From positions 1 to 55,676 of IMG/VR virus record IMGVR_UViG_3300046533_000339: a DNA stretch of 55,676 bases; one strand, given 5' to 3'. This DNA is from a virus. The stretch's first letter is position 1. The number at the start of each line of letters is the position of its first letter. Below are positions 1 to 55,676 of this stretch, piece after piece. The position numbers were made by a program, and so were the translations under genes. Under the pieces are notes generated by a model. It searched no databases, was not told the origin of the DNA, and saw nothing but the letters and a program-made list of their open reading frames with translations.

Positions 1-8
1 AAGCACAC

Positions 9-37
9 TTGACATAGGTTGTGCAGGAGAGTAGAAT
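9..37 (+). promoter_or_regulatory. Sigma70-like promoter P1
   Basis: TTGACA at 9-14 and TAGAAT at 32-37 are separated by 17 bases, which is the ideal spacing for a housekeeping sigma factor. The predicted transcript would start near base 44, ahead of the palindrome at 77-90 and the gene at 121. The same hexamers occur at two other promoters in this window (4438 and 12868). Confidence 0.8.
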
Positions 38-76
38 TGATCTTGTAGGTGGAAGTCTGCCTACAGCCAAACCAAC

Positions 77-90
77 TTAACCCAAGTTAA
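77..90. promoter_or_regulatory. Dispersed palindrome copy 1 (TTAACCCAAGTTAA)
   Basis: This is a copy of the 14-base palindrome TTAACCYARGTTAA, 30 bases ahead of the start codon at 121 and about 40 bases after the P1 -10 box. A degenerate second copy follows at about 93-107. Confidence 0.75.
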
Positions 91-120
91 TCCAACCTGG
101 GTCAACCGTAGGAGGTACGC

Positions 121-285
121 ATGTCCAACCCGAACAAGACGGTCGAGCTGGCCGAGACGCTGGCCGTTCCGAACCCGCGCCAGACTCTCGGCTGCGAGCA
201 CACCGACACGGCCGCCCGGGTCGGCACCGACATCAGCTGGTGGCAGTGCACCAAGTGCGGACGGCTGGCCCGCCGGACCTGGTGA
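121..285 (+). CDS. Small zinc-ribbon-like protein (54 aa)
   Basis: The first gene of the P1 transcript. It starts at ATG 121 after a near-perfect Shine-Dalgarno AGGAGGTA. The protein holds C-E-H early in its second half and a CTKC pair (C-x2-C) near the end, a layout typical of small metal-binding ribbons; the bases after it fold into a hairpin (305-323). The length is below what most gene callers accept. No specific function can be assigned; binding of nucleic acid or of a host protein is a guess from the ribbon. Confidence 0.7.
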   Translation: MSNPNKTVELAETLAVPNPRQTLGCEHTDTAARVGTDISWWQCTKCGRLARRTW

Positions 286-301
286 GTGCCTGACCAGCTT
301 C

Positions 302-325
302 GGTCCGGCCCCACCGGGGTCGGGC
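302..325 (+). terminator. Hairpin after the 121-285 gene
   Basis: CCGGCCCC at 305-312 pairs with GGGGTCGG at 316-323 (one G-T pair, three-base loop). CTGACC/GGTCAG (290-295/333-338) and GAGTGC/GCACTC (284-289/354-359) can form outer stems. No T-run follows, so it may be a pause or processing structure instead of a true terminator. Confidence 0.5.
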
Positions 326-379
326 AGTGGTCGGTCAGACCAGCGCACCGGGCGCACTCCCGGATCGGAGGTACAACTC

Positions 380-823
380 ATGTCCAAGTACAGACACGCC
401 CTGGCAGGCGCGCTCATCGCCACCGGGCTAGCGGTGGCGGGGTGCTCCATCCCGTCGGCCGTGGCCAGCCTGCCGACGGCACCGGCCAGCACACCGACGG
501 TCCACCCGACGCCCGGTCTGCCGCCGGTCATGGCCGACATCCCGGGTGGTCGGCCGGGACGGTACGCGCCGAGCCCGCAGTGGCTCAAGGCTGATCTTGC
601 GTCACGGGCCGACGCCTATGCGGCGATGGTCGGCATGGTCGGCCACGACCAGACCTGTATGGCCGACGTCGCGCACGCCTATCGGGGTGCGGTCAAGGGA
701 ACGATGGTGACCGGGTGGGATATCCCGTCGCAGCTCCACCCTGGCAAGCACTACGTCATGGGGCCGTACGTCAACGGTGTCTGCGACAAGGACCCGGACC
801 TCGGCTTCTACGCCACCCGCTGA
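380..823 (+). CDS. Phage lipoprotein with signal peptide
   Basis: A 147-residue secreted protein. The N terminus has the basic stretch MSKYRH, a hydrophobic core and the lipobox LAVAGC with its cysteine at residue 22, so it should be cut by signal peptidase II and anchored on the outer face of the membrane. A threonine/proline/alanine-rich linker follows, then a globular domain with three cysteines in the second half. The start has the Shine-Dalgarno GGAGGTAC. Phage lipoproteins of this kind often block infection by other phages; that role is an inference from family behaviour only. Closed by the hairpin at 842-878. Confidence 0.85.
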   Translation: MSKYRHALAGALIATGLAVAGCSIPSAVASLPTAPASTPTVHPTPGLPPVMADIPGGRPGRYAPSPQWLKADLASRADAYAAMVGMVGHDQTCMADVAHAYRGAVKGTMVTGWDIPSQLHPGKHYVMGPYVNGVCDKDPDLGFYATR

Positions 824-841
824 CCCGCAGCCCGGCGCTGC

Positions 842-878
842 CCATCACTCACCCGCTCGGGGGTCGGGTGAGTGGTGG
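842..878 (+). terminator. Terminator-like hairpin after the lipoprotein gene
   Basis: CCATCACTCACCCG (842-855) pairs with CGGGTGAGTGGTGG (865-878) over 14 positions with one T-G pair and a nine-base loop. It lies 18 bases after the lipoprotein stop codon. Confidence 0.7.
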
Positions 879-903
879 AGTGTGCCGGATGCACACACCT
901 AGG

Positions 904-917
904 TTAACCTAGGTAAA
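904..917. promoter_or_regulatory. Dispersed palindrome copy 2 (TTAACCTAGGTAAA)
   Basis: Palindrome copy between the hairpin at 842-878 and the gene starting at 941 (23-base gap to the start). It is embedded in a longer alternating run CCTAGGTTAACCTAGGTAAACC. Confidence 0.75.
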
Positions 918-940
918 CCTTTCTCAAGGAGGTACAACCT

Positions 941-1120
941 ATGTCCACCCTGCACACCAACGTCGGCAGCGTGCCGGTCACGGTGACCGTGGACGACAAC
1001 CCGACCAGGGTCGGCGAGACCACGGCGTCCGACGCCAAGGTGGCGATCATCCACCGGGAGCTGAGCCAGGCCGAGGTCAAGCACGAGCGCCGGGTCATCA
1101 ACGGATGGGAGTCGGTGTGA
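941..1120 (+). CDS. Small protein of unknown function (59 aa)
   Basis: ATG 941 follows CAAGGAGGTACAACCT, a strong ribosome-binding site. The product is rich in valine, threonine and charged residues, has no cysteine and no membrane segment, and ends by overlapping the next start (GTGA, 1117-1120). I do not recognise it. It heads a three-gene unit that ends at about 1490. Confidence 0.7.
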   Translation: MSTLHTNVGSVPVTVTVDDNPTRVGETTASDAKVAIIHRELSQAEVKHERRVINGWESV

Positions 1121-1365
1121 ACCGCATCAACGAACGGACGGTCGAGCTGACCGACTTGGAGTGGGCGCTCATCGACGACGCCGACAACGACTGGGCCGAG
1201 TCGACCGATCCGAAGGAGTTCATCCTCGACCGGGCCGTCGAGTACGGCGGCGTGGTCAGCGAGGAGTTCGTCAACTACGCGGTCGAGCACATGGTGGCCT
1301 GGTCGGTCAACGGTCAGCTCAACTGGGGCGGCCTGGTCAAGGCCGTCCACCGGGAGCACCGATGA
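1117..1365 (+). CDS. Acidic small protein of unknown function (82 aa)
   Basis: I place the start at GTG 1117, which overlaps the previous stop, with GGGAG a few bases upstream; an in-frame ATG at 1105 is an alternative. The protein is acidic and mostly helical in character, with two tryptophans in the segment around VAWSVNGQLNWGGL. No motif identifies a function. Confidence 0.7.
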   Translation: MNRINERTVELTDLEWALIDDADNDWAESTDPKEFILDRAVEYGGVVSEEFVNYAVEHMVAWSVNGQLNWGGLVKAVHREHR

Positions 1366-1451
1366 CCCGGCCGCTGGTGCTCGGCTGGCTGGTCGGTGGG
1401 ATCGGGCCGTTCCTCACCGTGGTGCTGCTCGTCGTCGCGTTCGGCCGCTGA
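1362..1451 (+). CDS. Single-pass membrane microprotein (29 aa)
   Basis: ATG 1362 overlaps the preceding stop codon by ATGA. After MTRP nearly the whole chain is hydrophobic and glycine/valine-rich, ending FGR, so one membrane helix is expected with the basic end inside. It is one of at least five such microproteins in this window (also near 2163, 17705, 17830, 18776). Confidence 0.6.
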   Translation: MTRPLVLGWLVGGIGPFLTVVLLVVAFGR

Positions 1452-1456
1452 GCCAA

Positions 1457-1489
1457 GCCCGTCCGTCCCGGTCCAGTCCCGGGGCGGGC
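1457..1489 (+). terminator. Weak hairpin after the 1362-1451 gene
   Basis: GCCCGTCC (1457-1464) can pair with GGGCGGGC (1482-1489) with one T-G pair. The loop is 17 bases, so the signal is weaker than the other hairpins in this arm. Confidence 0.4.
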
Positions 1490-1524
1490 GGGGTGCGCTC
1501 AGCACCAACCAAAACCAACCAAGG

Positions 1525-1538
1525 TTAACCTAGGTTAA
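1525..1538. promoter_or_regulatory. Dispersed palindrome copy 3 (TTAACCTAGGTTAA)
   Basis: A perfect 14-base palindrome, flanked as GGTTAACCTAGGTTAACC. It sits 21 bases before the start codon at 1560. CCAACC repeats lie just upstream. Confidence 0.8.
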
Positions 1539-1559
1539 CCGATGTCAAGGAGGTACGTC

Positions 1560-1766
1560 ATGTCCACCCCCACACCACCGAGACCACGCAGCACCATCGG
1601 CACCACGCTGGTCGTGCTGTTCACCGTGGTCGTCCTCGTCCCGGCAGGCATCGGCGCGTTCGTGCTGCTGCTGGCCACGACCAACAGGCACCCCGCCTTC
1701 GGCTGGTTCCTGATCGCCCTCATCGTGGTCGCGGTCATCGCCCTGATCCGGAACCGCCGGCAATGA
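1560..1766 (+). CDS. Two-helix membrane protein (68 aa)
   Basis: The start is ATG 1560 because TCAAGGAGGTACGTC directly precedes it; an in-frame ATG at 1542 lacks a ribosome site. The proline/threonine-rich N terminus is followed by two hydrophobic segments (about residues 16-40 and 46-63) and a basic tail RNRRQ. This topology resembles small phage membrane proteins of unknown role; a holin is possible, but its place among early genes argues against lysis. Confidence 0.75.
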   Translation: MSTPTPPRPRSTIGTTLVVLFTVVVLVPAGIGAFVLLLATTNRHPAFGWFLIALIVVAVIALIRNRRQ

Positions 1767-1948
1767 CCCGGCCGATCCTCGTCCACTACGTGGGCGCACC
1801 GTGCGGACACCGGGCTCACGCCACCACCAAGCAGACCTATGCCGTGGCGTGCGGGCAGTGCAAGAAGACCAGGGCATACCGGAAGGCAGCCGGTCTGCTC
1901 AAGTTAACTCAAGTTAAGTCAACCAGAAAGGCAGGGCAGCCAGCATGA
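1763..1948 (+). CDS. Small zinc-ribbon-like basic protein (61 aa)
   Basis: Overlaps the previous gene by ATGA. It carries CGH near residue 14 and CGQC near residue 30, likely metal ligands, followed by many lysines and arginines. The palindrome copy at 1904-1917 lies inside its 3' end and is translated as part of LLKLTQVKSTRK, so the DNA element constrains the protein's tail. Confidence 0.7.
   Translation: MTRPILVHYVGAPCGHRAHATTKQTYAVACGQCKKTRAYRKAAGLLKLTQVKSTRKAGQPA
1904..1917. promoter_or_regulatory. Dispersed palindrome copy 4 (TTAACTCAAGTTAA)
   Basis: A copy located inside the coding end of the 1763-1948 gene, 27 bases ahead of the next start at 1945. Its presence within a gene suggests the spacing to the next start matters more than being intergenic. 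Confidence 0.7.
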
Positions 1949-2163
1949 CGTACGTCGAACCGAACTACCAGACCAAGAAGGCGCTACGGGAGGCGGTCAA
2001 GGCTGGCGTCTATGTGACCGTGTTCGAGCCGGGACCGTTCCCGTTCAGGCTGACCCAGGACGGCCGGGCCAACGTCGAAGGCCCGCACTACCCGCAGCCG
2101 CACCGCTGGTACGCGGTGGTCGAGGTCAACGAGGATCGCATCGTCACCAGGGTGGTGTCGTGA
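1945..2163 (+). CDS. Protein of unknown function (72 aa)
   Basis: ATG 1945 overlaps the preceding stop. The N terminus is helical and charged, followed by a beta-rich section (VYVTVFEPGPFPFRL, WYAVVEVNEDRIVTRVV). No cysteines, no membrane segment. I do not recognise the family. Confidence 0.7.
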   Translation: MTYVEPNYQTKKALREAVKAGVYVTVFEPGPFPFRLTQDGRANVEGPHYPQPHRWYAVVEVNEDRIVTRVVS

Positions 2164-2279
2164 TGGACACCGCGCACTGGGTGGTGCTGCTCATCCTGGT
2201 GCTCGGCACCCCGGCGTGCATCGCTGGCTACGTCTACGCCACGGTCAACGGGCCACGCTGGGCGGAGGAGAAGCGATGA
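2163..2279 (+). CDS. Single-pass membrane microprotein (38 aa)
   Basis: ATG 2163 shares bases with the preceding stop (TGATG). Residues about 5-28 form one hydrophobic helix; the tail NGPRWAEEKR is charged. Overlaps the next gene by ATGA. Confidence 0.6.
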   Translation: MDTAHWVVLLILVLGTPACIAGYVYATVNGPRWAEEKR

Positions 2280-2461
2280 GGATGGAGGACAAGCTGGCGA
2301 CGCTGCTCGCCAGCTTCGTGGTCGAGCAGGACATCGCCGGTACGCAGCCGCTGATCCACACCGGCTGCGGTCAACGGGTCTGCGACGTGGACCCGTTCGA
2401 CACGCTGGAAGTTCTCGTCCAGGTGGCGCTCGACCACGTCTGTCAGGAGGTGGTCGAGTGA
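2276..2461 (+). CDS. Protein of unknown function with two cysteines (61 aa)
   Basis: The start at ATG 2276 overlaps the previous stop and has GGAGGAGAAGCG just upstream. A helical N-terminal half (KLATLLASFVVEQD) is followed by a segment with C-x4-C and another cysteine near the end. A small metal site is possible. Overlaps the next start by GTGA. Confidence 0.65.
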   Translation: MRMEDKLATLLASFVVEQDIAGTQPLIHTGCGQRVCDVDPFDTLEVLVQVALDHVCQEVVE

Positions 2462-2634
2462 CCGCCAAGGACTACCGGGCCATCGCCGCGATCCTGGCCG
2501 GGGATCTGGCGACCTCAACGAACGAGGAGACCAGGCTCAAGGTGCGGGCCATCGCGCTGAGCTTGGCCGACTACTTCGCCAGGAACAACGCGAGGTTCAA
2601 CCGGCAGCAGTTCTACGAGACGGTCGGGATCTGA
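2458..2634 (+). CDS. Basic helical small protein (58 aa)
   Basis: GTG 2458 overlaps the upstream stop and follows GGAGGTGG. The protein is predominantly helical with many arginines in the second half (RNNARFNRQQF), so nucleic-acid contact is possible. Its stop overlaps the next ATG (TGATG). Function unknown. Confidence 0.65.
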   Translation: MTAKDYRAIAAILAGDLATSTNEETRLKVRAIALSLADYFARNNARFNRQQFYETVGI

Positions 2635-2912
2635 TGACTATCAATGAACATGACCTGCTCGTCGGCAGGGTGGTGGGCCTGCTCATCTACCACGACGTGC
2701 TGTTCGAGATGGTCATCGAGGATGGCCGGTACACCGACCGGATCAGGGTGTGCGTGGACCCGCTGCTGTCGGAGCAGTGGGCCGTGATCCAGGTGCTGCC
2801 GCCGGACGACGTCGGTGTCTGCCTGGACTGCGGTCATCCGTGGGCCAACCATGCCGACCGTCGGTGCGACACCTGCACCATGTGCTCGGCTCAACGGATG
2901 GCGCAGCGATGA
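2634..2912 (+). CDS. C-terminal zinc-ribbon protein (92 aa)
   Basis: The N-terminal two thirds look like a small beta-rich domain. The tail has CLDCGHPW, then CDTCTMC, giving a four-or-more-ligand zinc site (C-x2-C-x-H and C-x2-C). Such tails are common in phage and actinobacterial proteins that handle nucleic acids. Overlaps the neighbours on both sides. Confidence 0.75.
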   Translation: MTINEHDLLVGRVVGLLIYHDVLFEMVIEDGRYTDRIRVCVDPLLSEQWAVIQVLPPDDVGVCLDCGHPWANHADRRCDTCTMCSAQRMAQR

Positions 2913-3193
2913 GCCCACACCAGGTCGTCCGGTTCAAGCTGCCGGACGGGCGGATCGTCGGCACCTGGCAGTGGTCGGGTGCGTGGCCGCCGCCGGATCG
3001 GCTGGCCCTGGTCAAGGCTGAGGGCTTGGAGACGCCGATGTCTGAGGGCCACGTCGTCGAGCTGGAGGCCAGTAGCTGGGCGGTCATCACCTGGTTCCGG
3101 TTGGTCCGGGCGTCGAAGCTCGACGATGGGACTGTCGAGGAAGGCAGCCATGTGGCACGCGGGGCTGAGTACGTCGAGGCTCCGCTGCCCTAA
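2909..3193 (+). CDS. Protein of unknown function (94 aa)
   Basis: ATG 2909 overlaps the previous stop by ATGA. The sequence is tryptophan-rich and beta-like (RFKLPDGRIVGTWQWSG; AVITWFRLV). The 17-base-pair hairpin at 3275-3319 lies after it, so this gene closes the unit that began near 1525. Confidence 0.7.
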   Translation: MSPHQVVRFKLPDGRIVGTWQWSGAWPPPDRLALVKAEGLETPMSEGHVVELEASSWAVITWFRLVRASKLDDGTVEEGSHVARGAEYVEAPLP

Positions 3194-3274
3194 GAACCAG
3201 CACACCGGGTCCTCGCCTAGGACATGGGCGTACCTCCCTGGTGTGGAAGGGCGGGCCAGTACCGGGACGTCCTG

Positions 3275-3319
3275 CACGCCGATGCCAGCGGTGACTTCTG
3301 CCCCGCTGGCATCGGCGTG
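3275..3319 (+). terminator. Strong 17-bp hairpin terminator
   Basis: Bases 3275-3291 pair perfectly with 3303-3319 around an 11-base loop; the sequence after it (TTCTGCATTTC) is T-rich for this genome. It separates the small-gene cluster from the 347-residue gene. Confidence 0.8.
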
Positions 3320-3352
3320 TTCTGCATTTCACTGACTATTAGTTGACAAAGG

Positions 3353-3366
3353 TTTACCTAGGTTAA
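3353..3366. promoter_or_regulatory. Dispersed palindrome copy 5 (TTTACCTAGGTTAA)
   Basis: Copy with one changed base, 16 bases before the start at 3383. A TTGACA lies at 3343-3348; the palindrome would occupy the spacer of any promoter there, but I see no good -10 hexamer. Confidence 0.7.
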
Positions 3367-3382
3367 GAAGGGAGGGCATCGG

Positions 3383-4426
3383 ATGCCAGCACTTGACTGT
3401 GTCGCCGTCCGGCAGACCGTGGCCGATCAGCTACACACACCAACGTGGCAGCGGTTCGCCCAGGTCTATATCCGCAACGGTCTCGGCGTACCGAGAGGGG
3501 ACCTGAAGGGCACGCACGTGGACTGGATGTCGGGTGAGATCCCGTCACTGAACCATGCCCTTGCCCGAGCGGTACGGATGGCGGAGAACTTCTACGTCAC
3601 CCCGGAGATGACCCGGCTGGTCGATGCACGGGCCGACGCCTGGGCCGACGACGAGACGTGGAACATCTCCGAGCTGCCGACCACCGCCGGGTTCATGCAT
3701 GTCCCGGCCGCGATCCGCGACACCGGCAGCGACGGCTGGCCGGTCGGTGCCAGTGTGGCGATGTGGCATGTGGTCGGCGACAGGCTGAGGCTGGTGTTCT
3801 TCTGGTCACTCAATGACCGGGCACTGACCGAGTCGATGGACCCTGACGACTTCAAGCTGATGCCGCCATACCCGCTGCTCCAGGTCTACGACCTGCCCGC
3901 TGATGGTGGCCCGCTACCGCTGGCGATGCGGCCGTCGGCACCGTTGCCGGAGGGGATGCGGGGTGAGCTGAACCTGGCGCTGGACGACGACGACTACCAC
4001 GTGCGGGGTACGCCCCGGGTGCAGATGTGGCTGGCAGACAACGACGTCCAGGTGGACCTGGTGCCGGACCGGCTGGTGATCTGGCTGCTGTCCTGTCTGC
4101 GGCTGATGCGGGAACGCATCCCCAACGTGTCGCGGCAGGGTAGCCCGGTCAGCGTGCAGCGGGGGATGCAGCAGCGCAAGCTGCGCAACACCCACGTCAC
4201 GGTCATCGAGTTCCGGCACCGCGAGCCGGGGCCGGAGCAGGGCGGGACGCACGAGTACAGCCACCGCTTCCTGCGTCGCGGCCACCATCGCCGGGTGTGG
4301 GCGAAGAACCCGGAGACGGGGCAGCTTGAGCAGCGCCAGGTCTGGATCAAGCCGACTGTGGTGCTGGCTCATCGGGAGGATCTGCCGATGCTGTTCCGCG
4401 ATCACGTGAACGAGCTGCGGAGGTAG
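3383..4426 (+). CDS. Large early protein of unknown function (347 aa)
   Basis: Starts at ATG 3383 after GGAGGGCATCGG. The protein is soluble. Residues about 1-90 are helical; the middle is a mixed domain with aromatic strands (VGDRLRLVFFWSL); the C-terminal third is strongly basic (HRFLRRGHHRRVWAKN) and ends in helices. Basic C termini of this style occur in several actinobacterial plasmid and phage proteins without assigned function. It stands alone between the 3275 hairpin and the promoter cassette at 4428, which begins right after its stop codon. Confidence 0.8.
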   Translation: MPALDCVAVRQTVADQLHTPTWQRFAQVYIRNGLGVPRGDLKGTHVDWMSGEIPSLNHALARAVRMAENFYVTPEMTRLVDARADAWADDETWNISELPTTAGFMHVPAAIRDTGSDGWPVGASVAMWHVVGDRLRLVFFWSLNDRALTESMDPDDFKLMPPYPLLQVYDLPADGGPLPLAMRPSAPLPEGMRGELNLALDDDDYHVRGTPRVQMWLADNDVQVDLVPDRLVIWLLSCLRLMRERIPNVSRQGSPVSVQRGMQQRKLRNTHVTVIEFRHREPGPEQGGTHEYSHRFLRRGHHRRVWAKNPETGQLEQRQVWIKPTVVLAHREDLPMLFRDHVNELRR

Positions 4427-4437
4427 CTGAATATAAG

Positions 4438-4466
4438 TTGACATAACAACTAAATAGGTGTAGAAT
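4438..4466 (+). promoter_or_regulatory. Sigma70-like promoter P2
   Basis: TTGACA at 4438-4443, a 17-base spacer, TAGAAT at 4461-4466, in a locally AT-rich island. The transcript should start near 4473. Confidence 0.85.
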
Positions 4467-4477
4467 AGTTATATGAG

Positions 4478-4496
4478 GTTGAGCTATGTGCTCAAC
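4478..4496 (+). promoter_or_regulatory. 5'-terminal leader hairpin
   Basis: GTTGAGC (4478-4484) pairs perfectly with GCTCAAC (4490-4496) around TATGT. It would form within the first 25 bases of the P2 transcript, so it could stabilise the mRNA or be an operator as DNA. The sister cassette keeps GGTTGAG but not the second arm. Confidence 0.55.
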
Positions 4497-4508
4497 ACTT
4501 GAGAAGGG

Positions 4509-4522
4509 TTAACCCAGGTTAA
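4509..4522. promoter_or_regulatory. Dispersed palindrome copy 6 (TTAACCCAGGTTAA)
   Basis: Copy inside cassette A, 43 bases after the -10 box, so in the 5' leader of the P2 transcript. Identical to the copy in cassette B at 12929. Confidence 0.8.
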
Positions 4523-4605
4523 CAGCTCCGAGTAGTCAAGGCCCGAGCGTCACGGGCACGGAGCACAGCGAACCTCGCCGTGGGGTTCCGAGGGAAAGGC
4601 AAGTC

Positions 4606-5463
4606 ATGTCCACCACCACCACCACCGAGACGGCTCACGTCGTCCGCACCGTCCGAGTCGACAGCGAACTGTTGCTGCCGCTCGCACGGCAGGAGGCCAC
4701 CGTCGTCACCGCGTTCCGGCGGGACGACGAGTACTGGGGTCTCGTCCTGCCGCCAGCACCAGAGGTCGTGACCTCGATCAGCGACTACGGCTGGGAGCTG
4801 GACTCCGAGGTCGAGACCTACGCACCAGAGCTGGTCAACCTGCTGTGCGGGAAGAACCTGCGCGGCTGGTGGGTCCCCGACGAGCGAGTCCACGTGATGT
4901 CCGATGTCTGGGCCTTGCCCAACGGCGTCACCCCGAGTGAGCCCGAGTTCCTCCTGGACGACGAGCCGTTCATGCTCGACGGGGAGCCGAACCGCGAGCG
5001 GATCGCCGCTCTGATCCGGGAGAAGACGGACCTGGAGCTGGAGCTGACCCGGACGAAGTCTCTGCTGGAGGCACGGACCGGCGACGTCACCCGGGTCAGC
5101 GAGCAGCGGGACCGGATCGAGGGTCAGCTGCGCGGGGCGCGGGAAGCGCACGCCTCCGACATCCAGATCATCGGCGAGCGGCTGATCGCCGAGGCCCAGC
5201 GCCGGGAGTGGTGCTCCGAGTACGACTCGATCATCGGCGACCTGAACGGTCGGCTCAACGTCGAGCTGCCGGAGCGGGAGAAGGACTGGACCGTGGAGAT
5301 GGACGTCACGGTCCGGGTCCGGTTGTCGGTGCGGGCCACGGACTCGGAGACTGCGGAGGAGATCGCGTCCGGGATGGACCTGGCCGCTGCCGTCTACAAC
5401 CTGGGTCGCTACGACGTGGACATCCAGGACCACACGGTCGTCGACACCGAGCTGGACGACTGA
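4606..5463 (+). CDS. Coiled-coil early protein of unknown function (285 aa)
   Basis: ATG 4606 follows GAGGGAAAGGCAAGTC. An N-terminal mixed domain (to about residue 110) is followed by an acidic linker, a coiled coil (about 128-190, IAALIREKTDLELELTRTK) and a C-terminal strand-rich region (VEMDVTVRVRLSVRATDS). The segment REWCSEYDSIIGDLN resembles RQSWCSTFESTM in the next gene, hinting at a shared small module. First gene after cassette A; closed by the 5489 hairpin. Confidence 0.8.
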   Translation: MSTTTTTETAHVVRTVRVDSELLLPLARQEATVVTAFRRDDEYWGLVLPPAPEVVTSISDYGWELDSEVETYAPELVNLLCGKNLRGWWVPDERVHVMSDVWALPNGVTPSEPEFLLDDEPFMLDGEPNRERIAALIREKTDLELELTRTKSLLEARTGDVTRVSEQRDRIEGQLRGAREAHASDIQIIGERLIAEAQRREWCSEYDSIIGDLNGRLNVELPEREKDWTVEMDVTVRVRLSVRATDSETAEEIASGMDLAAAVYNLGRYDVDIQDHTVVDTELDD

Positions 5464-5488
5464 CCGTGCACGGTTGACCCCACCTACG

Positions 5489-5524
5489 GCCCCGGCCTGC
5501 TCACCCTCCCTGGCAGGCCGGGGC
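5489..5524 (+). terminator. 12-bp hairpin terminator
   Basis: GCCCCGGCCTGC (5489-5500) pairs with GCAGGCCGGGGC (5513-5524), 12-base loop, followed by TTCACCCTTGTT. Lies 26 bases after the stop of the 285-residue gene. Confidence 0.75.
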
Positions 5525-5534
5525 TTCACCCTTG

Positions 5535-5548
5535 TTAACCCAAGTTAA
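5535..5548. promoter_or_regulatory. Dispersed palindrome copy 7 (TTAACCCAAGTTAA)
   Basis: Copy between the 5489 hairpin and the gene at 5582, identical in sequence to copies 1 and 9. No sigma70-type hexamers are visible around it. Confidence 0.75.
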
Positions 5549-5553
5549 CTCAA

Positions 5554-5563
5554 AGCAACCAAC
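5554..5563 (+). repeat. Start-associated motif AGCAACCAAC
   Basis: Exact copy, 18 bases ahead of ATG 5582 and directly after palindrome copy 7. Confidence 0.65.
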
Positions 5564-5581
5564 ATCAAGAAAGGTAAACCT

Positions 5582-6685
5582 ATGTCAACCGTGCAAGTGG
5601 GAAGCCTGTTCCCCGACCTCGTGCACAACGAACGCCACCTGCCCCCCGGGTCGGAGATCCGCTACCAGGGCAACGCCGAGTACAGGTTCCGGGTCGAAGG
5701 CCCGGCCGACTATGCGAACCTGTCGCGCTACGGAGAGTTCGACAGCTACGGCTACGGCAACCCGATCGAACTGGTCAAGCTGCCCGACGGATCGGATCAG
5801 CTGGCGCTGCCGGACGAGTCACTCGACGAGTTCTTGTGGCGCATCCGGGACGCCGCGCTCGCCGCAGCAGAACGGTCCAGTGTGACCCAGGGGCCGGTGC
5901 TTCAGATGCTGGACCGGATCGGTGCGGGCCAGCCACGGCTGGGTGTGGGCGGTGTCGTGGCCAACCACCACGACGTCTCCATGCTGCCGATCGGGGCGGT
6001 GCTGTACTACGGCAACCTGCACAAGCGCGGCAAGTACGCCGTGTTCACCCATATCGGGAACGGTTCGCTGGAGTGCGCGCTCGGGCAGCGGCGCAGCGGC
6101 TGGCCGCTGATGATCGAGGACGGTCCCGGTCTGGTCGAGCTGAAGCCGGGGCCGGTCGCCAGCCCGGAGCAGTTGGCGAAGACAGCGGCCCGTGCCCGGC
6201 GGATCGGCAAGGTCTTCAAGCAGCGGCAGAGCTGGTGCTCAACGTTCGAGTCGACCATGACCTGTCTCGGCTTCACGGAGAAGATGCTCGCCCTGGCTGA
6301 GGGTGACGGCCCGACGCCGGGCGATGAGGTGGCGGGCAACGAACAGATCGCCGCACTGCCGGAGGGCACGTTGCTGTACTGGGCGTTCCGCACTGGCGGG
6401 AACGCGGTCTATGTGCGCGACGACTCGGCCCGGAACATGGCGAAGACCCGGCGGGTGTGGGGCCACGACGACTCGGAGCAGAACTCCCATACCCGGATGG
6501 TGGTCGCCAAGCTGCCGGGCGAGGAGGAGTCGTTCATGCACTGGCGGGTGGTGGGTCGGGTGCTGGACCGGATGCCGACCGGGGTGCGCTACCTGAACGC
6601 ATCAGGTGTGGAGCGCACACTCGGCGACGGTCATCCGGTCAGCATCTATGACAGCTACACCGTCGTCGACTGGGCGGTGTTCTGA
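5582..6685 (+). CDS. Early protein of unknown function (367 aa)
   Basis: ATG 5582 follows AAGAAAGGTAAACCT. The protein is soluble and appears built from two similar beta-rich halves: LPIGAVLYYGNLHKRGKYAVFTHIG near residue 140 and LPEGTLLYWAFRTGGNAVYVRDD near residue 260 look like an internal duplication, joined by a helical segment with RQSWCSTFESTM. Function is unknown. It heads a three-gene unit (5582-7579) ending in the 7585 hairpin. Confidence 0.8.
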   Translation: MSTVQVGSLFPDLVHNERHLPPGSEIRYQGNAEYRFRVEGPADYANLSRYGEFDSYGYGNPIELVKLPDGSDQLALPDESLDEFLWRIRDAALAAAERSSVTQGPVLQMLDRIGAGQPRLGVGGVVANHHDVSMLPIGAVLYYGNLHKRGKYAVFTHIGNGSLECALGQRRSGWPLMIEDGPGLVELKPGPVASPEQLAKTAARARRIGKVFKQRQSWCSTFESTMTCLGFTEKMLALAEGDGPTPGDEVAGNEQIAALPEGTLLYWAFRTGGNAVYVRDDSARNMAKTRRVWGHDDSEQNSHTRMVVAKLPGEEESFMHWRVVGRVLDRMPTGVRYLNASGVERTLGDGHPVSIYDSYTVVDWAVF

Positions 6686-6686
6686 G

Positions 6687-7214
6687 ATGCCGACGCTCAC
6701 GAGCTTCGGGGGTCTGGCTGACGGCACCAATCTCGCGCTTCGGCCGAGACCGGACGGCAACGTCGAGAAGTGGACGTTCTCCGAGGGCAAGCTGCACAAG
6801 GGGCCGCACCATCTGGACCTCAAGTTCTTCCAGGCCATGCTGGCCGAGGGGCTGATCTGGCCTGGTGACTTCTCCCCGCCTGTGGCAGGGGAGTGGTTCG
6901 AGTACGGGTCGTACCTGTATCTGACGCTGGCGAGTCAGGACACCGACAGGCAGACCAGGGCAGCCCAGTTCTACCGGGGCACCTACCGGCAACAGTCAAC
7001 GCTCACCGATCTGGCCGACACCGGGCACCGGGTGCCGGAACCGGAGTGGGCGAGCCCGAACCTGCTGGCGATGGCTCAACGAATCGACACCTTGCAGCAG
7101 GAAGCCATCCGTCTACGGGAGGAAACCATGAGGACACGCAACATCCGGACCTATGTCCGACGAGCCAAGGAGAACCTGGACTACCTGTCCACGATGCTCG
7201 GGCCTGAGTCGTGA
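6687..7214 (+). CDS. Early protein with C-terminal helices (175 aa)
   Basis: The start ATG 6687 lies one base after the previous stop. The N-terminal part is beta-rich (FEYGSYLYLTLAS), the C-terminal 60 residues are helical and basic, ending NIRTYVRRAKENLDYLSTM, which echoes the helix seen in the two preceding proteins. Function unknown. Its stop overlaps the next GTG. Confidence 0.75.
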   Translation: MPTLTSFGGLADGTNLALRPRPDGNVEKWTFSEGKLHKGPHHLDLKFFQAMLAEGLIWPGDFSPPVAGEWFEYGSYLYLTLASQDTDRQTRAAQFYRGTYRQQSTLTDLADTGHRVPEPEWASPNLLAMAQRIDTLQQEAIRLREETMRTRNIRTYVRRAKENLDYLSTMLGPES

Positions 7215-7579
7215 GCGCGGCACGTAGGCCGCGCACCTTGCGGGCTGTCAATGAACGGCAGGCGAGTGCGCGTGCCTTGATGCTGGCGTGCAAGGCCAGC
7301 ACCTGCCAGTGGGATCTGCTCGGCGCGGTCATCTATCTCGGGCAGGACCGGACGGGTCGGACGATCTGGGTGCACTCGATCCGGTGTGTCCGGTGCGGGT
7401 CGGTGCGGCGGGCGCACTACCCACCGCGCAGGACGAGGACGACTGACCGGATCGGGGGCTACAAGTACCAGCGGCCGCCAGGGTGGGAGGACATCCACGT
7501 GTACTGGGGTGACGCGCTGCAAACCCTGGTCGATGAGGGTCTGCTGGAGGTCAGCGACCAGCCTCTGCCGGAGGAGTGA
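7211..7579 (+). CDS. Zinc-ribbon-containing basic protein (122 aa)
   Basis: GTG 7211 overlaps the upstream stop (GTGA). CVRCGS around residues 59-64 and C27/C32 could make a metal site; the stretch RRAHYPPRRTRTTDR is strongly basic. A role at DNA or RNA is plausible but unproven. Last gene before the double hairpin region. Confidence 0.75.
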   Translation: MSAARRPRTLRAVNERQASARALMLACKASTCQWDLLGAVIYLGQDRTGRTIWVHSIRCVRCGSVRRAHYPPRRTRTTDRIGGYKYQRPPGWEDIHVYWGDALQTLVDEGLLEVSDQPLPEE

Positions 7580-7584
7580 GGTTT

Positions 7585-7617
7585 CCCTTGGTCCTGTCCG
7601 GGGTTCAGGACCAAGGG
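7585..7617 (+). terminator. 12-bp hairpin terminator
   Basis: CCCTTGGTCCTG (7585-7596) pairs with CAGGACCAAGGG (7606-7617), nine-base loop, followed by GATTGTCTTCC. It lies immediately after the stop at 7579. Confidence 0.8.
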
Positions 7618-7727
7618 GATTGTCTTCCTGCCTTACCCAATTTCCCTAGGTGATCCCGCCTATGGGTTGGGCAGGGGGTACTCCGGGTCCCGTCCGGCGT
7701 GGAAAACCGGACACTCACCCGGGGGCA

Positions 7728-7771
7728 GGACCGGACCGGGCCGACCGTGGTGGTGGGGCTCGGTCCGGTCC
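7728..7771 (+). other. Second long hairpin in the 7580-7877 gap
   Basis: Bases 7728-7742 pair with 7757-7771 (15 positions, one G-T pair, core GGACCGGACCG). A six-base stem GTCCGG/CCGGAC lies just upstream. The 298-base gap holds the 7585 terminator, these hairpins, a promoter and a palindrome; I see no gene in it. Confidence 0.55.
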
Positions 7772-7808
7772 GGGGGATCACTCAATGAACGGGGGTCACA
7801 TAGACACA

Positions 7809-7837
7809 TAGACACAGTCGGTTAACTCAAGTAAAGT
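7809..7837 (+). promoter_or_regulatory. Candidate promoter for the 7878 gene
   Basis: TAGACA (7809-7814) and TAAAGT (7832-7837) are 17 bases apart. Palindrome copy 8 fills the spacer and overlaps the -10 box, so a protein bound there would block the promoter. Confidence 0.5.
7822..7835. promoter_or_regulatory. Dispersed palindrome copy 8 (TTAACTCAAGTAAA)
   Basis: Copy overlapping the candidate -10 box of the 7809 promoter, 42 bases before ATG 7878. Confidence 0.7.
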
Positions 7838-7850
7838 ATTCACAAGTAAC

Positions 7851-7860
7851 AGCAACCAAC
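7851..7860 (+). repeat. Start-associated motif AGCAACCAAC
   Basis: Exact copy, 17 bases ahead of ATG 7878, followed by ATCAAGGAG as at several other copies. Confidence 0.65.
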
Positions 7861-7877
7861 ATCAAGGAGTTTCAACC

Positions 7878-8240
7878 ATGAGCACCACCATCCAGGACAC
7901 CGTCGCCAACGCTCTCAACGAGCGCGGCATGTCCAGCTACGTCCAGTCCGCACGGCCGGTCGTCGACCTGCTGAAGGCGCGGGAGCGGGACCTCGCCGAG
8001 GCCCTGCTCAGCTACGCCACCGATCTCGGTGCGGACTCCGACGAGGTCCGGGCCGAACTGAGCAAGCTCGGCATGGAGGTTCCGGACGCCGAGCCCGAGG
8101 ACGACGAGGACGACGACGACGAGTGGACCGACGAGCGGATCAACGCTGAGTACAAGTCGATCAAGGACATGCTCGACTCGCTCCGCTCCGACGTCGAAGC
8201 ACTGAAGACCGCCGCCCGACGGAACGGGATCACGGTCTGA
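7878..8240 (+). CDS. Acidic helical protein (120 aa)
   Basis: ATG 7878 after CAAGGAGTTTCAACC. Two helical regions flank a very acidic linker (PEDDEDDDDEW, about residues 72-82); the C-terminal helix carries repeated lysine/aspartate heptads suggestive of a coiled coil. Its own promoter and palindrome and the structured RNA right after it suggest independent control. A DNA mimic or protein-bridging role is conceivable from the charge, but nothing identifies it. Confidence 0.75.
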   Translation: MSTTIQDTVANALNERGMSSYVQSARPVVDLLKARERDLAEALLSYATDLGADSDEVRAELSKLGMEVPDAEPEDDEDDDDEWTDERINAEYKSIKDMLDSLRSDVEALKTAARRNGITV

Positions 8241-8242
8241 TC

Positions 8243-8342
8243 GTGAGCCGAGGGTGTCGGTTCGATCCGAGGAGTCCCGGGACTCCCCCGCAGCGATGAG
8301 CGCGGCACTTCAACGACCGAGGGCAATGGTGCCTCGGCTCAC
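8243..8342 (+). ncRNA. Candidate structured RNA closed by an 11-bp stem
   Basis: GTGAGCCGAGG (8243-8253) and CCTCGGCTCAC (8332-8342) are perfect complements 78 bases apart. Inside lies the perfect palindrome GGAGTCCCGGGACTCC (8271-8286), a small stem TCGG/CCGA (8257-8260/8267-8270), and GGCAC/GTGCC (8304-8308/8329-8333), which competes with the outer stem. No open frame fits. It may be a small RNA, a regulatory 3' end, or part of a composite terminator. Confidence 0.45.
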
Positions 8343-8351
8343 CCGTAAGCC

Positions 8352-8388
8352 CAGGCTGGCCGTCATAGCGCATCAGGCGGCCAGCCTG
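8352..8388 (+). terminator. 11-bp hairpin
   Basis: CAGGCTGGCCG (8352-8362) pairs perfectly with CGGCCAGCCTG (8378-8388), 15-base loop, followed by CTTGACC. It lies between two other large hairpins. Confidence 0.65.
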
Positions 8389-8396
8389 CTTGACCG

Positions 8397-8440
8397 GTGA
8401 CCGGGCCGGAGGCTGACGACGCTCCCTCCGGTCCGGTCAC
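8397..8440 (+). terminator. 16-bp hairpin
   Basis: Bases 8397-8412 pair with 8425-8440 over 16 positions with a single G-T pair and a 12-base loop. It is among the longest stems in the window and ends 36 bases before the next gene. Confidence 0.65.
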
Positions 8441-8476
8441 CACCACCCCCACCACCAACAGGAAAGGAATCAGCCA

Positions 8477-8767
8477 GTGGCTGACGATATGCGCTGGGAA
8501 TCTCCCCCGGTACCCGAGCACGGTCTTGACTGGGCCAGAGTCGCCGGGAATCTACGAGCCCATCCCGGCGAGTGGCTCCGCCTCGGCGACGGCATCTCGG
8601 TCTCCGTCATCAACGCCGTCCGACAGGCCAGCATCAGAGCCTTGCAACCCATCCACATCAACGGTCGGCCGGGCTTCGGCTACGAGGTGAAGACCAGGAA
8701 CAACGACCGGCTACTCGGCACGGCAACCCTGTACATGCGATACGTCCAGCAGGAAGGGGAGAGCTGA
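8477..8767 (+). CDS. Protein of unknown function before SSB (96 aa)
   Basis: GTG 8477 follows AGGAAAGGAATCAGCCA. The protein is compact and mixed alpha/beta with two tryptophans; WARVAGNLRAHPGEWLRLGDGISVS suggests a small fold with a turn-rich face. It overlaps the SSB gene (TGATG), so it is likely co-translated with it and may act in replication. Confidence 0.75.
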   Translation: MADDMRWESPPVPEHGLDWARVAGNLRAHPGEWLRLGDGISVSVINAVRQASIRALQPIHINGRPGFGYEVKTRNNDRLLGTATLYMRYVQQEGES

Positions 8768-9201
8768 TGCTTCCCCGTATCACGGTCGAGGCCAGGGTGG
8801 CAGCCGAGCCGGAGCTTCGGTTCTCCCAGACCGGGACGGCGATCCTGCGGCTGCGGGTCGTGTCGTCGGACCGGAAGAAGAATGATGCGACCGGCGAGTG
8901 GGAGGACTCAGACACGTTGTGGCTGGACGTGACGGCGTTCAACAAGCTCGCCGAGAACTGTGCCGAGTCGATCACCAAGGGGGATCTGGTCCTGATCCAG
9001 GGCAAGCTCCGGACCGAGGAGTGGACCGACCGGGAGTCCGGCGACAAGCGGTCCAAGATCGCCATGATCGCCGACGTGATCGCGGCCAGCCTGGTGTTCC
9101 GGGTGATCCCGCACGGCACTCAGTCCAGGGTGGCGGACCGGCCAGCACACCGCCAGCCGGATCCGTATGCCTACGCCGACGACAGCCAGCCGCCGTTCTG
9201 A
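8767..9201 (+). CDS. ssb: Single-stranded DNA-binding protein
   Basis: A 144-residue SSB that coats single-stranded DNA in replication and repair. Residues 1-105 follow the OB-fold pattern of bacterial SSBs (RITVEARVAAEPELRFSQTGTAILRLRVV, then WLDVTAFNKLAEN and KGDLVLIQGKLRTEEWTD). The linker is proline-rich and the end is DDSQPPF, the acidic tip that docks SSB partner proteins. Start ATG 8767 overlaps the previous stop. The short linker is normal for phage SSBs. Confidence 0.95.
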   Translation: MLPRITVEARVAAEPELRFSQTGTAILRLRVVSSDRKKNDATGEWEDSDTLWLDVTAFNKLAENCAESITKGDLVLIQGKLRTEEWTDRESGDKRSKIAMIADVIAASLVFRVIPHGTQSRVADRPAHRQPDPYAYADDSQPPF

Positions 9202-9235
9202 GGTCACCTTTCACGTGTTAGGTAGCCCGCTGCCG

Positions 9236-9265
9236 GTGGTTCAGCCCTGCCCTGGGCGGAACCAC
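9236..9265 (+). terminator. Hairpin after ssb
   Basis: GTGGTTC (9236-9242) pairs with GAACCAC (9259-9265), with an inner stem GCCC/GGGC (9244-9247/9254-9257). It lies 34 bases after the ssb stop. Confidence 0.6.
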
Positions 9266-9300
9266 TGGTGGTGGGTATCGTCGCCTCAGATCTGCTCAAC

Positions 9301-9314
9301 TTAACCCAAGTTAA
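9301..9314. promoter_or_regulatory. Dispersed palindrome copy 9 (TTAACCCAAGTTAA)
   Basis: Copy 22 bases before ATG 9337, in the gap after the ssb hairpin. Confidence 0.75.
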
Positions 9315-9336
9315 ATCAACAACGGAAGGATCGCGC

Positions 9337-9624
9337 ATGGCGAAGAAGCTGGACCTCACCCCCGAGGAGAGGGCCGCCCGAGACAAAGCCTTCAACGCCG
9401 CCCGGGGTGCGGCGGACAAGACGTTGCGGGATGCCCACGTCGATGAGTGGAACGGCTACTACCAAACCGAGCTGCGGGAACGCGGCTACACCTGGGAGCC
9501 GAAACCCAACCCGGAGGCAGCAGCACTGGACCAGATCACCGAGCTGCTGAGGACCTACCCGGAGCTGGCCGAGAAGCTGGCGGACCAGCTGATCCAGAGC
9601 ACCGAAGCACAACCCGTTCACTGA
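9337..9624 (+). CDS. Charged helical protein (95 aa)
   Basis: ATG 9337 follows CGGAAGGATCGCGC. The chain is almost entirely helical and highly charged (LTPEERAARDKAFNAARGAAD; ITELLRTYPELAEKLADQL). No cysteine, no membrane segment. It is a single-gene unit between the palindrome at 9301 and the hairpin at 9633. Function unknown. Confidence 0.75.
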   Translation: MAKKLDLTPEERAARDKAFNAARGAADKTLRDAHVDEWNGYYQTELRERGYTWEPKPNPEAAALDQITELLRTYPELAEKLADQLIQSTEAQPVH

Positions 9625-9632
9625 CGCAGGAA

Positions 9633-9665
9633 CCAGCCCGGCCGGACACGTTCCGGCCGGGCTGG
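9633..9665 (+). terminator. 13-bp hairpin terminator
   Basis: CCAGCCCGGCCGG (9633-9645) pairs perfectly with CCGGCCGGGCTGG (9653-9665) around ACACGTT, eight bases after the stop at 9624. Confidence 0.8.
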
Positions 9666-9684
9666 CGCACGACCGGGGTAGTTA

Positions 9685-9694
9685 AGCAACCAAC
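9685..9694 (+). repeat. Start-associated motif AGCAACCAAC
   Basis: Exact copy, 19 bases before GTG 9714. GTTAAGC just before it resembles a half palindrome. Confidence 0.65.
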
Positions 9695-9713
9695 CAACAG
9701 GGAAGGTGGAGTC

Positions 9714-9842
9714 GTGAACCACTGGGAAGAGGTGGCGCGTGACGTCATGACCATGCTGTCGCGCCGAGATATCAGTCCCGATCTGGCTGAGCGGTGGCTT
9801 CGCTACCTGGTCGACTATGCCGAGATGGGCGGCTGGGGGTGA
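9714..9842 (+). CDS. Small helical protein (42 aa)
   Basis: GTG 9714 follows GGGAAGGTGGAGTC. The product is helical with tryptophans (NHWEEVARDVMTML; LAERWLRYLVDYAEMGGWG). It overlaps the next gene by TGATG. Function unknown. Confidence 0.6.
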   Translation: MNHWEEVARDVMTMLSRRDISPDLAERWLRYLVDYAEMGGWG

Positions 9843-9997
9843 TGGTCACCGGCTACGAGGTCGGGATGTTCAACGACATCAGACGGATCGCGGAAGCCCT
9901 GGAGAAGATCGCGGACAGGCTGGACGTGATCGTCTCCAAGCTGGATCAGGTCAAGCCGGAGCAAGGTGGCGAGGCAACCAACGAAGGAAGGAACTGA
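9842..9997 (+). CDS. Small coiled-coil protein (51 aa)
   Basis: ATG 9842. Residues 9-38 form one amphipathic helix (FNDIRRIAEALEKIADRLDVIVSKLDQV) with leucine/isoleucine heptads, so it probably self-associates or pairs with a partner. The tail is polar. Function unknown. Confidence 0.6.
   Translation: MVTGYEVGMFNDIRRIAEALEKIADRLDVIVSKLDQVKPEQGGEATNEGRN
9973..9982 (+). repeat. Start-associated motif GGCAACCAAC
   Basis: One-mismatch copy lying inside the end of the 9842-9997 gene, 16 bases ahead of GTG 9999. Confidence 0.55.
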
Positions 9998-9998
9998 A

Positions 9999-10436
9999 GT
10001 GGTCAACATCGAGGAGACCAGGCTCGCGCTGAAGCGGGTCGAGGAAGCGGCGCAGGTGAGGATCCCGGTCATCGACTACGACGAGGTCCGGGAGGCCGTC
10101 TTCCTGGACGCGCGCCCGCCGGAGCTGGGCTGGGATCAGACGGGGTGGGTCAAGATCGGTCTCGTCCCGGAAGGTGTCTGCCTCACGGCCGGGTGTCTGG
10201 CCGGGCATGTCGCGATCGCGGACGGCTACACCGAGCCGGTGATGGACAGGTTCGACGCTGTGGTGGCGCTGCGGAATCCACAGACCGGGGACACACTGTG
10301 CTTCGCCGGGCCGGGGTCGGTGGGCTGGTATGCGCAGCACAAGCTGGGCCTGTCCGAAGATCAGGCCGACTGGTTGTTCCACGAGGACAACGACCTGGAC
10401 GACATGCGCCTGATCGTGGAGGACCTGTGCCGTTGA
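9999..10436 (+). CDS. Protein of unknown function (145 aa)
   Basis: GTG 9999 follows GGAAGGAACTGAA. The helical N terminus leads to a conserved-looking core with CLTAGCLAGHVAIADGY near residues 62-79 (two cysteines and a histidine) and an acidic end (HEDNDLDDMRLIVEDL). Proteins with a similar core are frequent in actinophages, but their role is unknown to me. Ends before the strong hairpin at 10461. Confidence 0.75.
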   Translation: MVNIEETRLALKRVEEAAQVRIPVIDYDEVREAVFLDARPPELGWDQTGWVKIGLVPEGVCLTAGCLAGHVAIADGYTEPVMDRFDAVVALRNPQTGDTLCFAGPGSVGWYAQHKLGLSEDQADWLFHEDNDLDDMRLIVEDLCR

Positions 10437-10460
10437 GCGACAATTGAACAGGTGAGATGT

Positions 10461-10494
10461 CGAGAGCCCGGTCCTGTGAGGGACCGGGCTCTCG
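10461..10494 (+). terminator. 14-bp hairpin terminator
   Basis: CGAGAGCCCGGTCC (10461-10474) pairs perfectly with GGACCGGGCTCTCG (10481-10494), six-base loop, 24 bases after the stop at 10436. Confidence 0.85.
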
Positions 10495-10499
10495 TCAGC

Positions 10500-10509
10500 A
10501 GCAACCAAC
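10500..10509 (+). repeat. AGCAACCAAC motif, distant from a start
   Basis: Exact copy 111 bases before ATG 10621, directly after the 10461 hairpin. It is the one copy not close to a start codon; I found no small gene behind it. Confidence 0.5.
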
Positions 10510-10620
10510 TACTGGCAACACCCCGACGGAACAACCGTGAACCACGAGGGGCCTACCGAATAGGCAGTCCACCTCGACCGTGTTGATCCACGATCCCATC
10601 CAGAAAGGTCTCGCAGAACA

Positions 10621-10911
10621 ATGGTAGAACACGACGACGTCAACGATCATCTCGAAGTTCCGCGACACATCTTCAAGTCGAACCTGGCGCATCACGAGTT
10701 CCACGTCCTCCTCGTCGTGGCCTCGCTCATGGACGCGGAGAACCGGTGGCGCTTCGACTTCGACTTGCTCGTGAAGAAAGCCCGTTACGCCAGCGTCGAG
10801 GAGGTGTGCTCGGCGATCACCATGCTGATGAACTACGGCTACCTCGTGGAGTACGGCAGCTTCGGGCTGTCGATGGGACCGACTTGGTTCGGTGAAGTCC
10901 CGGAAGCCTGA
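10621..10911 (+). CDS. Winged-helix-like small protein (96 aa)
   Basis: ATG 10621 follows AGAAAGGTCTCGCAGAACA. After a short N-terminal tail, residues about 15-80 show the spacing of a winged helix: helix (LAHHEFHVLLVVASLM), helix (FDLLVKKARYASVEEVCSAITMLMNYGYLVEY). This pattern is used by replication-initiation and regulatory proteins. It stands alone ahead of the 400-base gap before the primase gene. DNA binding is inferred from pattern only. Confidence 0.7.
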   Translation: MVEHDDVNDHLEVPRHIFKSNLAHHEFHVLLVVASLMDAENRWRFDFDLLVKKARYASVEEVCSAITMLMNYGYLVEYGSFGLSMGPTWFGEVPEA

Positions 10912-11220
10912 GGGGTCCACGTTGCCTGTGGTCTTCATGCTGGTCATCACGCCCGACAGTGTTCCGACTACTGAGCCTTGCCCACTCGCGCCTCAGCTAG
11001 GACCGAGTAGGTGATCGGATGGAGCGGGCTGGGAATCCCCAGCAAGCAGGTGGCGAACTCGATCCCGGCAACCGTAAGATGAAGTCGCTGGACCCGTTGG
11101 TTAGTCCGGGTCTTCAGCCAGAACCCCGGCGGTTGCCACCGTGCGGGGTTCAACAATTCCTAGCACCGTACCACTGCATCCCTGGTGCCGTGCAACACCC
11201 CCTATCCAGACTGGAAAGGA
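10912..11220. other. Gene-poor stretch with a strong hairpin
   Basis: No convincing plus-strand gene. A 62-residue minus frame (10968-11156, TTG start) has fair codon use but no ribosome site. GAACCCCG (11121-11128) pairs with CGGGGTTC (11144-11151), with CGGT/ACCG inside. GC content and codon texture differ from the neighbours. It could be a control region, an origin or a decayed gene. Confidence 0.5.
11121..11151. terminator. Hairpin in the 10912-11312 gap
   Basis: Eight-base stem GAACCCCG/CGGGGTTC with a four-base inner stem; usable on either strand. It may end transcription from the 10621 gene. Confidence 0.45.
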
Positions 11221-11229
11221 TGAGATAAT
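11221..11229 (+). promoter_or_regulatory. Candidate extended -10 promoter for the primase gene
   Basis: TGAGATAAT fits an extended -10 element (TGn followed by GATAAT, one change from TATAAT) in an AT-richer spot. No good -35 box lies 16-18 bases upstream. Transcription would begin near 11236, at the foot of the structured leader. Confidence 0.4.
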
Positions 11230-11233
11230 CTGA

Positions 11234-11286
11234 GGAGTGATCCCGCTCTGGCGAGTCGTGTCGCGGAGGAGCAGGATCAGGACTCC
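11234..11286 (+). promoter_or_regulatory. Structured leader before the primase gene
   Basis: GGAGT/ACTCC (11234-11238/11282-11286), GATCC/GGATC (11239-11243/11274-11278), GCTC/GAGC (11245-11248/11269-11272) and GCGA/TCGC (11251-11254/11261-11264) nest into one long stem with a bulge and a mismatch. It ends just before the AGCAACCAAC motif and the ribosome site. Confidence 0.5.
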
Positions 11287-11289
11287 ACC

Positions 11290-11299
11290 AGCAACCAAC
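11290..11299 (+). repeat. Start-associated motif AGCAACCAAC
   Basis: Exact copy 13 bases before ATG 11313; CAGGAGCAGCC follows it as the ribosome site. Confidence 0.65.
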
Positions 11300-11312
11300 C
11301 CCAGGAGCAGCC

Positions 11313-12860
11313 ATGTCCTCAGCCACCCTCGACCGCGTGCTGGACAAGTTCGACCACAAGCACCGGGCAGGGGGTGGCTGGATCGTGTCGTGTCCGGTCC
11401 TCACCCACGGCAAAGGCAACGGCGACCGCAACCCCAGCCTGTCAGTCGGCGAACACGACGGCCGGATCCTGCTCAACTGCCAGACCGGCTGCCACATCCA
11501 GGACATCATGATCGCCCTCGACCTCGACTGGCCCGACCTGTTCGACGAACCCCTCGGCAAAGACACCAAGGTCGCCGAATGGATCTACCAGGCCAGAGAC
11601 GGCTCGCCGTACATGGTGGTCGAACGGTGGCAGGGCGCGGACGGCAAAAAGAAGTTCAAGCAACACACACCGGAATCAGCCACCCTGCCGACCAACTTCA
11701 TGCCAGCCCTCTTCGCGCTCCCGAAAGTCCTGGCCGCAGCAGCCGCAGGACAGGAGGTCTACATCGTCGAAGGCGAGAAAGCCTGCGCAGCCGGAGAGAG
11801 GCTCGGCCTCGTCACGACCACCGGCCCCGGCGGGGCAGGGAAGTGGCGGGACTACTACGGGGCCTGGCTGGAAGGGTGCTGCCGGGTCACCATCGTCACC
11901 GACAACGACGAGGTCGGGATGCACCACGCCGCCGGAGTAGCAGCATCCCTTCGCGGCCGGAAGATCCCCGTCCGGACCGTGAAGGTGGCGACCACCGGGG
12001 GCAAGGACGATCTCTACGACCACGTGCTCGCCGGGTACGGAGTCGAGGATCTGGTGCCGGTGAAGCTCAACCAGTACCGGCCACTCGGGATCAGCAGCGC
12101 TGACCTCGACCGGGCCGACTACCCGGCCGTGCAGTACGTGATCCCCGGGCTGATGCCGCTCGGGCTGACCTTGCTCGGCGGTGCACCGAAGACCGGCAAG
12201 AGCTTCACCGCACTCGACATCGCACTGGCCGTGGCCGGGGGCGGGGAGGCACTGCACAACCAGCGCTGCCCGCAAGGGTCGGTGCTGTACCTGAGCCTGG
12301 ACTCGGACTCGGAGTGGCGCTTGCAGCTGCGCCAGCGGCACCTGTGCAGGCAGTACGGCATCCGGCCACCACGCGGCATCGAGTACCACGTCGACTTCCC
12401 GGTCGGTGACTTCGCCATCCAGGCGATCACCGAATGGTGCGGCGACGAACGGGAGGAAGGGCGACGTCCACGGCTGGTGGTGGTGGACACCATTGCCAGA
12501 GCCGAGCCCAACCTGGAAGGTGGGGAACGGGCCAACGCCTACCTGTCCTCGACCTCGAACATGGCGCGCTGGGCGAAGCTGGCCGAGGAGCAGGAACTGG
12601 GCATCCTGGCCCTGCACCACACCCGCAAGCAGGGCGACGAAGGCGACTGGCTGAACGCCTTCATTGGTTCGCGGGGGCTGACCGGGGCAGCGACGAACCT
12701 GTTGATGATCGACGCGAAGCGGGGCACGAACCGGGCCACGCTGCACGCCAGCTCTCGTGACACCGGGGAGTTGGAGCTGGAGATGGAGCGGGAGTCGTGG
12801 TCGTGGTGTCTGTTGGATCGGCTGCCGTCGGTCGGTCCGGAGCTACGGGCGGTGCACTGA
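11313..12860 (+). CDS. Primase-helicase
   Basis: A 515-residue replication enzyme combining primase and helicase parts. C27, H32, C56 and C60 fit a CHC2-type zinc site; IVEGEK (151-156) and TDNDEVG (196-202) are the two acidic TOPRIM motifs; GGAPKTGKS (289-297) is the Walker A loop and LVVVDT (388-393) Walker B of a RecA-fold ATPase in the RepA/DnaB-like group. The order zinc site, TOPRIM, ATPase matches short phage primase-helicases. Start ATG 11313 with AGGAGCAGCC upstream. Promoter cassette B starts at its stop codon. Confidence 0.93.
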   Translation: MSSATLDRVLDKFDHKHRAGGGWIVSCPVLTHGKGNGDRNPSLSVGEHDGRILLNCQTGCHIQDIMIALDLDWPDLFDEPLGKDTKVAEWIYQARDGSPYMVVERWQGADGKKKFKQHTPESATLPTNFMPALFALPKVLAAAAAGQEVYIVEGEKACAAGERLGLVTTTGPGGAGKWRDYYGAWLEGCCRVTIVTDNDEVGMHHAAGVAASLRGRKIPVRTVKVATTGGKDDLYDHVLAGYGVEDLVPVKLNQYRPLGISSADLDRADYPAVQYVIPGLMPLGLTLLGGAPKTGKSFTALDIALAVAGGGEALHNQRCPQGSVLYLSLDSDSEWRLQLRQRHLCRQYGIRPPRGIEYHVDFPVGDFAIQAITEWCGDEREEGRRPRLVVVDTIARAEPNLEGGERANAYLSSTSNMARWAKLAEEQELGILALHHTRKQGDEGDWLNAFIGSRGLTGAATNLLMIDAKRGTNRATLHASSRDTGELELEMERESWSWCLLDRLPSVGPELRAVH

Positions 12861-12867
12861 ATATAAA

Positions 12868-12896
12868 TTGACATAAGAAGTAATTACTGATAGAAT
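12868..12896 (+). promoter_or_regulatory. Sigma70-like promoter P3
   Basis: TTGACA (12868-12873), 17-base spacer, TAGAAT (12891-12896) in an AT-rich island. Confidence 0.85.
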
Positions 12897-12928
12897 AGTA
12901 GTATCTGGTTGAGATGGGTTGACATCGG

Positions 12929-12942
12929 TTAACCCAGGTTAA
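12929..12942. promoter_or_regulatory. Dispersed palindrome copy 10 (TTAACCCAGGTTAA)
   Basis: Copy in the leader of the P3 transcript, 33 bases after the -10 box, identical to copy 6. Confidence 0.8.
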
Positions 12943-13006
12943 GCAGCTCGACCTCCCGGCTGGAGGCCCGAGAGGTCGAGAAGAACAGGCGATGTAGCGC
13001 CCGTCC

Positions 13007-13876
13007 GTGCAGATCGTACGGACACTCGGGTCGGTGCCGCCGGAAAGCACGACAGTGCGACAGCGAACATGGCAGGACAACGCGGATGAGTTCGCCGCGT
13101 TGGATCAGGGAGAGGGCTGGCCGTTCGCACGGCTCGTCGCCTGTTCCGTGGTCCGAGACAACGGGCACGGGAATCGTCGCGATCGAGACGTTTCCGGGAA
13201 GGTCAGCGCAACCGAGTTCGCCCGGCGTGCCGAGACCTCAAACGACCGGGTACTGCGGTACCTGACCGGCTGGGACAAAGCCGCCGAGAAGGGCTGGGTC
13301 GCAGCGGCCAGCACACTGACCCCGGACAGTGCCACCGGGATGACCGATCCGGAGCACAACTGGCGTGAGGTCTACGACGCCAGGAAGGCGGGTGGTCGTC
13401 CTCGTGACAGCCGACCTGAGGACGCCGCGATCATCGTGCAACGGCGCGGTGCCGCAGCCGTGGTGGCGGCGATGCCAGCCGACGTGCAGCGGGAGGTCGC
13501 CCTAGAACTGGGCAAGACCGAGGCCGGGATCGACGCTGCGCTCGACGGCTACCGGCAGCGTCCGGAGGAGCAGGCCCGAAGGCGGGCCGTGCAGGAGCGT
13601 CAGGCTGCACAGTCGGAGGCCGAGGATGTCGTCTACCGCTTCCGCACCCACACGGTGATGGCCGTGGTGATGAGCCTCGACGCCATCGTCACCGAAGTCA
13701 CCACCCCAGGTGACGGGCGTGAGTACGAGCTGGATGACACCGGGGCCGAACATGCCCGGATGGTGTCCGACGTACTCAACGGACTGGCCTCGCGGTTGCG
13801 GGCCTGGTCCAACGGCGACAGCACCGACCCGTGGGACCGATCGCTGCAAGACCTGCTGGGGGGTGCTACCGAATGA
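13007..13876 (+). CDS. Putative DNA-binding protein with HTH-like segment (289 aa)
   Basis: I take GTG 13007 as the start; in-frame GTG codons at 13034 and 13055 are alternatives because no strong ribosome site is visible. Residues about 66-95 (KVSATEFARRAETSNDRVLRYLTGW) look like a helix-turn-helix. The middle is helical and arginine-rich (GRPRDSRPEDAAIIVQRRG) and the end is a helical, probably oligomerising domain. Being first gene behind cassette B, which carries the palindrome, it is my best candidate for the protein that reads the palindromes; that is inference. Confidence 0.7.
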   Translation: MQIVRTLGSVPPESTTVRQRTWQDNADEFAALDQGEGWPFARLVACSVVRDNGHGNRRDRDVSGKVSATEFARRAETSNDRVLRYLTGWDKAAEKGWVAAASTLTPDSATGMTDPEHNWREVYDARKAGGRPRDSRPEDAAIIVQRRGAAAVVAAMPADVQREVALELGKTEAGIDAALDGYRQRPEEQARRRAVQERQAAQSEAEDVVYRFRTHTVMAVVMSLDAIVTEVTTPGDGREYELDDTGAEHARMVSDVLNGLASRLRAWSNGDSTDPWDRSLQDLLGGATE

Positions 13877-14349
13877 CCACGAGTGCCCCCACTCCCGGTG
13901 GGAGGAGGGACGCTCGGGCCACCCTGGTGCGCGTATGGCTGCGTCGCAACACAGGGGAGCATAGCCGGAAGCGGTACACCTACGCAGGCATCTCGAAGGC
14001 CACCGGGCTGAGTGTCCCGGCGGTCCAGAGGGCGGTCTACGATCTGCGGGACCACTACCCGGAGGACCCGATGATCGTGTCGGTGCCGAGCGCGACCAAC
14101 GAGTGGACGGTCGAGGTCGGCTGGCGTTGGGCAGCGAAGCTCGGGGCGGCCAACCAGATGCTGCACCTGGCCAGCCGTGAAGAGTCGGAGGCGACCCTGC
14201 TGGTGCGGGCCGCCGATGTCGAGACCGATCCGGCCAAGGCGTTCATGTACCGCTCCGAAGCGGCACAGGCAGCGCTGTCGTCAACCCGGCACCGCGACAT
14301 GGCGGAGATGATGCGGGGTGATGGCGAGGCCGAGAGGTCCTCGACCTGA
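13873..14349 (+). CDS. Putative winged-helix DNA-binding protein (158 aa)
   Basis: ATG 13873 overlaps the previous stop by ATGA. Residues about 15-75 fit a winged helix: TLVRVWLRRNTGEHSR, YTYAGISKATGLSVPAVQRAVYDLRDHY (recognition helix SVPAVQRAVYDL), then strands. The C-terminal half is helical and acidic. Co-translation with the upstream HTH-like protein suggests a pair acting together in replication or control. Ends before a tandem terminator. Confidence 0.75.
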   Translation: MTTSAPTPGGRRDARATLVRVWLRRNTGEHSRKRYTYAGISKATGLSVPAVQRAVYDLRDHYPEDPMIVSVPSATNEWTVEVGWRWAAKLGAANQMLHLASREESEATLLVRAADVETDPAKAFMYRSEAAQAALSSTRHRDMAEMMRGDGEAERSST

Positions 14350-14354
14350 CAAGA

Positions 14355-14390
14355 CGAGCCCGACCCTCGCCGCCACGAGGGTCGGGCTCG
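14355..14390 (+). terminator. 15-bp hairpin terminator (first of two)
   Basis: CGAGCCCGACCCTCG (14355-14369) pairs perfectly with CGAGGGTCGGGCTCG (14376-14390), six-base loop, directly after the stop at 14349. Confidence 0.85.
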
Positions 14391-14411
14391 CCAGGCGGGT
14401 AAATAAGACGC

Positions 14412-14446
14412 GAGCCCGACCTCCTTGCGCGTGAGGAATCGGGCTC
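14412..14446 (+). terminator. Second tandem hairpin
   Basis: GAGCCCGA (14412-14419) pairs with TCGGGCTC (14439-14446), with CTC/GAG inside. Its arms share GAGCCCGA with the first hairpin, which looks like a duplicated terminator. Confidence 0.7.
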
Positions 14447-14456
14447 ACCAAACATC

Positions 14457-14466
14457 AGCAGCCAAC
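14457..14466 (+). repeat. Start-associated motif AGCAGCCAAC
   Basis: One-mismatch copy 13 bases ahead of ATG 14480, followed by GAAGAGGACAGCC. Confidence 0.55.
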
Positions 14467-14479
14467 GAAGAGGACAGCC

Positions 14480-14689
14480 ATGAGCACGATGATCGAAGAC
14501 ACCCGGGAGAAGCCACGCTGCCCCTGCTGCGGCGGGGCAGGGATGCACAACTACAAGCCCTACATCACCTCCAGTCCCGACGACATCGACGCCGAGTGCA
14601 CGACCTGCTCCGGGTCCGGCGAGACCTGGTTCGATGCCCAGCCACGGTCCTGCTCCGGCTACCGCAGCCTGCACCGGAGGAACCACTGA
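14480..14689 (+). CDS. DnaJ-type zinc-finger protein (69 aa)
   Basis: ATG 14480. CPCCGGAGMH and CTTCSGSGE are two C-x2-C-x-G-x-G motifs, the signature of the cysteine-rich zinc module of DnaJ; the rest of DnaJ is absent. Such stand-alone modules probably bind a host protein or nucleic acid. First gene of the long 14.5-22.9 kb operon-like run. Confidence 0.8.
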   Translation: MSTMIEDTREKPRCPCCGGAGMHNYKPYITSSPDDIDAECTTCSGSGETWFDAQPRSCSGYRSLHRRNH

Positions 14690-14862
14690 TGCCCGAAGAC
14701 GAGACGCCGCCGTACCGCTACATCGAGTACGCCGAGGAGCTACTCAATGACCGTGTCCGGATCAACAACCTGGGTCCGGCCACCCGGGAGAACCTGATGC
14801 TCGAAGCACTCGCCAACGCGGTGCTGGCCATCGCCAAGATGATGGGCAGGGGCAGGGCGTGA
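14689..14862 (+). CDS. Small protein of unknown function (57 aa)
   Basis: ATG 14689 overlaps the upstream stop (TGATG). A polar N terminus (MPEDETPPYRYIEYAEELL) precedes a hydrophobic helix ending MMGRGRA. It is soluble or only loosely membrane-associated. Unknown function. Confidence 0.65.
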   Translation: MPEDETPPYRYIEYAEELLNDRVRINNLGPATRENLMLEALANAVLAIAKMMGRGRA

Positions 14863-15143
14863 GCGACGAGATCAACATCGAGTCCGACCCGGAGCTGACG
14901 GTCTCACGGGAAGCCACCAGTGTCGATCTGACGGCAGTGAAAGCCATCCCCTACCAAGGGCCAGTGGAGGCCCTGAACGAGCAGCAGTGGGCCAGGCTAA
15001 GTGCCCTGACCCTGGCCCAGCCGATGCTGCTCAGCCGGAAAGCGTTCGGTGACACAGCACCCGACGTCGGGGACCTGATCCGGCTCGCCGAATGGGTGCT
15101 GTCCGGGGTCGATCTCATCGACCTGAGGCGGTCCGATGACTGA
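14859..15143 (+). CDS. Protein of unknown function (94 aa)
   Basis: GTG 14859 overlaps the previous stop (GTGA) with GGGGCAGG upstream. Acidic first third, then helices (WARLSALTLAQPMLLSRKAFG; IRLAEWVLSGVDLIDL). No motif recognised. Confidence 0.7.
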   Translation: MSDEINIESDPELTVSREATSVDLTAVKAIPYQGPVEALNEQQWARLSALTLAQPMLLSRKAFGDTAPDVGDLIRLAEWVLSGVDLIDLRRSDD

Positions 15144-15363
15144 GACCCGGTTCCTGGTGACCGCGACGGCAAGCAACCAGGCCGACCTGGTGGCGAAGCT
15201 CTACGCCGGGGCAGCCGAGTTCTTCGGCGACGCCGACTGCTGGGTGGACGGCAGCATCGACGTGCAGGTCGAGGAGCAGATCGTCACCGTGCAGGGCAAG
15301 CGGATCACCGACAGCTCCTACGGCGGGGTCGCTGTCTTCACCAACCGGAAGCCCGATGAGTAA
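15136..15363 (+). CDS. Protein of unknown function (75 aa)
   Basis: ATG 15136 lies inside the end of the previous gene, an eight-base overlap. The mixed alpha/beta pattern (TRFLVTATASNQADLVAKLYAGAAEFF, then QVEEQIVTVQGKRI) suggests a small ferredoxin-like fold. Function unknown. Confidence 0.7.
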   Translation: MTETRFLVTATASNQADLVAKLYAGAAEFFGDADCWVDGSIDVQVEEQIVTVQGKRITDSSYGGVAVFTNRKPDE

Positions 15364-15613
15364 CCCGGTCGACCCACCGGCCAACGACCTCACCATCCAC
15401 ACGGTGGTGTCGTGGCGGGCCGACAGCGCCACACTGTTCCAGCTCCGACCGTTCCTGGCCGAGTTGCAGGCGATGTCGATGATGCCGTGCGAAGTGCGCG
15501 ACCACCCAGACACCTGCCTGTCCCACCCGAAGGATGGGTTCGACCCGTGCTGGCCGTGCCGGTTGAGACAGCTGTGGGCACAGATGGAGGCGGCGACGAG
15601 GAGACAACCGTGA
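15356..15613 (+). CDS. Cysteine-containing protein (85 aa)
   Basis: ATG 15356 overlaps the previous stop by eight bases. The second half has C..H....C..H and CWPC (residues about 45-69), a probable zinc site. Function unknown. Confidence 0.7.
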   Translation: MSNPVDPPANDLTIHTVVSWRADSATLFQLRPFLAELQAMSMMPCEVRDHPDTCLSHPKDGFDPCWPCRLRQLWAQMEAATRRQP

Positions 15614-15831
15614 ACATCCCCGACGACGAGAAGAACTACATCATCGCCGAGACGGCCTGGCTGATCGGCACCGACCAGGCCGACCGGATCGCCGTGCGGC
15701 TCGGCTACTGCCACGCCAAGAGCCTGGCTCGGCAACTGACCCGTTGGGGTCGGCCCGACCTGGCGCTGCAACTGACGGACACCCTGCCCGCCAGTGTCTT
15801 CGATCCGCGACGAGCACGAGCGGTCGCGTGA
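15610..15831 (+). CDS. Small HTH-like protein (73 aa)
   Basis: GTG 15610 overlaps the previous stop (GTGA). The stretch ETAWLIGTDQADRIAVRLGYCHAKSLARQLTRWG has the spacing of a helix-turn-helix of the type used to recognise short DNA sequences, so DNA binding is plausible. No partner or target visible. Confidence 0.65.
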   Translation: MNIPDDEKNYIIAETAWLIGTDQADRIAVRLGYCHAKSLARQLTRWGRPDLALQLTDTLPASVFDPRRARAVA

Positions 15832-15840
15832 GCAACCAAC
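15831..15840 (+). repeat. Start-associated motif AGCAACCAAC
   Basis: Exact copy 11 bases ahead of ATG 15852; it overlaps the stop codon of the gene before. Confidence 0.65.
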
Positions 15841-15851
15841 GAGAGAGAGCA

Positions 15852-16025
15852 ATGATCAGAATCCAGATCGTCGGCCGGATCACCGCCGACGACCAGCACC
15901 ACGACCATGTCCTCGGCATGACCGAAGCCGACAACTACCCCGACCTGGCGCTGGCGGTCGGCAGACTGCTGAACGAGATCGCCGACACCTGGCCTCAGGT
16001 GGTAGCGGAAGGGATCCTGTCGTGA
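15852..16025 (+). CDS. Small protein of unknown function (57 aa)
   Basis: ATG 15852 after GAGAGAGAGCA. A strand-rich start (MIRIQIVGRITAD) and a helical end (LALAVGRLLNEIADTWPQVV). Overlaps the next gene by GTGA. Unknown function. Confidence 0.65.
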   Translation: MIRIQIVGRITADDQHHDHVLGMTEADNYPDLALAVGRLLNEIADTWPQVVAEGILS

Positions 16026-16396
16026 GCGAACTCGACATGAGCGTCGACCGGGCCGTCGAGCGGGGAGTCGAGTTCTACACCCCGGCCGCCACCAATACCG
16101 AGGCCGAGCAGGCGTACATCGACCGGACCATGCTGGCCGGAGAGATCACCAAGATGCGTACCGCGTACGCCGAGCTTTACACCAGCATGATCACCGAAGC
16201 CCCGACGGTAGACCTAACCAACGACGTCCGGCTGCTGCGGGTCGGCGAGCAGACCTGGATCAACCCGCGAAATGTGACCGCCGTCCGGGCCGGGGCGAAC
16301 CCGGACCGGAGCTACGTCTACTTCGGCGGCACCAGCGAGATGGTGAACCAACCGCCGGAGACCCTGGTCGCCATGTTGCAGGGAGGCGACCAGTGA
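16022..16396 (+). CDS. Protein of unknown function (124 aa)
   Basis: GTG 16022 overlaps the upstream stop. The first 60 residues are helical (AEQAYIDRTMLAGEITKMRTAYAELY); the rest contains strands (RLLRVGEQTWINPRNVTAVRAG; RSYVYFGGTSEMV) that resemble a small beta domain. The same strand pattern recurs in the next gene, so the two may be distant relatives. Confidence 0.7.
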   Translation: MSELDMSVDRAVERGVEFYTPAATNTEAEQAYIDRTMLAGEITKMRTAYAELYTSMITEAPTVDLTNDVRLLRVGEQTWINPRNVTAVRAGANPDRSYVYFGGTSEMVNQPPETLVAMLQGGDQ

Positions 16397-16635
16397 ACGG
16401 GGAGGAGAACCTGGTTCAGATCAGCGCCACCTTGGCGATCGACCCGACGACAGTGCTCGGGATCGAGAACGAGGTGTCGGACCAGCATCCGGCGTACGTC
16501 CGGATCACCTGCGTGAACAAGCTGTTCTGGATCGTCAACGACACCCCGTTCGAGACGGTGGTGGAGAGGATCAACCTGGGTCGCCAGGGGCGCGCCGTGC
16601 CACCCTGGTCCGGGTCACCTGGCGTGTTGCAGTGA
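16393..16635 (+). CDS. Protein of unknown function (80 aa)
   Basis: GTG 16393 overlaps the previous stop. Mostly beta-strand pattern (VQISATLAIDPTTVLGIENEV; VRITCVNKLFWIVND), similar in style to the end of the preceding protein. Overlaps the next GTG. Confidence 0.7.
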   Translation: MNGEENLVQISATLAIDPTTVLGIENEVSDQHPAYVRITCVNKLFWIVNDTPFETVVERINLGRQGRAVPPWSGSPGVLQ

Positions 16636-16850
16636 GCGAGTGGGACCAGGCGGCGCTCGACGCAGAGGCCGAACGACTGGCAGCCACCGAGGCCCGGGGA
16701 GTGTGCCCGTTCTCCGGCTACACGATCCAGCGCTGCTGGGAAGTCGAGCTGTGTGACTGCGCCTGGTCCCCTCCGCAGAGATGCTCGGTCTGCGCCACCG
16801 TGGTGTGGGACCTTGACGCTCACATCACCAGAATTCATATATCAACTTAA
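16632..16850 (+). CDS. Zinc-finger-like protein (72 aa)
   Basis: GTG 16632. CSVCATVVWDLDAHITRIH at the C terminus has the C-x2-C ... H-x4-H pattern of a C2H2-type finger, and more cysteines precede it (CPF, CWEVELCDC). The stop codon TAA at 16848-16850 lies within palindrome copy 11. Confidence 0.75.
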   Translation: MSEWDQAALDAEAERLAATEARGVCPFSGYTIQRCWEVELCDCAWSPPQRCSVCATVVWDLDAHITRIHIST

Positions 16851-16860
16851 CCTAAGTTAA
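16847..16860. promoter_or_regulatory. Dispersed palindrome copy 11 (TTAACCTAAGTTAA)
   Basis: Copy overlapping the stop codon of the 16632-16850 gene and 27 bases before ATG 16888; the preceding GAATTCATATATC is locally AT-rich. Confidence 0.75.
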
Positions 16861-16866
16861 ATCAAC

Positions 16867-16876
16867 AGCGACCAAC
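16867..16876 (+). repeat. Start-associated motif AGCGACCAAC
   Basis: One-mismatch copy 11 bases before ATG 16888. Confidence 0.55.
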
Positions 16877-16887
16877 TAGGAAGTAAC

Positions 16888-17376
16888 ATGCCCGAACCCC
16901 AGTACGTCTCGTTCAATTCCTGGGAAGAGATGCAGGCATACCTCGAAGCCAACGAGGCAGCCGCCAACGCCCACCTCGTCGACACCCAGAAGGCCATCAC
17001 CTACGGCCAGCTCTGGGTCCGCTTCTACGACATCGCCGACCGGGTCATCATCTTCGGCAAGGTGATGGAACTCGAAACCGTCCGGGCCGAGGAGATCCGG
17101 CTCGGAGCCAGCGCCGGGGAAGCCGCCTACACAGTCAAGAACGTCGAAGAACGGATGGCCAGGAACTACCTGTTCGGCCGGTGCTGGTCGGTCATCGAAC
17201 CCGACGGGGAACTGGGCGACACCCATGCCTCGCAGGTCTGGCCGTGCTCACCGGCCCTGTACGACGAAGCCCATCGGGTCGGCTGGCGGATCGACGACAT
17301 GGACCCTTGGGCCAAGGCCGAACTGCAAACCTTGCACATCGAGATGTTCGCCGCCATGAGAGGCCCCCACCAGTGA
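16888..17376 (+). CDS. Protein of unknown function (162 aa)
   Basis: ATG 16888 after CTAGGAAGTAAC. Mostly helical with aromatic residues (WEEMQAYLEANEAAANAHL; LWVRFYDIADRVIIFGKVMEL), a single cysteine pair in the second half and an acidic surface. Overlaps the next GTG by GTGA. No family recognised. Confidence 0.75.
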   Translation: MPEPQYVSFNSWEEMQAYLEANEAAANAHLVDTQKAITYGQLWVRFYDIADRVIIFGKVMELETVRAEEIRLGASAGEAAYTVKNVEERMARNYLFGRCWSVIEPDGELGDTHASQVWPCSPALYDEAHRVGWRIDDMDPWAKAELQTLHIEMFAAMRGPHQ

Positions 17377-17708
17377 CCGCCTGCTCGCACACCGCCCTGC
17401 TGTTCGACACCGCAGTCTCCCCCCGCCCGATCTGCACCCTGTGCGGCAACGGGGTCCGCATCGTCATCGACGCACGGCTGCACCCGTTCGACGCCGACGA
17501 AGGGCGCGGCCTCACCGCCCTCGCCGACACGCAACCCTTCGTCGACCACGTGGACACCCAGGTGATCGCGTCCGACGGCCTCGCCATGCTGCGCCTGCGC
17601 GAGCACTTCGGTGCCAGCTCGTTCATCCAGGCGACCGCCCGCCTCACCCCGGAGATGGCCCGCGAGATCGCCGTCGCCTTGATGGAGTTCGCCGAGGAGG
17701 CATCGTGA
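17373..17708 (+). CDS. Protein with a C-x2-C pair (111 aa)
   Basis: GTG 17373 overlaps the upstream stop. CSH at residue 4 and CTLC at about 22-25 form a likely N-terminal zinc ribbon; the remaining 80 residues are mixed helix and strand (LHPFDADEG; ARLTPEMAREIAVALMEFAEEA). Unknown function. Confidence 0.7.
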   Translation: MTACSHTALLFDTAVSPRPICTLCGNGVRIVIDARLHPFDADEGRGLTALADTQPFVDHVDTQVIASDGLAMLRLREHFGASSFIQATARLTPEMAREIAVALMEFAEEAS

Positions 17709-17833
17709 CCACGATCTTGTTGCTGGGTCTGTTCGCAGCCGTCGTGCTTGGGCTGATCGTCCTCGCGCTGTACGCCGCCAAGTACCCGATGCCCGACGAC
17801 CCGGAGGGCGACAAGGAGGCAGGCGGCTGGTGA
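17705..17833 (+). CDS. Single-pass membrane microprotein (42 aa)
   Basis: GTG 17705 overlaps the previous stop. Residues 3-24 are a hydrophobic helix; the tail PMPDDPEGDKEAGGW is acidic. Overlaps the next membrane microprotein by GTGA. Confidence 0.6.
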   Translation: MTTILLLGLFAAVVLGLIVLALYAAKYPMPDDPEGDKEAGGW

Positions 17834-17931
17834 ACGTGAAAGAGGTCGGCTTCACTCTGCTCGGGGTGCTGGCGGTTGCCGCCGCCGTCATCCTGATCGG
17901 CTACATGCTGACGGCCGGGGTGCTCCAATGA
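17830..17931 (+). CDS. Single-pass membrane microprotein (33 aa)
   Basis: GTG 17830. One helix (GFTLLGVLAVAAAVILIGYML). It directly follows another microprotein of the same type, so they may act as a pair in the membrane. Confidence 0.55.
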   Translation: MNVKEVGFTLLGVLAVAAAVILIGYMLTAGVLQ

Positions 17932-18170
17932 GCGACTGGGACGACATCGCCACCCCGTCGCTGGAGGAGTTCTTGGCCGAGGAGGCGAAGGACAGCAACT
18001 TCTTCTGGCGGATCGACTCCGGTCACCACCAGAACCTGCTCGACGATGCCACCACCCGGATCGGGGACGCCCTCAAACTGCACGCCCCGCACTGCGTCAC
18101 CTGTGGGGTGGACAACTGCCAGACCCGCCGGGTGCTAAGCACCCAGTACGGGGAAGTCAAGGAGGAGTAA
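17928..18170 (+). CDS. Protein with a C-terminal cysteine cluster (80 aa)
   Basis: ATG 17928 overlaps the previous stop. Acidic N-terminal half, then HCVTCGVDNCQTRR with three cysteines and a histidine, a probable zinc knuckle. Unknown function. Confidence 0.7.
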   Translation: MSDWDDIATPSLEEFLAEEAKDSNFFWRIDSGHHQNLLDDATTRIGDALKLHAPHCVTCGVDNCQTRRVLSTQYGEVKEE

Positions 18171-18355
18171 TGATGCAACCGCTTGTGAGGCTGATGCGGA
18201 CCTGGTATCGGACCGACATCTCCAAGGATGATCCCGAGTACGTCGGCGCGTTCTCCAACCCGTTCCCGGTCGAGGACAGCACGCGCCGAATCATCGCCGT
18301 TGACTGGTCGAAGCCGGGTGAGGTCGAGGTCACCTGGCTGGTGAGCGTGTCGTGA
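18170..18355 (+). CDS. Small protein of unknown function (61 aa)
   Basis: Starts at ATG 18170 or, with better spacing from AAGGAGGAG, at ATG 18173. Mixed composition with strands at the end (RRIIAVDWSKPGEVEVTWLVSV). Overlaps the next GTG. Confidence 0.65.
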   Translation: MMQPLVRLMRTWYRTDISKDDPEYVGAFSNPFPVEDSTRRIIAVDWSKPGEVEVTWLVSVS

Positions 18356-18555
18356 CCAGCATCGCCGAGATCGAGAGCGCCATCCAGGCACTCGGCGAAG
18401 GGACACCCGAATACCACGAAGCCCTCGCCATGTACCTGCTGACGATGGCTCGGGCACAGTGGCGGATCGCCGACCGGGCACAGGTCAAGCGGGACCGGGC
18501 TGAGCGCCGGGTCGCTGCACTTGCCAGATTCGCAGAAAGGGAAAGGATCGGATGA
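18352..18555 (+). CDS. Helical basic protein (67 aa)
   Basis: GTG 18352 overlaps the previous stop. Helical throughout with an arginine-rich C-terminal helix (RAQVKRDRAERRVAALARFAERER), which could contact nucleic acid or form a coiled coil. Confidence 0.65.
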   Translation: MTSIAEIESAIQALGEGTPEYHEALAMYLLTMARAQWRIADRAQVKRDRAERRVAALARFAERERIG

Positions 18556-18779
18556 CCGTATTCAGTGCCAAGCCCCAGCCGGGGGCGGAGAGCGACAACA
18601 ACGTCAGGATTGCCATCTACGCCGGGACCGACTCCGACCATCTCCAGTTCTCCGGCATCGTCGTGCTCCGTGGTCACGAGGTCAGGGAGTTCTGCGACCT
18701 GATCAATCGGCCGAAGCCACGACGCGAGCTGAGCGCCGACGAAGATGAGCCAATCCCAAGCGAGTGGGTCGGTCAGTGA
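18552..18779 (+). CDS. Protein of unknown function (75 aa)
   Basis: ATG 18552 overlaps the previous stop and follows AAAGGGAAAGGATCGG. Beta-like core (VRIAIYAGTDSDHLQFSGIVVL) and an acidic end. Unknown function. Confidence 0.7.
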   Translation: MTVFSAKPQPGAESDNNVRIAIYAGTDSDHLQFSGIVVLRGHEVREFCDLINRPKPRRELSADEDEPIPSEWVGQ

Positions 18780-18886
18780 ACGCTGTCCGGATGGTGGCCG
18801 TGGTGCTGGTCTGCGCCACGGCCTTCGCCGCTGTACTGGTCGTGCTTTGGTACGGCTTCGGGCAGGCGCTTCTGAAAAACTGGTAG
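18776..18886 (+). CDS. Single-pass membrane microprotein (36 aa)
   Basis: GTG 18776 overlaps the previous stop. Residues 4-27 are a hydrophobic helix with one cysteine; the C terminus LLKNW is slightly basic. Confidence 0.55.
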   Translation: MNAVRMVAVVLVCATAFAAVLVVLWYGFGQALLKNW

Positions 18887-18903
18887 CTACCAGTGGGGGA
18901 TCG

Positions 18904-18913
18904 AGCAACCAAC
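18904..18913 (+). repeat. Start-associated motif AGCAACCAAC
   Basis: Exact copy 26 bases ahead of GTG 18940. Confidence 0.6.
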
Positions 18914-18939
18914 CGCACTTATGAACCGGAGGTACAACC

Positions 18940-19158
18940 GTGAGATATCTACCCGAGGCACCCACCAACGTCCGGGGTGTGATCACCGGGATCGAGTACC
19001 CGATGAGGCTCACCTACGTCGGCCCGACACCGGACGGCCAACTGTGGGAGGCGCACTGGCCGGACGGCGTCGAGGCACCGACCTGGGCGATGTTCGACGG
19101 CATGAAGATGGAACATCTGCCAGCCCACACCGGGCTCACCTGCGCGATCGCCGAGTGA
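18940..19158 (+). CDS. Protein of unknown function (72 aa)
   Basis: GTG 18940 follows CCGGAGGTACAACC, one of the strongest ribosome sites in the window. The protein is beta-rich (GVITGIEYPMRLTYVGPTPDGQLWEAHW) and soluble. Overlaps the next gene by GTGA. Confidence 0.7.
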   Translation: MRYLPEAPTNVRGVITGIEYPMRLTYVGPTPDGQLWEAHWPDGVEAPTWAMFDGMKMEHLPAHTGLTCAIAE

Positions 19159-19508
19159 AGCTGATGCATCTCACCTGCCGCCACGCCGCGCAGGTGATCG
19201 CCTCCGACGACAACCAGCTCCGGCCGCAGCGGCAGATCCTGCTGCCGGGGGCACCGGCCCTGCTCTGGCTCACCTCGCTGCCCAGCCCGACCAAGGAACA
19301 GCTGTGCATCCAGTCGATCATCAGCCCGTGTGATCGGATGGCGGCCGTGTTCCAGGTCGACACCGACCAGGCAGTGCGCTGGACCAGGTGGGCGCACACC
19401 AACAAGATCCCGCTGGAGTTCAGGTTCCACCTGGACGGTGTACCCGGTTCGGCACCACGGACCTGGTGGGTCAGTGAGGTCATCCTTCCGGCGGTGCGGG
19501 TCCAGTGA
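19155..19508 (+). CDS. Protein of unknown function (117 aa)
   Basis: GTG 19155 overlaps the upstream stop. An N-terminal C..H pair and two more cysteines near the middle; otherwise mixed alpha/beta (ILLPGAPALLWLTSLP; MAAVFQVDTDQAVRWTRW). Directly upstream of the HNH gene, overlapping it by GTGA. Unknown function. Confidence 0.7.
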   Translation: MKLMHLTCRHAAQVIASDDNQLRPQRQILLPGAPALLWLTSLPSPTKEQLCIQSIISPCDRMAAVFQVDTDQAVRWTRWAHTNKIPLEFRFHLDGVPGSAPRTWWVSEVILPAVRVQ

Positions 19509-19831
19509 AAGCCACCGAGATCCCGCTCGCCGCAAGGACTGCCGTACTGCGACGGGAACGATTCCGGTGTGCCCGGTGTGCGATCCCGAGCCCGTCCGGG
19601 CACTGGCACCACCGCCGCTCCCGCAGTGTCCGGGACGAACACACCCATCACCCGTGCAACGGTGTCCTGCTGTGCGCCGTCTGCCATGCCTGGGTCCATG
19701 CTCACCCAGAGAAGGCCCGGAACGAAGGCTGGATCGTCAGCCGCTACACCGACCCCGGCAGAATCCCGTTCAAGACCCCGACGGGCTGGGTGCTGCCCGC
19801 CTGCGACGGGACGTGGAGCGCCGCACTGTGA
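19505..19831 (+). CDS. HNH endonuclease
   Basis: A 108-residue DNA nuclease of the HNH family. C22 and C25 with C57 and C60 form the structural zinc site; H35-H36 start the active site, N52 is the central residue and H61/H65 close it (CNGVLLCAVCHAWVH). GTG 19505 overlaps the previous stop. In the left arm, next to a VRR-NUC protein and far from the terminase, it is more likely a recombination or host-DNA enzyme than the packaging-associated HNH protein many siphoviruses place near terL. Confidence 0.88.
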   Translation: MKATEIPLAARTAVLRRERFRCARCAIPSPSGHWHHRRSRSVRDEHTHHPCNGVLLCAVCHAWVHAHPEKARNEGWIVSRYTDPGRIPFKTPTGWVLPACDGTWSAAL

Positions 19832-20172
19832 CCAGGATTCCACTCAATGAAGGTCAGTGGACCGATGTCGTGGTCCAGACAGCGAAGCTGTACGGCTGGG
19901 TCGTCAGTCACTTCCGTCCGGCGAAGACGGAGCGTGGCTGGCGTACCCCGGTCCAGGGTGACAACGGTTTCCCAGACCTGGCACTGGCCCGGGACTGCGT
20001 GGTCCTGCTGGCAGAGCTGAAGACCGACAAGGGCAAGCTGCGGCCGGAGCAGGAACGGTGGCGGGACGCGATCGGACCCGAGCACTACCGTCTGTGGAGA
20101 CCTGCCGACCTGCCGAAAGTCATCGCCGAGCTACGCCACCCCGTCACCCCAACGGGTCCCTCGGCCCTGTAG
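19828..20172 (+). CDS. VRR-NUC family nuclease
   Basis: A 114-residue protein with the PD-(D/E)xK core of VRR-NUC nucleases, which cut branched DNA such as Holliday junctions: Q17 in the first helix, GFPD (47-50), AELK (62-65) and the helix QERWRDAIG, ending YRLWRPADLP. GTG 19828 overlaps the HNH stop by GTGA. Its 3' end overlaps the end of the converging minus-strand gene by about 42 bases. Confidence 0.85.
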   Translation: MTRIPLNEGQWTDVVVQTAKLYGWVVSHFRPAKTERGWRTPVQGDNGFPDLALARDCVVLLAELKTDKGKLRPEQERWRDAIGPEHYRLWRPADLPKVIAELRHPVTPTGPSAL

Positions 20173-20403
20173 CTCGTTCTGCTGCCGGGTGTACGCCATC
20201 ACCCGCTTGCGGCTGTGCAGCTTCAGGTTGACCGCTGACTCCAGCCGTCCGGTGAGCCTGGCCTCGAAGTAGGCGCGGCGCAGTTCGCCCTCCAGCCAGG
20301 TGTTGAACACGTCCCGTGCCCCGCTCAACCAGACCAGTCGTTCGAGGGCATCCCTGGGTGCTTCCGCTGGGTCGATGACAAGGGTTCGCTGTTTGGTGGC
20401 CAT
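20131..20403 (-). CDS. Lone reverse-strand small protein (90 aa)
   Basis: The only convincing minus-strand gene in the left arm. I start it at ATG 20403 (ATG 20412 is also in frame; neither has a strong ribosome site, so the message could be nearly leaderless). The protein is helical and basic: PRDALERLVWLSGARDVFNTWLEGELRRAYFEARL, then LKLHSRKRVMAYTRQQNE. It faces the Rad52-like gene across a 65-base divergent gap. Function unknown; a regulator of the neighbouring recombination genes is a guess from position. Confidence 0.7.
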   Translation of the reverse strand: MATKQRTLVIDPAEAPRDALERLVWLSGARDVFNTWLEGELRRAYFEARLTGRLESAVNLKLHSRKRVMAYTRQQNELQGRGTRWGDGVA

Positions 20404-20405
20404 GC

Positions 20406-20435
20406 TCGACATACTATGCGTTTCTGAGCTAGAGT
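20406..20435 (+). promoter_or_regulatory. Candidate promoter for the Rad52-like gene
   Basis: TCGACA (20406-20411) and TAGAGT (20430-20435) are 18 bases apart. The -35 box overlaps the start of the reverse gene, so the two promoters could interfere. Confidence 0.5.
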
Positions 20436-20441
20436 GGGAGT

Positions 20442-20451
20442 GGCAACCAAC
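20442..20451 (+). repeat. Start-associated motif GGCAACCAAC
   Basis: One-mismatch copy 17 bases before ATG 20469, followed by CACGAGAGGATCTGCTC. Confidence 0.55.
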
Positions 20452-20468
20452 CACGAGAGGATCTGCTC

Positions 20469-21077
20469 ATGCCGATCACCAAGCTCCAGCTCGACCGCCT
20501 GCTCACCCCGGTCCGACCAGACCGGATCGAGAACAAGCAAGGACTCAGCTACGTACCGGCCCACGAGGTCAAGGCCGAACTGACCCGGGTGTTCGGACCC
20601 GGCAACTGGGACCACACCATCCACGACGTCCGGCTGCTGTGGGAAATCGACACTTACGATGAGGGTAAGAAGAAGACCTTCTACCGGGCCTGCTACCTGT
20701 GCGCCTGCACGCTGCGGGTCCGTGACTACGAGGGCAACCAGATCGCCACCATCACCGAGTACCACGCCGAAGCCAACTCGAACCTGCCCGACCGGGGCGA
20801 GGCCCATGCGATGGCACTGACCAGTGTCGAGTCATACGCACTGCGCCGCGCCGCACTGGACCTGGGCGACGCCTTCGGTCTGCACCTCTACAACAACGGC
20901 TCCCCGGCCCCGCTCATCAAAGGCACCCTGGCCGTCACCGATCCGGAGAGCCCGTGGCACCAGGTGACCTCGCCACGAGCCACAGGCGGTGATCTGACGG
21001 ACGAACAGCGCAGGGTGCTCCAGAGCAGCCTTGGCGCTACCCCGATCGACGAGGAGCCAGCTGAGGCCGCATCGTGA
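20469..21077 (+). CDS. Rad52-like single-strand annealing protein
   Basis: A 202-residue protein with the Rad52/Sak layout: GLSYVPAHEVKAELTRVFGPGNWDHTIHDVRLL (about 27-58), a strand-rich middle (RACYLCACTLRVRDYEG) and the helix VESYALRRAALDLGDAFGLHLY (about 119-141). Rad52-like phage proteins anneal complementary single strands during recombination-dependent replication. The tail is disordered and acidic. ATG 20469 after GAGAGGATCTGCTC. The Cas4-like nuclease follows two small genes later and could supply its single strands. Confidence 0.85.
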   Translation: MPITKLQLDRLLTPVRPDRIENKQGLSYVPAHEVKAELTRVFGPGNWDHTIHDVRLLWEIDTYDEGKKKTFYRACYLCACTLRVRDYEGNQIATITEYHAEANSNLPDRGEAHAMALTSVESYALRRAALDLGDAFGLHLYNNGSPAPLIKGTLAVTDPESPWHQVTSPRATGGDLTDEQRRVLQSSLGATPIDEEPAEAAS

Positions 21078-21235
21078 CGTGCCGCAGCGTGTACTCCTGG
21101 AACGTCGCCAGCAACACGATCCTCACCGACCGCTGTATCCGCGACGAGGGCCACACCGGGGAGTGCCGGGACGGTTCCGGCCACACCTGGGTCCGGGTCG
21201 GCGAATGGGTCCGACGGGCCAAGGTGTCGGCATGA
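21074..21235 (+). CDS. Small cysteine/histidine protein (53 aa)
   Basis: GTG 21074 overlaps the previous stop. C3, C25, H31, C35 and H42 could bind zinc (DRCIRDEGHTGECRDGSGHTW). Overlaps the next start by ATGA. Confidence 0.65.
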   Translation: MTCRSVYSWNVASNTILTDRCIRDEGHTGECRDGSGHTWVRVGEWVRRAKVSA

Positions 21236-21408
21236 GTGTCAGTGGGAACGGCGACGATGACGTCATGGTCGAGGCCAAGCCGGAGAACGTCTGTCCGGGG
21301 TGCCGGTCGGGTGACCACTTCAAGTGCGACCGGGGTGCCTGGGACTTCGAGACGGACGGACCCACCGTCTGCTACTGCTACGCCAACGAACACCAGGTGA
21401 CCCGATGA
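21232..21408 (+). CDS. Small zinc-ribbon protein (58 aa)
   Basis: ATG 21232. CPGCRSGDHFKC and CYCYANEH give two cysteine pairs plus histidines. Overlaps the Cas4-like gene by ATGA, so co-translated with it. Confidence 0.65.
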   Translation: MSVSGNGDDDVMVEAKPENVCPGCRSGDHFKCDRGAWDFETDGPTVCYCYANEHQVTR

Positions 21409-22385
21409 CTGACATGCAGATCCTCGACCAGACCTCGGCGCGGGCCATGACTGCCGACGAGGAGGCGCTGGCCCGCAGCTTCTACGACGCCATCCAGAAG
21501 ACCACCAACGAATCGGCCCGCTCGCTCCAGGCAGCCGGACACCGGATCGGTGTGTCCGATCTCGGCTTCTGCTCCGAACGGGTCCGGCGCAGCCTGGCCG
21601 GGCAGACCCCGGAGCCGGTCGACAAGACGAAGGCGTTCGTCGGCACCGCGCTCGGCGACCACATCGAAGCAGCGTTCGTCGCCGAGCACCCGGAGATGAT
21701 CCGCCAGTCCGAGGTTGAGATCGTGCTCGTCGGCGACACCGGCACCTATGTCCTCAACGGACACCCTGACCTGATCGACCCGCGCGGCAAGGTCTGGGAC
21801 GTCAAGACCGTCTTCGGGCTGAACCACATCCAACGGACCGGACCAAGCCAGCAGCAGCAGTTCCAGCGGCACTGCTACGCGAAGGCCGCGTACCGGGCCG
21901 GTCTCTTCAATGACGGTGTGAGCCTGTCCGATGTGACCGTCGGCAACGTCTGGTTCGACCGCTCCGCCGAGGAGCCGGTGCCCTACATCCACTCCGAGCC
22001 CTACGACGAACGAGTTGTTGAAATGGCAACCTCCTGGATCGACGACGTCGTCTACGCCTACCTGCACGACGAACCGGCCCGCAAGGAACCGCCGATTGCC
22101 ATGTGCGCGAAGGCGTGCGGCTTCTACCTGGACTGCCGCGCCGGGCAGGGACTGGTCGGTGGGCTGATCGACGACACCGATGCGCTGGCTGCCGTGGACA
22201 TGTTCAACACCGCCAGCGAGCTGGAGCGTGAAGCGAAGAGGATGAAGAACCAGGCCAAGGTCCACCTCAACGGGGTCGAGGGTTCGACCGGCACCTACTC
22301 GATCAGCTGGTCGAAGGTGGCCGGTGGCGAAGTCTCCTACCACCGCGACCCGTACCTGCGCCTGTCGGTGAGGAAGCTGCGGTGA
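21405..22385 (+). CDS. Cas4-family exonuclease
   Basis: A 326-residue PD-(D/E)xK exonuclease with an iron-sulfur type cysteine set: C56 near the N terminus (FCSERVRR), then GHPDLID (119-125) and DVK (132-134) for the active site, and C234, C238, C244 near the C terminus (MCAKACGFYLDC). This is the Cas4/AddB-like arrangement; phage forms work in recombination, not CRISPR, and no CRISPR array is present. Start ATG 21405 overlaps the zinc-ribbon gene. Confidence 0.88.
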   Translation: MTDMQILDQTSARAMTADEEALARSFYDAIQKTTNESARSLQAAGHRIGVSDLGFCSERVRRSLAGQTPEPVDKTKAFVGTALGDHIEAAFVAEHPEMIRQSEVEIVLVGDTGTYVLNGHPDLIDPRGKVWDVKTVFGLNHIQRTGPSQQQQFQRHCYAKAAYRAGLFNDGVSLSDVTVGNVWFDRSAEEPVPYIHSEPYDERVVEMATSWIDDVVYAYLHDEPARKEPPIAMCAKACGFYLDCRAGQGLVGGLIDDTDALAAVDMFNTASELEREAKRMKNQAKVHLNGVEGSTGTYSISWSKVAGGEVSYHRDPYLRLSVRKLR

Positions 22386-22642
22386 CCCAGATCCTGGTCC
22401 CCGCCCACGGCGTCATGCGCATTCCGGCCGACCCTCACCTGCCTGATGAGCCCATCGTGATGAGCCTGGAGGATCCGCACTTCACGTTTCTCGTGGAGTT
22501 CTTCCCCGACGCCCCGGTGGACAATCCCCGGGCCAGTCGCATCCTGGCCGAACTGACCGACGTGCACGCGGTGCTGCGGGGCGACGTGCTGTTCACCCAG
22601 CTCGACGCGGACACTCTGCGCTCCATCATCGAGCTGGGTTAG
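22382..22642 (+). CDS. Protein of unknown function (86 aa)
   Basis: GTG 22382 overlaps the Cas4-like stop. Acidic, mixed alpha/beta (ILVPAHGVMRIPADPH; FTFLVEFFPDAPVDNPRASRIL). No motif recognised. Confidence 0.7.
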   Translation: MTQILVPAHGVMRIPADPHLPDEPIVMSLEDPHFTFLVEFFPDAPVDNPRASRILAELTDVHAVLRGDVLFTQLDADTLRSIIELG

Positions 22643-22651
22643 CGTCCCGGT

Positions 22652-22981
22652 ATGTCGAGCAACCATCGAATCACTTACCTCGGCGAGGAGCCTGTGATGC
22701 AGGCGCGCTGCTCGTGTCACCAGGTTTCACCGACCGGGGACTGGGGCGACGTCGAAGCATGGACCTACAAGCACCACCAGCAGATCGAACAGGTGCGAGC
22801 CCACCTTGGCAGCAGGTCCCCCAGCTTGAAGACTCAACTCACCTGGTTCGAGGCGCAGGCCGCGAACACCGAGAACCCGGTCGGCGACCGCGAGCTGTGG
22901 CGGCAGCTCGCCGACGAGACCGGGCGCTATCTGACGCAGAAGCCAGCCGGTCCCATGCCAGGTGAACTTCCGTTGTTTTAA
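22652..22981 (+). CDS. Last left-arm gene, unknown function (109 aa)
   Basis: ATG 22652, nine bases after the previous stop, with only a weak ribosome site. CSCH near residue 20 and a helical middle (YKHHQQIEQVRAHLG); the end PGELPLF is hydrophobic. Its stop codon lies at the edge of the 20-base palindrome that separates it from the converging tail genes. Confidence 0.7.
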   Translation: MSSNHRITYLGEEPVMQARCSCHQVSPTGDWGDVEAWTYKHHQQIEQVRAHLGSRSPSLKTQLTWFEAQAANTENPVGDRELWRQLADETGRYLTQKPAGPMPGELPLF

Positions 22982-22999
22982 GTTAACCTAGGTTAACTT
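22980..22999. promoter_or_regulatory. Perfect 20-bp palindrome at the convergent junction (copy 12)
   Basis: AAGTTAACCTAGGTTAACTT is its own reverse complement and contains the repeat core TTAACCTAGGTTAA at 22983-22996. It lies between two stop codons: TAA at 22979-22981 on plus and TAA (read from 23001 to 22999) on minus. Unlike most other copies it precedes no start codon. Confidence 0.8.
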
Positions 23000-23925
23000 T
23001 AGTAGAGCACGGCTGTGGCTGTGCCAGTGATCGGAGTCCCGGCCAACACCGAGCCGTCGGTCAGTCGGTAGCCCGTCGCCGACACGTGGTCGACGTTCGG
23101 GTAGAGCACAGCCGACCAAGCCTGTGCACCAGTCTCCTGGAACCAGATGCCCAGAATCCCGGAACGGGCCGTCAGGTCGGTGGCCAGCAGCACGTCGAAG
23201 ACACCCTGTGAATCAGTGGTCGTGGCAATCTGCGACGTCATGATGGTGATCGGCAGCCCCGCCGTGTAGGGACCAGACAGCATCATGAACTGCCCGTTCA
23301 GCGCAGCCCACTGGGTCTGGGTCGGCACGGCCGCCCATATCGACCCGGTCCAGTACCAGACGATCCCCGGGTTCGTATCCAGCATCGTCAACTGGTTGAT
23401 GGCCGGAATCGGGATACCGGCTGTCCGGTCGGCAGCCGAGGCGAAGTGGCGGACCATCGACAACAGACCGGCATCGTTGATGCCGACCCCGCCCGTGAAC
23501 GTTGCGATATAGCGGGCCGTCACTGGAGCCACGGCAAGCGGCAGGCCGACCGAGCCGTCACCAGACATCGAGTTGTCGTGCGTCACGGCCCCGGCGGCTG
23601 CTGTCGTCGGAGCCTGCGGCACCCACTTCTGAGTGGCCGCGCTCCAGGCCAGCACGTAGCCATTGGTCGGCACCGGGGTGTTGACGTCCGGCAGATCATC
23701 CAACCGGGCAGTCGGCGCGAACGTGGTGCTGATGATCCACGGGTCGTCGTTGTTGCCGTTCCCAGCGATGGTGGTGTCGAACGTCTGGTTGTGGCCGCCG
23801 ACGATGGAGATGTCGGTGTCGATCACGAACGGGTCGTCGGCCGACCCTGAACCCGAGACCGAGACCTTGCCCGATCCGCTGATCTTGCAGGCGCACCCGC
23901 TTCCGCCGCAGCAACCCTTAGCCAT
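22999..23925 (-). CDS. Tail fibre-like protein with cysteine-rich head (308 aa)
   Basis: Last gene of the tail module. The N terminus CCGGSGCACKISGSGKVSVSGSGSADDPFVI is cysteine- and glycine-rich and matches the start of the protein at 53119 (CGCGNQTCSCIITAGDG...VSG.G). GDGSVGLPLAV is also shared. The rest is a repetitive beta-strand fibre with a tail-knob-like C terminus. A host-binding fibre at the tail tip is the likely role, inferred from position and composition. Confidence 0.75.
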   Translation of the reverse strand: MAKGCCGGSGCACKISGSGKVSVSGSGSADDPFVIDTDISIVGGHNQTFDTTIAGNGNNDDPWIISTTFAPTARLDDLPDVNTPVPTNGYVLAWSAATQKWVPQAPTTAAAGAVTHDNSMSGDGSVGLPLAVAPVTARYIATFTGGVGINDAGLLSMVRHFASAADRTAGIPIPAINQLTMLDTNPGIVWYWTGSIWAAVPTQTQWAALNGQFMMLSGPYTAGLPITIMTSQIATTTDSQGVFDVLLATDLTARSGILGIWFQETGAQAWSAVLYPNVDHVSATGYRLTDGSVLAGTPITGTATAVLY

Positions 23926-23934
23926 CTTCGCTCC

Positions 23935-24546
23935 CTATGCCTTGATGATCTTGCCGCTGATGGTCGGCGTCCGGAACGACCCGGCCGGGTCACCTGCCTG
24001 ATTGAACCGTGTCTCAAGCACCGCGTACAGGTCCGGGTAGTCGGTGGCGGACCAGATGTCACCGTCGCACGGCAGGTAACCGTTCGGCATGACCGAGCCT
24101 GCCGCGATCTCGCAGATCATCCCGGGTTGGGTAAGGTCCTCGATCCGCCACGAGGAGTAGACCCGCGAACCGTCCCCGGCCACGTTCGGTGAGAACTTGC
24201 GCAGGTAGGTGTACCGGGGCCAGATCATGTCGGTCGGGTAGCCACGGTATTCCGAGACCCGCTGGATCCCGTACAGGTCCGACCCGGACTGGGAGACACC
24301 CATCCAGTAGCGGGTTCCGTCAGGACTGTTCAGGGCTCCCGGCTCGGAGTGGAAGAAGCCGTTGAAGAACGTCTCCGCCTGCTCCCAGTCCTGGATCAGC
24401 ACGCTGTACGGCGCGATCCCAGGACCGAGCAGGTCTGCGGCGTTGCGGATCTGCGGTCGGCGCTCCTCGTGCAACAGCCGCTTCTCGATCTCCCGCATCC
24501 AGTCGGTGCCGAGGATCTGTGGCCGCCAGGCATTCGCTCCACCCAT
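23935..24546 (-). CDS. Tail-collar-domain protein (203 aa)
   Basis: The C-terminal 60 residues match the phage collar domain: SVMPNGYLPCDGDIWSATDYPDLYAVLETRF, then GSFRTPTISGKII. The N-terminal part is a mixed domain with many tryptophans. Collar domains sit on tail fibres or baseplates, so this is a tail-tip protein placed between the large tail-tip protein and the fibre. Start ATG 24546. Confidence 0.8.
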   Translation of the reverse strand: MGGANAWRPQILGTDWMREIEKRLLHEERRPQIRNAADLLGPGIAPYSVLIQDWEQAETFFNGFFHSEPGALNSPDGTRYWMGVSQSGSDLYGIQRVSEYRGYPTDMIWPRYTYLRKFSPNVAGDGSRVYSSWRIEDLTQPGMICEIAAGSVMPNGYLPCDGDIWSATDYPDLYAVLETRFNQAGDPAGSFRTPTISGKIIKA

Positions 24547-24549
24547 GCC

Positions 24550-27500
24550 TCAGCCACCTTCCGCCGGAGGAGTGGTGTTGGCGTCCGGGTCCTCGCCCTG
24601 GTTCGGTGCCGGTGACAACACCACACTCACCGTCTCGTTATCGCCCTGCACATCGACACTGACCGAGTCCAGCTTCTGCCACTGGAGCACCGTCCGGGGC
24701 GTGTTGGTGCTGCGCAGCGGCAGCCAGACACCCGGGATCAACTGCTGGAACCCAATGTTCACGTTCGGGCTCAGCGTCGAGTTGTCCGGCACCCGCACGA
24801 TCACCGGAGTGGGCCAGCGGTGAGCCATGTTCCGGTTCGCCTGGTCAGCCATCGCCTTCTGGAGAGCAACCAGCGCATCCGGTGTGGTGACCTCCCCGGA
24901 GGCGGCTGAGGTGTCGCTGTAGGAAGAGGCCAGCATCTCGATCGGGCCGTAATACTGCGCCTTGGCTGCGACCTGTGCCGTCCCGGCAATCCCGGCACCG
25001 TTGGTGACAGCCATGAAGTTGGCGAGCTGCATTCCGTACTCGGTGACCACCGGGGCGTTGGAGAAGTCGCTGTCCCGCAGCTCCGGCAGTCGGCCGACCG
25101 GGCGGTGCGTGTCCCACAGCATGATCCGGCGGCCGACGACGGTGTAGTCGAGCCCGGCGGTGGCCGCCAGGTCGTCGACCTCCTCCCAGGCACTCCGCGA
25201 CCAGTCGGCGACAACCCGGGCCTCCTGGGCGTCGTCGCCATACTCGATCGTGGTCAGGTAGGGCAGCACGTTCGGGTCGTACGGGGCCAGCGCCTCGGTG
25301 ATCAGCAGTGCCGCACGCCGAACAACACTCAGCAGACCCAGATAGACGTTGGGTTGGCCCCCGGTGCCTTTCTGGACGAGCCGGTAGGAGTCGTTGTAGC
25401 CAGCCCGCATCAGCCTCCGGTACGTATAGACCATCACGTCCTTGGCCTCAAACTCCACCGAGTCCGGGGCGTAGCCGATCCGGGTCACTGGACCTTCCCA
25501 GACCCGCTGGCCGTTGCGGAACACCACGATCTCGTGCATCCAGCACCGGGCCTCGCCATAGAGCGCCCCACAGTCGATCGAGTAGCCACTGGAGGTCACC
25601 ACGCAGTTGCTGATGTCGTCGCGCAGTCGGGTGAACGTGAGATGGGAGAGCGGTGTCAGTTCCCCGATCCGCTTGATCCCGCCCTGGGCGTACAGGAACA
25701 CCCGGTAGGTTCCACAGCCCAGCGATGTGACGTCGTAGGAGACGTCCTCGGTCGGCAACGGCCCGGCCTCGGACCCGGGTGGGTTGATCGCGTAGAAGAA
25801 GAACGAGTCGGACCAGTCCGAGACGTTCCCGCCGATCGAGTCGTAGGTGCGAACCGACCACTCGTAGCTGTACTCGGCCTGGAAGGTCAGCGGCGAGATC
25901 GTCCACGACGCCTTCGAGCCCGGCACGCCCGGGTCGACTGCGCCGGGCAGCAGGATCCAGTCCGTCGGGTCCGGGGGGATACCGACCGACAGCTCCTTGG
26001 TAACCCCGAGCACCCGGTAGCGCAGGTCGGCACGCTTCTGCCTGTCCCCGGCATCCGGGTCAATGAACTGCCAGGTGAAGGTGGTCGGCTTCTCCACGTC
26101 AACCGAGGTGTTGTTGTGCGGGGTGAGCAGCTTCGGGGGCGTGGTGGTCGAGGAGACGTAGAACGACCAGGTCAGCGACCAGTCGCCCCACAGGCCCTGC
26201 TGGTCACGGGTCTGGACGGCCCACTCGTAGAACGTGTTGCCCTTGAAGGTGCCCGGGTTCAGCACCCACTGGTTGGTCGACGAGGTCGGTGGCCCCGCAA
26301 CCTTGGGCGGCAGATTCTGGCCGACAGCATGGGTCTCGGTGTGCCAGACACCAGCCGCCGTCACCGAGTTGGCAGCCACCCGCCACCGGAGCGCGAACGC
26401 GGTCTGGTAGTCAGCACCGTCCGGGTCGTTGTGGGTCCACTGCAATGTCGCCGAGGACAGCGACGGCAGGGTCATCCCCTCGCCCTGGGTGTTGATCGTC
26501 AGCCCGGTCGGCGAGGTCGGCTTCCGGTTGGTCCAGAAGTTCAGTGAGTTGTAGCCGGTCGACCACAGTCCGTGCTGGTCGATGGCGTACAGCCGGACGT
26601 AGTACCGGGTGTTCTGTGACAGCCCGGTCAGCTTCACCTCAGCGGTCTGGCCCCTGACCACCAGACCGGAGCGGACCTCCTTGTAGTTGCTCAGGTTGCT
26701 GTTGGTCGACCAGCGGGCGGCGAGCCGGACCTGTTCCCCGGAGTCTGGGTCGTTGACGACGGCCGAGATGTCGACCGAGCCGGTGGACTTGGTCGACATC
26801 CCGTCGCTGGCAGCGACCTTGTTCACCTTCGGCGTCGAAGGTGGGGTCGGGGGATGGTTCGGACTGCTCGGATCGACCCAGCTGATGGTGATCGAGCCGG
26901 TCCCGGCCCCACCGGCTCCCTGGACGTTGGTCGCCCCGGTCAGCCCACCCGTGTACGAAGATCCACCACCGCCGCCGCCACCCGCTGCGTAGCCGGGTGA
27001 GGATGCCTGGCCGCCACCACCCGGGCGGTAACCACCACCGCCACCGCCACCACCGTGACAACGAACATTGGAGCCTGCTGACCCGCCGGCACCGCCCGTG
27101 ACGAGGATCGAGTCGGAGGCATTGTGGCCGTTGAACTGGGCACCGGCTGCCGACGTGCCGCCGTTGCCTCCCTGGCTCTGTGTGCCTCCTGTGGACGCGC
27201 CGACCGGATTGGTACCCGCATTACCCTGACGCCCTGAACCGCCCGTGGTGCCGCCACCAGCGCCGCCCAGACCACCGTCACCGGAGTTGCCGCCTGCGCC
27301 ACCCGCGACGGCCTTGATGGAGCCGCTGGCGTTGTTGACCCGGATGAAGGAAGCGCCACCGCCGGAGTCACCGCCGTCCTGGGAATGACCGGCACCACCG
27401 GCCGCGCCACCACCGGACGTCGCCGCCCCACCACTGCCACCGGAGTTGGCCCGCCCCGACTGGCCGACGTAGCAGTACAGGTTCCAGGTGTCGGAGACAG

Positions 27501-27633
27501 CCAGGATGCCGATGACCCGGCCACCACCGTTGTTGCCCGACCCGGCCCCGTCGATGCTGACGGTGACCGACTTGACCTTGGTCGGGACATTCCAGCTGTG
27601 AGCGCCTGCCGTAGTGAAACTGATCGACGGCAT
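24550..27633 (-). CDS. Large minor tail protein: Gly-rich head, Fn3 modules, gp37-like end (1027 aa)
   Basis: ATG 27633 overlaps the preceding stop (TGATG). Residues about 1-250 are a glycine/serine-rich domain that opens with a beta-sandwich strand; about 255-635 hold several fibronectin-III-like modules (RYYVRLYAIDQHGLW, FYEWAVQTRDQQGLWGDWS, YSYEWSVRTYDS); about 650-1027 resemble the gp37-like tail proteins of actinophages (EARCWMHEIVVFRNGQRVWEGPVTRIGY). It should sit at the tail tip and contact the cell surface. The Gly-rich region is an unusual N-terminal addition. Confidence 0.8.
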   Translation of the reverse strand: MPSISFTTAGAHSWNVPTKVKSVTVSIDGAGSGNNGGGRVIGILAVSDTWNLYCYVGQSGRANSGGSGGAATSGGGAAGGAGHSQDGGDSGGGASFIRVNNASGSIKAVAGGAGGNSGDGGLGGAGGGTTGGSGRQGNAGTNPVGASTGGTQSQGGNGGTSAAGAQFNGHNASDSILVTGGAGGSAGSNVRCHGGGGGGGGYRPGGGGQASSPGYAAGGGGGGGSSYTGGLTGATNVQGAGGAGTGSITISWVDPSSPNHPPTPPSTPKVNKVAASDGMSTKSTGSVDISAVVNDPDSGEQVRLAARWSTNSNLSNYKEVRSGLVVRGQTAEVKLTGLSQNTRYYVRLYAIDQHGLWSTGYNSLNFWTNRKPTSPTGLTINTQGEGMTLPSLSSATLQWTHNDPDGADYQTAFALRWRVAANSVTAAGVWHTETHAVGQNLPPKVAGPPTSSTNQWVLNPGTFKGNTFYEWAVQTRDQQGLWGDWSLTWSFYVSSTTTPPKLLTPHNNTSVDVEKPTTFTWQFIDPDAGDRQKRADLRYRVLGVTKELSVGIPPDPTDWILLPGAVDPGVPGSKASWTISPLTFQAEYSYEWSVRTYDSIGGNVSDWSDSFFFYAINPPGSEAGPLPTEDVSYDVTSLGCGTYRVFLYAQGGIKRIGELTPLSHLTFTRLRDDISNCVVTSSGYSIDCGALYGEARCWMHEIVVFRNGQRVWEGPVTRIGYAPDSVEFEAKDVMVYTYRRLMRAGYNDSYRLVQKGTGGQPNVYLGLLSVVRRAALLITEALAPYDPNVLPYLTTIEYGDDAQEARVVADWSRSAWEEVDDLAATAGLDYTVVGRRIMLWDTHRPVGRLPELRDSDFSNAPVVTEYGMQLANFMAVTNGAGIAGTAQVAAKAQYYGPIEMLASSYSDTSAASGEVTTPDALVALQKAMADQANRNMAHRWPTPVIVRVPDNSTLSPNVNIGFQQLIPGVWLPLRSTNTPRTVLQWQKLDSVSVDVQGDNETVSVVLSPAPNQGEDPDANTTPPAEGG

Positions 27634-29999
27634 CAAGCCACCCTGGGCACCAGGGACATGTCGAGCACGGGAACGCTCGCCTGCTGCTGGGCCATGTCCA
27701 CCGTCACCACGTAGCCGAAGCCGCAGGAGAACTCAGGCCACTCGAACGGGTTGCCCGAGCTGTCGGTGATCAAAGCGTCGGCCCGGCGACGACCGACCCC
27801 CGGAACGTCGAGGTAGACCTGCTGGTCGGTGCCGTCGATGACCAGGGTTGCGCCCTGCGGAATGTAGGTGACAACCATGTCACCACAGAAGTTGCACGGG
27901 TCAGTCGCCGGGGAGCCGGTGTTGAAGACGTCGGCGTAGTAGCGCAGCCGGACCGGCGAAGTGACGGCCTTCTTGGCGTGGAACTGCACGACCGGCACGA
28001 CCTTCATCCACAGCGGGATCTCATCGGAAGGGATCGTGAAGCTGTACCGCTTGTAGTTGACCGGGAACGTGAAGCAGGTCGGCACGTTGTTCGGCGGGCC
28101 TGGTGGCGGGCTGACCAGCGAACAGGCCGGGTCGTACACCGGGGCGTAGATGACCCTCGGACAGGTCTGTTCCTGCTGGGTGTAGCCGTCCTCGTCGAAC
28201 GTGCCACCGTCGGGGACGACGCCGCCAACGAAGGGGACATCCACATCCGGGTCCATGAAGCCGTAGATCAGCGGCTTCTCCACACCGAACTCGATCGGGT
28301 TCGAGGCAACCATCGTCCACGTCACCGACCAGGCACAGCCGCCGTCGGCCATCTCCAGCTTCTGCGTGACTGACGGGCCGGTGGTCGTGGTCACGTCGTG
28401 CAGGCTCCGGCCGATCTTGGCGTAGCAGTCCTCGGGACCGGGTGGCGTGCCCGGTACGTAGGTCTGCACGTACCGCTGCGAGGTGGAGGCGCTCGCTGCG
28501 CCGGTCCAGGAGTAGCTGTAGTCGCCGTCGTCCGGGGTGTCACCGTCGAAGTAGGTGCCGTCAGTTGTGGCCTGCTCCACGGTGGCGTCATCCAACCAGA
28601 CCCGTTCACCGACAGCGACCGGCGCACCCGTCCCTTGCAACACCTCGAACATCGGGTAGCAGGACGTTGTGCCAGCAGGCGCAGTGAACGTCGCGTGGCC
28701 TCGGGTATTGGTGTTCGCCGTCGTGGCAGGGATGACCGTCTGCCGGGGACTGTAGGTGCCCGCCGGCATCCAGTACATAATCAGGTCCACCTGGCGGTTG
28801 GCCTGCTCGGTCTTGGCAGTGACACCGAGCGTGACCGGGCCGGGCGTGACAGGCGTCGCAGCCAGATAGCACGAGCTGGCGATGCTGTTCGGAGCTTGGT
28901 AGACCTTCACGTCATCGACGTAGACGACCTGTCCCGCTGCGGGCGTTCCGGTGCAGAAGGGTGTGTAGATGTAGTCCGACGCCACCGTTGCGGTGAAGGT
29001 CACGCTGGACTTCACCCAGGTGTCAGGCGTGGTCACCGGCTGCACCGGGGTCTTGTTCGACCCACCGTCGATGGCAAGGGTCGGTGCGGCGGCGATCGAG
29101 GCGGCCGGAACATACATCCAGCACTCCGCCGTGTAGACCTGCCCGACAACCAGGTTGGTCAGGTTGACGTAGGCATAGTTCGCTGGCGCTGTTCCGTACG
29201 TGACCTGCATTGAGCCAGTCCCGGAATGGGCATGTGCCGTGGATGCCGCCATCGTCGCTAGCCCGCCGAAGCCGGTGATGTTGCCACCCTCGAAGGTGCC
29301 ATTCGCGCCCTGCGTGACCAGACTCGGTGAGCGCGTCGTCAGGAACGAAGCTGGACCCGAGATTGGTGCGGCCGTGTCCCGGGATGGCGCGTAGTTCGCT
29401 CCGTCGTTGGAGCCCCAGCCGTTCACTGTCAAAGCCAGACTTGGATTGGTCGCCAGGTTGGTTCTGTCTAGAACGACAGGCCCCGGGACGATAGGCGGAG
29501 CCTGCTCGCCGACGACCGGGACGCAGGACACGAAGCACAGGTCTCCACCGCCGCAGTCCCCGAACGTCTGACCGAAGCAGGAGTTGCCGTACAGCACCGA
29601 GCGCAGCCAGCGCATCCCGTACTCGACAGCACACTCATCGGCCCCGACCAGGACAGCCGAGAAGACGACAGGCCGGGTGGCCCGCCGGGTCCGCCCGATA
29701 TAGCCGCCGTCGATGATCGACTCGACCACGTTGGCCGAGATGGTCGAGTCCTCGACCCCGGTCACACTCAACGGATAGACGCCGTAGAAGTCGTAGCTGG
29801 TCAGATTCTTCGGATCGGTCCACGGGGCGTCGTCCTGCAACGGTGAGGAGTACTCGTTCTCACCGAGCAGCCAGGCCAGATCGGTCTCACCGTAGGCAGC
29901 CTTGAACCAGCCCAGGTTGGCATGGGCGGCATACGCCTCGACCCGGGAGGCGTTGAGAATCTCGGTCCCCGTGTACTGGAAGAACCCCGGCCAGGCCAT
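27633..29999 (-). CDS. Minor tail protein with carbohydrate-binding insert (788 aa)
   Basis: The first 170 residues fit a distal-tail type protein (WFKAAYGETDLAW; GVYPLSVTGVEDSTISANVVES). Residues about 185-370 and again 370-480 look like jelly-roll sugar-binding modules (NLATNPSLALTVNGWGSNDG; GSMQVTYGTAPANYAYVNL), then the tail-protein fold resumes to the C terminus. It lies just after the tape measure, as distal-tail genes do. The inserted modules probably bind cell-wall glycans. Confidence 0.8.
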   Translation of the reverse strand: MAWPGFFQYTGTEILNASRVEAYAAHANLGWFKAAYGETDLAWLLGENEYSSPLQDDAPWTDPKNLTSYDFYGVYPLSVTGVEDSTISANVVESIIDGGYIGRTRRATRPVVFSAVLVGADECAVEYGMRWLRSVLYGNSCFGQTFGDCGGGDLCFVSCVPVVGEQAPPIVPGPVVLDRTNLATNPSLALTVNGWGSNDGANYAPSRDTAAPISGPASFLTTRSPSLVTQGANGTFEGGNITGFGGLATMAASTAHAHSGTGSMQVTYGTAPANYAYVNLTNLVVGQVYTAECWMYVPAASIAAAPTLAIDGGSNKTPVQPVTTPDTWVKSSVTFTATVASDYIYTPFCTGTPAAGQVVYVDDVKVYQAPNSIASSCYLAATPVTPGPVTLGVTAKTEQANRQVDLIMYWMPAGTYSPRQTVIPATTANTNTRGHATFTAPAGTTSCYPMFEVLQGTGAPVAVGERVWLDDATVEQATTDGTYFDGDTPDDGDYSYSWTGAASASTSQRYVQTYVPGTPPGPEDCYAKIGRSLHDVTTTTGPSVTQKLEMADGGCAWSVTWTMVASNPIEFGVEKPLIYGFMDPDVDVPFVGGVVPDGGTFDEDGYTQQEQTCPRVIYAPVYDPACSLVSPPPGPPNNVPTCFTFPVNYKRYSFTIPSDEIPLWMKVVPVVQFHAKKAVTSPVRLRYYADVFNTGSPATDPCNFCGDMVVTYIPQGATLVIDGTDQQVYLDVPGVGRRRADALITDSSGNPFEWPEFSCGFGYVVTVDMAQQQASVPVLDMSLVPRVA

Positions 30000-30008
30000 C
30001 GCCCCTCC

Positions 30009-33000
30009 TTAGATGTACGACGCAGCCGCCATGCGGGCGACCACCTCAGCTGCAACCGCCCGAGGATCCTCGGTCGGCGTGATGATAGTGATCGCTCCCA
30101 CTTCGATCGTCTTGCCGCCACGGCCGGTCGCGGTGATGTCGACCGACTTGCCCTGCGCGAAGGCCGACAGGGCGCGCACCGACGGGTCGACCATGCTGAG
30201 CGGCCGGTTCAGCGGAACCACAGCCTCCGGTCCGGCCTCGCCGATGATCCGGGTCTGTGCCCCGAAGAACACACCACCGCTCGCCGTGAGTAGCTTGCGG
30301 GCCGAGGCCGGGATGTTCAGGCTGCCGACGTTGATGGTGCCGAGCACACCGCTGAGTGCGTCCCTGAGACCCTGGGCGATGCTGTCGCCAGCGCTCTTGG
30401 CTCTGCCGTAGGCACCGCTCGTCCAGGCCGCGATGGCCGAGGCCAACGACCCAGCGGCGCTGATCGCTCGATGGGCCAGACCGGAGAAAGCGTTGACGAT
30501 CTGGCTGGCGATCGACCTGGCCCTACCGGGCAGCGAGGAGAACCATCCACTGATGGCTCCCGCGATGGAGCCTGCCGCACCGATGATCCGACCAGCCAGT
30601 CCGTTGAAGGCGTTGCGTACCTGGGTGGCGATGCTGGACGCCTTGCCCGGGAGGCTGGCGAACCAGGTGCCGATGGCCCCGGCGATCGAACCGGCCGCAG
30701 TGATGATCCGACCCGCCAACCCGACAAAGGCACCCCGGATCTGACCGGCGACGGTGGCTGCCTGACCCGGCAGGGAGGCGACCCAGGAGGCGAAGATGGA
30801 GCCGAGGTTGCCGAGCGCGCCCAAGATCATGCCGGGCAGCCGGGAGAACCAGTCGACGATGCCATTGACCAGATCCGGTATCAGGGAGTGACCGATCAGG
30901 AAGTTGTAGAGGTCGATGAACGGCTGCTTGATGGCGTTGACGGCCAGCAGTACACCCTGAAGGAACTGGTTGTTGGTGAACCAGTTACCGATACTCAAGA
31001 TCAGGCTCGCGCCGAAGGCGTCCAGCCAGAGGCCGAATCCGGTGAAGGCAGACTGAAGCTGGGTGATCCAGCCAGCCATGACCACACCCAGGCCAGGTTG
31101 AGAGGCAAGCCAGTTGTAGAAGTCGATGAACGGCTGTTGCAACATGGGTCCCAGGACCGTGAAGCCAAGCTGGGCCTGGGTGACCCAGCCTGCGATGATG
31201 ACGCCCAGGCCCGGCTGGGAGGCAAGCCAGTTGTAGAAGTCAGTGAATGGCTGCCGCAGCTTGCCGATCAGGGTTCCGATGCCCGAATCCGGACCACCCA
31301 GGCCGCTGGCCCACGTGCTGATGGCCTTGCCTGCTGCGTCGAGGTCTCCGGGAAGGGACCCCGATCCAGAGCCGGTCACCCACATGTGAATGGGGTTGGT
31401 CGCCGACCACGTCTTGAACGCCTTCCAGAGGTCGGCGATCGCGGTGATCGGGCCACCCTCAAAGATGCGCCCGGCCTCGGTCGTGGGTGGTGGGTGGGCG
31501 ATCTGCTCCTGCTGCTTGGCCGCCTGCCACTGGGCGATCACACCTTCGAGCTTGGTCGCCAGGTCGTCGACCGCCACAGAGGTCGTCCCAATCCAGATGA
31601 AGATGTTCTTGACCACGTCGAGGACGTCGAACAGCCAGCCCCGGTTCCTCGGGGTGTCCAGCTGGGTGAGCATGACCGTGAACGCCACCACCACGTCACC
31701 GAGCTTCTGAGCCAAGGTCTCGGCGTCCTTGATCCAGCCCTCAAGCGACTTCTGGTTCTTCGGGTCCTTCAGCCAGTTGGAGACTCCGGTCAGCGAGTCG
31801 CTGATCCCCTTAAAGAGGTCGTTCCCGGCCCCGGTCTTGGCGTTGACGGTGAAGACCTGGCCGATGATGGTGCCGATCTGCTTGATCACACCCCAGACGG
31901 CCTTCAGTGAGTCCGTGGCGGACTTCAGGAAGTCACCGAACTTGGACTTCCCTTTCGGGTCCCGCTTGGTGAAGTCATCCCACGACTTGGTGACAGTCTT
32001 CAGCCAGCCCAGGAACTGGTTGATGTAAGGCTTGGCGTCGAGGAACCCCTGGCCGATCGCCAGCAGCACGTTCCCGCCGATGTCCCCCAACGACTGGATC
32101 ATGGGGCCGATGGCATCGCTGATCCCCTTGAACAGGGTCTTGGCCTGAGGGGTCTTGGACCACTTCTCGAAGGCGTCGACCAGGTGGCCCATAGCCTTGG
32201 CTGCCGTCTCCAGCAGGGGCGTGATGAGCTTCAGGGGAGCGTCAAGGCCGCTCAGCCGTTGCAGGTTCTTGCCAAAGATGTCCTTGGCCAGGACCGACTG
32301 GAGATCCCTCCAGTCCTTGGTCAGCTGCTGGAAATCCTTGTTCTTGGCAAGCTCGCCAGTCTTCTTGGCCAGGCTGGCCAAGGCGATGACAAAGGTGGCG
32401 ATGCCGATGCCGAGTGGAACGAGCGCCCCGCCGACGGCGGCTGCTGCCCCAACCAGCGCGAAGGCTAGGGACCCGGCCAGGATCAGCACCGCCCCGGCCA
32501 GCAGCGAGATGGCGGCGGCCGCGATGCCGAGGGTCGACACCAGGATGCCGATGCTGGCAGCGATGGCTACGACCCCGGCCACGAGGCTCGGGGCAGCGGT
32601 CAGGCCGAACTCGACGACAGCAGAGATGAGTCCGAATACCCCGCCACCGGCCTCCAGCATGGAGTCCTGGAAGGCTGAGCCGAACTTCTGGGCGGCAGCG
32701 GAAGCGCCGCTCAGCCAGGTGACCAGGGATGCCACCAGGGTAGGGATCAGGGAGACGAACCCGCCGAAGAAGTTGAGGAGGTTGTTGCGGCTGCCCTTAC
32801 CGAAGACCTTGCCGATCCCACCGGCAACGCCCTCCAGCTTTTTCCCGAGCCCCTCCAGGCCGCTGCCGAACTTCTCGGCGTCGGTACGGCCACCACGAAG
32901 AATGCCGCTCAGCTCGCCAACCCGGTCCCGGAAATCACGGGACGCCCGGACGGCTGGAGACATGTGGTTGACCAGGTTGGTGAAGTCGGTGACCAGGCCC

Positions 33001-33524
33001 TGCCGGGCCGCCCTGTTCCGGTTGATGCCTCTGCCGTAGTCCTCGATTGCCGTCGACAGTTCCTTGAACTGAAGTGCCTGGTCTGCGGTGATGGCCCGGG
33101 TTGCCTTGGCGATCTCGGGTCGGATGTTCCGGAGCCTGGCGGCAATGCCCTCCAGCCCGAAGTCTCCGGATTCCAGACCCTGCCGAAGATCACGGGCAAT
33201 GGCGGACCCGATGTCTTCGCCGTGGATCTCCCTCAGCCTGTTCTCCAGGCCGGTCATCAGGTCACTGCCGAGGAACGCCCCGATGTTGTCGAACTTGCCG
33301 AGCCCCTTCTGGAGTTCGTGCTCTAGGTCGTCCAGCGTCGTCTTGGCGTGCTTCTTCTCCTCCTTGTCCCAGCCCTCCTGCCATGCCTTGTTCGACCTGT
33401 CACCGAGTTCCCTGAAGGTCGACTCGTGCTGACGGACCTCGCGCCTGGCGTCGTCGGAGAACCCACTGCCGTCGGCGAGGATACGGATGTAGGCCGCGCC
33501 GATCGTTTCGCCGCGCAGCGCCAT
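30009..33524 (-). CDS. Tape measure protein (1171 aa)
   Basis: It sets tail length; at about 0.15 nm per residue the tail would be near 175 nm. ATG 33524 after GGAAGGGTTGAG. Coiled-coil N terminus, membrane-active hydrophobic block at about 295-385 (LVAGVVAIAASIGILVSTLGI), then helical repeats: DFYNWLASQPGLGV occurs twice with a third weaker copy, and later a 40-residue unit with WFxSLPG and AxxIAGAI repeats three or four times. No peptidase domain is visible. Frameshifted chaperones lie upstream, as expected. Confidence 0.93.
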   Translation of the reverse strand: MALRGETIGAAYIRILADGSGFSDDARREVRQHESTFRELGDRSNKAWQEGWDKEEKKHAKTTLDDLEHELQKGLGKFDNIGAFLGSDLMTGLENRLREIHGEDIGSAIARDLRQGLESGDFGLEGIAARLRNIRPEIAKATRAITADQALQFKELSTAIEDYGRGINRNRAARQGLVTDFTNLVNHMSPAVRASRDFRDRVGELSGILRGGRTDAEKFGSGLEGLGKKLEGVAGGIGKVFGKGSRNNLLNFFGGFVSLIPTLVASLVTWLSGASAAAQKFGSAFQDSMLEAGGGVFGLISAVVEFGLTAAPSLVAGVVAIAASIGILVSTLGIAAAAISLLAGAVLILAGSLAFALVGAAAAVGGALVPLGIGIATFVIALASLAKKTGELAKNKDFQQLTKDWRDLQSVLAKDIFGKNLQRLSGLDAPLKLITPLLETAAKAMGHLVDAFEKWSKTPQAKTLFKGISDAIGPMIQSLGDIGGNVLLAIGQGFLDAKPYINQFLGWLKTVTKSWDDFTKRDPKGKSKFGDFLKSATDSLKAVWGVIKQIGTIIGQVFTVNAKTGAGNDLFKGISDSLTGVSNWLKDPKNQKSLEGWIKDAETLAQKLGDVVVAFTVMLTQLDTPRNRGWLFDVLDVVKNIFIWIGTTSVAVDDLATKLEGVIAQWQAAKQQEQIAHPPPTTEAGRIFEGGPITAIADLWKAFKTWSATNPIHMWVTGSGSGSLPGDLDAAGKAISTWASGLGGPDSGIGTLIGKLRQPFTDFYNWLASQPGLGVIIAGWVTQAQLGFTVLGPMLQQPFIDFYNWLASQPGLGVVMAGWITQLQSAFTGFGLWLDAFGASLILSIGNWFTNNQFLQGVLLAVNAIKQPFIDLYNFLIGHSLIPDLVNGIVDWFSRLPGMILGALGNLGSIFASWVASLPGQAATVAGQIRGAFVGLAGRIITAAGSIAGAIGTWFASLPGKASSIATQVRNAFNGLAGRIIGAAGSIAGAISGWFSSLPGRARSIASQIVNAFSGLAHRAISAAGSLASAIAAWTSGAYGRAKSAGDSIAQGLRDALSGVLGTINVGSLNIPASARKLLTASGGVFFGAQTRIIGEAGPEAVVPLNRPLSMVDPSVRALSAFAQGKSVDITATGRGGKTIEVGAITIITPTEDPRAVAAEVVARMAAASYI

Positions 33525-33545
33525 CTCAACCCTTCCTCACCATTA

Positions 33546-33569
33546 TTAACCTGGGTTAACTCAGGTAAA
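33546..33569. promoter_or_regulatory. Dispersed palindrome copies 13a/13b (overlapping pair)
   Basis: TTAACCTGGGTTAA (33546-33559) and TTAACTCAGGTAAA (33556-33569) share four bases. They fill the gap between the chaperone stop (33571) and the tape-measure start (33524), 21 bases from that start on the minus strand. Confidence 0.75.
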
Positions 33570-33570
33570 C

Positions 33571-34172
33571 CTAGCCAGCCTTGCGCCCCTGCGCCATCGC
33601 CATCGTCGCCATGAAGTCCGCGCCTTCCAGCTCGATCTGCCGCTCCGTCGGCGGAGCCTTCGGCCGACCGGGTAGTGGTGACTCCAGATCAACCAACCAC
33701 TGATCGACCTTCGCCGGGTCGATGTACTTCAGGCACCAGGCGTAGACCATGTTCAGGAACCGGTGAGGACGGAATCGGATGATGTCTGCCCCTGCGTAGT
33801 CCGCGTCGATTTGCGCCCACCGTTCTTCGGCGATGAGGTAGAGCCGGAGGGCGACGGGAAAGGGCGACCCGTCCACTCCTCCAACATCCACTCCAGAATC
33901 TCCACCATCGTCGTTGGCGAGATCATGTTCACCCGGCGAGACATTCCCTCCATCATGAAGCGCTGGCCCTCTTCGTCGAGCAGGTTGAAGAAGAAGTCCA
34001 CCACCCCGGCGGTCCTGTCGATGTTCGAGGCGTGCTTGCCCATCGCCAACATGATCAGTGCCAGCTGGCCCTCGGTCGGCCGGTAGGCGGTCAGCTCCTG
34101 GTCGTTGACCTTGAACTTCAGCGCATCCTTCGGTTCCTCGATCTCCTCGATCGCGGTGACGAACTCTTTCAA
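33571..34172 (-). CDS. Tail assembly chaperone, frameshifted long form
   Basis: The long product (about 200 aa) is read from 34172 to 33858, then base 33858 is read again (-1) and translation continues to 33571. The join is WTGRPF-PVALRLYLIAEERW. The slippery heptamer CCCTTTC sits at 33864-33858 with the zero frame C-CCT-TTC. Producing two chaperone forms this way, upstream of the tape measure, is standard for siphoviruses; both forms fold the tape measure and help tail-tube assembly. Confidence 0.85.
33753..34172 (-). CDS. Tail assembly chaperone, short form (139 aa)
   Basis: Begins at TTG 34172 with GGAGG seven bases upstream; no ATG is available. Helical with a conserved-looking core (LKFKVNDQELTAYRPTEGQLALIMLAMG; MMEGMSRRVNMISPTTMVEILEWML). 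After the slippery site the zero frame becomes low-complexity (PSPSGSTSSPKNGG), as expected when the useful reading frame changes. Confidence 0.85.
   Translation of the reverse strand: MKEFVTAIEEIEEPKDALKFKVNDQELTAYRPTEGQLALIMLAMGKHASNIDRTAGVVDFFFNLLDEEGQRFMMEGMSRRVNMISPTTMVEILEWMLEEWTGRPFPSPSGSTSSPKNGGRKSTRTTQGQTSSDSVLTGS
33858..33864 (-). promoter_or_regulatory. -1 frameshift site CCCTTTC in the chaperone gene
   Basis: The heptamer fits XXXYYYZ exactly in the zero frame, and the -1 frame opens onto a sensible protein of 95 residues. Confidence 0.85.
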
Positions 34173-34250
34173 TTCCAGACCTCCAGCTCCTCGTCCAGAA
34201 CAGACTAGGAAGCTGTGTCGGGAGAAGACAGTCCCCCGCGCACGGGCGTG

Positions 34251-34814
34251 TCACCAGGTGTGCGGGAAGGTGACCCCGCGAATCGAGCGGTGGTTGCGGG
34301 CCGTTGCCCGCCAGGCCCGCTCCAGGAAGTTGTTGGGCTCCTGCCCAGACACCACAGTCACCTTGGTGATCGGCGGGTACAGGCTCTGCTTGCCGACGTG
34401 CAACAACGTTCCCGGCAGGAGGCCCCCGGGCTTGGTGGCCCGGTCACCCTTCTTCCGGACATCGAAGAACTTCTTCGTCATCGGCAGCCCACGACCCAAC
34501 CGGGAGAATCCCCGGGTCGTGTAGATGCGACCAGCGCGACCTTTGACTGGGAAGCCGGTGCCGCGCAGCACGTACATGGTGTGCTTGGCATCGGAGGCGA
34601 TCAGACCCTCAACCTGCTTCGGTCCGACCTGGCGGCTGAAGCCGTGGATTCCAGCCTTCAGCGTGCCCCTTCTGGCCGGGGCGTAACGGATCGCGTGGCC
34701 GACGAAGGCCGCTGTCATGATGCCCATCCACTTGCCGACCAGAGCGTTCGGCCGGTAGATCGCGGCATCGAACATGACGATGGTCTCCAGCTCTGCTGAT
34801 GCGAACCTGGGCAT
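34251..34814 (-). CDS. HK97 gp10-like neck/tail completion protein (187 aa)
   Basis: ATG 34814 overlaps the previous stop (TGATG). The N-terminal half (MTAAFVGHAIRYAPARRGTLKAGIHG) has the APxxxGxLxxxI pattern of gp10-like proteins that join head and tail; the C-terminal half is basic. Located between the neck adaptor and the chaperones, the usual place. Confidence 0.75.
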   Translation of the reverse strand: MPRFASAELETIVMFDAAIYRPNALVGKWMGIMTAAFVGHAIRYAPARRGTLKAGIHGFSRQVGPKQVEGLIASDAKHTMYVLRGTGFPVKGRAGRIYTTRGFSRLGRGLPMTKKFFDVRKKGDRATKPGGLLPGTLLHVGKQSLYPPITKVTVVSGQEPNNFLERAWRATARNHRSIRGVTFPHTW

Positions 34815-35296
34815 CAGGTCACCAGGATCGAGACCAGCAAAGTCCCCAGAACGACCCCGCCCTCCGGGCCGAACGGGGTGTAGTTGGTGACGATCCAGTC
34901 CTTGCTGCTGCGGCAGCAGGCAACCGCTCGCCACATCGTCATCATGTCGGCCTCTTGCAGAACAGCGGCGGCGGCGAGGACAGCCGGGTCAGGTGGCTGC
35001 CCGTCCACATCGCCGACCTCGACACAGCGGGCGATCCCCAGCTCAATGTCGACGCCGATACCGAGCCCGCAGTTGCCAGGGACCTGGGTCGCCACACCGA
35101 TCGTCGTCGAAGGGTAGGCGTTGGCCAGCCGGACCCAGGCTTGCCCGCACGCACCCTCGCAGTTGCCGACGTAGTCCATCGGCACTTCGGCTCCCGGGAA
35201 CAGGCCGCAGGCGCAGACCGGCGGTGAGTCATCGGTCAGCAGTTGGGCACACAGGCAGGTGCTGAGTTCGGCCAGCACCGTTGCCACCTTGTCCAT
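34814..35296 (-). CDS. Cysteine-rich neck/tail terminator-type protein (160 aa)
   Basis: ATG 35296 overlaps the upstream stop. Many cysteines (STCLCAQLL, VCACGLFPG, GNCEGACGQAW), hydrophobic strands and a helical end. Its position after the head-tail adaptor suggests a tail terminator or neck protein. The cysteine richness is unusual and shared with several virion proteins here. Confidence 0.65.
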   Translation of the reverse strand: MDKVATVLAELSTCLCAQLLTDDSPPVCACGLFPGAEVPMDYVGNCEGACGQAWVRLANAYPSTTIGVATQVPGNCGLGIGVDIELGIARCVEVGDVDGQPPDPAVLAAAAVLQEADMMTMWRAVACCRSSKDWIVTNYTPFGPEGGVVLGTLLVSILVT

Positions 35297-36066
35297 CAGC
35301 CCACCACGCGCGGCGTGCGCTTCGTCGGCCACCAGACCTGGCTAGCGTAGGTCGGTGAGCCTGGTGGCCGCCAGAGCCCAATGAAGGCGTCGACCTCACG
35401 GATGCCGGTCAGCCCGTCAGGGAAGGCTCCGGTGCCCAGGGTGAAGCTGACACCCTGCCGCGACACCGATGTGACGGTGGACGGCAGACGGCACTTGGAT
35501 CCCATGCACGCTTTCGCGAACTCCATCGACATCACCCCGGCGGCGTAGGCCGCGAGCGCGTCCGGGGCGTGAGCATTGAGGTAGGTGACGGAGAAGGTGC
35601 CGGGCTTGTCGTCGTTGGCCGTCATGTCCTGGCAGGTTGGCCACGGGCAGTCTCCCGGTCCGGTCCACAGCAGACGGTTGCCGTCGACCCGGTAGAGCGC
35701 TGGGAGAATGACGTCGCCATCCACCTTGACCGACGAGACCGGGCCAACTGGGGCGGCCAGAACAACCTCGCACAACGCTGTGCAGGAGCAGTCGGTGTGA
35801 CAGCCGCAGGAGTTGACCCAGATCCCGTTGGCCGTCTGGTGCGGGCCGAACGCGCCCCAGCGTGCCCACAGGTAGGACAGTCCGTGCCAGCAGGACTGGA
35901 TGCACGGGCGGACCGTGATTGGGCAGCCGCCGACCCGGTAGCCAGTGAGCTGACGCAGCGACTGCACAGCGAGCGCCTGAGCGCGCTGCTGGACGCTCGG
36001 GTCGAGAGCGGCCCACTCGTCGGTGAGACAGGCCGGGTCGATCGGCCACGCGCAGTCGTCAGGCAT
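35296..36066 (-). CDS. Head-to-tail adaptor-type protein (256 aa)
   Basis: ATG 36066 follows GGGGAGGATGCCGAT. The first 110 residues are helical (CAWPIDPACLTDEWAALDPSVQQRAQALAVQSLRQLTG), typical of gp6/gp15-type adaptors that bind the portal; the remainder is beta-rich with many cysteines (NSCGCHTDCSCTALC). Joins capsid and tail; assignment rests on fold pattern and gene order. Confidence 0.75.
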   Translation of the reverse strand: MPDDCAWPIDPACLTDEWAALDPSVQQRAQALAVQSLRQLTGYRVGGCPITVRPCIQSCWHGLSYLWARWGAFGPHQTANGIWVNSCGCHTDCSCTALCEVVLAAPVGPVSSVKVDGDVILPALYRVDGNRLLWTGPGDCPWPTCQDMTANDDKPGTFSVTYLNAHAPDALAAYAAGVMSMEFAKACMGSKCRLPSTVTSVSRQGVSFTLGTGAFPDGLTGIREVDAFIGLWRPPGSPTYASQVWWPTKRTPRVVG

Positions 36067-36080
36067 ATCGGCATCCTCCC

Positions 36081-36791
36081 CTATGTCGAGACTGTCGCAG
36101 GCTGCTCGACGGTGCCGTCCCAGACCTTCAATGTCGCCGGTAGCTCGGTGGTCCCGTCCCACACCGAGATGGTGTAGCCGAGAGCGCTGTCCATCACCGG
36201 AATCTGCACGCCCATGCCGTTGGCGGAAGCGATCGGGTCCGTGAAGGTGCGGTCAGCGGCAGGCGCGGCATAGTCACCGACCCAGATGGACGGCGCCGAC
36301 GTGCCATTGCCGTACGACTGCTGGCGCAACGATGTGGCCGGGAGCACGGTGGCCGGGCCAGGGTTGTTGGTGGACTTCTCGCAGCGGACCACAACCACCG
36401 TCTGCCCACTGGTGGCGGTGATCGAGTCGCCGTCGGCGGTGATCGTCGTGCCGGAAGCTGAGCGATAGGTCGGTGCCCCCATCGTCCCGAACCCGGCACC
36501 CCGGTAGACCGCCAAGGCGTAGCGCCACGAGCCGGTGCCGCCTGTCCGGGTGAAGGTGTACCCGGAGGCGATATCGGCGGCGGTGACAATCTTCTTCACC
36601 ACCAGCGCCCGGCCGGTGCCCATCACGGCGTCAATCAGAGCGGTGGCACCGTCCACGTCAGTGACGGCGGCAGGGTCGGAGTTGGCTGCCGCAAGGATGA
36701 AGCAGTCACCTGCGACCGTGCCAGCAGGCATGGGGACGGTGGCTGTCCCGGTGTTGCTGCCGGTGGACCCCCCGATGTAGGAGGCACCCAT
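36081..36791 (-). CDS. Beta-rich structural protein (236 aa)
   Basis: ATG 36791. Begins like many phage fibre or decoration domains (MGASYIGGSTGSNTGTATVPMPAGTVAGDCFILAA) and ends with a tandem repeat, ISVWDGTTELPATL followed by KVWDGTVEQPATV. No cysteine clusters. A minor structural role on head or tail is likely; which one cannot be told. Confidence 0.7.
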   Translation of the reverse strand: MGASYIGGSTGSNTGTATVPMPAGTVAGDCFILAAANSDPAAVTDVDGATALIDAVMGTGRALVVKKIVTAADIASGYTFTRTGGTGSWRYALAVYRGAGFGTMGAPTYRSASGTTITADGDSITATSGQTVVVVRCEKSTNNPGPATVLPATSLRQQSYGNGTSAPSIWVGDYAAPAADRTFTDPIASANGMGVQIPVMDSALGYTISVWDGTTELPATLKVWDGTVEQPATVST

Positions 36792-36792
36792 G

Positions 36793-37491
36793 TCAGGCCG
36801 CGAGCCTGACGATCACCGTTCCGGCCGGGAGGCCCGAGGGGATCGGGTCGGCGGCGGCGAGCACGATGGTCCATGCCCCGACGATGGTGCCTGCCGTGCC
36901 GATGATCGGCTTGCCTGCCATGTTGACGCCGAACAGGTTCTGCTGGCTCTGCGCCCCCGCCCACCGATTCAGCACCTGGAACACCAGCCCGGCGTAGGAG
37001 GTGTTGGCCTCCGGGCCGAACAGCTTCAGCGCTGGCTCGTCGTTGATCGACGCACCGCGAGGGCTGCCGTTCTCGTTCGCCCAGAACGCCCGGTGGGCTG
37101 CACCGCGAAAGCCGTTGATGATCCACGGCTCCGCGTCGGTGCCGTTGGTGGAGTAGCTGGTGAGGTCGAGCTTCTGCCACCAGCCCACCGTGGCATTCGG
37201 CGCACCAGAGGTCGCCTTCGACACTTTGCTGCCAACGCTCGTCGTCAGCCCTGCCGTCGTGCCTTCGAGCGTGGTGGTCCGAGTGTCCAGAGCACCAACC
37301 TCGGTGTTGAGGGTGCCGACCTCCGTGTTGAGAGTGCCGATCGAGGTGCCGTGGCTGGTGATCGTGGTGTCGTGCCCGTCGAGCCGGGTCTTCAGCCCGT
37401 TGACGAAGTTGGTGATCGCCGTCCACGCCGACTGAAGACCCGAGTACCAGGGATCGGAAAACTCCCCCGGGAGCGGGGTGTTGAAACTCAT
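36793..37491 (-). CDS. Coiled-coil/beta structural protein (232 aa)
   Basis: ATG 37491. The N-terminal 40 residues are helical (YSGLQSAWTAITNFVNGLKTRLDG); then a trimeric-type coiled coil with repeated TSHGTSIGTLNTEVGTLNTEVGAL; then a beta-rich domain. Typical of trimeric fibres or spikes. Sits directly below the tail-tube gene. Confidence 0.7.
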   Translation of the reverse strand: MSFNTPLPGEFSDPWYSGLQSAWTAITNFVNGLKTRLDGHDTTITSHGTSIGTLNTEVGTLNTEVGALDTRTTTLEGTTAGLTTSVGSKVSKATSGAPNATVGWWQKLDLTSYSTNGTDAEPWIINGFRGAAHRAFWANENGSPRGASINDEPALKLFGPEANTSYAGLVFQVLNRWAGAQSQQNLFGVNMAGKPIIGTAGTIVGAWTIVLAAADPIPSGLPAGTVIVRLAA

Positions 37492-37524
37492 CGCTGGTCC
37501 TCTCCGGTCCGGCCCTGTCCGTGC

Positions 37525-37596
37525 TCAGCCATGACCGAAGGGGCCGTGACCGAAGGGTCCGTGGCCGAAGCCATCGGACCCCTCAGGGCCTACGCT
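37525..37596 (-). CDS. Possible -1 frameshift extension of the tail-tube protein (23 aa)
   Basis: If ribosomes slip at GGGAAAA (37602-37596) the tail-tube protein gains SVGPEGSDG followed by FGHGPFGHGPFGHG, ending at 37525. The zero frame stops two codons after the slip site (GCG TAG), so the extension would be a minor, longer form. It has no own start codon. Confidence 0.6.
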   Translation of the reverse strand, partial: SVGPEGSDGFGHGPFGHGPFGHG

Positions 37597-38477
37597 TTTC
37601 CCGCTACCCAGGCCGTCCCGCTCCAGTGGGCGTCCGTGCCATCCTCCAGGACGATGTACTGCCCGGTGGTCCAAAGGGTGGTCGGGCTGGCTGTCAGCGA
37701 CGCCGCCGAAGCGAGATCGGCGGGACCGAAGCTGCCATCCGGGGTGTAGGTGCCCGGCGTACCGGCGGTTGCTCCGGTGGCTGCCGTGCCAACGGGGATC
37801 GGGTCGCAGGACGGCTCCGGCGGTTCCACTGTGGTGAGCTGCATCCACAGGTGGTCGTCCGGGTCCACGTCGTCCAGCAGCGGACCCGGGTTGCCCGTCT
37901 CGTCTTTGACCACGTCGTACGGGCCTTCGCCCCAGGCGTTGCCGTCCTTGGACTTGGCACCGGACAGGGTGAAGTTGACTGCGTCGTTGCCGATGGTGAA
38001 GTCGCCGACCACACCACCCTTCAGGAAGGGCACGAGGAAGTAGCCGTAGGAGACGCCGACGGACGCATCGCAGACAGCGGTTGGAACGTTGCTCCAGACC
38101 TCCAGTGCGAAACCCGAGCCGCAGGCGTCGACCTGGCTGTTCATCCGGAAGCCGACCCGGTTGCCTTCTGCGTCGAACACTGATGGCTGGCCGGTCATCA
38201 GTTCCAGCAGCAGCGGGTTGACGCCACAGAACTCGACCTGCACGTCGTAGCCGGTGAAGGTTGGGCACGGCTCGTCGAGGATGCAGACCTTGCCAGCGGC
38301 ATTGGTGACGCTGATCGTCTGACCTTCATCGGTCTGTGCGGTGAGCTGGACGGTGATGAAGCCGTCGGACACGATCGCCGCGTCTGGGCCGTACTCGACA
38401 GCACCACACCCGTCGAGTCGGGTCACTCGCATCGCCCGCCCACGGACGAGCGAGAAGCAGTTGTTGGACCCCGGCAT
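37590..38477 (-). CDS. Major tail (tube) protein (295 aa)
   Basis: ATG 38477 overlaps the previous stop. The first 215 residues follow the actinophage tail-tube pattern (RVTRLDGCGAVEYGPDAAIVSDGFITVQL; YDVQVEFCGVNPLLLELMTGQPSVFDAEGNRVGF; SYGYFLVPFLKGGVVGDFTI). A proline-rich linker leads to a separate C-terminal domain that ends SGTAWVAGKA. It builds the tail tube around the tape measure. The gene ends in a slippery heptamer. Confidence 0.8.
   Translation of the reverse strand: MPGSNNCFSLVRGRAMRVTRLDGCGAVEYGPDAAIVSDGFITVQLTAQTDEGQTISVTNAAGKVCILDEPCPTFTGYDVQVEFCGVNPLLLELMTGQPSVFDAEGNRVGFRMNSQVDACGSGFALEVWSNVPTAVCDASVGVSYGYFLVPFLKGGVVGDFTIGNDAVNFTLSGAKSKDGNAWGEGPYDVVKDETGNPGPLLDDVDPDDHLWMQLTTVEPPEPSCDPIPVGTAATGATAGTPGTYTPDGSFGPADLASAASLTASPTTLWTTGQYIVLEDGTDAHWSGTAWVAGKA
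37596..37602 (-). promoter_or_regulatory. -1 frameshift site GGGAAAA at the tail-tube gene end
   Basis: The zero frame is G-GGA-AAA, an exact XXXYYYZ heptamer, followed by GCG TAG. Downstream, GGGTCC and GGACCC could form a stem about 14 bases after the site; that spacing is longer than usual. Confidence 0.65.
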
Positions 38478-38725
38478 CAGGCTTCCTCACTCTCGGTCTT
38501 GTCATCAGACTTCCTACGCCGACCGCCGCCGGACTTGGGCTTGTCGTCCTTGTCCTGCTTCTGATTGCCGAACGCCTTGTCGTGCACTTCCTTCGGCACA
38601 GCGAACCCGCCCTCAGTGGTCTTCACCACGTCAGGGTCGAGACCTAGATCCTCGGCCGCCGCCAACAGCAGAACGGCCTGGTCGCTCGGGTTGTCGCCGA
38701 ACGCGACATCTACCGTCTCGCTCAT
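38477..38725 (-). CDS. Small structural-module protein with charged tail (82 aa)
   Basis: ATG 38725 shares bases with the upstream stop. The first 50 residues are a folded unit (PSDQAVLLLAAAEDLGLDPDVVKTTEGGFAVPKEVHDKAFG), possibly DNA- or protein-binding; the tail is lysine/aspartate-rich (KQDKDDKPKSGGGRRRKSDD). Unknown function between capsid-type and tail-tube genes. Confidence 0.7.
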   Translation of the reverse strand: MSETVDVAFGDNPSDQAVLLLAAAEDLGLDPDVVKTTEGGFAVPKEVHDKAFGNQKQDKDDKPKSGGGRRRKSDDKTESEEA

Positions 38726-39753
38726 CAGGCTCCCACCTGAACCCAGCCTTGACCGTCCCACTTGAGCGCACAGGTTGAACTGCCAGCAGTGACCGTCACC
38801 GTCTCGGCGGGCAACCAGCCACCAGTCCAGGCCGTCATCGGGTTGGCCACCCATGCGGGAGGCCCGTTCAGAAGCGCCTCGGCGTCGGCGCAGCCTTTGA
38901 TGCTGCTGTCCGAGGTCAGGTCAAGGCTTTCCCCCGGTGATAGCACACTCGGCGTAATGCTGCCGCCACCACTACCGCCGCAGCCGCACAGCGGTGTCGT
39001 CACGCTCGCCATGAAGCAGTCGACCAGGCCCGCGTAAGCCCGCTCGATCAAGGTGAAGTAGTCGTTGGTGTCCTGGTCGACGACCGGACCGTTCTCAACC
39101 AACGGCCCTTGGTACAGCACGATCGAGCCGGTGGCGTACAGCACCGGGGAGTCGTTGGTGCCGCCGTTGAGGTCTGGCCGGTAGTTGCCAATCGACACGA
39201 GGTTCCCGGCCACGGTCTCGATGTGGTCCCCGACCCGGTCGAACATCCCGGCGTGCGACGCCTCCTCGGCCACCAGGTACGGCAGGTGCAGGATGATCTG
39301 CCCGCCGTAGACCTCACCGGCCTCCTGCTCCAGCTTGCCGATGGCGGTCGCCACCGAAGGCTGCTCACCCCAGGAGTAGGCGTTGGCGAGGACGTGCTTC
39401 TGGAATCCTGCCTCAACCGCCGACTGCTCGGCGGCGAGGAACCTGGCCTTCAGCTTGGCCGACGACTCGGCGACCCGGCCGACCGTCTTGCAGGTCTCGT
39501 ACATGTACGCCATCCACGGATCGGCGTCGAGATCGGTGTACCAGGAACGGGAGGTCTTGTTCGCACTCGGGGCACAGCCGATGCTGCCCTCCAGTGGCTC
39601 CGAGCACATCTCGCCGTCAGCGGTGACTCCACCCAACATCCAGTAGGCGTCACCGCTGTCGACGACGTCAGCGACCGAAAGCAGACCGAACCGACGAGGC
39701 CGTCGGACTGGTGCCGGGACCATCTGCCGCGCATTGGCTACTGCGACCGACAT
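38725..39753 (-). CDS. Second capsid-like protein (342 aa)
   Basis: ATG 39753. The middle is helical and strand-rich, and the segment SPVLYATGSIVLYQGPLVENGPVVDQDTNDYFTLIERAYAGL matches in layout the end of the major capsid protein (HALMYPAGSWIKGTADVINLNAVYDAAELSTNTYTALFFEQGIL). The end of the chain is a small domain with CGCGGSGGG and a tryptophan-rich end. It may be a second HK97-fold shell or vertex protein. A tail or decoration role is the alternative. Confidence 0.6.
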   Translation of the reverse strand: MSVAVANARQMVPAPVRRPRRFGLLSVADVVDSGDAYWMLGGVTADGEMCSEPLEGSIGCAPSANKTSRSWYTDLDADPWMAYMYETCKTVGRVAESSAKLKARFLAAEQSAVEAGFQKHVLANAYSWGEQPSVATAIGKLEQEAGEVYGGQIILHLPYLVAEEASHAGMFDRVGDHIETVAGNLVSIGNYRPDLNGGTNDSPVLYATGSIVLYQGPLVENGPVVDQDTNDYFTLIERAYAGLVDCFMASVTTPLCGCGGSGGGSITPSVLSPGESLDLTSDSSIKGCADAEALLNGPPAWVANPMTAWTGGWLPAETVTVTAGSSTCALKWDGQGWVQVGA

Positions 39754-39797
39754 TCAGCACCTCCTCTCGTCTCGACTACTCGTGGTTGCCGGGACGA

Positions 39798-41417
39798 TCA
39801 GGTGCAGGCCAGATCGTTGATGCCGGTCCGGCCAGCCGTGCAGACCGGGATGGTGGCAGCGATCGAGTCGTAGCACTGCTTGGCGACCAGGATGCCCTGC
39901 TCGAAGAACAGCGCCGTGTAGGTGTTGGTGCTCAGCTCGGCCGCGTCGTAGACGGCGTTCAGGTTGATCACATCGGCGGTGCCCTTGATCCACGAACCGG
40001 CCGGGTACATCAGCGCGTGGAAGGTTGCGGGCCACACGTCGACATCACCGAGCGGGTGCCAGTCGTAGACGTACTGGACCGCGAGGTTCCGGGCACTGAA
40101 CTCGGCCGCGATCAGCGCGTCGGTCACCGAGACCAGGTCGTTTCCGGTCCGGCGGGACATATCGGCCCGGAAGATGTCCTTGACGTAGAACGGGAGGATG
40201 ACCTCCAGGGACGAGTTGAGCCCGAGGCGGTACTTCTCCCGGATCACGTCGGCGTGCAGGGTGAGCGCCTCCAGCGTGTCGGTGGCGACAGCCCCAAGCC
40301 CGGTCACCGTCTTCGCGGTCGAACCGGCCTCGATGGCGGCCAGCACCTTGGCGTTCATCTTGTGCTGGTGAGCGATGAGCGAGCCGGACACGTAGCGCTG
40401 GATCAGTTCCGGGTAGGCAGCATTGGTGAGGATCGGTGCCTTGATGCAGATCCCGCAGGCGTCGAGGCGGACCTCGACGAACGGCGGGCACGGCACGGTC
40501 ACACAGGTCTTGGCCGTTCCGGCGATCGCCTGGGCCTCGGTCTGGCAGAAACCGACCGAGTTGTAGATCGAGTCGAAGCTCGGGCCGGTCGTGTACTTGA
40601 TGCCACCCCGGGTGACATTGACCTCAGGGACGGAGGCGATGCCTTCGGTGGTCTCACCGGCACACAGGTCGTAGATCGTCTCCGACGGAGCGCACCAGCC
40701 GCCGGAGGCGACCAGCGAGGCACCCGGCAGCCGGGACTCCTTCGCCGCGAAAGCGAGAACCTCCATGTCGTCGGAGTGCCGGTCGATGGTCAGCTCCGGC
40801 GCGAAGTCCAGCCGGAACGATGCGACACCGACGTGGCGCAGGTCCTCACGGATCCCGTCACCGGACGGGGGGCCGAAGCCACGCATCCGGTTCACCACGG
40901 CCTTGCTGACCGTGGTGAGGTTGTCCAGCCGCGAGCCGGTGGCGAAGTCTGGGACGTCGGCCGCTGCGGTGATGACGATCGGGGCGCGGGAGGCGGTGGG
41001 CTTCACAGGACGGGCGACCTTCCGGGCCAGAGTGGTGACACCGGAACGGGCCTCCGTGGTGTCGGGCGGCGGGGTGGAGGAAATCTTCTGCGCCTCCTCG
41101 GAGGCTTTCTCGTCCTCGCCCCCGGTGGCGTCCTCTTCGTCCTCGTCCTCGGCCTCGCCTTCCGGCTCCGACTGGGTGTCGGCGAAGCGGTTCTTCAGTG
41201 CTTCGTGGCGGGCGGCGAGCGCGGCGGTGGCGTCGACACGCCGCTGCTGCTCGGTGGCGATGGCCTCCAGGTGCTCGGCGTACCCCTCAGCTTCGGTGAG
41301 CTGGGCCTCGGTCGGAGCATCAGCCCCGGCGATTTCGGTGAACGCCGTGCGGACGGTGCCTGCGTAGGCGACCAGGTCGGCATCGGCCAGTTCGGCGAAG
41401 TTCTTGTTGAGGTCCAC
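39798..41417 (-). CDS. Major capsid protein with fused scaffold region (539 aa)
   Basis: GTG 41417 with GAGGAGC upstream. Residues about 1-90 are a coiled coil and 90-120 a very acidic linker, acting as a built-in scaffold that the protease should remove; the shell domain begins near 150 and shows the HK97-type pattern (LRHVGVASFRLDFAPELTIDR; RGGIKYTTGPSF; EKYRLGLNSSLEVILPFYVKDIFRADMSRR; MYPAGSWIKGT). Several cysteines in the C-terminal half. Its 266-base leader holds a palindrome copy. Confidence 0.85.
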   Translation of the reverse strand: MDLNKNFAELADADLVAYAGTVRTAFTEIAGADAPTEAQLTEAEGYAEHLEAIATEQQRRVDATAALAARHEALKNRFADTQSEPEGEAEDEDEEDATGGEDEKASEEAQKISSTPPPDTTEARSGVTTLARKVARPVKPTASRAPIVITAAADVPDFATGSRLDNLTTVSKAVVNRMRGFGPPSGDGIREDLRHVGVASFRLDFAPELTIDRHSDDMEVLAFAAKESRLPGASLVASGGWCAPSETIYDLCAGETTEGIASVPEVNVTRGGIKYTTGPSFDSIYNSVGFCQTEAQAIAGTAKTCVTVPCPPFVEVRLDACGICIKAPILTNAAYPELIQRYVSGSLIAHQHKMNAKVLAAIEAGSTAKTVTGLGAVATDTLEALTLHADVIREKYRLGLNSSLEVILPFYVKDIFRADMSRRTGNDLVSVTDALIAAEFSARNLAVQYVYDWHPLGDVDVWPATFHALMYPAGSWIKGTADVINLNAVYDAAELSTNTYTALFFEQGILVAKQCYDSIAATIPVCTAGRTGINDLACT

Positions 41418-41683
41418 TGGACTTGCTCCTCGGCTCGAAGTTGATTCCGCGCTAAGCGCAGGTCGATCCGGGCACCAAGGTCCAGCGGGGTACTAACCTG
41501 TCGCGGACACTACACCCCTGGCAGACAGGTCGGCGAACAGTGGGGTTACCCAGGTTAACCCTGTCGCAATCGGGACTGCCGTCTTACGCTTGCCGAGGAG
41601 TCCCGTCCGAGACCGCTCGCCCCCAATGAGCAGCGCCACTATGGCCCCCCAAGTAGGCGCAGGTCTCCGGGCGGGGCGTCGCT
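41418..41683. other. Capsid gene leader region
   Basis: 266 bases between the acidic small gene and the capsid gene on the minus strand. It holds palindrome copy 14 (41545-41558), a short inverted repeat CGCGCTTAGCGC-type near 41450-41461, and no gene. No clear promoter hexamers are visible. Confidence 0.5.
41545..41558. promoter_or_regulatory. Dispersed palindrome copy 14 (GTTACCCAGGTTAA)
   Basis: One-base variant, read on the minus strand as TTAACCTGGGTAAC, 127 bases ahead of the capsid start. Confidence 0.65.
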
Positions 41684-41845
41684 TCAGGCGACGTCGCCTC
41701 CGCTCCCATCCCCGCTCGTGTCACCGCCGCTGTCCCCGCCTTCGGGTGGCAGGTCCGGCTTGGGGACCGCCTCTTCCCACTCGGGGTAGTCGTCCCAAAT
41801 CTCCTGGACATCGAGGGTCTGGGCTTCCTTCGGCAGCATGGGCAT
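41684..41845 (-). CDS. Small acidic protein upstream of capsid (53 aa)
   Basis: ATG 41845, with a second ATG two codons later; no strong ribosome site. AQTLDVQEIWDDYPEWEEAVPKPDLPPE followed by a Gly/Ser/Asp tail. Too short for most gene callers. The codon pattern is strongly GC at third positions, unlike the opposite strand. Unknown function in the head module. Confidence 0.6.
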   Translation of the reverse strand: MPMLPKEAQTLDVQEIWDDYPEWEEAVPKPDLPPEGGDSGGDTSGDGSGGDVA

Positions 41846-41915
41846 AGCAGCAGATTAATGCCAGCCGAGCAGGGCTACGGTGATCTCACATCCACCTCCA
41901 GAAAGAAGGACCGCT

Positions 41916-42593
41916 ATGGGCTGGCGCTACGTCACCGTCCGTGCATTCGTCGATGAGGGGGAGTACCCGTCCAACGGGCTCCCGCAGCCGCCGCTGTATC
42001 CCGGCAACGCCTTGCCTGGCTGGCAGCCGTACCCCGACCAGGGCCTGCCGGGCTGGCAGCCACGACCAGACCAGGGCCTGCCCCGGCCGCCGGTCTACCC
42101 AGACCAGGGTCTGCCGGGTCAGCCAGGTCGCCCGGACCAGGGGCTTCCGCCGTTCCCAAGCCAGGGCCTGCCAGGTCAAGGTGGCCGACCAGATCAGGGA
42201 CTTCCCGGTGGCGGTGGTGGCTACCCGGATCAAGGACTCCCGCCCTTCCCGAGCCAGGGGCTTCCCGGCGGCGGTGGCTACCCGGACCAGGGGCTGCCGG
42301 GCGGAAGCGGAGGTCGTCCCGACCAGGGCCTGCCACCGTTCCCGAGCCAGGGACTCCCGGGCAATCAGCCGGGCATCGACAACTCCCTGCCGCCGTTCGC
42401 CCAGCCGAGGGCGTACGACGTCCCGCCCGAGCCGGTCAGCCCGCCGGACGCCAACGGCGACTGGGCCGTAGCAATCTTCAACGATGAGGCCACCTGGGTC
42501 TGGGTGCCGCGCGACAGCCACGAGGGCGAAGAGGGCGGCCCGCCAGTGCCGGACAACACCCTGCCGCCGGACCCTACGGTGCCGGTGGCCTGA
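41916..42593 (+). CDS. Proline-rich PDQGLP-repeat protein on the opposite strand (225 aa)
   Basis: ATG 41916 after CAGAAAGAAGGACCGCT. It is the only plus-strand gene inside the structural block. The start MGWRYVTVRAFVDEGEYPS is followed by about ten repeats around PDQGLP and PSQGLP with PPF or GGG spacers (to about residue 150), then AVAIFNDEATWVWVPRD and an acidic end. Repeats of this type are known to me from phage structural regions, but I could not check. Extended, collagen-like or surface-fibre function is likely. Confidence 0.7.
   Translation: MGWRYVTVRAFVDEGEYPSNGLPQPPLYPGNALPGWQPYPDQGLPGWQPRPDQGLPRPPVYPDQGLPGQPGRPDQGLPPFPSQGLPGQGGRPDQGLPGGGGGYPDQGLPPFPSQGLPGGGGYPDQGLPGGSGGRPDQGLPPFPSQGLPGNQPGIDNSLPPFAQPRAYDVPPEPVSPPDANGDWAVAIFNDEATWVWVPRDSHEGEEGGPPVPDNTLPPDPTVPVA
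42052..42364 (+). repeat. Degenerate tandem repeats encoding PDQGLP
   Basis: The DNA repeats CCNGACCAGGGNCTNCC-like units about every 30-45 bases through this span. They follow the codon frame and vary at third positions, so they are protein-level repeats, not a DNA element. Confidence 0.75.
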
Positions 42594-42595
42594 AA

Positions 42596-42673
42596 GCCCC
42601 GGAGAAGACAGAGGAGGAGCCCGGCCTCCTCGACAAGATCAAGAGCTGGGTGACCGGGGAGCCGGTCGACTAA
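42596..42673 (+). other. Orphan -1 frame tail after the PDQGLP gene
   Basis: In the -1 frame relative to the 41916 gene the bases encode LKAPEKTEEEPG then LLDKIKSWVTGEPVD and a stop at 42671-42673. This frame has no start codon, but reads like a real amphipathic protein end. It could be a frameshift extension of the PDQGLP protein; no canonical slippery heptamer is visible. Confidence 0.4.
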
Positions 42674-42976
42674 CTACTCGGAAGCGTCGTCGTCCCCCTC
42701 GGGCGGCGGCGCTTCCGTTTCCCCGGTGTGGTCGTGGCGAACCAGCATCGCGATCCACACCCCGAGCAGGATGCAGCCGACGGTGATCAGCGACCCGGCG
42801 ATGTAGACCCGCTGCTCAGTGCCCTGGGTCAACCAGACGCCGAACGCGAACGCGATCACAGCTCCCAGCAGCAATGGCCAGGAGCGGAGCCAGCCCAGCC
42901 ATGAACGGTTCAGGGCTGGCTCCTTCGCAGCGGGGGATGGATCAGTCGCGCCCCACCAGTCGATCACGCTCGGCAC
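42674..42976 (-). CDS. Holin-like two-helix membrane protein (100 aa)
   Basis: GTG 42976 overlaps the end of the spike gene; GTG 42967 is an alternative. Two membrane helices (about residues 31-50 and 57-79), positive loop and an acidic, proline-rich C terminus (ETEAPPPEGDDDASE). The topology and its closeness to the M15-type peptidase suggest a holin that releases the peptidase to the wall. Position is only supportive, not proof. Confidence 0.65.
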   Translation of the reverse strand: MPSVIDWWGATDPSPAAKEPALNRSWLGWLRSWPLLLGAVIAFAFGVWLTQGTEQRVYIAGSLITVGCILLGVWIAMLVRHDHTGETEAPPPEGDDDASE

Positions 42977-44414
42977 GCATCCGGCGCAGATACTCCTCGA
43001 AGCCGTAATCCTGCTCCCCGGCGTCGGACATCGACGCGGACGCTGACCGGGTGGCCCCGACCTGCTGAATGGTCAGGCGCGGGTCGAGCACCTTGCAGTC
43101 GGCCCCGGCCTCGATCTGCACGATGCCGTCGTAGCCGTAGGTGTTGACCGACTGGATCAGCACGGCCTTGGCACCTGCCCCGACGTAGACAACGGGTGTC
43201 GACGTCGGGGCATTGGTGCCCTCACGCAGAGCGTTGATCCCGGACAGCACGATCTCCTCACCACCGGAGATGTCGATTACTCCACGGTTGAAGCCGCCCG
43301 TTGCCGCGCCTGGATTGTGCATGGAGCCTTTCAGCGACAGCCCTTCGAGGGTGATGTTCCGGCCACCCTTGATCTTGACCGACGCGCCCAGGTGCGGATC
43401 GGAGTTGGGTGAGTCGATCCCGAGGCCGTGGACGTAGACGTTGTTGCCGTAGTCGATCAGCAGGCCATAGCGGTCACCGCGCACCGAGACCAGTGCGTCA
43501 CCGATCAGACCTCTGGCGAAGTGGGCGTGGATCGACGGCAGTCCACCTTGAAGGTGCAGCGAAGGCTGGGCGTCACTCAGCCCGTACTCGCCACCGTGGA
43601 TCCGGTTCTCCGAGCCGCCGACCGCGAACTGCTCCAAGCCGATGCCCTGGATGTGCGAGGTCCCGGAGATCACAGCCCCGGTGCCCCAGCCCGACCAGGC
43701 GGTCTTGAAGTAGGACCAGCCACAGTTCGCCCAGCGGACATACCAAAGAGTGTGGCCGGTGTAGGCATTCGAGTGCACGTCGAAGAACTCGATGTGGTGG
43801 TTGCCCGGGTCGCCGATGAACTGGATGTTCTCCCAGGTGATGTCGCGCGGGCTTCCGTCGGAGGGATAGCTCTGACCGGACTGGCCCTCTTCGGGGAAAA
43901 TGAACTGCGCCGACCCTGCTCCGCCGTCCCACTCCATCACTGCGTGGCGGCTGTACTCGCGGGCTGTGGTCGGGCCACGGAACGCGGCACCGGAGAACAG
44001 CTTCAGCGGCACGCTGTGCTTCACGATCCGGGCTGGCATCGCGATGGTGTCGGTGGGCTTGCCGCCGTGGTTCTGGTGGTAGTCGTTGATCGCCTCGACG
44101 CGCTCGTTGTCGTTGCCGCCGAAGCTGTCCCAGTTACGGAACCCGGCCAGGGCTTCGCCGCCGCCGCCGCCACTACTGCCGTCCTGGCCGTCGACACCAT
44201 CCTTGCCGTCGACACCATCTTTGCCGTCTTCGCCCTTCGGCCCTTTGATGTTGCCGACCTTGTTCCACGACGTGCCCCAGCCATAGACGTCGCCGTTGCC
44301 GGGACCGTCGCTGACGTCGAGGATCGTCTGGCCGTCCTGCACACCTGGCTGGGTCGGCTTGCCATTCCAGGTGTCCATCGGCATACCCGGGGGACCCTGT
44401 GTTACGTCTGCCAT
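42942..44414 (-). CDS. Spike with collagen-like linker and beta-helix (490 aa)
   Basis: I use ATG 44414, because AGGAGG lies seven bases upstream (44427-44422); an in-frame codon at 44438 lacks a site. GPKGEDGKDGVDGKDGVDGQDG (around residues 57-78) is a collagen-like trimer segment. From about 85 to 430 the sequence repeats short turns of the pectate-lyase type (NITLEGLSLKGSMHNPG; GVIDISGGEEIVLSGINALREG). Such trimeric beta-helices bind or cut surface polysaccharides. The helical end (EEYLRRMRAERDRL) may anchor it. Confidence 0.8.
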   Translation of the reverse strand: MADVTQGPPGMPMDTWNGKPTQPGVQDGQTILDVSDGPGNGDVYGWGTSWNKVGNIKGPKGEDGKDGVDGKDGVDGQDGSSGGGGGEALAGFRNWDSFGGNDNERVEAINDYHQNHGGKPTDTIAMPARIVKHSVPLKLFSGAAFRGPTTAREYSRHAVMEWDGGAGSAQFIFPEEGQSGQSYPSDGSPRDITWENIQFIGDPGNHHIEFFDVHSNAYTGHTLWYVRWANCGWSYFKTAWSGWGTGAVISGTSHIQGIGLEQFAVGGSENRIHGGEYGLSDAQPSLHLQGGLPSIHAHFARGLIGDALVSVRGDRYGLLIDYGNNVYVHGLGIDSPNSDPHLGASVKIKGGRNITLEGLSLKGSMHNPGAATGGFNRGVIDISGGEEIVLSGINALREGTNAPTSTPVVYVGAGAKAVLIQSVNTYGYDGIVQIEAGADCKVLDPRLTIQQVGATRSASASMSDAGEQDYGFEEYLRRMRAERDRLVGRD

Positions 44415-44474
44415 CCTGCTGCCTCCTATAGGCTCCACTCCCCCTCACCCAGGGTCAGTGTCGCAGAGGCAGGT

Positions 44475-45377
44475 TCAGTCCTCCCAGCCCTTCACTTCGA
44501 TGGTGCCGAGGCTGACCTTGTGCTTGCCGGTGTTGATGGCCAGCCGCAGCTTGTGGTCCCAGCCGTTCTCCTCCGGCTTCAGGTCGAAGTGGTGGACGAC
44601 CTGGAAGCGGTCGGAGCCGCCGTTGGACTTCAGGTCGATGGGCTGGGACTGCCAGTCCACGTTCGAGGAGTCGCCCTTGGTGCCGATGTACTGCCAGCGG
44701 ACACCGATCTCGTCACCCGCCGCGAGCCCGCTGTTCACCGCCAGCACCACGTCGACCATGCCCTTGGTGTTGGTGGCGATGGTGGCGTGACCCTCGTCGT
44801 TGATGGCGATGGTGTGGTTCCAGTTGTCCTCCTGGAACGACTGGGACTTGCCCCGGTACTTGCTGATCCGCTTTGTCATGCCAAAGAGCCCTTCGTCGGG
44901 AGTGGGCGAGTTGCCCGCGTACTTCTTGTAGGCGTCCTGCCACGTGATTGGCTTGACGTACGGGCTCTGGTCCGGACCCCACCCGGACAGCCCGTTGCAC
45001 CCGGCGTAGTACTGGTCGACCTGATCGGCAGCACCCGACGACACGTGCGGGCAGCCGATCCAGATGCCGTGGTTGTGATCGTCGAACGCGGTGTCCTGAG
45101 GCGAGCCGCGCTGCCAGTCGGCCACCCCTCCCTCACGCCAGATGATCGTCTCGGCATCGTTGCCCTTGCCGTGGTCGAGCGCTCCGCCTGCGTCGTGGGT
45201 GCCTGCGCTGGCAGAAACACCCCCGGCGTTGTAGCAGAACTGGAAGATGTTCACCGGGGTGTGGAACCCGGCGGCCTTCAGCCTGGGCTCGATCACGTCC
45301 TCGATGGACAGCACCATGCACTCGCAGACCTGACCGCCACGCCAGGTGCGCTGGCCACCGGGATTGTCGACGCTCAC
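44475..45377 (-). CDS. M15-type peptidase, candidate endolysin (300 aa)
   Basis: HDAGGALD (61-68) matches HxxGxAxD of M15 zinc peptidases, which cut peptidoglycan cross-links, and DHNH (100-103) supplies the last histidine. The catalytic part ends near residue 150. After a linker, residues about 180-300 form a beta-sandwich (DVVLAVNSGLAAGDEIGVRWQYIG) that may bind the wall. ATG 45377 overlaps the upstream stop. It could be the endolysin, or a virion enzyme given its place in the head module. Confidence 0.75.
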   Translation of the reverse strand: MSVDNPGGQRTWRGGQVCECMVLSIEDVIEPRLKAAGFHTPVNIFQFCYNAGGVSASAGTHDAGGALDHGKGNDAETIIWREGGVADWQRGSPQDTAFDDHNHGIWIGCPHVSSGAADQVDQYYAGCNGLSGWGPDQSPYVKPITWQDAYKKYAGNSPTPDEGLFGMTKRISKYRGKSQSFQEDNWNHTIAINDEGHATIATNTKGMVDVVLAVNSGLAAGDEIGVRWQYIGTKGDSSNVDWQSQPIDLKSNGGSDRFQVVHHFDLKPEENGWDHKLRLAINTGKHKVSLGTIEVKGWED

Positions 45378-45610
45378 GACAGCTTGCGCCCATCCAGCTC
45401 GATCACAGTCTCCAGCTTGCCTTTGTTCGTGTCCCGCTTCTCCTTGACCAGCTCGGCCATCTCCGGGTCGAGTGGTGGCCGCTTCTCCCCCTCGCTCTCG
45501 GTGAGACCGATCGGCTCGCCGGTCACGTCGTCACGCTCCTCACCTACTGCGATCGGGGGCTCGACATCGGAGGACTCGTTGTAGTCGCGCGGAGCGAAGC
45601 TCTCTGTCAC
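45374..45610 (-). CDS. Small acidic protein (78 aa)
   Basis: GTG 45610 overlaps the preceding stop (GTGA). Disordered acidic N-terminal half (NESSDVEPPIAVGEERDD), then a charged helix (PEMAELVKEKRDTNKGKL). Unknown function; overlaps the M15-type peptidase start. Confidence 0.7.
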   Translation of the reverse strand: MTESFAPRDYNESSDVEPPIAVGEERDDVTGEPIGLTESEGEKRPPLDPEMAELVKEKRDTNKGKLETVIELDGRKLS

Positions 45611-45756
45611 CGGGAAACCGCTTTCACAGTGCCGCCGCCGTTGCGGATCACCGCAGCCTGGGCCTGGACCTGGCTGCCGTACTCCTTGGTCGTACCGTTT
45701 CGATCCTGGTAGACCCAGATGGTCTTGCTGCTGTTGCCCTGGCAAGCGCATGGCAT
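45607..45756 (-). CDS. Small cysteine-headed head protein (49 aa)
   Basis: ATG 45756 shares a base with the protease stop. MPCACQGNSSKTIWVYQDRNG then KEYGSQVQAQAAVIRNGGGTV: a CxC head and a short beta/helix unit. Similar short proteins occur beside capsid genes of other actinophages, in my recollection. Too short for most gene callers. Confidence 0.65.
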   Translation of the reverse strand: MPCACQGNSSKTIWVYQDRNGTTKEYGSQVQAQAAVIRNGGGTVKAVSR

Positions 45757-48281
45757 CAGGCATTCACCCTCTCGATGAGTTCGGCCATCTTCCGCTTCCG
45801 ACCGAGGGCGGCCATCACCGCCTGCACCACGGCCTGCATGGGGTCATCATCCACCTGCACCACACCGGCCGCTACCAGGGCGACCTGCACCCGGTCGGTG
45901 ACCGCTGCGACTGGGAAGCCCGCGACGTTGACCGCCAGCGCAGCCACCAGTTCGAGGCTGCCGCCGATCTCCCGCCAGTCACCGGACACGTCGGATGCGC
46001 GTAGCGCGGTGATCGTGTCGTCGGCGGTGCCGGGACGAACCCAGCCCGCGCACCAGATGCCGAACTCGTCCTCACCGACGGTCACGTCCGCCACTGCCGC
46101 CGAGGTCGAGTCGTAGTGGGCGGCAGCCGCGCGGGACCCCATCCTTGCCCCCGCGTGGCCGCCGCCGAGCGAGATCACCCCGGTCCGGGCCTGCTGCCCA
46201 CTGTCGAGCAGGACGGTGCCGGTGGCGAAGTAGGCGTAGTTGCTGGCGCTCGTCGGGGGCGCGACGCAGACGCCGTCGTAGCCGACATGGCAGGTGGCCC
46301 AGGCGGCGATGTGCCCGTAGACCCGACCCTCCTCCGTGACCGTGAGATGGGTCGGGCCTACGAGATGGGGGTCGGCGAACCAGGCAGCCGGAGCCTTCCG
46401 TCCACCGGAGGCAACCAGGGTGACCGATCGGGTGTCAGCCGAGGCGACCTGCTCGGTCGGCGCGTGGCCGGGCCAGAAGCCGGTGGCGTCGTGGTGCCAC
46501 TGGGAGCAAATCTGGTTGATGAACCGCAGAGTGTCCGGTGAGCTTTCGCCGATCTCCTCACCGATCTGCACCCGGCAGCGGTAGAAGTCGTCCGGGGTTC
46601 CCCAGCCGATCTTGGCGTAGCCCTCGTGGCCGGGCACCGTCCAGTAGTCGTGGATCCGCTTGGTGGCGACCGGGTTGGTCAGCCAGCCCGGCCCACGCCC
46701 AAACTGACCATCGTTGTCAGTTGGAAGTTCGGCACCACGCTCCAAGCTGGCTTTCAGTGCGTCCGGCGGCTCCTCGCCGATCTGCTTATAGGCCCCGCGA
46801 AGCTGACGGGCGGCGCTCGCCTTGGCTTCGGCGGGGGCGTCGACCTGGTTGAAGCGGGATGCGGCGGCGTGCACACCGGCTCGGCTGAGCGCACCGGCTG
46901 GAGTCTTGATCGGCAGCTTGTGGCAGGACTTCTCCTCGCCGTCGCAGACGTGCAGGATCGTCGCTGACTTCCACTGCTGCGGGGTGTACTTCCCGGCCGA
47001 ACCGTCCCAGGTGCCTTCGTCGATCATCTCCACCACACGACCCTGGGTGGCGAGGCTGCTGGTGTTCGCGGGGAGCTGGTCACCGCCTGCGTCCCCGGTG
47101 GCCTTGTTCGCCATGCACTCGTCGTAGTCGGGTGAGTTGGGGTCGCAGTCCTCGTCGGCGACAGGAGCAGTGGCAGCGGCCTGCTCGGCATCCATCGCCT
47201 TCTGCGCCATGCAGTCGTCGTAGTCGGGGGCGTTCGGGTCGCACTCCTCGTCGGGGGCGGGCACGTTCTGCGGCGGCATCTGGCCGTCAGCTTCGGCCCA
47301 GGTGCCGAGTGCCACGAAGGCTGACGCGAAGGCCGGAATGGAGACCAGGCTGGCGGACGCGATCCGGGCGCTGGTGAAGGTGACTTTGCCGCTGGCTTCG
47401 TCGAACTCGAACTCGGAGTCGTCGGCGTCGACAGAGACACCGAACCGGCCGAACTCCGCGATCAGGCCGACCACTTCGTCGGTCTCCGGGGTGTCGATGA
47501 AGATGCCTTCGCCGCGCATCATCCCGTCGACCCGCTCGATGCTGTTGATCCGGGCCACGATGGTCGAGCCGTCGTGGCCTTCGTTGGACGCTTTCTGCCA
47601 GGTGAGCGGCAGCGGCAGGTCCCGGTTGCGGAGTGCGCCAGCGGCGAACCGCCGCCCGTCACCGGACCACTCGTCCTCGGGTGCCAGCACGCCGTGCCAG
47701 GCAAGTGGGGTGTCGAGGGGCATGGTGCTCTCCTTCAGCGCTGCCGTCAGCGCGGCCTGATTCGTTGGCACTGCCTGGAGTACGCATCGGCAGTTGATGG
47801 TGTTGTCGAGCCGTCCCCGGGGGTCACCCGGATATCGCAGATTCTCGCCCCCGACGAAGAAGTACGCACCCGCCGGTCGCCGCTGCCGGTCGGCGGCGGC
47901 GTGCTCGGGGCGCACCAACGAGTCGTGCATCGTCGTCCACTTCAGCAAGGTGGGTGCCGGGTCGTCGGTGGCGGCCTGGACGGTGGCCGCGTTGATGGCG
48001 GTGACCGCCAGCCAGGTGGCGACGGTCTGCGGGTCCGACTCTTTCGTGGTGTGCGCGAGCGGGCCGCGTAGTGAGTTGAGGAACCCAGCGGTCCGGCCCC
48101 GCCGGTCCCCACCTTCGGCCAGGTAGGTGTCGAGGTAGAGCTGGGTCAGTGCCTCGGTCAGCTCGGTCCGGTCAGCCGGGTCGTCGATGAACGCCTTCAC
48201 CTTTGACAGCAGCGCGGCGATCGCTTCGTCCTGCTGCGCCCGTCGGCGGGCAGCGAACTCGATGGAGTCGAGGTCGGTCAC
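45756..48281 (-). CDS. MuF-like head protein fused to capsid maturation protease (841 aa)
   Basis: Overlaps the portal stop by four bases. Residues about 1-175 are MuF-like, ending NTINCRCVL; about 187-330 are an HK97-type serine protease (PLTWQ...GHDGSTIVARINSI with the active histidine; IASASLVSIPAFASAF with the likely serine). Then two copies of CDPNxPDYDxCM, a CDGEEKSCHKLPIKT-type region and a C-terminal domain (VYGHIAAWATCHVGY). It should cut scaffold parts from the capsid precursor. The fusion is common in actinophages; the long C-terminal half is not explained. Confidence 0.85.
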   Translation of the reverse strand: MTDLDSIEFAARRRAQQDEAIAALLSKVKAFIDDPADRTELTEALTQLYLDTYLAEGGDRRGRTAGFLNSLRGPLAHTTKESDPQTVATWLAVTAINAATVQAATDDPAPTLLKWTTMHDSLVRPEHAAADRQRRPAGAYFFVGGENLRYPGDPRGRLDNTINCRCVLQAVPTNQAALTAALKESTMPLDTPLAWHGVLAPEDEWSGDGRRFAAGALRNRDLPLPLTWQKASNEGHDGSTIVARINSIERVDGMMRGEGIFIDTPETDEVVGLIAEFGRFGVSVDADDSEFEFDEASGKVTFTSARIASASLVSIPAFASAFVALGTWAEADGQMPPQNVPAPDEECDPNAPDYDDCMAQKAMDAEQAAATAPVADEDCDPNSPDYDECMANKATGDAGGDQLPANTSSLATQGRVVEMIDEGTWDGSAGKYTPQQWKSATILHVCDGEEKSCHKLPIKTPAGALSRAGVHAAASRFNQVDAPAEAKASAARQLRGAYKQIGEEPPDALKASLERGAELPTDNDGQFGRGPGWLTNPVATKRIHDYWTVPGHEGYAKIGWGTPDDFYRCRVQIGEEIGESSPDTLRFINQICSQWHHDATGFWPGHAPTEQVASADTRSVTLVASGGRKAPAAWFADPHLVGPTHLTVTEEGRVYGHIAAWATCHVGYDGVCVAPPTSASNYAYFATGTVLLDSGQQARTGVISLGGGHAGARMGSRAAAAHYDSTSAAVADVTVGEDEFGIWCAGWVRPGTADDTITALRASDVSGDWREIGGSLELVAALAVNVAGFPVAAVTDRVQVALVAAGVVQVDDDPMQAVVQAVMAALGRKRKMAELIERVNA

Positions 48282-50053
48282 GCCGAGACCTGCTCGGCCA
48301 GCCGCAGCCAGTTCACCAACCGATCACGACGGTGCGGGCTCTGCTCCTTCAGCAGGGAAGCGCAGTAGGACGACAGCACCGGCACCACGACCAACGGGTC
48401 GGCGATACCTTCGAGCACCTGTGGGGCACACGACCAGGCGTCCTCCAGTAGCCGTTCGGCGGTGCCGTTGGCCCGGACGTAGATGTGGGTCTCGTAGGCG
48501 GGCACACCCGGCGGTTTGGTGACGGTCTGCCGCAGCCTGTTCCCGGCCCGCTCCAGCGCCCGGAAGACGAGGGCGTCAGCGGCGGCGACCAGGGCCGACT
48601 CGTCGGGGGTGCGCGGCTTGGTCGGGTGCTGTTCGAGCGACGGATTGGGCCTGCTCTCCCGGGGTGTGGTGGGGTCGACCGCGACACCCAGGTCCACACC
48701 GAGCGCGGTGAGGGCGGCGGCGACCTGCTCCGGGGTGGCCGAACCGGATGCGACTTTGACCGTCAGCCAGGTCCGGAACTGGGCAGCGGTCGGTGTGTCG
48801 TCGCTGTCGAAGCCGTTCTCCCGGCGCAGCGCGTCGGCGGAGATCAGGCCCCGGTCGTACAGCTCGAAGGCTTCCTTGCTCCGGTCCGGTCGCAGCTGGA
48901 GGGAGGTCGAGTCGTAGCCGACGACAGCCGACGCATCCTCACCGAGGCTGGGCCGCAGATAGGCGATGGTCAATGCGTTGACGATGGTGTCGAGCATCGG
49001 CTCGATGTGCAGCTTGATGGTGGCTTCTTCGATCTGCCACGCACCCCAGTGGCTGACCGAAGCGCCTGCGCCAGAGGTCTGGCGTCCGGCGATGCCGAGC
49101 ACCTGCTCCGGCGGAAGGTCCATGCCGAGTGCGAACCGGCGGATCGCCTCGTTGCGCAGCGACATCGAGTTGGCGTCGAGGTCACTCCAGAACTTCAGCA
49201 GCCGAGGCTTGTCGATGGTGTCGTCGGGGGCGGTGATCACGATCGGCACAACAGCGCTCGGTGAGGACGGGTCCTCGATGGGTGCCATCATCGCTTCGGC
49301 CAGGGTCGCCATGAAGGCGTCGGCGTCGTTGGCCGGTTTCGCTCCCGACGTGGTGCCGTCGGCGGCAACCTGCTCGGGCGGCGGTGGGAAGTTCATTCCC
49401 TGCGGCATGATCAGAATCCCGGACCCGGCGAGCCGCGAGGTGATCTGTGCGAAGACGTGGCGGGTCAGCCATTCGATCTCGGACAGGATCGGCAGCAGTG
49501 ACCGGAACGGTGAGTCGGCTTCAACCCGGTGTGCCGGGGACGGCAGCCAGATCCTGATCACCACGTCGTTCTCGGTGAGCGGGACGGCGGGAAGACCGGA
49601 GCCGTAGTTGATCTGCCAGCTCTGGCCGGTGACCTGCATCTCCAGACAGGACACGATCTCCCAGGTGTCGACCCCGTCCGCAGCCCGGCCGACCAGGTAA
49701 CACTCCCCGGCGATGGTCAGGTGACTGCCGATGGACTGCAACATCTGGGTCTGGCCGTCTTTGCCGTTGAACAGTTGCTGCAAGGCGTCGTGGGCTGGTC
49801 CGGTGGGTGTTGCCCGGACGACGCCTTGGATGATCTCGGCGGCGAACAGCGACGCGCGGGACACGGCGTGGCCGAAGAAGTTGGCCGCGAACCGGGCCTC
49901 GCCACAGATCGAGTAGTGCCGGTAGCACTCAGCCTGCCAGTTCTGGCTGGGCTGGTAGATCCGGGCCGCTTTGCCCGGGTAACGTGTTGCCGAGGCCACC
50001 ATCGACGACGTGGGGATGACGACAGCTTCCGGTTCGACCTTGCGTCGTGGCAT
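48278..50053 (-). CDS. Portal protein (591 aa)
   Basis: The twelve-fold ring through which DNA enters and leaves the head. ATG 50053 after GAAAGAGACCG. Features of siphovirus portals: N-terminal basic tail, AARIYQPSQNWQAECYRHYSICGEARF, a central clip/stem region with SEIEWLTRHVFAQITSRLAGSGIL, and LKFWSDLDANSMSLRNEAIRRFALGMDLPPEQVLG. It lies between the membrane protein after terL and the MuF/protease fusion. Confidence 0.9.
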   Translation of the reverse strand: MPRRKVEPEAVVIPTSSMVASATRYPGKAARIYQPSQNWQAECYRHYSICGEARFAANFFGHAVSRASLFAAEIIQGVVRATPTGPAHDALQQLFNGKDGQTQMLQSIGSHLTIAGECYLVGRAADGVDTWEIVSCLEMQVTGQSWQINYGSGLPAVPLTENDVVIRIWLPSPAHRVEADSPFRSLLPILSEIEWLTRHVFAQITSRLAGSGILIMPQGMNFPPPPEQVAADGTTSGAKPANDADAFMATLAEAMMAPIEDPSSPSAVVPIVITAPDDTIDKPRLLKFWSDLDANSMSLRNEAIRRFALGMDLPPEQVLGIAGRQTSGAGASVSHWGAWQIEEATIKLHIEPMLDTIVNALTIAYLRPSLGEDASAVVGYDSTSLQLRPDRSKEAFELYDRGLISADALRRENGFDSDDTPTAAQFRTWLTVKVASGSATPEQVAAALTALGVDLGVAVDPTTPRESRPNPSLEQHPTKPRTPDESALVAAADALVFRALERAGNRLRQTVTKPPGVPAYETHIYVRANGTAERLLEDAWSCAPQVLEGIADPLVVVPVLSSYCASLLKEQSPHRRDRLVNWLRLAEQVSA

Positions 50054-50134
50054 CGGTCTCTTTCATGTTCCGGTTGAGTTGTTCCTCCCGGAGTTTCGCA
50101 CAGCTCATGATGTCTGGACCAGGAACGCCACGAC

Positions 50135-50464
50135 TCATTCGGTCTCGGGGGGCTCATCTCTGGCGACCAGGATCGCCGCCAGGTACGCCATCGCCCACCA
50201 GGTGTTGGGCACCCACCACCACCACGCCAGGTTCGACAGCCACCCCCAGAGGAACATCACCGCGCTCAGATAGGGGGCCTGGCAGAAGGCGCACTCCATC
50301 AGCTTGCGCCACGGCGAGTCACCGACGGCAACGAAGAACTTCAGCCTGATCCAGGCCACCGGGGGGAAGTCGTCCCACACCAGCAGCCGCGACATCCGGG
50401 CCACGGAGATGGTGCCGACGACGAAAGCGGCGAGAAGCACCCACCAGGGGTGTCCCCAGATCAA
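50135..50464 (-). CDS. Membrane protein with CAFC motif (109 aa)
   Basis: Overlaps the terL stop by four bases. Three hydrophobic segments (about 5-22, 62-78, 84-102), a tryptophan-rich stretch and ECAFCQAPYLSA. The pattern fits the DUF1360-type membrane proteins found beside actinophage terminase genes, whose function is unknown. Confidence 0.75.
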   Translation of the reverse strand: MIWGHPWWVLLAAFVVGTISVARMSRLLVWDDFPPVAWIRLKFFVAVGDSPWRKLMECAFCQAPYLSAVMFLWGWLSNLAWWWWVPNTWWAMAYLAAILVARDEPPETE

Positions 50465-51861
50465 CTGACAGCCCTCAGGTGGCGGCGGAGCAGCTTGTTG
50501 GGGTCCGCGATGGACGCCGGGGCCAGATTGCGCAGCAGCGACGTCGCGCCGTGCACCAGGGCGTCCAGACGGTTCGGCGATGCGCTCACTCCAGGCACCC
50601 AGGTGCAGAGTTCGTCCTCAAGCTCGGCCAGATCGCCGGGTTCTCCCACATGGGTCACCAGTTTCTTCTCGTAGCGGGCCACGATCGGCTCAGCGCGGAT
50701 CGCCTTGCCCCGTCGGGAGTCGACGGTGATGATCCTGGCCCCGGTGTAGCCCGAAGTCTCCAGGGTGTGGCGCACCATGTCGCCGCCGTAGTTCTTCTCC
50801 GCCACGATGGCGTCGGCGGACCACTTCTCGTACAGGCTGTGGGCCTTCCCGGCCCATTTGGACGGCGAGTAGCGGTCGGTGGCGTCCTCCAGCACGAACA
50901 GGTGGCCGGTGTGGCTGATCCCGACCACGATGAGACCTGTTTCGTCGGCGGTGATCCGGGTGGAGCCTGCCGGGTCGACCCCGACCACGATCCGGGAGAA
51001 GACCGGGGTCTCGACCTGCCACTGGAACATGTCCCAGGACCACATCGCGCCTTCGATGTCGGCCAGGATCTCCCCGTGCAGCTCCTGACGGCCCAGTCGG
51101 GTGCCCTCGAAGCGGTCCAGCACGGTCCGTTTGAAGGTTTCGGCCAGGTTGTCGATGTTGGCGTAGGTACTGACCCGTCGGGCGATGGTCAGCGGGTCCT
51201 CGATCAGGCTTTTCATCCACTTGGTGGGCTTCGGGGTGGTGGTGACGACCACTTTCGGAGACTTCCCGAGCCGCAGACCGAGCAGCATGTTGTTCCAGAC
51301 GTCCTCGATGAGGGCGTAGTGGGCTGGTTCGTCGGCCCAGACGAACCCGGACTCGGGTCCACGGAGCCGGTCGGGCTCTTCGGCGCTGAAGCACTGCCCG
51401 ATCGAGCCGTTGGGCCAGGTGAGTCGTCGCTTCGACGGCTCCCACAGCGGCCGTTTGCCGGGTGGGGAGGTGGCGAGGATGCCGGACACGCCTTCGACCA
51501 TCGTGTCGCGCAGGTCGGGGCCGGTGGCGGCGATCAGGATGATGCGGGGGATCTTGGTGGTGACCCGGTGGGTGATTTCCGAGCCGGTCCGGGTTTTCCC
51601 TGCGCCTCGGCCGCCGGAGAAGCACAGGGTGAGCCAGTCGGAGTTCCACGGCGGGGGGTGCTGGTCGCTGCGGGCGTGGGGCCAGGCCCATTTGTCGTGC
51701 GGTCGGCCGTTGCAGTCGAGTCTCGGGCAGAAGAACGGGTGCCAGGTGGTTTCGGCGATGTCTTTCAGCATCGCCAGGGCCTTGGCCTGGTACTCGGGCT
51801 TCCAGTTTCTGAAGTCGGCGAACTCTGGTGGGAGCTGGGTCAGGTCCGGCTGGTCTGGCAT
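50461..51861 (-). CDS. terL: Terminase large subunit (466 aa)
   Basis: The packaging motor. GGRGAGKTR (83-91) is Walker A, FVWADE (173-178) Walker B, VTTTPKP (206-212) the coupling motif. The nuclease part shows D296 (VVGVDPAG), E355 (AEKN) and a later aspartate near NRLDALVHG. ATG 51861. It follows the small terminase and two small genes, and precedes the portal. Confidence 0.93.
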   Translation of the reverse strand: MPDQPDLTQLPPEFADFRNWKPEYQAKALAMLKDIAETTWHPFFCPRLDCNGRPHDKWAWPHARSDQHPPPWNSDWLTLCFSGGRGAGKTRTGSEITHRVTTKIPRIILIAATGPDLRDTMVEGVSGILATSPPGKRPLWEPSKRRLTWPNGSIGQCFSAEEPDRLRGPESGFVWADEPAHYALIEDVWNNMLLGLRLGKSPKVVVTTTPKPTKWMKSLIEDPLTIARRVSTYANIDNLAETFKRTVLDRFEGTRLGRQELHGEILADIEGAMWSWDMFQWQVETPVFSRIVVGVDPAGSTRITADETGLIVVGISHTGHLFVLEDATDRYSPSKWAGKAHSLYEKWSADAIVAEKNYGGDMVRHTLETSGYTGARIITVDSRRGKAIRAEPIVARYEKKLVTHVGEPGDLAELEDELCTWVPGVSASPNRLDALVHGATSLLRNLAPASIADPNKLLRRHLRAVS

Positions 51862-51989
51862 GTCAGCTCATGCTTACGAGCGCAGGCACCGCACCACAGG
51901 CTGCCGTGGAGCCGCCAGGCATAGGTCCCGAGGGTGAGGGTCCGTCCGCATCCTCCGGCGCACTTGACCGTCCATCGCACCTTCTGCAC
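51840..51989 (-). CDS. Small zinc-ribbon protein before terL (49 aa)
   Basis: GTG 51989, with an in-frame stop just upstream that excludes a longer form. KCAGGCGRTLTL and LWCGACARKH give C-x3-C and C-x2-C, a clear zinc-ribbon. It overlaps the terL start by 22 bases. Ribosome site weak, so the start is uncertain. An HNH or terminase partner role is not shown by the sequence. Confidence 0.55.
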   Translation of the reverse strand: MQKVRWTVKCAGGCGRTLTLGTYAWRLHGSLWCGACARKHELTCQTSRT

Positions 51990-52018
51990 GTATCCAGTCT
52001 AGAAACGATGTCCACGGT

Positions 52019-52357
52019 TTAGTACACCTCCTCATCGGTGTTGCCCATGCCCACATACTGCGGCCCACGGGCCAGGCCCTCCAGCAGGATGGCGTTGCGT
52101 TTCGCCTCCGGCTTCATCGGGTTGACCAGCCTCGGCTTGTTCCGTGAACGAGGCAGCGCCTGGAGCAGTTCGTCGAGGTCCATCCCGAGGTCGCGGGCCA
52201 GCGCCTCGCACACGGCCCGCTGGCAGTAGACGGTCTGGGACAAGATCCCGGTCTTCTTGCAGGCTTGAAAGATCCGGTACGGCATCCAGGCGGCGGTGGT
52301 GAACTGCACCTTGGCCCGGAACTCGCCGTACGTCTCGGGGTCGAGGCGGAACGTCAC
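52019..52357 (-). CDS. Small protein between the terminase genes (112 aa)
   Basis: GTG 52357 overlaps the small-terminase stop (GTGA). Basic, with KVQFTTAAWMPYRIFQACKKTG and a helical middle (CEALARDLGMDLDELLQALP). Might help terminase or bind DNA; no family recognised. Confidence 0.7.
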   Translation of the reverse strand: MTFRLDPETYGEFRAKVQFTTAAWMPYRIFQACKKTGILSQTVYCQRAVCEALARDLGMDLDELLQALPRSRNKPRLVNPMKPEAKRNAILLEGLARGPQYVGMGNTDEEVY

Positions 52358-52899
52358 TGCTCCAGCTCCAGGTCTTCGACCAGCTCGGCCTCGAAGATGT
52401 CGGGCTCCTCCACGGGCTGCACGATGGTGGAGGTGACCCGTAGCACCCAGTCCTCCAGCTCGCCCTGGGTGGGGGAGTGGATGACGATCTCGGCCGGGGC
52501 GTCCAGCCCGAACAGCTTGGCGTGCCGGTCGATGATCTCCCTGCCCCGTTGGACGGCGGCCAGGTGCTCGGGGTTGTCGGGGTCGATGGCCTTGGTCCAG
52601 ACCCCGCGCAGCAGCCGTTCCAGCCGCATCCCGGCCAGCTTGCGCATCAGGTCGCGGTCGTTGGTGTCGTCGAGCCTGCGGACCAGGGCCTTCTCGACAG
52701 CGGACAGCGCGGCCCGGGGGGTTGGGTAGCCGCAGACCAGTGCGATCTCGGACCAGTTGGCCCCGGAGAGTCGCATCGACATGGCGGCGTCGGCTTTGCG
52801 GTTCCGGAGTTTGGCGGCTTCGCTGCCGCTCTCGGTGTTGCGGTGTCGGCCGTCGACGACTCCAGTCGGGTCTGACGAGTCCTGGGTCGTGCGAGCCAT
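52354..52899 (-). CDS. Terminase small subunit (181 aa)
   Basis: ATG 52899 after GGGGAGAGAA. N-terminal HTH-like region (AAMSMRLSGANWSEIALVCGYPTPRAALSAVEKAL), a helical oligomerisation core (MRKLAGMRLERLLRGVWTKAIDP; RGREIIDRHAKLFGL), and an acidic end. This is the actinophage TerS layout; it recognises packaging sites and feeds DNA to TerL. First gene of the minus-strand virion operon. Confidence 0.82.
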   Translation of the reverse strand: MARTTQDSSDPTGVVDGRHRNTESGSEAAKLRNRKADAAMSMRLSGANWSEIALVCGYPTPRAALSAVEKALVRRLDDTNDRDLMRKLAGMRLERLLRGVWTKAIDPDNPEHLAAVQRGREIIDRHAKLFGLDAPAEIVIHSPTQGELEDWVLRVTSTIVQPVEEPDIFEAELVEDLELEQ

Positions 52900-52925
52900 T
52901 TCTCTCCCCTCAGAGCACTGAAATT

Positions 52926-52954
52926 AGCATAGGCAACCCGGCTGCCCTTGGTAA
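52926..52954 (-). promoter_or_regulatory. Candidate promoter for the virion operon
   Basis: On the minus strand TTACCA (52954-52949) and TATGCT (52931-52926) are 17 bases apart, 27 bases before ATG 52899. Each matches the consensus at four of six bases. Confidence 0.4.
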
Positions 52955-53036
52955 TGGTGAGAAAGGCTTGACTAAGCAGGATTTTGTCTATGTAAGTTTT
53001 TCTTAGGTGGATTACGCTGAACTTGCTTGATAAAAC

Positions 53037-53050
53037 TTTACCTGGGTTAA
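53037..53050. promoter_or_regulatory. Dispersed palindrome copy 15 (TTTACCTGGGTTAA)
   Basis: Copy in the divergent region between terS and the right-hand fibre, 68 bases before ATG 53119. The 52920-53050 stretch is AT-rich; TTGACT at 52968 and TTGCTT at 53023 are weak -35 candidates. Confidence 0.7.
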
Positions 53051-53118
53051 TCTGCTAGCGTTCGGCGTGATGGACGGCCACCCTGCGAGGGCGGAGCCTC
53101 AGGCGTAGGGAGAGACGC

Positions 53119-54204
53119 ATGGCAAGGTGCGGCTGCGGCAACCAGACCTGCTCGTGCATCATCACCGCCGGGGACGGGGTGATCGTCTCCGGTCTGGGGA
53201 CCCCGACCCGGCCGTACGAGATCAGCCTCACCACTGCCGGAGCCGGGCTGTCGGAGTCGATCAAGGCCACCCCGACCGAAACGTTGAAGCTCTACACCAA
53301 TGGTGCTGGCACACCCGACAACCCGCTGAACATCTACGGCAACGCGACCGTGAAGATGACCGACGTCACCGACGTGGCCGATCCGGAAGGCCCGGCGTCG
53401 GGGGACGTGGTCACCTTCGTGACCGACCACTGGGAGTTCCGACCCCCGGCGGCGGCACCGCCCGGTTCGGTGAATGTGTCGAACCCGCTGTCCGGCGACG
53501 GGTCGGTCGGCACGCCGCTCGGGTTGAAGACGTCCGGCTTCTGGCCGCTGCCCGGTTTTCCGCTGTCACAGCTGGGCACGTCGGGCTCGGAGATTTACGT
53601 CGACTCGGCCGGGCAGGTCCGAACGAAACCGCAGTTGATCACGGTGGCGAAGCCGGTCACCGATCTGGCCAGCACCTACCCGTTCGGCGTGACGGTGATG
53701 GCGGTGGATGCCACCACCGGGGCCGCATACCCTCCGGCGGCTGCCTGCACGGTGATCACGCAGCGGCGCTCCGACGGCCCGGCCTTGCAGTGGTGCGCAA
53801 CATCCAGCTCGGGTACGGCGACACAGATCTGGGCACGGGCCGGTACGTCGACGGCCTGGGCCGGGTGGGTGTCGGTCGCCGAGGACACCGGCTGGGTCAA
53901 CCTCACCCCCAGCTCCGGCACCGGCACCTTCCAGTACCGCTGCCACAACGGTGTCGTGTCCCTGCGGGCCTCGCTGGGCAGTATTACCTCACTGCCCGCC
54001 GGTCAGACTTCTCAGTTGCTGGCTGGAGGTGTCATCCCAGCCGCCTACCGTCCGACCGTCTCCGTTTACGCCGGAGGTAACGGCGGTGGTGCGAGCACCA
54101 TCCTCGGCGTGGTCAACGCCCCGGATGCCGCCATCTCGTGGTGGAACACCTGGACTGCCGCCGTGACGGTGGCACGATTCACTGCCAACTGGTTGAAGGA
54201 GTGA
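53119..54204 (+). CDS. Second cysteine-headed fibre protein (361 aa)
   Basis: ATG 53119 after GGGAGAGACGC. CGCGNQTCSCIITAGDGVIV matches the head of the fibre at 22999-23925, and GDGSVGTPLGL matches GDGSVGLPLAV. The rest is beta-rich, with a TGWVNLTPSSGTGTFQYRCHNGVVSLRAS domain near the C terminus that resembles fibre tips. Likely a tail fibre or receptor-binding protein, but it lies outside the tail module and on the other strand. Confidence 0.75.
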   Translation: MARCGCGNQTCSCIITAGDGVIVSGLGTPTRPYEISLTTAGAGLSESIKATPTETLKLYTNGAGTPDNPLNIYGNATVKMTDVTDVADPEGPASGDVVTFVTDHWEFRPPAAAPPGSVNVSNPLSGDGSVGTPLGLKTSGFWPLPGFPLSQLGTSGSEIYVDSAGQVRTKPQLITVAKPVTDLASTYPFGVTVMAVDATTGAAYPPAAACTVITQRRSDGPALQWCATSSSGTATQIWARAGTSTAWAGWVSVAEDTGWVNLTPSSGTGTFQYRCHNGVVSLRASLGSITSLPAGQTSQLLAGGVIPAAYRPTVSVYAGGNGGGASTILGVVNAPDAAISWWNTWTAAVTVARFTANWLKE

Positions 54205-54205
54205 A

Positions 54206-54505
54206 GTGGCGTACTACGACGTGTTTCTGCTGACCCAGGACAGTGACTTCCAGGGCCGGGTGGCGGCCTGCTACGCCACCGAGGAGGGCCAGGAGAACCC
54301 GAACGCCTGGACCTTCGAGCATCTGTGGGTGCTGGCTGCGGAGCCGGGGTTCGGTGATGCTTACGCTTCAGCGCTGGCGTCCGGCAATGAGAGGCCGGGT
54401 AAGGATCCGGCGGTGATCACCGACGGCATGATCTTGTCGGCGGTGCAGGCCGAGATGGATGTCCCGCCGCCGCCGCCACCACCGGAGGATGATGGTGCAG
54501 CATGA
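54206..54505 (+). CDS. Protein of unknown function after the fibre (99 aa)
   Basis: GTG 54206, with AGGAGTGAA upstream. Helical core (DSDFQGRVAACYATEEG; EHLWVLAAEPGFGDAYASAL; DGMILSAVQAEM) and a seven-proline run before an acidic end. It overlaps the following microprotein by ATGA and is probably a partner of the fibre. Confidence 0.75.
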   Translation: MAYYDVFLLTQDSDFQGRVAACYATEEGQENPNAWTFEHLWVLAAEPGFGDAYASALASGNERPGKDPAVITDGMILSAVQAEMDVPPPPPPPEDDGAA

Positions 54506-54588
54506 GCGCTGAACGAATCCTGATGATCATCATCCTGGTCTGTGTGGCGATCCTGCTGATCTTCGCCGTGCTGAACGCGGTCGGCTAG
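54502..54588 (+). CDS. Single-pass membrane microprotein (28 aa)
   Basis: ATG 54502 overlaps the previous stop. MSAER then an all-hydrophobic helix with a central cysteine. Could be a small holin or lysis helper, but that rests on size and topology only. Confidence 0.6.
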   Translation: MSAERILMIIILVCVAILLIFAVLNAVG

Positions 54589-55124
54589 GGCCGGTCCAGC
54601 AGTCCGAGCAGACGGTCCCGGTCGGTCTGGCCGGGCAGGTCGAACCATCGGTCCAGGTCGTCCCCGGTCAGGCTGACGATCACAGTGTGGTTGGGGTTCG
54701 GCATGGTTTCGACCGCACTCGGCGGGTTGTCGGTGAACCCGGTGCCGAGCAGTCCAAGCTCGGTCTCCAGGAGGGCTTCGAGGCTGCCTTGGAGCAGTCC
54801 TGCGTCGAGGACGGCGAGCCGGGCCAGCTGGTTGTCGCCGAGCAGGATGCGGTGGGCGGTCTCGTTGTCGACGCGAAGCCGGATGACGGGGATCTGGTCG
54901 GCTTCCAGGGACAGGCAGGCGGCGTAGGTGGTGTTACCGGCGAGCACGTAGCTGGTGGAGTCCTGGACGTAGACGGGCCGGTACATTCCGTTGATTTGGA
55001 TTGATTCGGCTATAGCTTCGGTGTCGCCGTTGTTCGGGTTGTCGGGGTGCGGTGAGATCGTCTCGATCGGTACCAGCAGGTCGGCCAGGTCGTCGTGGAA
55101 CTTGACCGCCCCGGAGATGATCAT
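54585..55124 (-). CDS. ParB-like nuclease-domain protein (179 aa)
   Basis: ATG 55124 overlaps the methyltransferase stop (ATGA). VPIETISPHPDNPNNGDTEAIAESIQINGMYRPVYV is the ParB/Srx N-terminal domain signature, followed by YVLAGNTTYAACLSLEADQIPVIRL. The C-terminal half carries a helical tail (LDRWFDLPGQTDRDRLLGLL). Such phage proteins usually pair with a DNA modification enzyme, as here; the exact reaction is unknown. Its stop shares CTAG with the plus-strand microprotein. Confidence 0.85.
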   Translation of the reverse strand: MIISGAVKFHDDLADLLVPIETISPHPDNPNNGDTEAIAESIQINGMYRPVYVQDSTSYVLAGNTTYAACLSLEADQIPVIRLRVDNETAHRILLGDNQLARLAVLDAGLLQGSLEALLETELGLLGTGFTDNPPSAVETMPNPNHTVIVSLTGDDLDRWFDLPGQTDRDRLLGLLDRP

Positions 55125-55676
55125 CTGCCCTCCAGCAGCTGGCAGCCGACGTAGTGGGTGTAGGCCGGTGGGATGGCCTGGACGAGTTCGGTGGCGTACA
55201 TCCAGTCGATGCCCATCGCCGCGCCCTGCTCGGCCACTTTGCCTTTGCCACCGCCTCCGGCACCGTAGACGGCGACGTAGGGGCCGTCGTGGTGGACGCC
55301 GTGCCGCCAGCCCTGGACCCGGCCGCGATGGGGCAGGTGGACGGGTTGGGCTGGGGTGAAGCCGCCGCACTCGAAGAAGCGGTGGCGGAGCACGGCGAGG
55401 CCGAACATCTCCCCGCACAGCATCAGGTGCCAGCGCAGTTCGGCGGAGCCCACATTCTCTATCACGTAAGGTTTCCCGGTCTGCCGCAGCATCTGGCGGG
55501 TGGGTCCGATCAGGTCGGGGTGGATGGTGCCGTTGGTGCCTTTGGTGAGGGTTGCGGAGGCCAGGCACGGTGGGGAGGTGTGGTAGGCGTCGTAGTCGGA
55601 CCAGTGCTCGGAAAGGTAGATCAGGGCTTCGGCCTGGTGGAACTCGAACGGGTAGTGGGGTTGGGGTCTGATGTCG
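55121..55676 (-). CDS. DNA (cytosine-5) methyltransferase, partial
   Basis: The window cuts off its start; reading from the edge, SPPCLASATLTKG is the catalytic PC motif and PYVIENV the conserved ENV motif. The target-recognition part and final motif (AAMGIDWMYATELVQAIPPAYTHYVG) follow. It probably methylates phage DNA to evade host restriction. The first part of the enzyme, with the AdoMet-binding FxGxG motif, lies beyond 55676. Confidence 0.85.
   Translation of the reverse strand, partial: DIRPQPHYPFEFHQAEALIYLSEHWSDYDAYHTSPPCLASATLTKGTNGTIHPDLIGPTRQMLRQTGKPYVIENVGSAELRWHLMLCGEMFGLAVLRHRFFECGGFTPAQPVHLPHRGRVQGWRHGVHHDGPYVAVYGAGGGGKGKVAEQGAAMGIDWMYATELVQAIPPAYTHYVGCQLLEGR

Follow-up and report, generated by a model that had tools for sequence, protein, structure and literature searches.

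U-less hairpins conserved after an early gene of a phage clade, a candidate leaky terminator or 3′-end stabiliser before the SSB operon

GC-rich hairpins that lack a U-tract have been reported as terminators in the early region of phage phiC31 (via a citation in PMC5335608). Whether such U-less hairpins terminate transcription in actinobacteria is disputed, and in vitro work by others with mycobacterial RNA polymerase, as reported in the same source, gave no termination without a U-tract (PMC5335608). Mycobacterial I-shaped elements, such as TtsaD in the alr-groEL1 operon, lie between co-directional genes and lower downstream expression, possibly as a pause site or partial terminator; for these elements, orientation dependence and a reporter effect are described as measured (PMC5335608). 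Clusters of hairpins, averaging three, that follow bacterial stop codons have been described as terminators (Gupta and Pal 2021, PMC8355165); they were defined by bacterial RNA-seq between operons, and their adjacent hairpins begin near the stop codon, a tendency that is stronger where GC is high. Intergenic stem-loops also occur within operons that undergo selective RNA processing and stabilisation, where, in the clostridial cases described with mapped processing sites, they could set the ratio of products (PMC8219983). In Cluster K mycobacteriophages, 17-bp inverted repeats are found in intergenic gaps as part of the ESAS, for which a consensus sequence and a 13-bp repeat at start codons are described (PMC3203893). 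Our literature search for partial terminators between phage cistrons returned no pertinent paper.

Here we describe a hairpin cluster in the virus record IMGVR_UViG_3300046533_000339 (IMG/VR; 55,676 bases, 66% GC), which was analysed over its whole length and is referred to as the window. It codes for SSB, a primase/helicase-like protein, an exonuclease and a terminase. No isolate of this phage clade was found in our searches; the terminase matched 30 loci in bacterial genomes at 35-46% identity, with no close prophage among them, and Streptomyces dominate these loci, which is only a hint at the host. The cluster occupies a 236-nt gap between two co-directional genes, A and B, directly before SSB (Table 1), and B shares its last base with the first base of SSB. 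Gene A is predicted to fold into four helices (pLDDT 79, pTM 0.47) and has no PHROG match and no Pfam match at the Pfam cut-off. Gene B represents a small protein family that adjoins SSB in this clade, with the motif GEW...NAIRQG...FEVxTRNN, and has neither a PHROG match nor a convincing Pfam match. No conserved gene lies in the gap itself, B beginning only at 8477, which agrees with an earlier sequence-only reading that no gene fits there; the 47-48 aa open reading frames that span it were judged mechanical. Gene A looks like a transcription unit of its own, given a promoter-like site upstream (one found before A in the consensus scan, 0.3 expected) and two hairpins, 7583-7619 and 7728-7771, that precede this site.

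Table 1. Positions of the genes and structural features around the gap, in window coordinates.
Feature	Position	Strand	Description
Promoter-like hexamers TAGACA-17-TAAAGT, upstream of gene A	7809..7837	+	consensus scan, 9 of 12; not proof
Gene A	7878..8240	+	120 aa helical protein; homologues in 17 distinct relatives
Window-specific element	8243..8342	+	branched 78-nt loop closed by an 11-bp outer stem (8243-8253/8332-8342)
16-base perfect palindrome GGAGTCCCGGGACTCC	8271..8286	.	5/1000 shuffles as long
First hairpin of tandem pair	8352..8388	+	13 pairs, loop 11
Second hairpin of tandem pair	8396..8441	+	17 pairs (one G-U), loop 12, no U-tract after
Gene B	8477..8767	+	96 aa, conserved beside SSB; homologues at 11 viral-contig loci; alignment of 6
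SSB	8767..9201	+	phrog_44, E 1e-31

The individual stems listed by the sequence-only reading are all present. The arms of the outer stem, GTGAGCCGAGG and CCTCGGCTCAC, pair perfectly over 11 bp, and the palindrome lies between them. The hairpin given as 11 bp (8352-8362/8378-8388) reaches 13 pairs with a U-G and a further pair included, and that given as 16 bp (8397-8412/8425-8440, one of the 16 pairs being G-U) is really one pair longer; 7 nt separate these two tandem hairpins. As a whole, the gap folds at -117 kcal/mol (z -4.78; 0/200 shuffles as good), compared with z -2.15 for the opposite strand, and its raw stability is unexceptional, with 33 of 555 genome windows of 236 nt folding at least as stably. 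The first 105 nt taken alone give z -1.54 (15/200 shuffles as good), and a perfect 11-bp inverted repeat arises there in 2 of 1000 shuffles. No U-tract follows the hairpins of the window, either in their tails as read or in a plus-strand scan for a hairpin plus T-run over 8241-8476 (loop limit 8); they thus lack the second half of a canonical intrinsic terminator, which is a hairpin followed by a U-tract.

Against GenBank phages, positions 7000-10000 gave no megablast match, the whole gap gave chance matches covering at most 16% of the query, and neither gene B nor gene A (from the window or from the relative L134) had a homologue; against 36 related records the gap gave short stretches only (best E 5e-4 over 21 nt). 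Searching viral contigs with the single window proteins A and B returned no matches. Relatives were collected through a terminase search of viral contigs (214 loci, 80 kept), gene A being present at E up to 0.1 in 10 of the 36 records searched, and alignments of gene B and SSB added further loci. A gene A profile run over 258 sequences then gave 38 hits, which reduce to 18 distinct sequences, the window included. Dropped as duplicates (overlapping loci or identical contigs) were L131, L137, L139, L141, L143, L145, the main hit of L146, L178, L179, L180, L181, L183, L185, L187, L191, L126 and L001, and dropped as incomplete copies of gene A were L106 and L112. A second, weak hit in L146 (L146:1-402, E 1.6e-4) lies upstream of the main one and may be a diverged duplicate of gene A; it was set aside as a possible paralogue truncated at the start of the locus. 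L136 was kept though its gene A homologue is weak (E 4e-5).

All 17 distinct relatives carry a GC-rich hairpin of 12-18 pairs within 110 nt after the stop of gene A, the first hairpin beginning at +4 to +25; in L140 the uninterrupted stem is 10, an A-C pair lying inside a 15-pair stem. For each relative, no more than 1 of 100 dinucleotide shuffles reached a stem as good as its best one. Under a symmetric stem score that treats G-U and A-C alike, and with the scan extended to 240 nt for the window (where the hairpins begin at +112) as against 110 nt for other regions, a score of at least 30 was reached by all 18 post-A regions, window included, versus 34 of 900 shuffled regions; the same score was reached at 1 of 36 ends of the A coding sequence, in 3 of 18 stretches of 110 nt before A, and after SSB in 7 of 16. 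The stems of the relatives share no common sequence, so that place and structure are kept while the sequence is replaced. Four relatives (L130, L132, L136, L144) carry tandem hairpin pairs about 7-12 nt apart, and the window pair 8352-8441 looks the same. A single terminator, it had been argued, would need only one stem; these four loci, together with the hairpin-cluster terminators described for bacteria (PMC8355165), take the force out of that argument.

Read on the opposite strand, a G-U pair becomes an A-C mismatch. The near-pairs in the conserved stems comprise 28 G-U and 1 A-C, compared with 101:168 in shuffles of the same regions. This bias indicates that the constraint acts on the plus-strand RNA. 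Compensatory change, which the sequence-only reading had named as a test, is seen in the close pair L140/L142, where two inner pairs are changed on both sides (G-C to C-G and T-A to C-G) within an otherwise similar stem, and where the C-A mismatch of L140 is a T-G pair in L142; no relative carrying 8243-8342 was found in which the same could be looked for. The proposal of a structured RNA region is accordingly supported for the hairpin part, with 17 of 17 relatives, sequence turnover and the G-U excess behind it, and is without comparative support for the element in front.

As in the window, no U-tract follows the hairpins of the 17 relatives. In all 17 relatives the hairpins are GC-rich, come soon after a stop codon and lack a U-tract, so that by sequence they would belong with the U-less (I-shaped), phiC31-type terminators; in the window, the hairpins with short loops begin at +112 from the stop of A, behind the outer-stem element at +3. 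The nearest known system appears to be the set of U-less terminators in phiC31, as both concern GC-rich U-less hairpins after genes of a phage early region. The two show no sequence relation, however, and termination is the subject of the phiC31 work as cited, whereas for the window hairpins it is a deduction. Scored in the same way, 7 of 23 early stops of phiC31 are followed by a hairpin, none of these having at least 5 T in the next 8 bases, and its late stops about as often (6/19). In the window, a hairpin was scored after 7 of the 18 early stops tested and after 1 of the 20 late ones, with the gene A stop taken as a miss since its hairpins begin beyond +110. The lists of early and late stops were picked by the analyst from open reading frames and annotation without a gene caller. 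The phiC31 counts therefore do not support post-gene hairpins as a hallmark of early regions.

Further strong hairpins are present in the early (left) part of the window, at 3275-3319, 5489-5524, 7583-7619, 7728-7771, 9226-9275, 9633-9665, 10458-10497 and 14353-14392. Six of these begin at most 26 nt from the tested stops 5463, 7579, 9201, 9624, 10436 and 14349; the hairpins at 3275-3319 and 7728-7771 have no such assignment to a tested stop.

The distance from the last hairpin to the start of B is 21-36 nt in 8 of the 10 loci measured, window included, which is enough for a ribosome site but hardly more. These 10 of the 18 loci omit L132, L133, L144, L182 and L184, where B lies far downstream (an open reading frame was read between hairpin and B in the first three, the last two being judged by distance alone), and L135, L136 and L189, where the start of B was not fixed; in L127, gene B was recognised by eye. 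Given this short spacing in 8 of the 10 loci, polymerases that transcribe B and SSB probably pass through the hairpins, barring promoters within A or within the hairpins themselves.

Two kinds of variation were noted around gene A in the relatives. The extra open reading frame between hairpin and B in L132, L133 and L144 (about 88-127 aa) suggests a site where genes come and go, and in L182 and L184 B is equally far downstream. Upstream of A (up to 150 nt), perfect palindromes with arms of at least 6 and a spacer of at most 5 occur in 14 of 18 loci, compared with 306 of 1800 shuffles, for example in L129, L134, L140, L142, L182, L184 and L189; the window has none. Several are A+T-rich, such as GTTCAGTAACTGAAC (7+1+7), and differ in sequence from lineage to lineage, as operators would whose repressors diverge; others are GC-rich.

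Taken together, we think it likely, though with moderate confidence, that the hairpin cluster is a leaky U-less terminator or 3′-end stabiliser that keeps gene A expressed above B-SSB. The region would form the 3′ end of the gene A transcript and separate A from the B-SSB operon as punctuation: when transcription has passed A, the emerging RNA would fold into the tandem GC-rich hairpins, which would halt some polymerases or define where the A message ends, and the remaining polymerases would read through into B and SSB, leaving A in excess. From the conserved place of the hairpins, the RNA-level constraint and the lack of promoter room we infer that they terminate transcription or stabilise the message, that some polymerases read through, and that the expression ratio is affected. 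With no U-tract present, and given the reported in vitro failure to terminate without one, true termination at the window hairpins may be weak or host-dependent.

The mycobacterial elements of the TtsaD type are likewise U-less hairpins between co-directional genes, and the orientation dependence and reporter effect described for them (PMC5335608) would be expected, by analogy, of the window hairpins. The bacterial hairpin clusters (PMC8355165) find their counterpart in the tandem pair with the outer-stem element before it; those clusters are defined between operons, whereas here the next gene is co-directional and close, and the locus is known from sequence. The ESAS repeats (PMC3203893) resemble the window in placing inverted repeats in phage gaps, but the hairpins of this clade share no sequence and sit at the stop codon.

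A related account dispenses with termination: the hairpins would be barriers in processing and stability, the A-B-SSB message being cut or trimmed and the 3′ end of A protected from 3′-5′ exonucleases, again giving more A than SSB. Like the clostridial selective processing operons, in which an intergenic stem-loop could set the product ratio (PMC8219983), it draws on the missing U-tracts in the window and the 17 relatives, the scant promoter room that 8 of 10 loci leave ahead of B, and the RNA-level constraint on the transcribed strand. A leaky terminator fits the same data, however, and the promoter-like site before A fits A as its own unit, so that we regard a purely processing role as a tentative alternative and a rather unlikely one.

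The part peculiar to the window is 8243-8342 alone, and by itself its fold is unremarkable (z -1.5). The element is absent from the 17 relatives examined, no homologue was found among related sequences, and blastn gave only short chance matches, with no second copy, in the window and the collected sequences. Its outer stem begins 2 nt after the stop of A, where most relatives have their first hairpin, and the element shifts the tandem pair about 105 nt downstream. Loops in L133 and L147 are unusually large (42 and 26 nt), and the outer stem could be a hairpin with an enlarged loop of this sort. Under the preferred reading, a leaky terminator or stabiliser, the element would be a lineage-specific addition and most simply a looser further member of the cluster.

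A regulatory role for the element, as a small RNA or a regulated antiterminator, had also been suggested, and fares less well. No Rfam family matches at gathering scores (the best hit at a lax threshold has 23.7 bits against a gathering score of 52.5), so that no covariance model places it among curated riboswitches, sRNAs, tRNAs or tmRNAs, and the small-RNA suggestion finds no sequence conservation either. ARAGORN finds no tRNA or tmRNA in the region; a tRNA or tmRNA remnant, suggested by GGTTCGATCC at 8259-8268, was rejected on this ground and on the lack of any Rfam tRNA family even at E 10. For the switch there is no positive evidence, and the alternative stem said to break the outer stem, GGCAC/GTGCC (8304-8308/8329-8333), leaves most of it paired: only two bases are shared with the outer arm, and 9 of 11 outer pairs persist when a fold is forced to contain the alternative stem, at -44.5 versus -47.6 kcal/mol.

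A better switch candidate is a competition of three copies of CCGAGG (8248, 8267, 8317) for the single CCTCGG (8332-8337), though the motif was chosen after the sequence had been viewed. The element might then be a lineage-specific attenuator or small RNA that alters tandem-hairpin formation or read-through. This is the only site in the window with three CCGAGG within 75 nt, at least 3 copies arise in 2 of 1000 shuffles, and the perfect 11-bp repeat is equally rare; against this, the competing folds (-41.4 and -37.8 kcal/mol) are 6 to 10 kcal/mol weaker than the best, where an attenuation switch has exclusive folds of similar energy kept in relatives, the element lacks homologues, Rfam matches and an exceptional fold, and the tandem hairpins share no bases with it in the predicted fold. 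We consider such regulation improbable. More improbable again is its specific form, in which the competition would govern how far polymerase continues past the tandem hairpins towards SSB, perhaps in response to ribosomes that finish A (a terminating ribosome would cover the 5′ arm of the outer stem).

That the palindromes act as DNA, as a replication origin or protein-binding site beside SSB or as a small inserted element with 11-bp terminal inverted repeats, is very improbable: the 16-base palindrome, the inverted ends and the nearby SSB would suit it, but the G-U excess in the conserved hairpins is unlike DNA-level symmetry (an argument that does not extend to 8243-8342, whose outer stem has no G-U), no direct repeat flanks the element by eye, and a small inserted element was rejected, as its ends, searched as an exact pattern, gave 0 matches in viral contigs and blastn gave the chance matches noted above.

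Most of the hairpin cluster is thus ordinary and of a kind already known, and what is peculiar to this phage is the folded piece of about 100 bases in front of it. A hairpin that is kept after one early gene while its sequence is replaced marks a working RNA signal, and the 18 diverged natural hairpins at this one locus, single or tandem, form a ready panel for the study of U-less termination in actinobacteria.

Follow-up and report, generated by a model that had tools for sequence, protein, structure and literature searches.

The window analysed here spans the full length (55,676 bases; 66% GC) of one IMG/VR virus record and contains a tail-tube gene that ends in an apparent slippery site. 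This raises the question of whether some ribosomes shift frame there and, if they do, what the peptide thereby added to the tube might be for. The gene concerned is:

37590-38477 (minus strand): major tail (tail-tube) protein gene, 295 aa (phrog_792 profile, tblastn, alignments A1 and A3)

Its designation as a tail tube in the initial annotation is backed by a match of the product to the phrog_792 'major tail protein' profile (E = 1.1e-84) over residues 5-274, that is, most of the protein, and by how most of the phage relatives listed are annotated. The protein was also compared by tblastn with 848 phage records. In IMG/VR, a search with the single tube protein found no close relatives; an alignment-based search succeeded. 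PDB searches with the tube, anchor (see below) and tag sequences returned no useful match and no solved tube relative. Alignments A1 and A3 reveal a conserved core followed by an accessory domain at the C-terminus. This C-terminal domain (37590-37800, minus strand, containing SLTASPTTLWTTGQYIVLEDGTDAHWSGTAWVAG) recurs on the tubes of relatives such as FuzzBuster, L157 and L177, and a motif related to it ends the neighbouring phrog_779 protein (38725-39753); when it was used together with the extension as a tblastn query, the domain alone matched. On the minus strand the gene follows those for the major capsid protein (39798-41417), the phrog_779 protein and a 125-aa protein, and is succeeded by genes for a 232-aa protein (36793-37491), a 236-aa protein and a head-tail adaptor, by further genes, and by the tape measure gene. 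According to passages of the Microbacterium cluster EG genome paper (PMC7302621), the tube gene there likewise lies upstream of the connector genes, in the same order as here. We also noted an opposite-strand ORF (41880-42593, plus strand) which overlaps a minus-strand ORF and contains repeated PDQGLPG.. motifs; this proline/glycine-rich ORF may be a low-complexity artefact or a genuine protein.

The tail-tube gene closes with GTA GCG GGA AAA GCG TAG, the TAG occupying 37592-37590 on the minus strand, and the following features are located around this end:

37596-37602 (minus strand): slippery heptamer G_GGA_AAA in the X_XXY_YYZ register (from the sequence; its position matches the CCCTTTC of 19 genomes)
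37525-37596 (minus strand): predicted -1 frame extension, SVGPEGSDGFGHGPFGHGPFGHG, and its TGA (translation; conservation of the -1 core)
37531-37569 (minus strand): tag core FGHGP-FGHGP-FGH, three repeats with a period of five, F type (-1 translation; core comparison)
37542-37590 (minus strand): predicted RNA stem-loop, 5 nt after the heptamer (minimum free energy -38.2 kcal/mol for a 71-nt stretch)

Given these final codons, the register of the heptamer is correct, and it stands exactly 3 nt upstream of the zero-frame TAG. The -1 reading, GGG AAA AGC GTA GGC ..., runs to the TGA at 37527-37525, and a -1 slip would exchange the last alanine for 23 new residues, SVGPEGSDGFGHGPFGHGPFGHG. Thus, the earlier claim that such a slip on GGGAAAA skips the stop and adds 23 residues is confirmed by sequence, register and translation. 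In the 56 predicted genes of the window only 25 of 16,325 codon positions (0.15%) hold an in-frame X_XXY_YYZ site, which gives p ~0.0015 for one lying at precisely this place, and GGGAAAA itself occurs in frame just once among them. An open -1 frame of 22 codons has little weight on its own at 66% GC; it is the repeat and its conservation that carry weight. The 71-nt stretch folds with z = -3.5 relative to shuffled sequences, and the corresponding values in relatives range from -2.9 to +0.7, with inconsistent significance. The predicted stem-loop is a possible frameshift stimulator, maybe specific to this phage, and we dropped a conserved downstream stimulator as a requirement because the fold z-scores vary among relatives.

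Elsewhere in the window, in the tail assembly chaperone region (33571-34254, minus strand), a 139-aa ORF overlaps a 227-aa ORF in the -1 frame; for tail assembly chaperones, -1 frameshifting is an established rule in many tailed phages. This chaperone ORF contains in frame (33855-33864, minus strand) the decamer CCCTTTCCCG, which relatives use at the end of their tail-tube genes, suggesting that the slip sequence is functional in this phage group.

We then compared the end of the tail-tube gene across about two dozen relatives and surveyed about 130 loci. In-frame slippery heptamers were found just before the tail-tube stop in 20 other genomes (CCCTTTC in 19, TTTCCCG in one), whose 3' ends are otherwise unrelated, yet the -1 frame always gives three copies of the unit (F/Y/L)-G-(H)-G-P. 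In the 20 curated genomes (the 19 with CCCTTTC and this phage with GGGAAAA) the heptamer lies exactly 3 nt before the stop; in a 21st, L177, TTTCCCG abuts it. The heptamers differ while their place and the tag are kept, and we therefore conclude that the sequence of the slip site has been replaced and its function retained. Thus, of the conservation that the initial annotation had proposed to look for, that of the extension and of the heptamer's place was found and that of the letters GGGAAAA was not. Its argument from the repeat that the -1 frame is translated is strongly supported by these relatives, which encode the same kind of extension behind other heptamers. For instance, the tail-tube genes of RubyRalph and Pepe25 end in ATC CCT TTC CCG TAG, with VGPGFGYGHGPYGHGPYGH in the -1 frame; their tube cores are about 46-48% identical to that of this phage over the aligned part, and their C-terminal domains are unrelated to its own. 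Throughout the survey, each gene that has C_CCT_TTC in frame ahead of its stop also had the tag, and all loci without such a heptamer lacked it, the sole other heptamer-like site, CCCCCCG in Ribeye (L136), being without a tag. A pattern match in L142 was discarded as a chance repeat in a frame full of stops.

The substitution pattern is that of a coding frame. Among 14 unique 13-codon tag cores, differences at codon positions 1, 2 and 3 number 158, 159 and 630 respectively, and pN/pS in the -1 frame is 0.17. SallyK and this phage share an identical 13-residue core, FGHGPFGHGPFGH, despite ten DNA differences, all at third positions. Within a genome the same large residue appears thrice (FFF, YYY or LLL) and is encoded by differing codons, as would be expected of three equivalent positions under one constraint. 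In every case the extension is a Gly-rich repeat peptide of 19-23 residues, and when tested as a folded Ig-like, FN3 or carbohydrate-binding domain it did not classify as any of these. These comparisons establish, at the level of sequence, the position of the heptamer, the conservation of the -1 frame and selection on the encoded peptide; with high probability, the -1 frameshift is real and functional, and slippage presumably takes place in vivo.

Examination of the gene that follows pointed to a candidate partner of the extension:

36793-37491 (minus strand): fibre-like gene, 232 aa (ORF; weak tail-protein and coiled-coil matches; annotation of relatives)
37372-37491 (minus strand): predicted fibre anchor module, MSFNTPLPGEFSDPWYSGLQSAWTAITNFVNGLK..., W type (alignment A2; profile match; F tag matching W anchor)

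The 232-aa protein comprises an N-terminal anchor, a repetitive, coiled-coil-looking segment and a C-terminal region. Its own matches to tail proteins and coiled coils are weak, and its relatives belong to the minor tail or tail fibre proteins. The anchor consists of the first ~40 residues, with the pattern PxE(N/F)xDPWY...AW, and P8, E10, P14 and W15 are invariant in the ten rows of alignment A2; the fibre gene of this phage matches the anchor profile with E = 7e-21, its own sequence being among those ten rows. Proteins with this anchor combine a conserved N-terminus with variable C-terminal bodies, among which we recognized BNR_4, arabinofuranosidase-type and (weakly) beta-helix domains as well as minor tail and tail fibre PHROGs, and the type of anchor is independent of the body. 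In several Microbacterium phages (L004, L007, L151 and L149) a phosphoesterase/phosphodiesterase gene lies downstream of the fibre gene with the DPW anchor and may belong to the same side-fibre module.

In the locus survey, a DPW-anchored gene comes next in 14 of 14 loci with the extension and in none of the 112 without it; 13 of the 14 were scored by an automatic pattern and one, RubyRalph, with the variant TPWI, by eye. The genes next to tagged tube genes open with P-x-E-N-x-D-P-W and follow the tube gene within about 130 nt; the tag is separated from the anchor by no more than about 120 nt in most genomes. The tag is also found on carriers other than the frameshifted C-terminus of the tube, namely at the end of other virion proteins in frame and inside a minor tail protein. 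In the Streptomyces phages Immanuel3 (gp59) and Stella, another protein of the virion region ends in the zero frame with GFGHGPFGHTPFGH and its stop, and is followed by a 'minor tail protein' gene starting with MVFTPIPENTDPWF or similar (PENTDPWF / PENTDPWH). L155 has the same arrangement of an in-frame tag and a DPW-anchored gene. A minor-tail ORF of L145 and of L178 has YGHGPYGHG(P/A)YG(K/Q) as its in-frame end and is followed by a DPW-anchored gene. In contig G001 the tube gene lacks a tag, the next gene encodes a DPW protein carrying a BNR_4 domain, and the tag sits within a minor tail protein, some 11 kb away from the DPW fibre gene. A search of 395 bacterial genomes from the class to which Streptomyces belongs recovered no match to the anchor pattern and two chance-like matches to the tag pattern.

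Several records depart from the simple arrangement. In L145 (6403-9687, minus strand) the minor tail gene looks split into a tagged N-terminal ORF, the DPW fibre gene and a remainder-like ORF, as if a cassette of tag plus fibre had been inserted into it. One AT-rich record, G002, has a tag and no recognisable anchor. In L156, an AT-rich virus record of 97 kb, an internal SGFGHGPFGHFPFGHAAAM tag is present (1287-1924, plus strand) and no DPW anchor was found.

Beyond co-occurrence, the large residue X of the tag varies with the residue eight positions after the PW of the anchor: F goes with W, L with F and Y with D, and there is no exception among 23 unique pairs; these pairs share phylogenetic history and do not count as independent tests. 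Contig G001 conforms as well, with an FFF tag and a W anchor. An out-of-sample scan of IMG/VR with the anchor patterns alone, W-type and D-type, yielded two new contigs, both with the predicted tag: the W-type anchor of L177 lies downstream of a tube gene with the -1 tag VAPTEGGFGAGPFGHGTFGHGPA (FFF), and the D-type anchor of L178 downstream of an ORF that ends in frame with a YYY tag. Comparison of SallyK with Squash and Hyperion separates anchor from body, the fibre bodies being 93% identical and the anchors, which are of different type, 62% identical, and each anchor type matching the phage's own tag. Thus, the co-occurrence of tag and anchor and their co-variation, including two out-of-sample cases, can be read directly from the genomes.

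We weighed these data against three other accounts of the extension. It is highly improbable that the region is an untranslated, GC-rich intergenic hairpin or terminator bearing a chance heptamer and repeat. A strong stem-loop does overlap it, and several tagless relatives also have hairpins after the tail-tube gene, but such a structure predicts neither the codon-position pattern and the pN/pS of 0.17 in the -1 frame, nor identical peptides from different DNA, nor the same peptide in the zero frame of other phages. Given this codon-level conservation and the in-frame versions, we rejected a terminator or plain hairpin as a sufficient account. It is also unlikely, though less so, that the extension is translated on the tube and has its partner elsewhere, for example on the host surface or in another virion protein, with the DPW pairing reflecting cassette linkage. 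Tag and anchor are adjacent in most genomes, where one recombination event would move both, and their co-variation may therefore partly reflect co-transfer of a single segment. Linkage and shared ancestry do weaken the statistical force of the co-variation. The main counterweight is G001, the only genome with tag and anchor far apart, which retains a matching F-W pair across the 11 kb, together with the separate carriers, unrelated proteins that bear this tag, whether read in frame or reached by frameshift, and are each accompanied by an anchor.

The initial annotation had proposed that the repeats bind metal or decorate the tube. Histidine and glycine repeats are indeed compatible with metal binding or coacervation; squid beak peptides have GHGxY repeats similar in composition to the extension, and a review of peptide coacervates mentions GHGPYGHGPYGH. 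However, some repeats have Y, L, F, A, N, K or Q in place of the histidine, and X remains constant within a genome while the histidine varies. Moreover, the repeats always number three, a DPW fibre gene always stands beside tagged tubes, and the residue type matches the anchor. We hence consider a metal-binding or self-associating decoration without a dedicated partner quite unlikely, and that proposal is superseded by the pairing of the tag with a fibre gene whose anchor matches its residue type.

Because a fibre gene accompanies the tag and the anchor of that fibre fits the tag's residue type, we regard it as likely that the extension is a peptide on which a probably trimeric tail fibre docks, the dose of this peptide being set by frameshifting. 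According to this proposal, a fraction of the ribosomes on the tail-tube gene would slip by -1 at G_GGA_AAA and add the 23-residue tail with its three (F)GHGP repeats. The extended subunits would enter the tube and, since only a fraction of ribosomes would slip, a minority of tube subunits would show the peptide on the tail surface. There it would bind physically to the fibre or tailspike-like protein that the next gene encodes. The first ~40 residues of this protein would act as the receptor module, the three X residues of X-G-H-G-P and the residue eight after the anchor PW forming a specificity pair. Phage beta-helix spikes are usually trimers and the repeats are always three, which suggests one peptide engaging three chains; the three tandem repeats would then contact three equivalent sites of a trimeric fibre. 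This trimer contact is a guess from the repeat number and the type of fold, and a homotrimeric state of the fibre is what its beta-helix and fibre-like sequence would imply. The rate of frameshifting would set the number of fibre-carrying subunits on a many-copy tube, and hence their stoichiometry. For the wider proposal of modular, residue-coded fibre docking, with (X-G-H-G-P)x3 read by the ~40-residue N-terminal module, one peptide engaging three chains and the tag moving between carriers, we see the chances as evenly divided; if true, movement of the tag between carrier proteins would allow phages to relocate, exchange or dose fibres.

Frameshift-extended tail-tube proteins are a known class. 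The precedent named in the initial annotation, Listeria phage PSA, holds in so far as PSA, A118 and A500 make two forms of the tail-shaft protein by a shift at the gene end; but their tsh genes use a +1 shift at the proline codon before the stop (CCC_UGA; PMC5009743), whereas this phage has a tandem -1 heptamer and another payload. Better comparisons are SPP1 gp17.1*, lactococcal 936 TpeX, phage T3 gene 10 and Lactobacillus phage A2. The SPP1 tube proteins gp17.1 and gp17.1* occur in a reported ratio of 3:1, and what gp17.1* adds is a folded FN3 (Ig-like) domain for which contact with the cell wall has been proposed (PMC8718954), in contrast to the present repeat peptide, which has ~20 residues and pairs with a fibre gene. 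The MTP-TpeX of 936 phages shares with the present case a programmed frameshift on the major tail protein and host-interaction decorations along the tail, but TpeX is itself a carbohydrate-binding module (PMC6669499), while the extension described here would recruit a separate fibre protein. T3 gene 10 and phage A2 share the -1 frameshift and a minor, extended structural protein, and frameshifted Ig-like modules in general resemble the tag in occurring on various carriers, in frame or by frameshift; their payload is an Ig-like domain (PMC5009743), whereas the payload here would be a short, linear peptide that docks to a coded partner. Our literature search recovered no description of the tag or of the pairing of tag and fibre anchor, and in the cluster EG genome paper, the passages on frameshifts or the major tail protein report no frameshift in the tail-tube gene (PMC7302621).

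Thus, where earlier frameshifted tail-tube extensions are folded Ig-like or carbohydrate-binding domains, the payload here is predicted to be a short docking peptide, and the attachment of a fibre by a peptide code is possibly of a new kind. The proposed rationale for two forms of the protein, dosing of fibre attachment points on a many-copy tube, can be tested in isolated Microbacterium foliorum phages, since the payload has an identifiable partner. In their three specificities, the co-varying residues resemble a natural orthogonal peptide-binder set; they also hint at what many of the 'hypothetical proteins' adjoining tail-tube genes may do. In the deposited phage records examined, the annotated major tail protein ends at the zero-frame stop, and the extension has therefore been missed in them.
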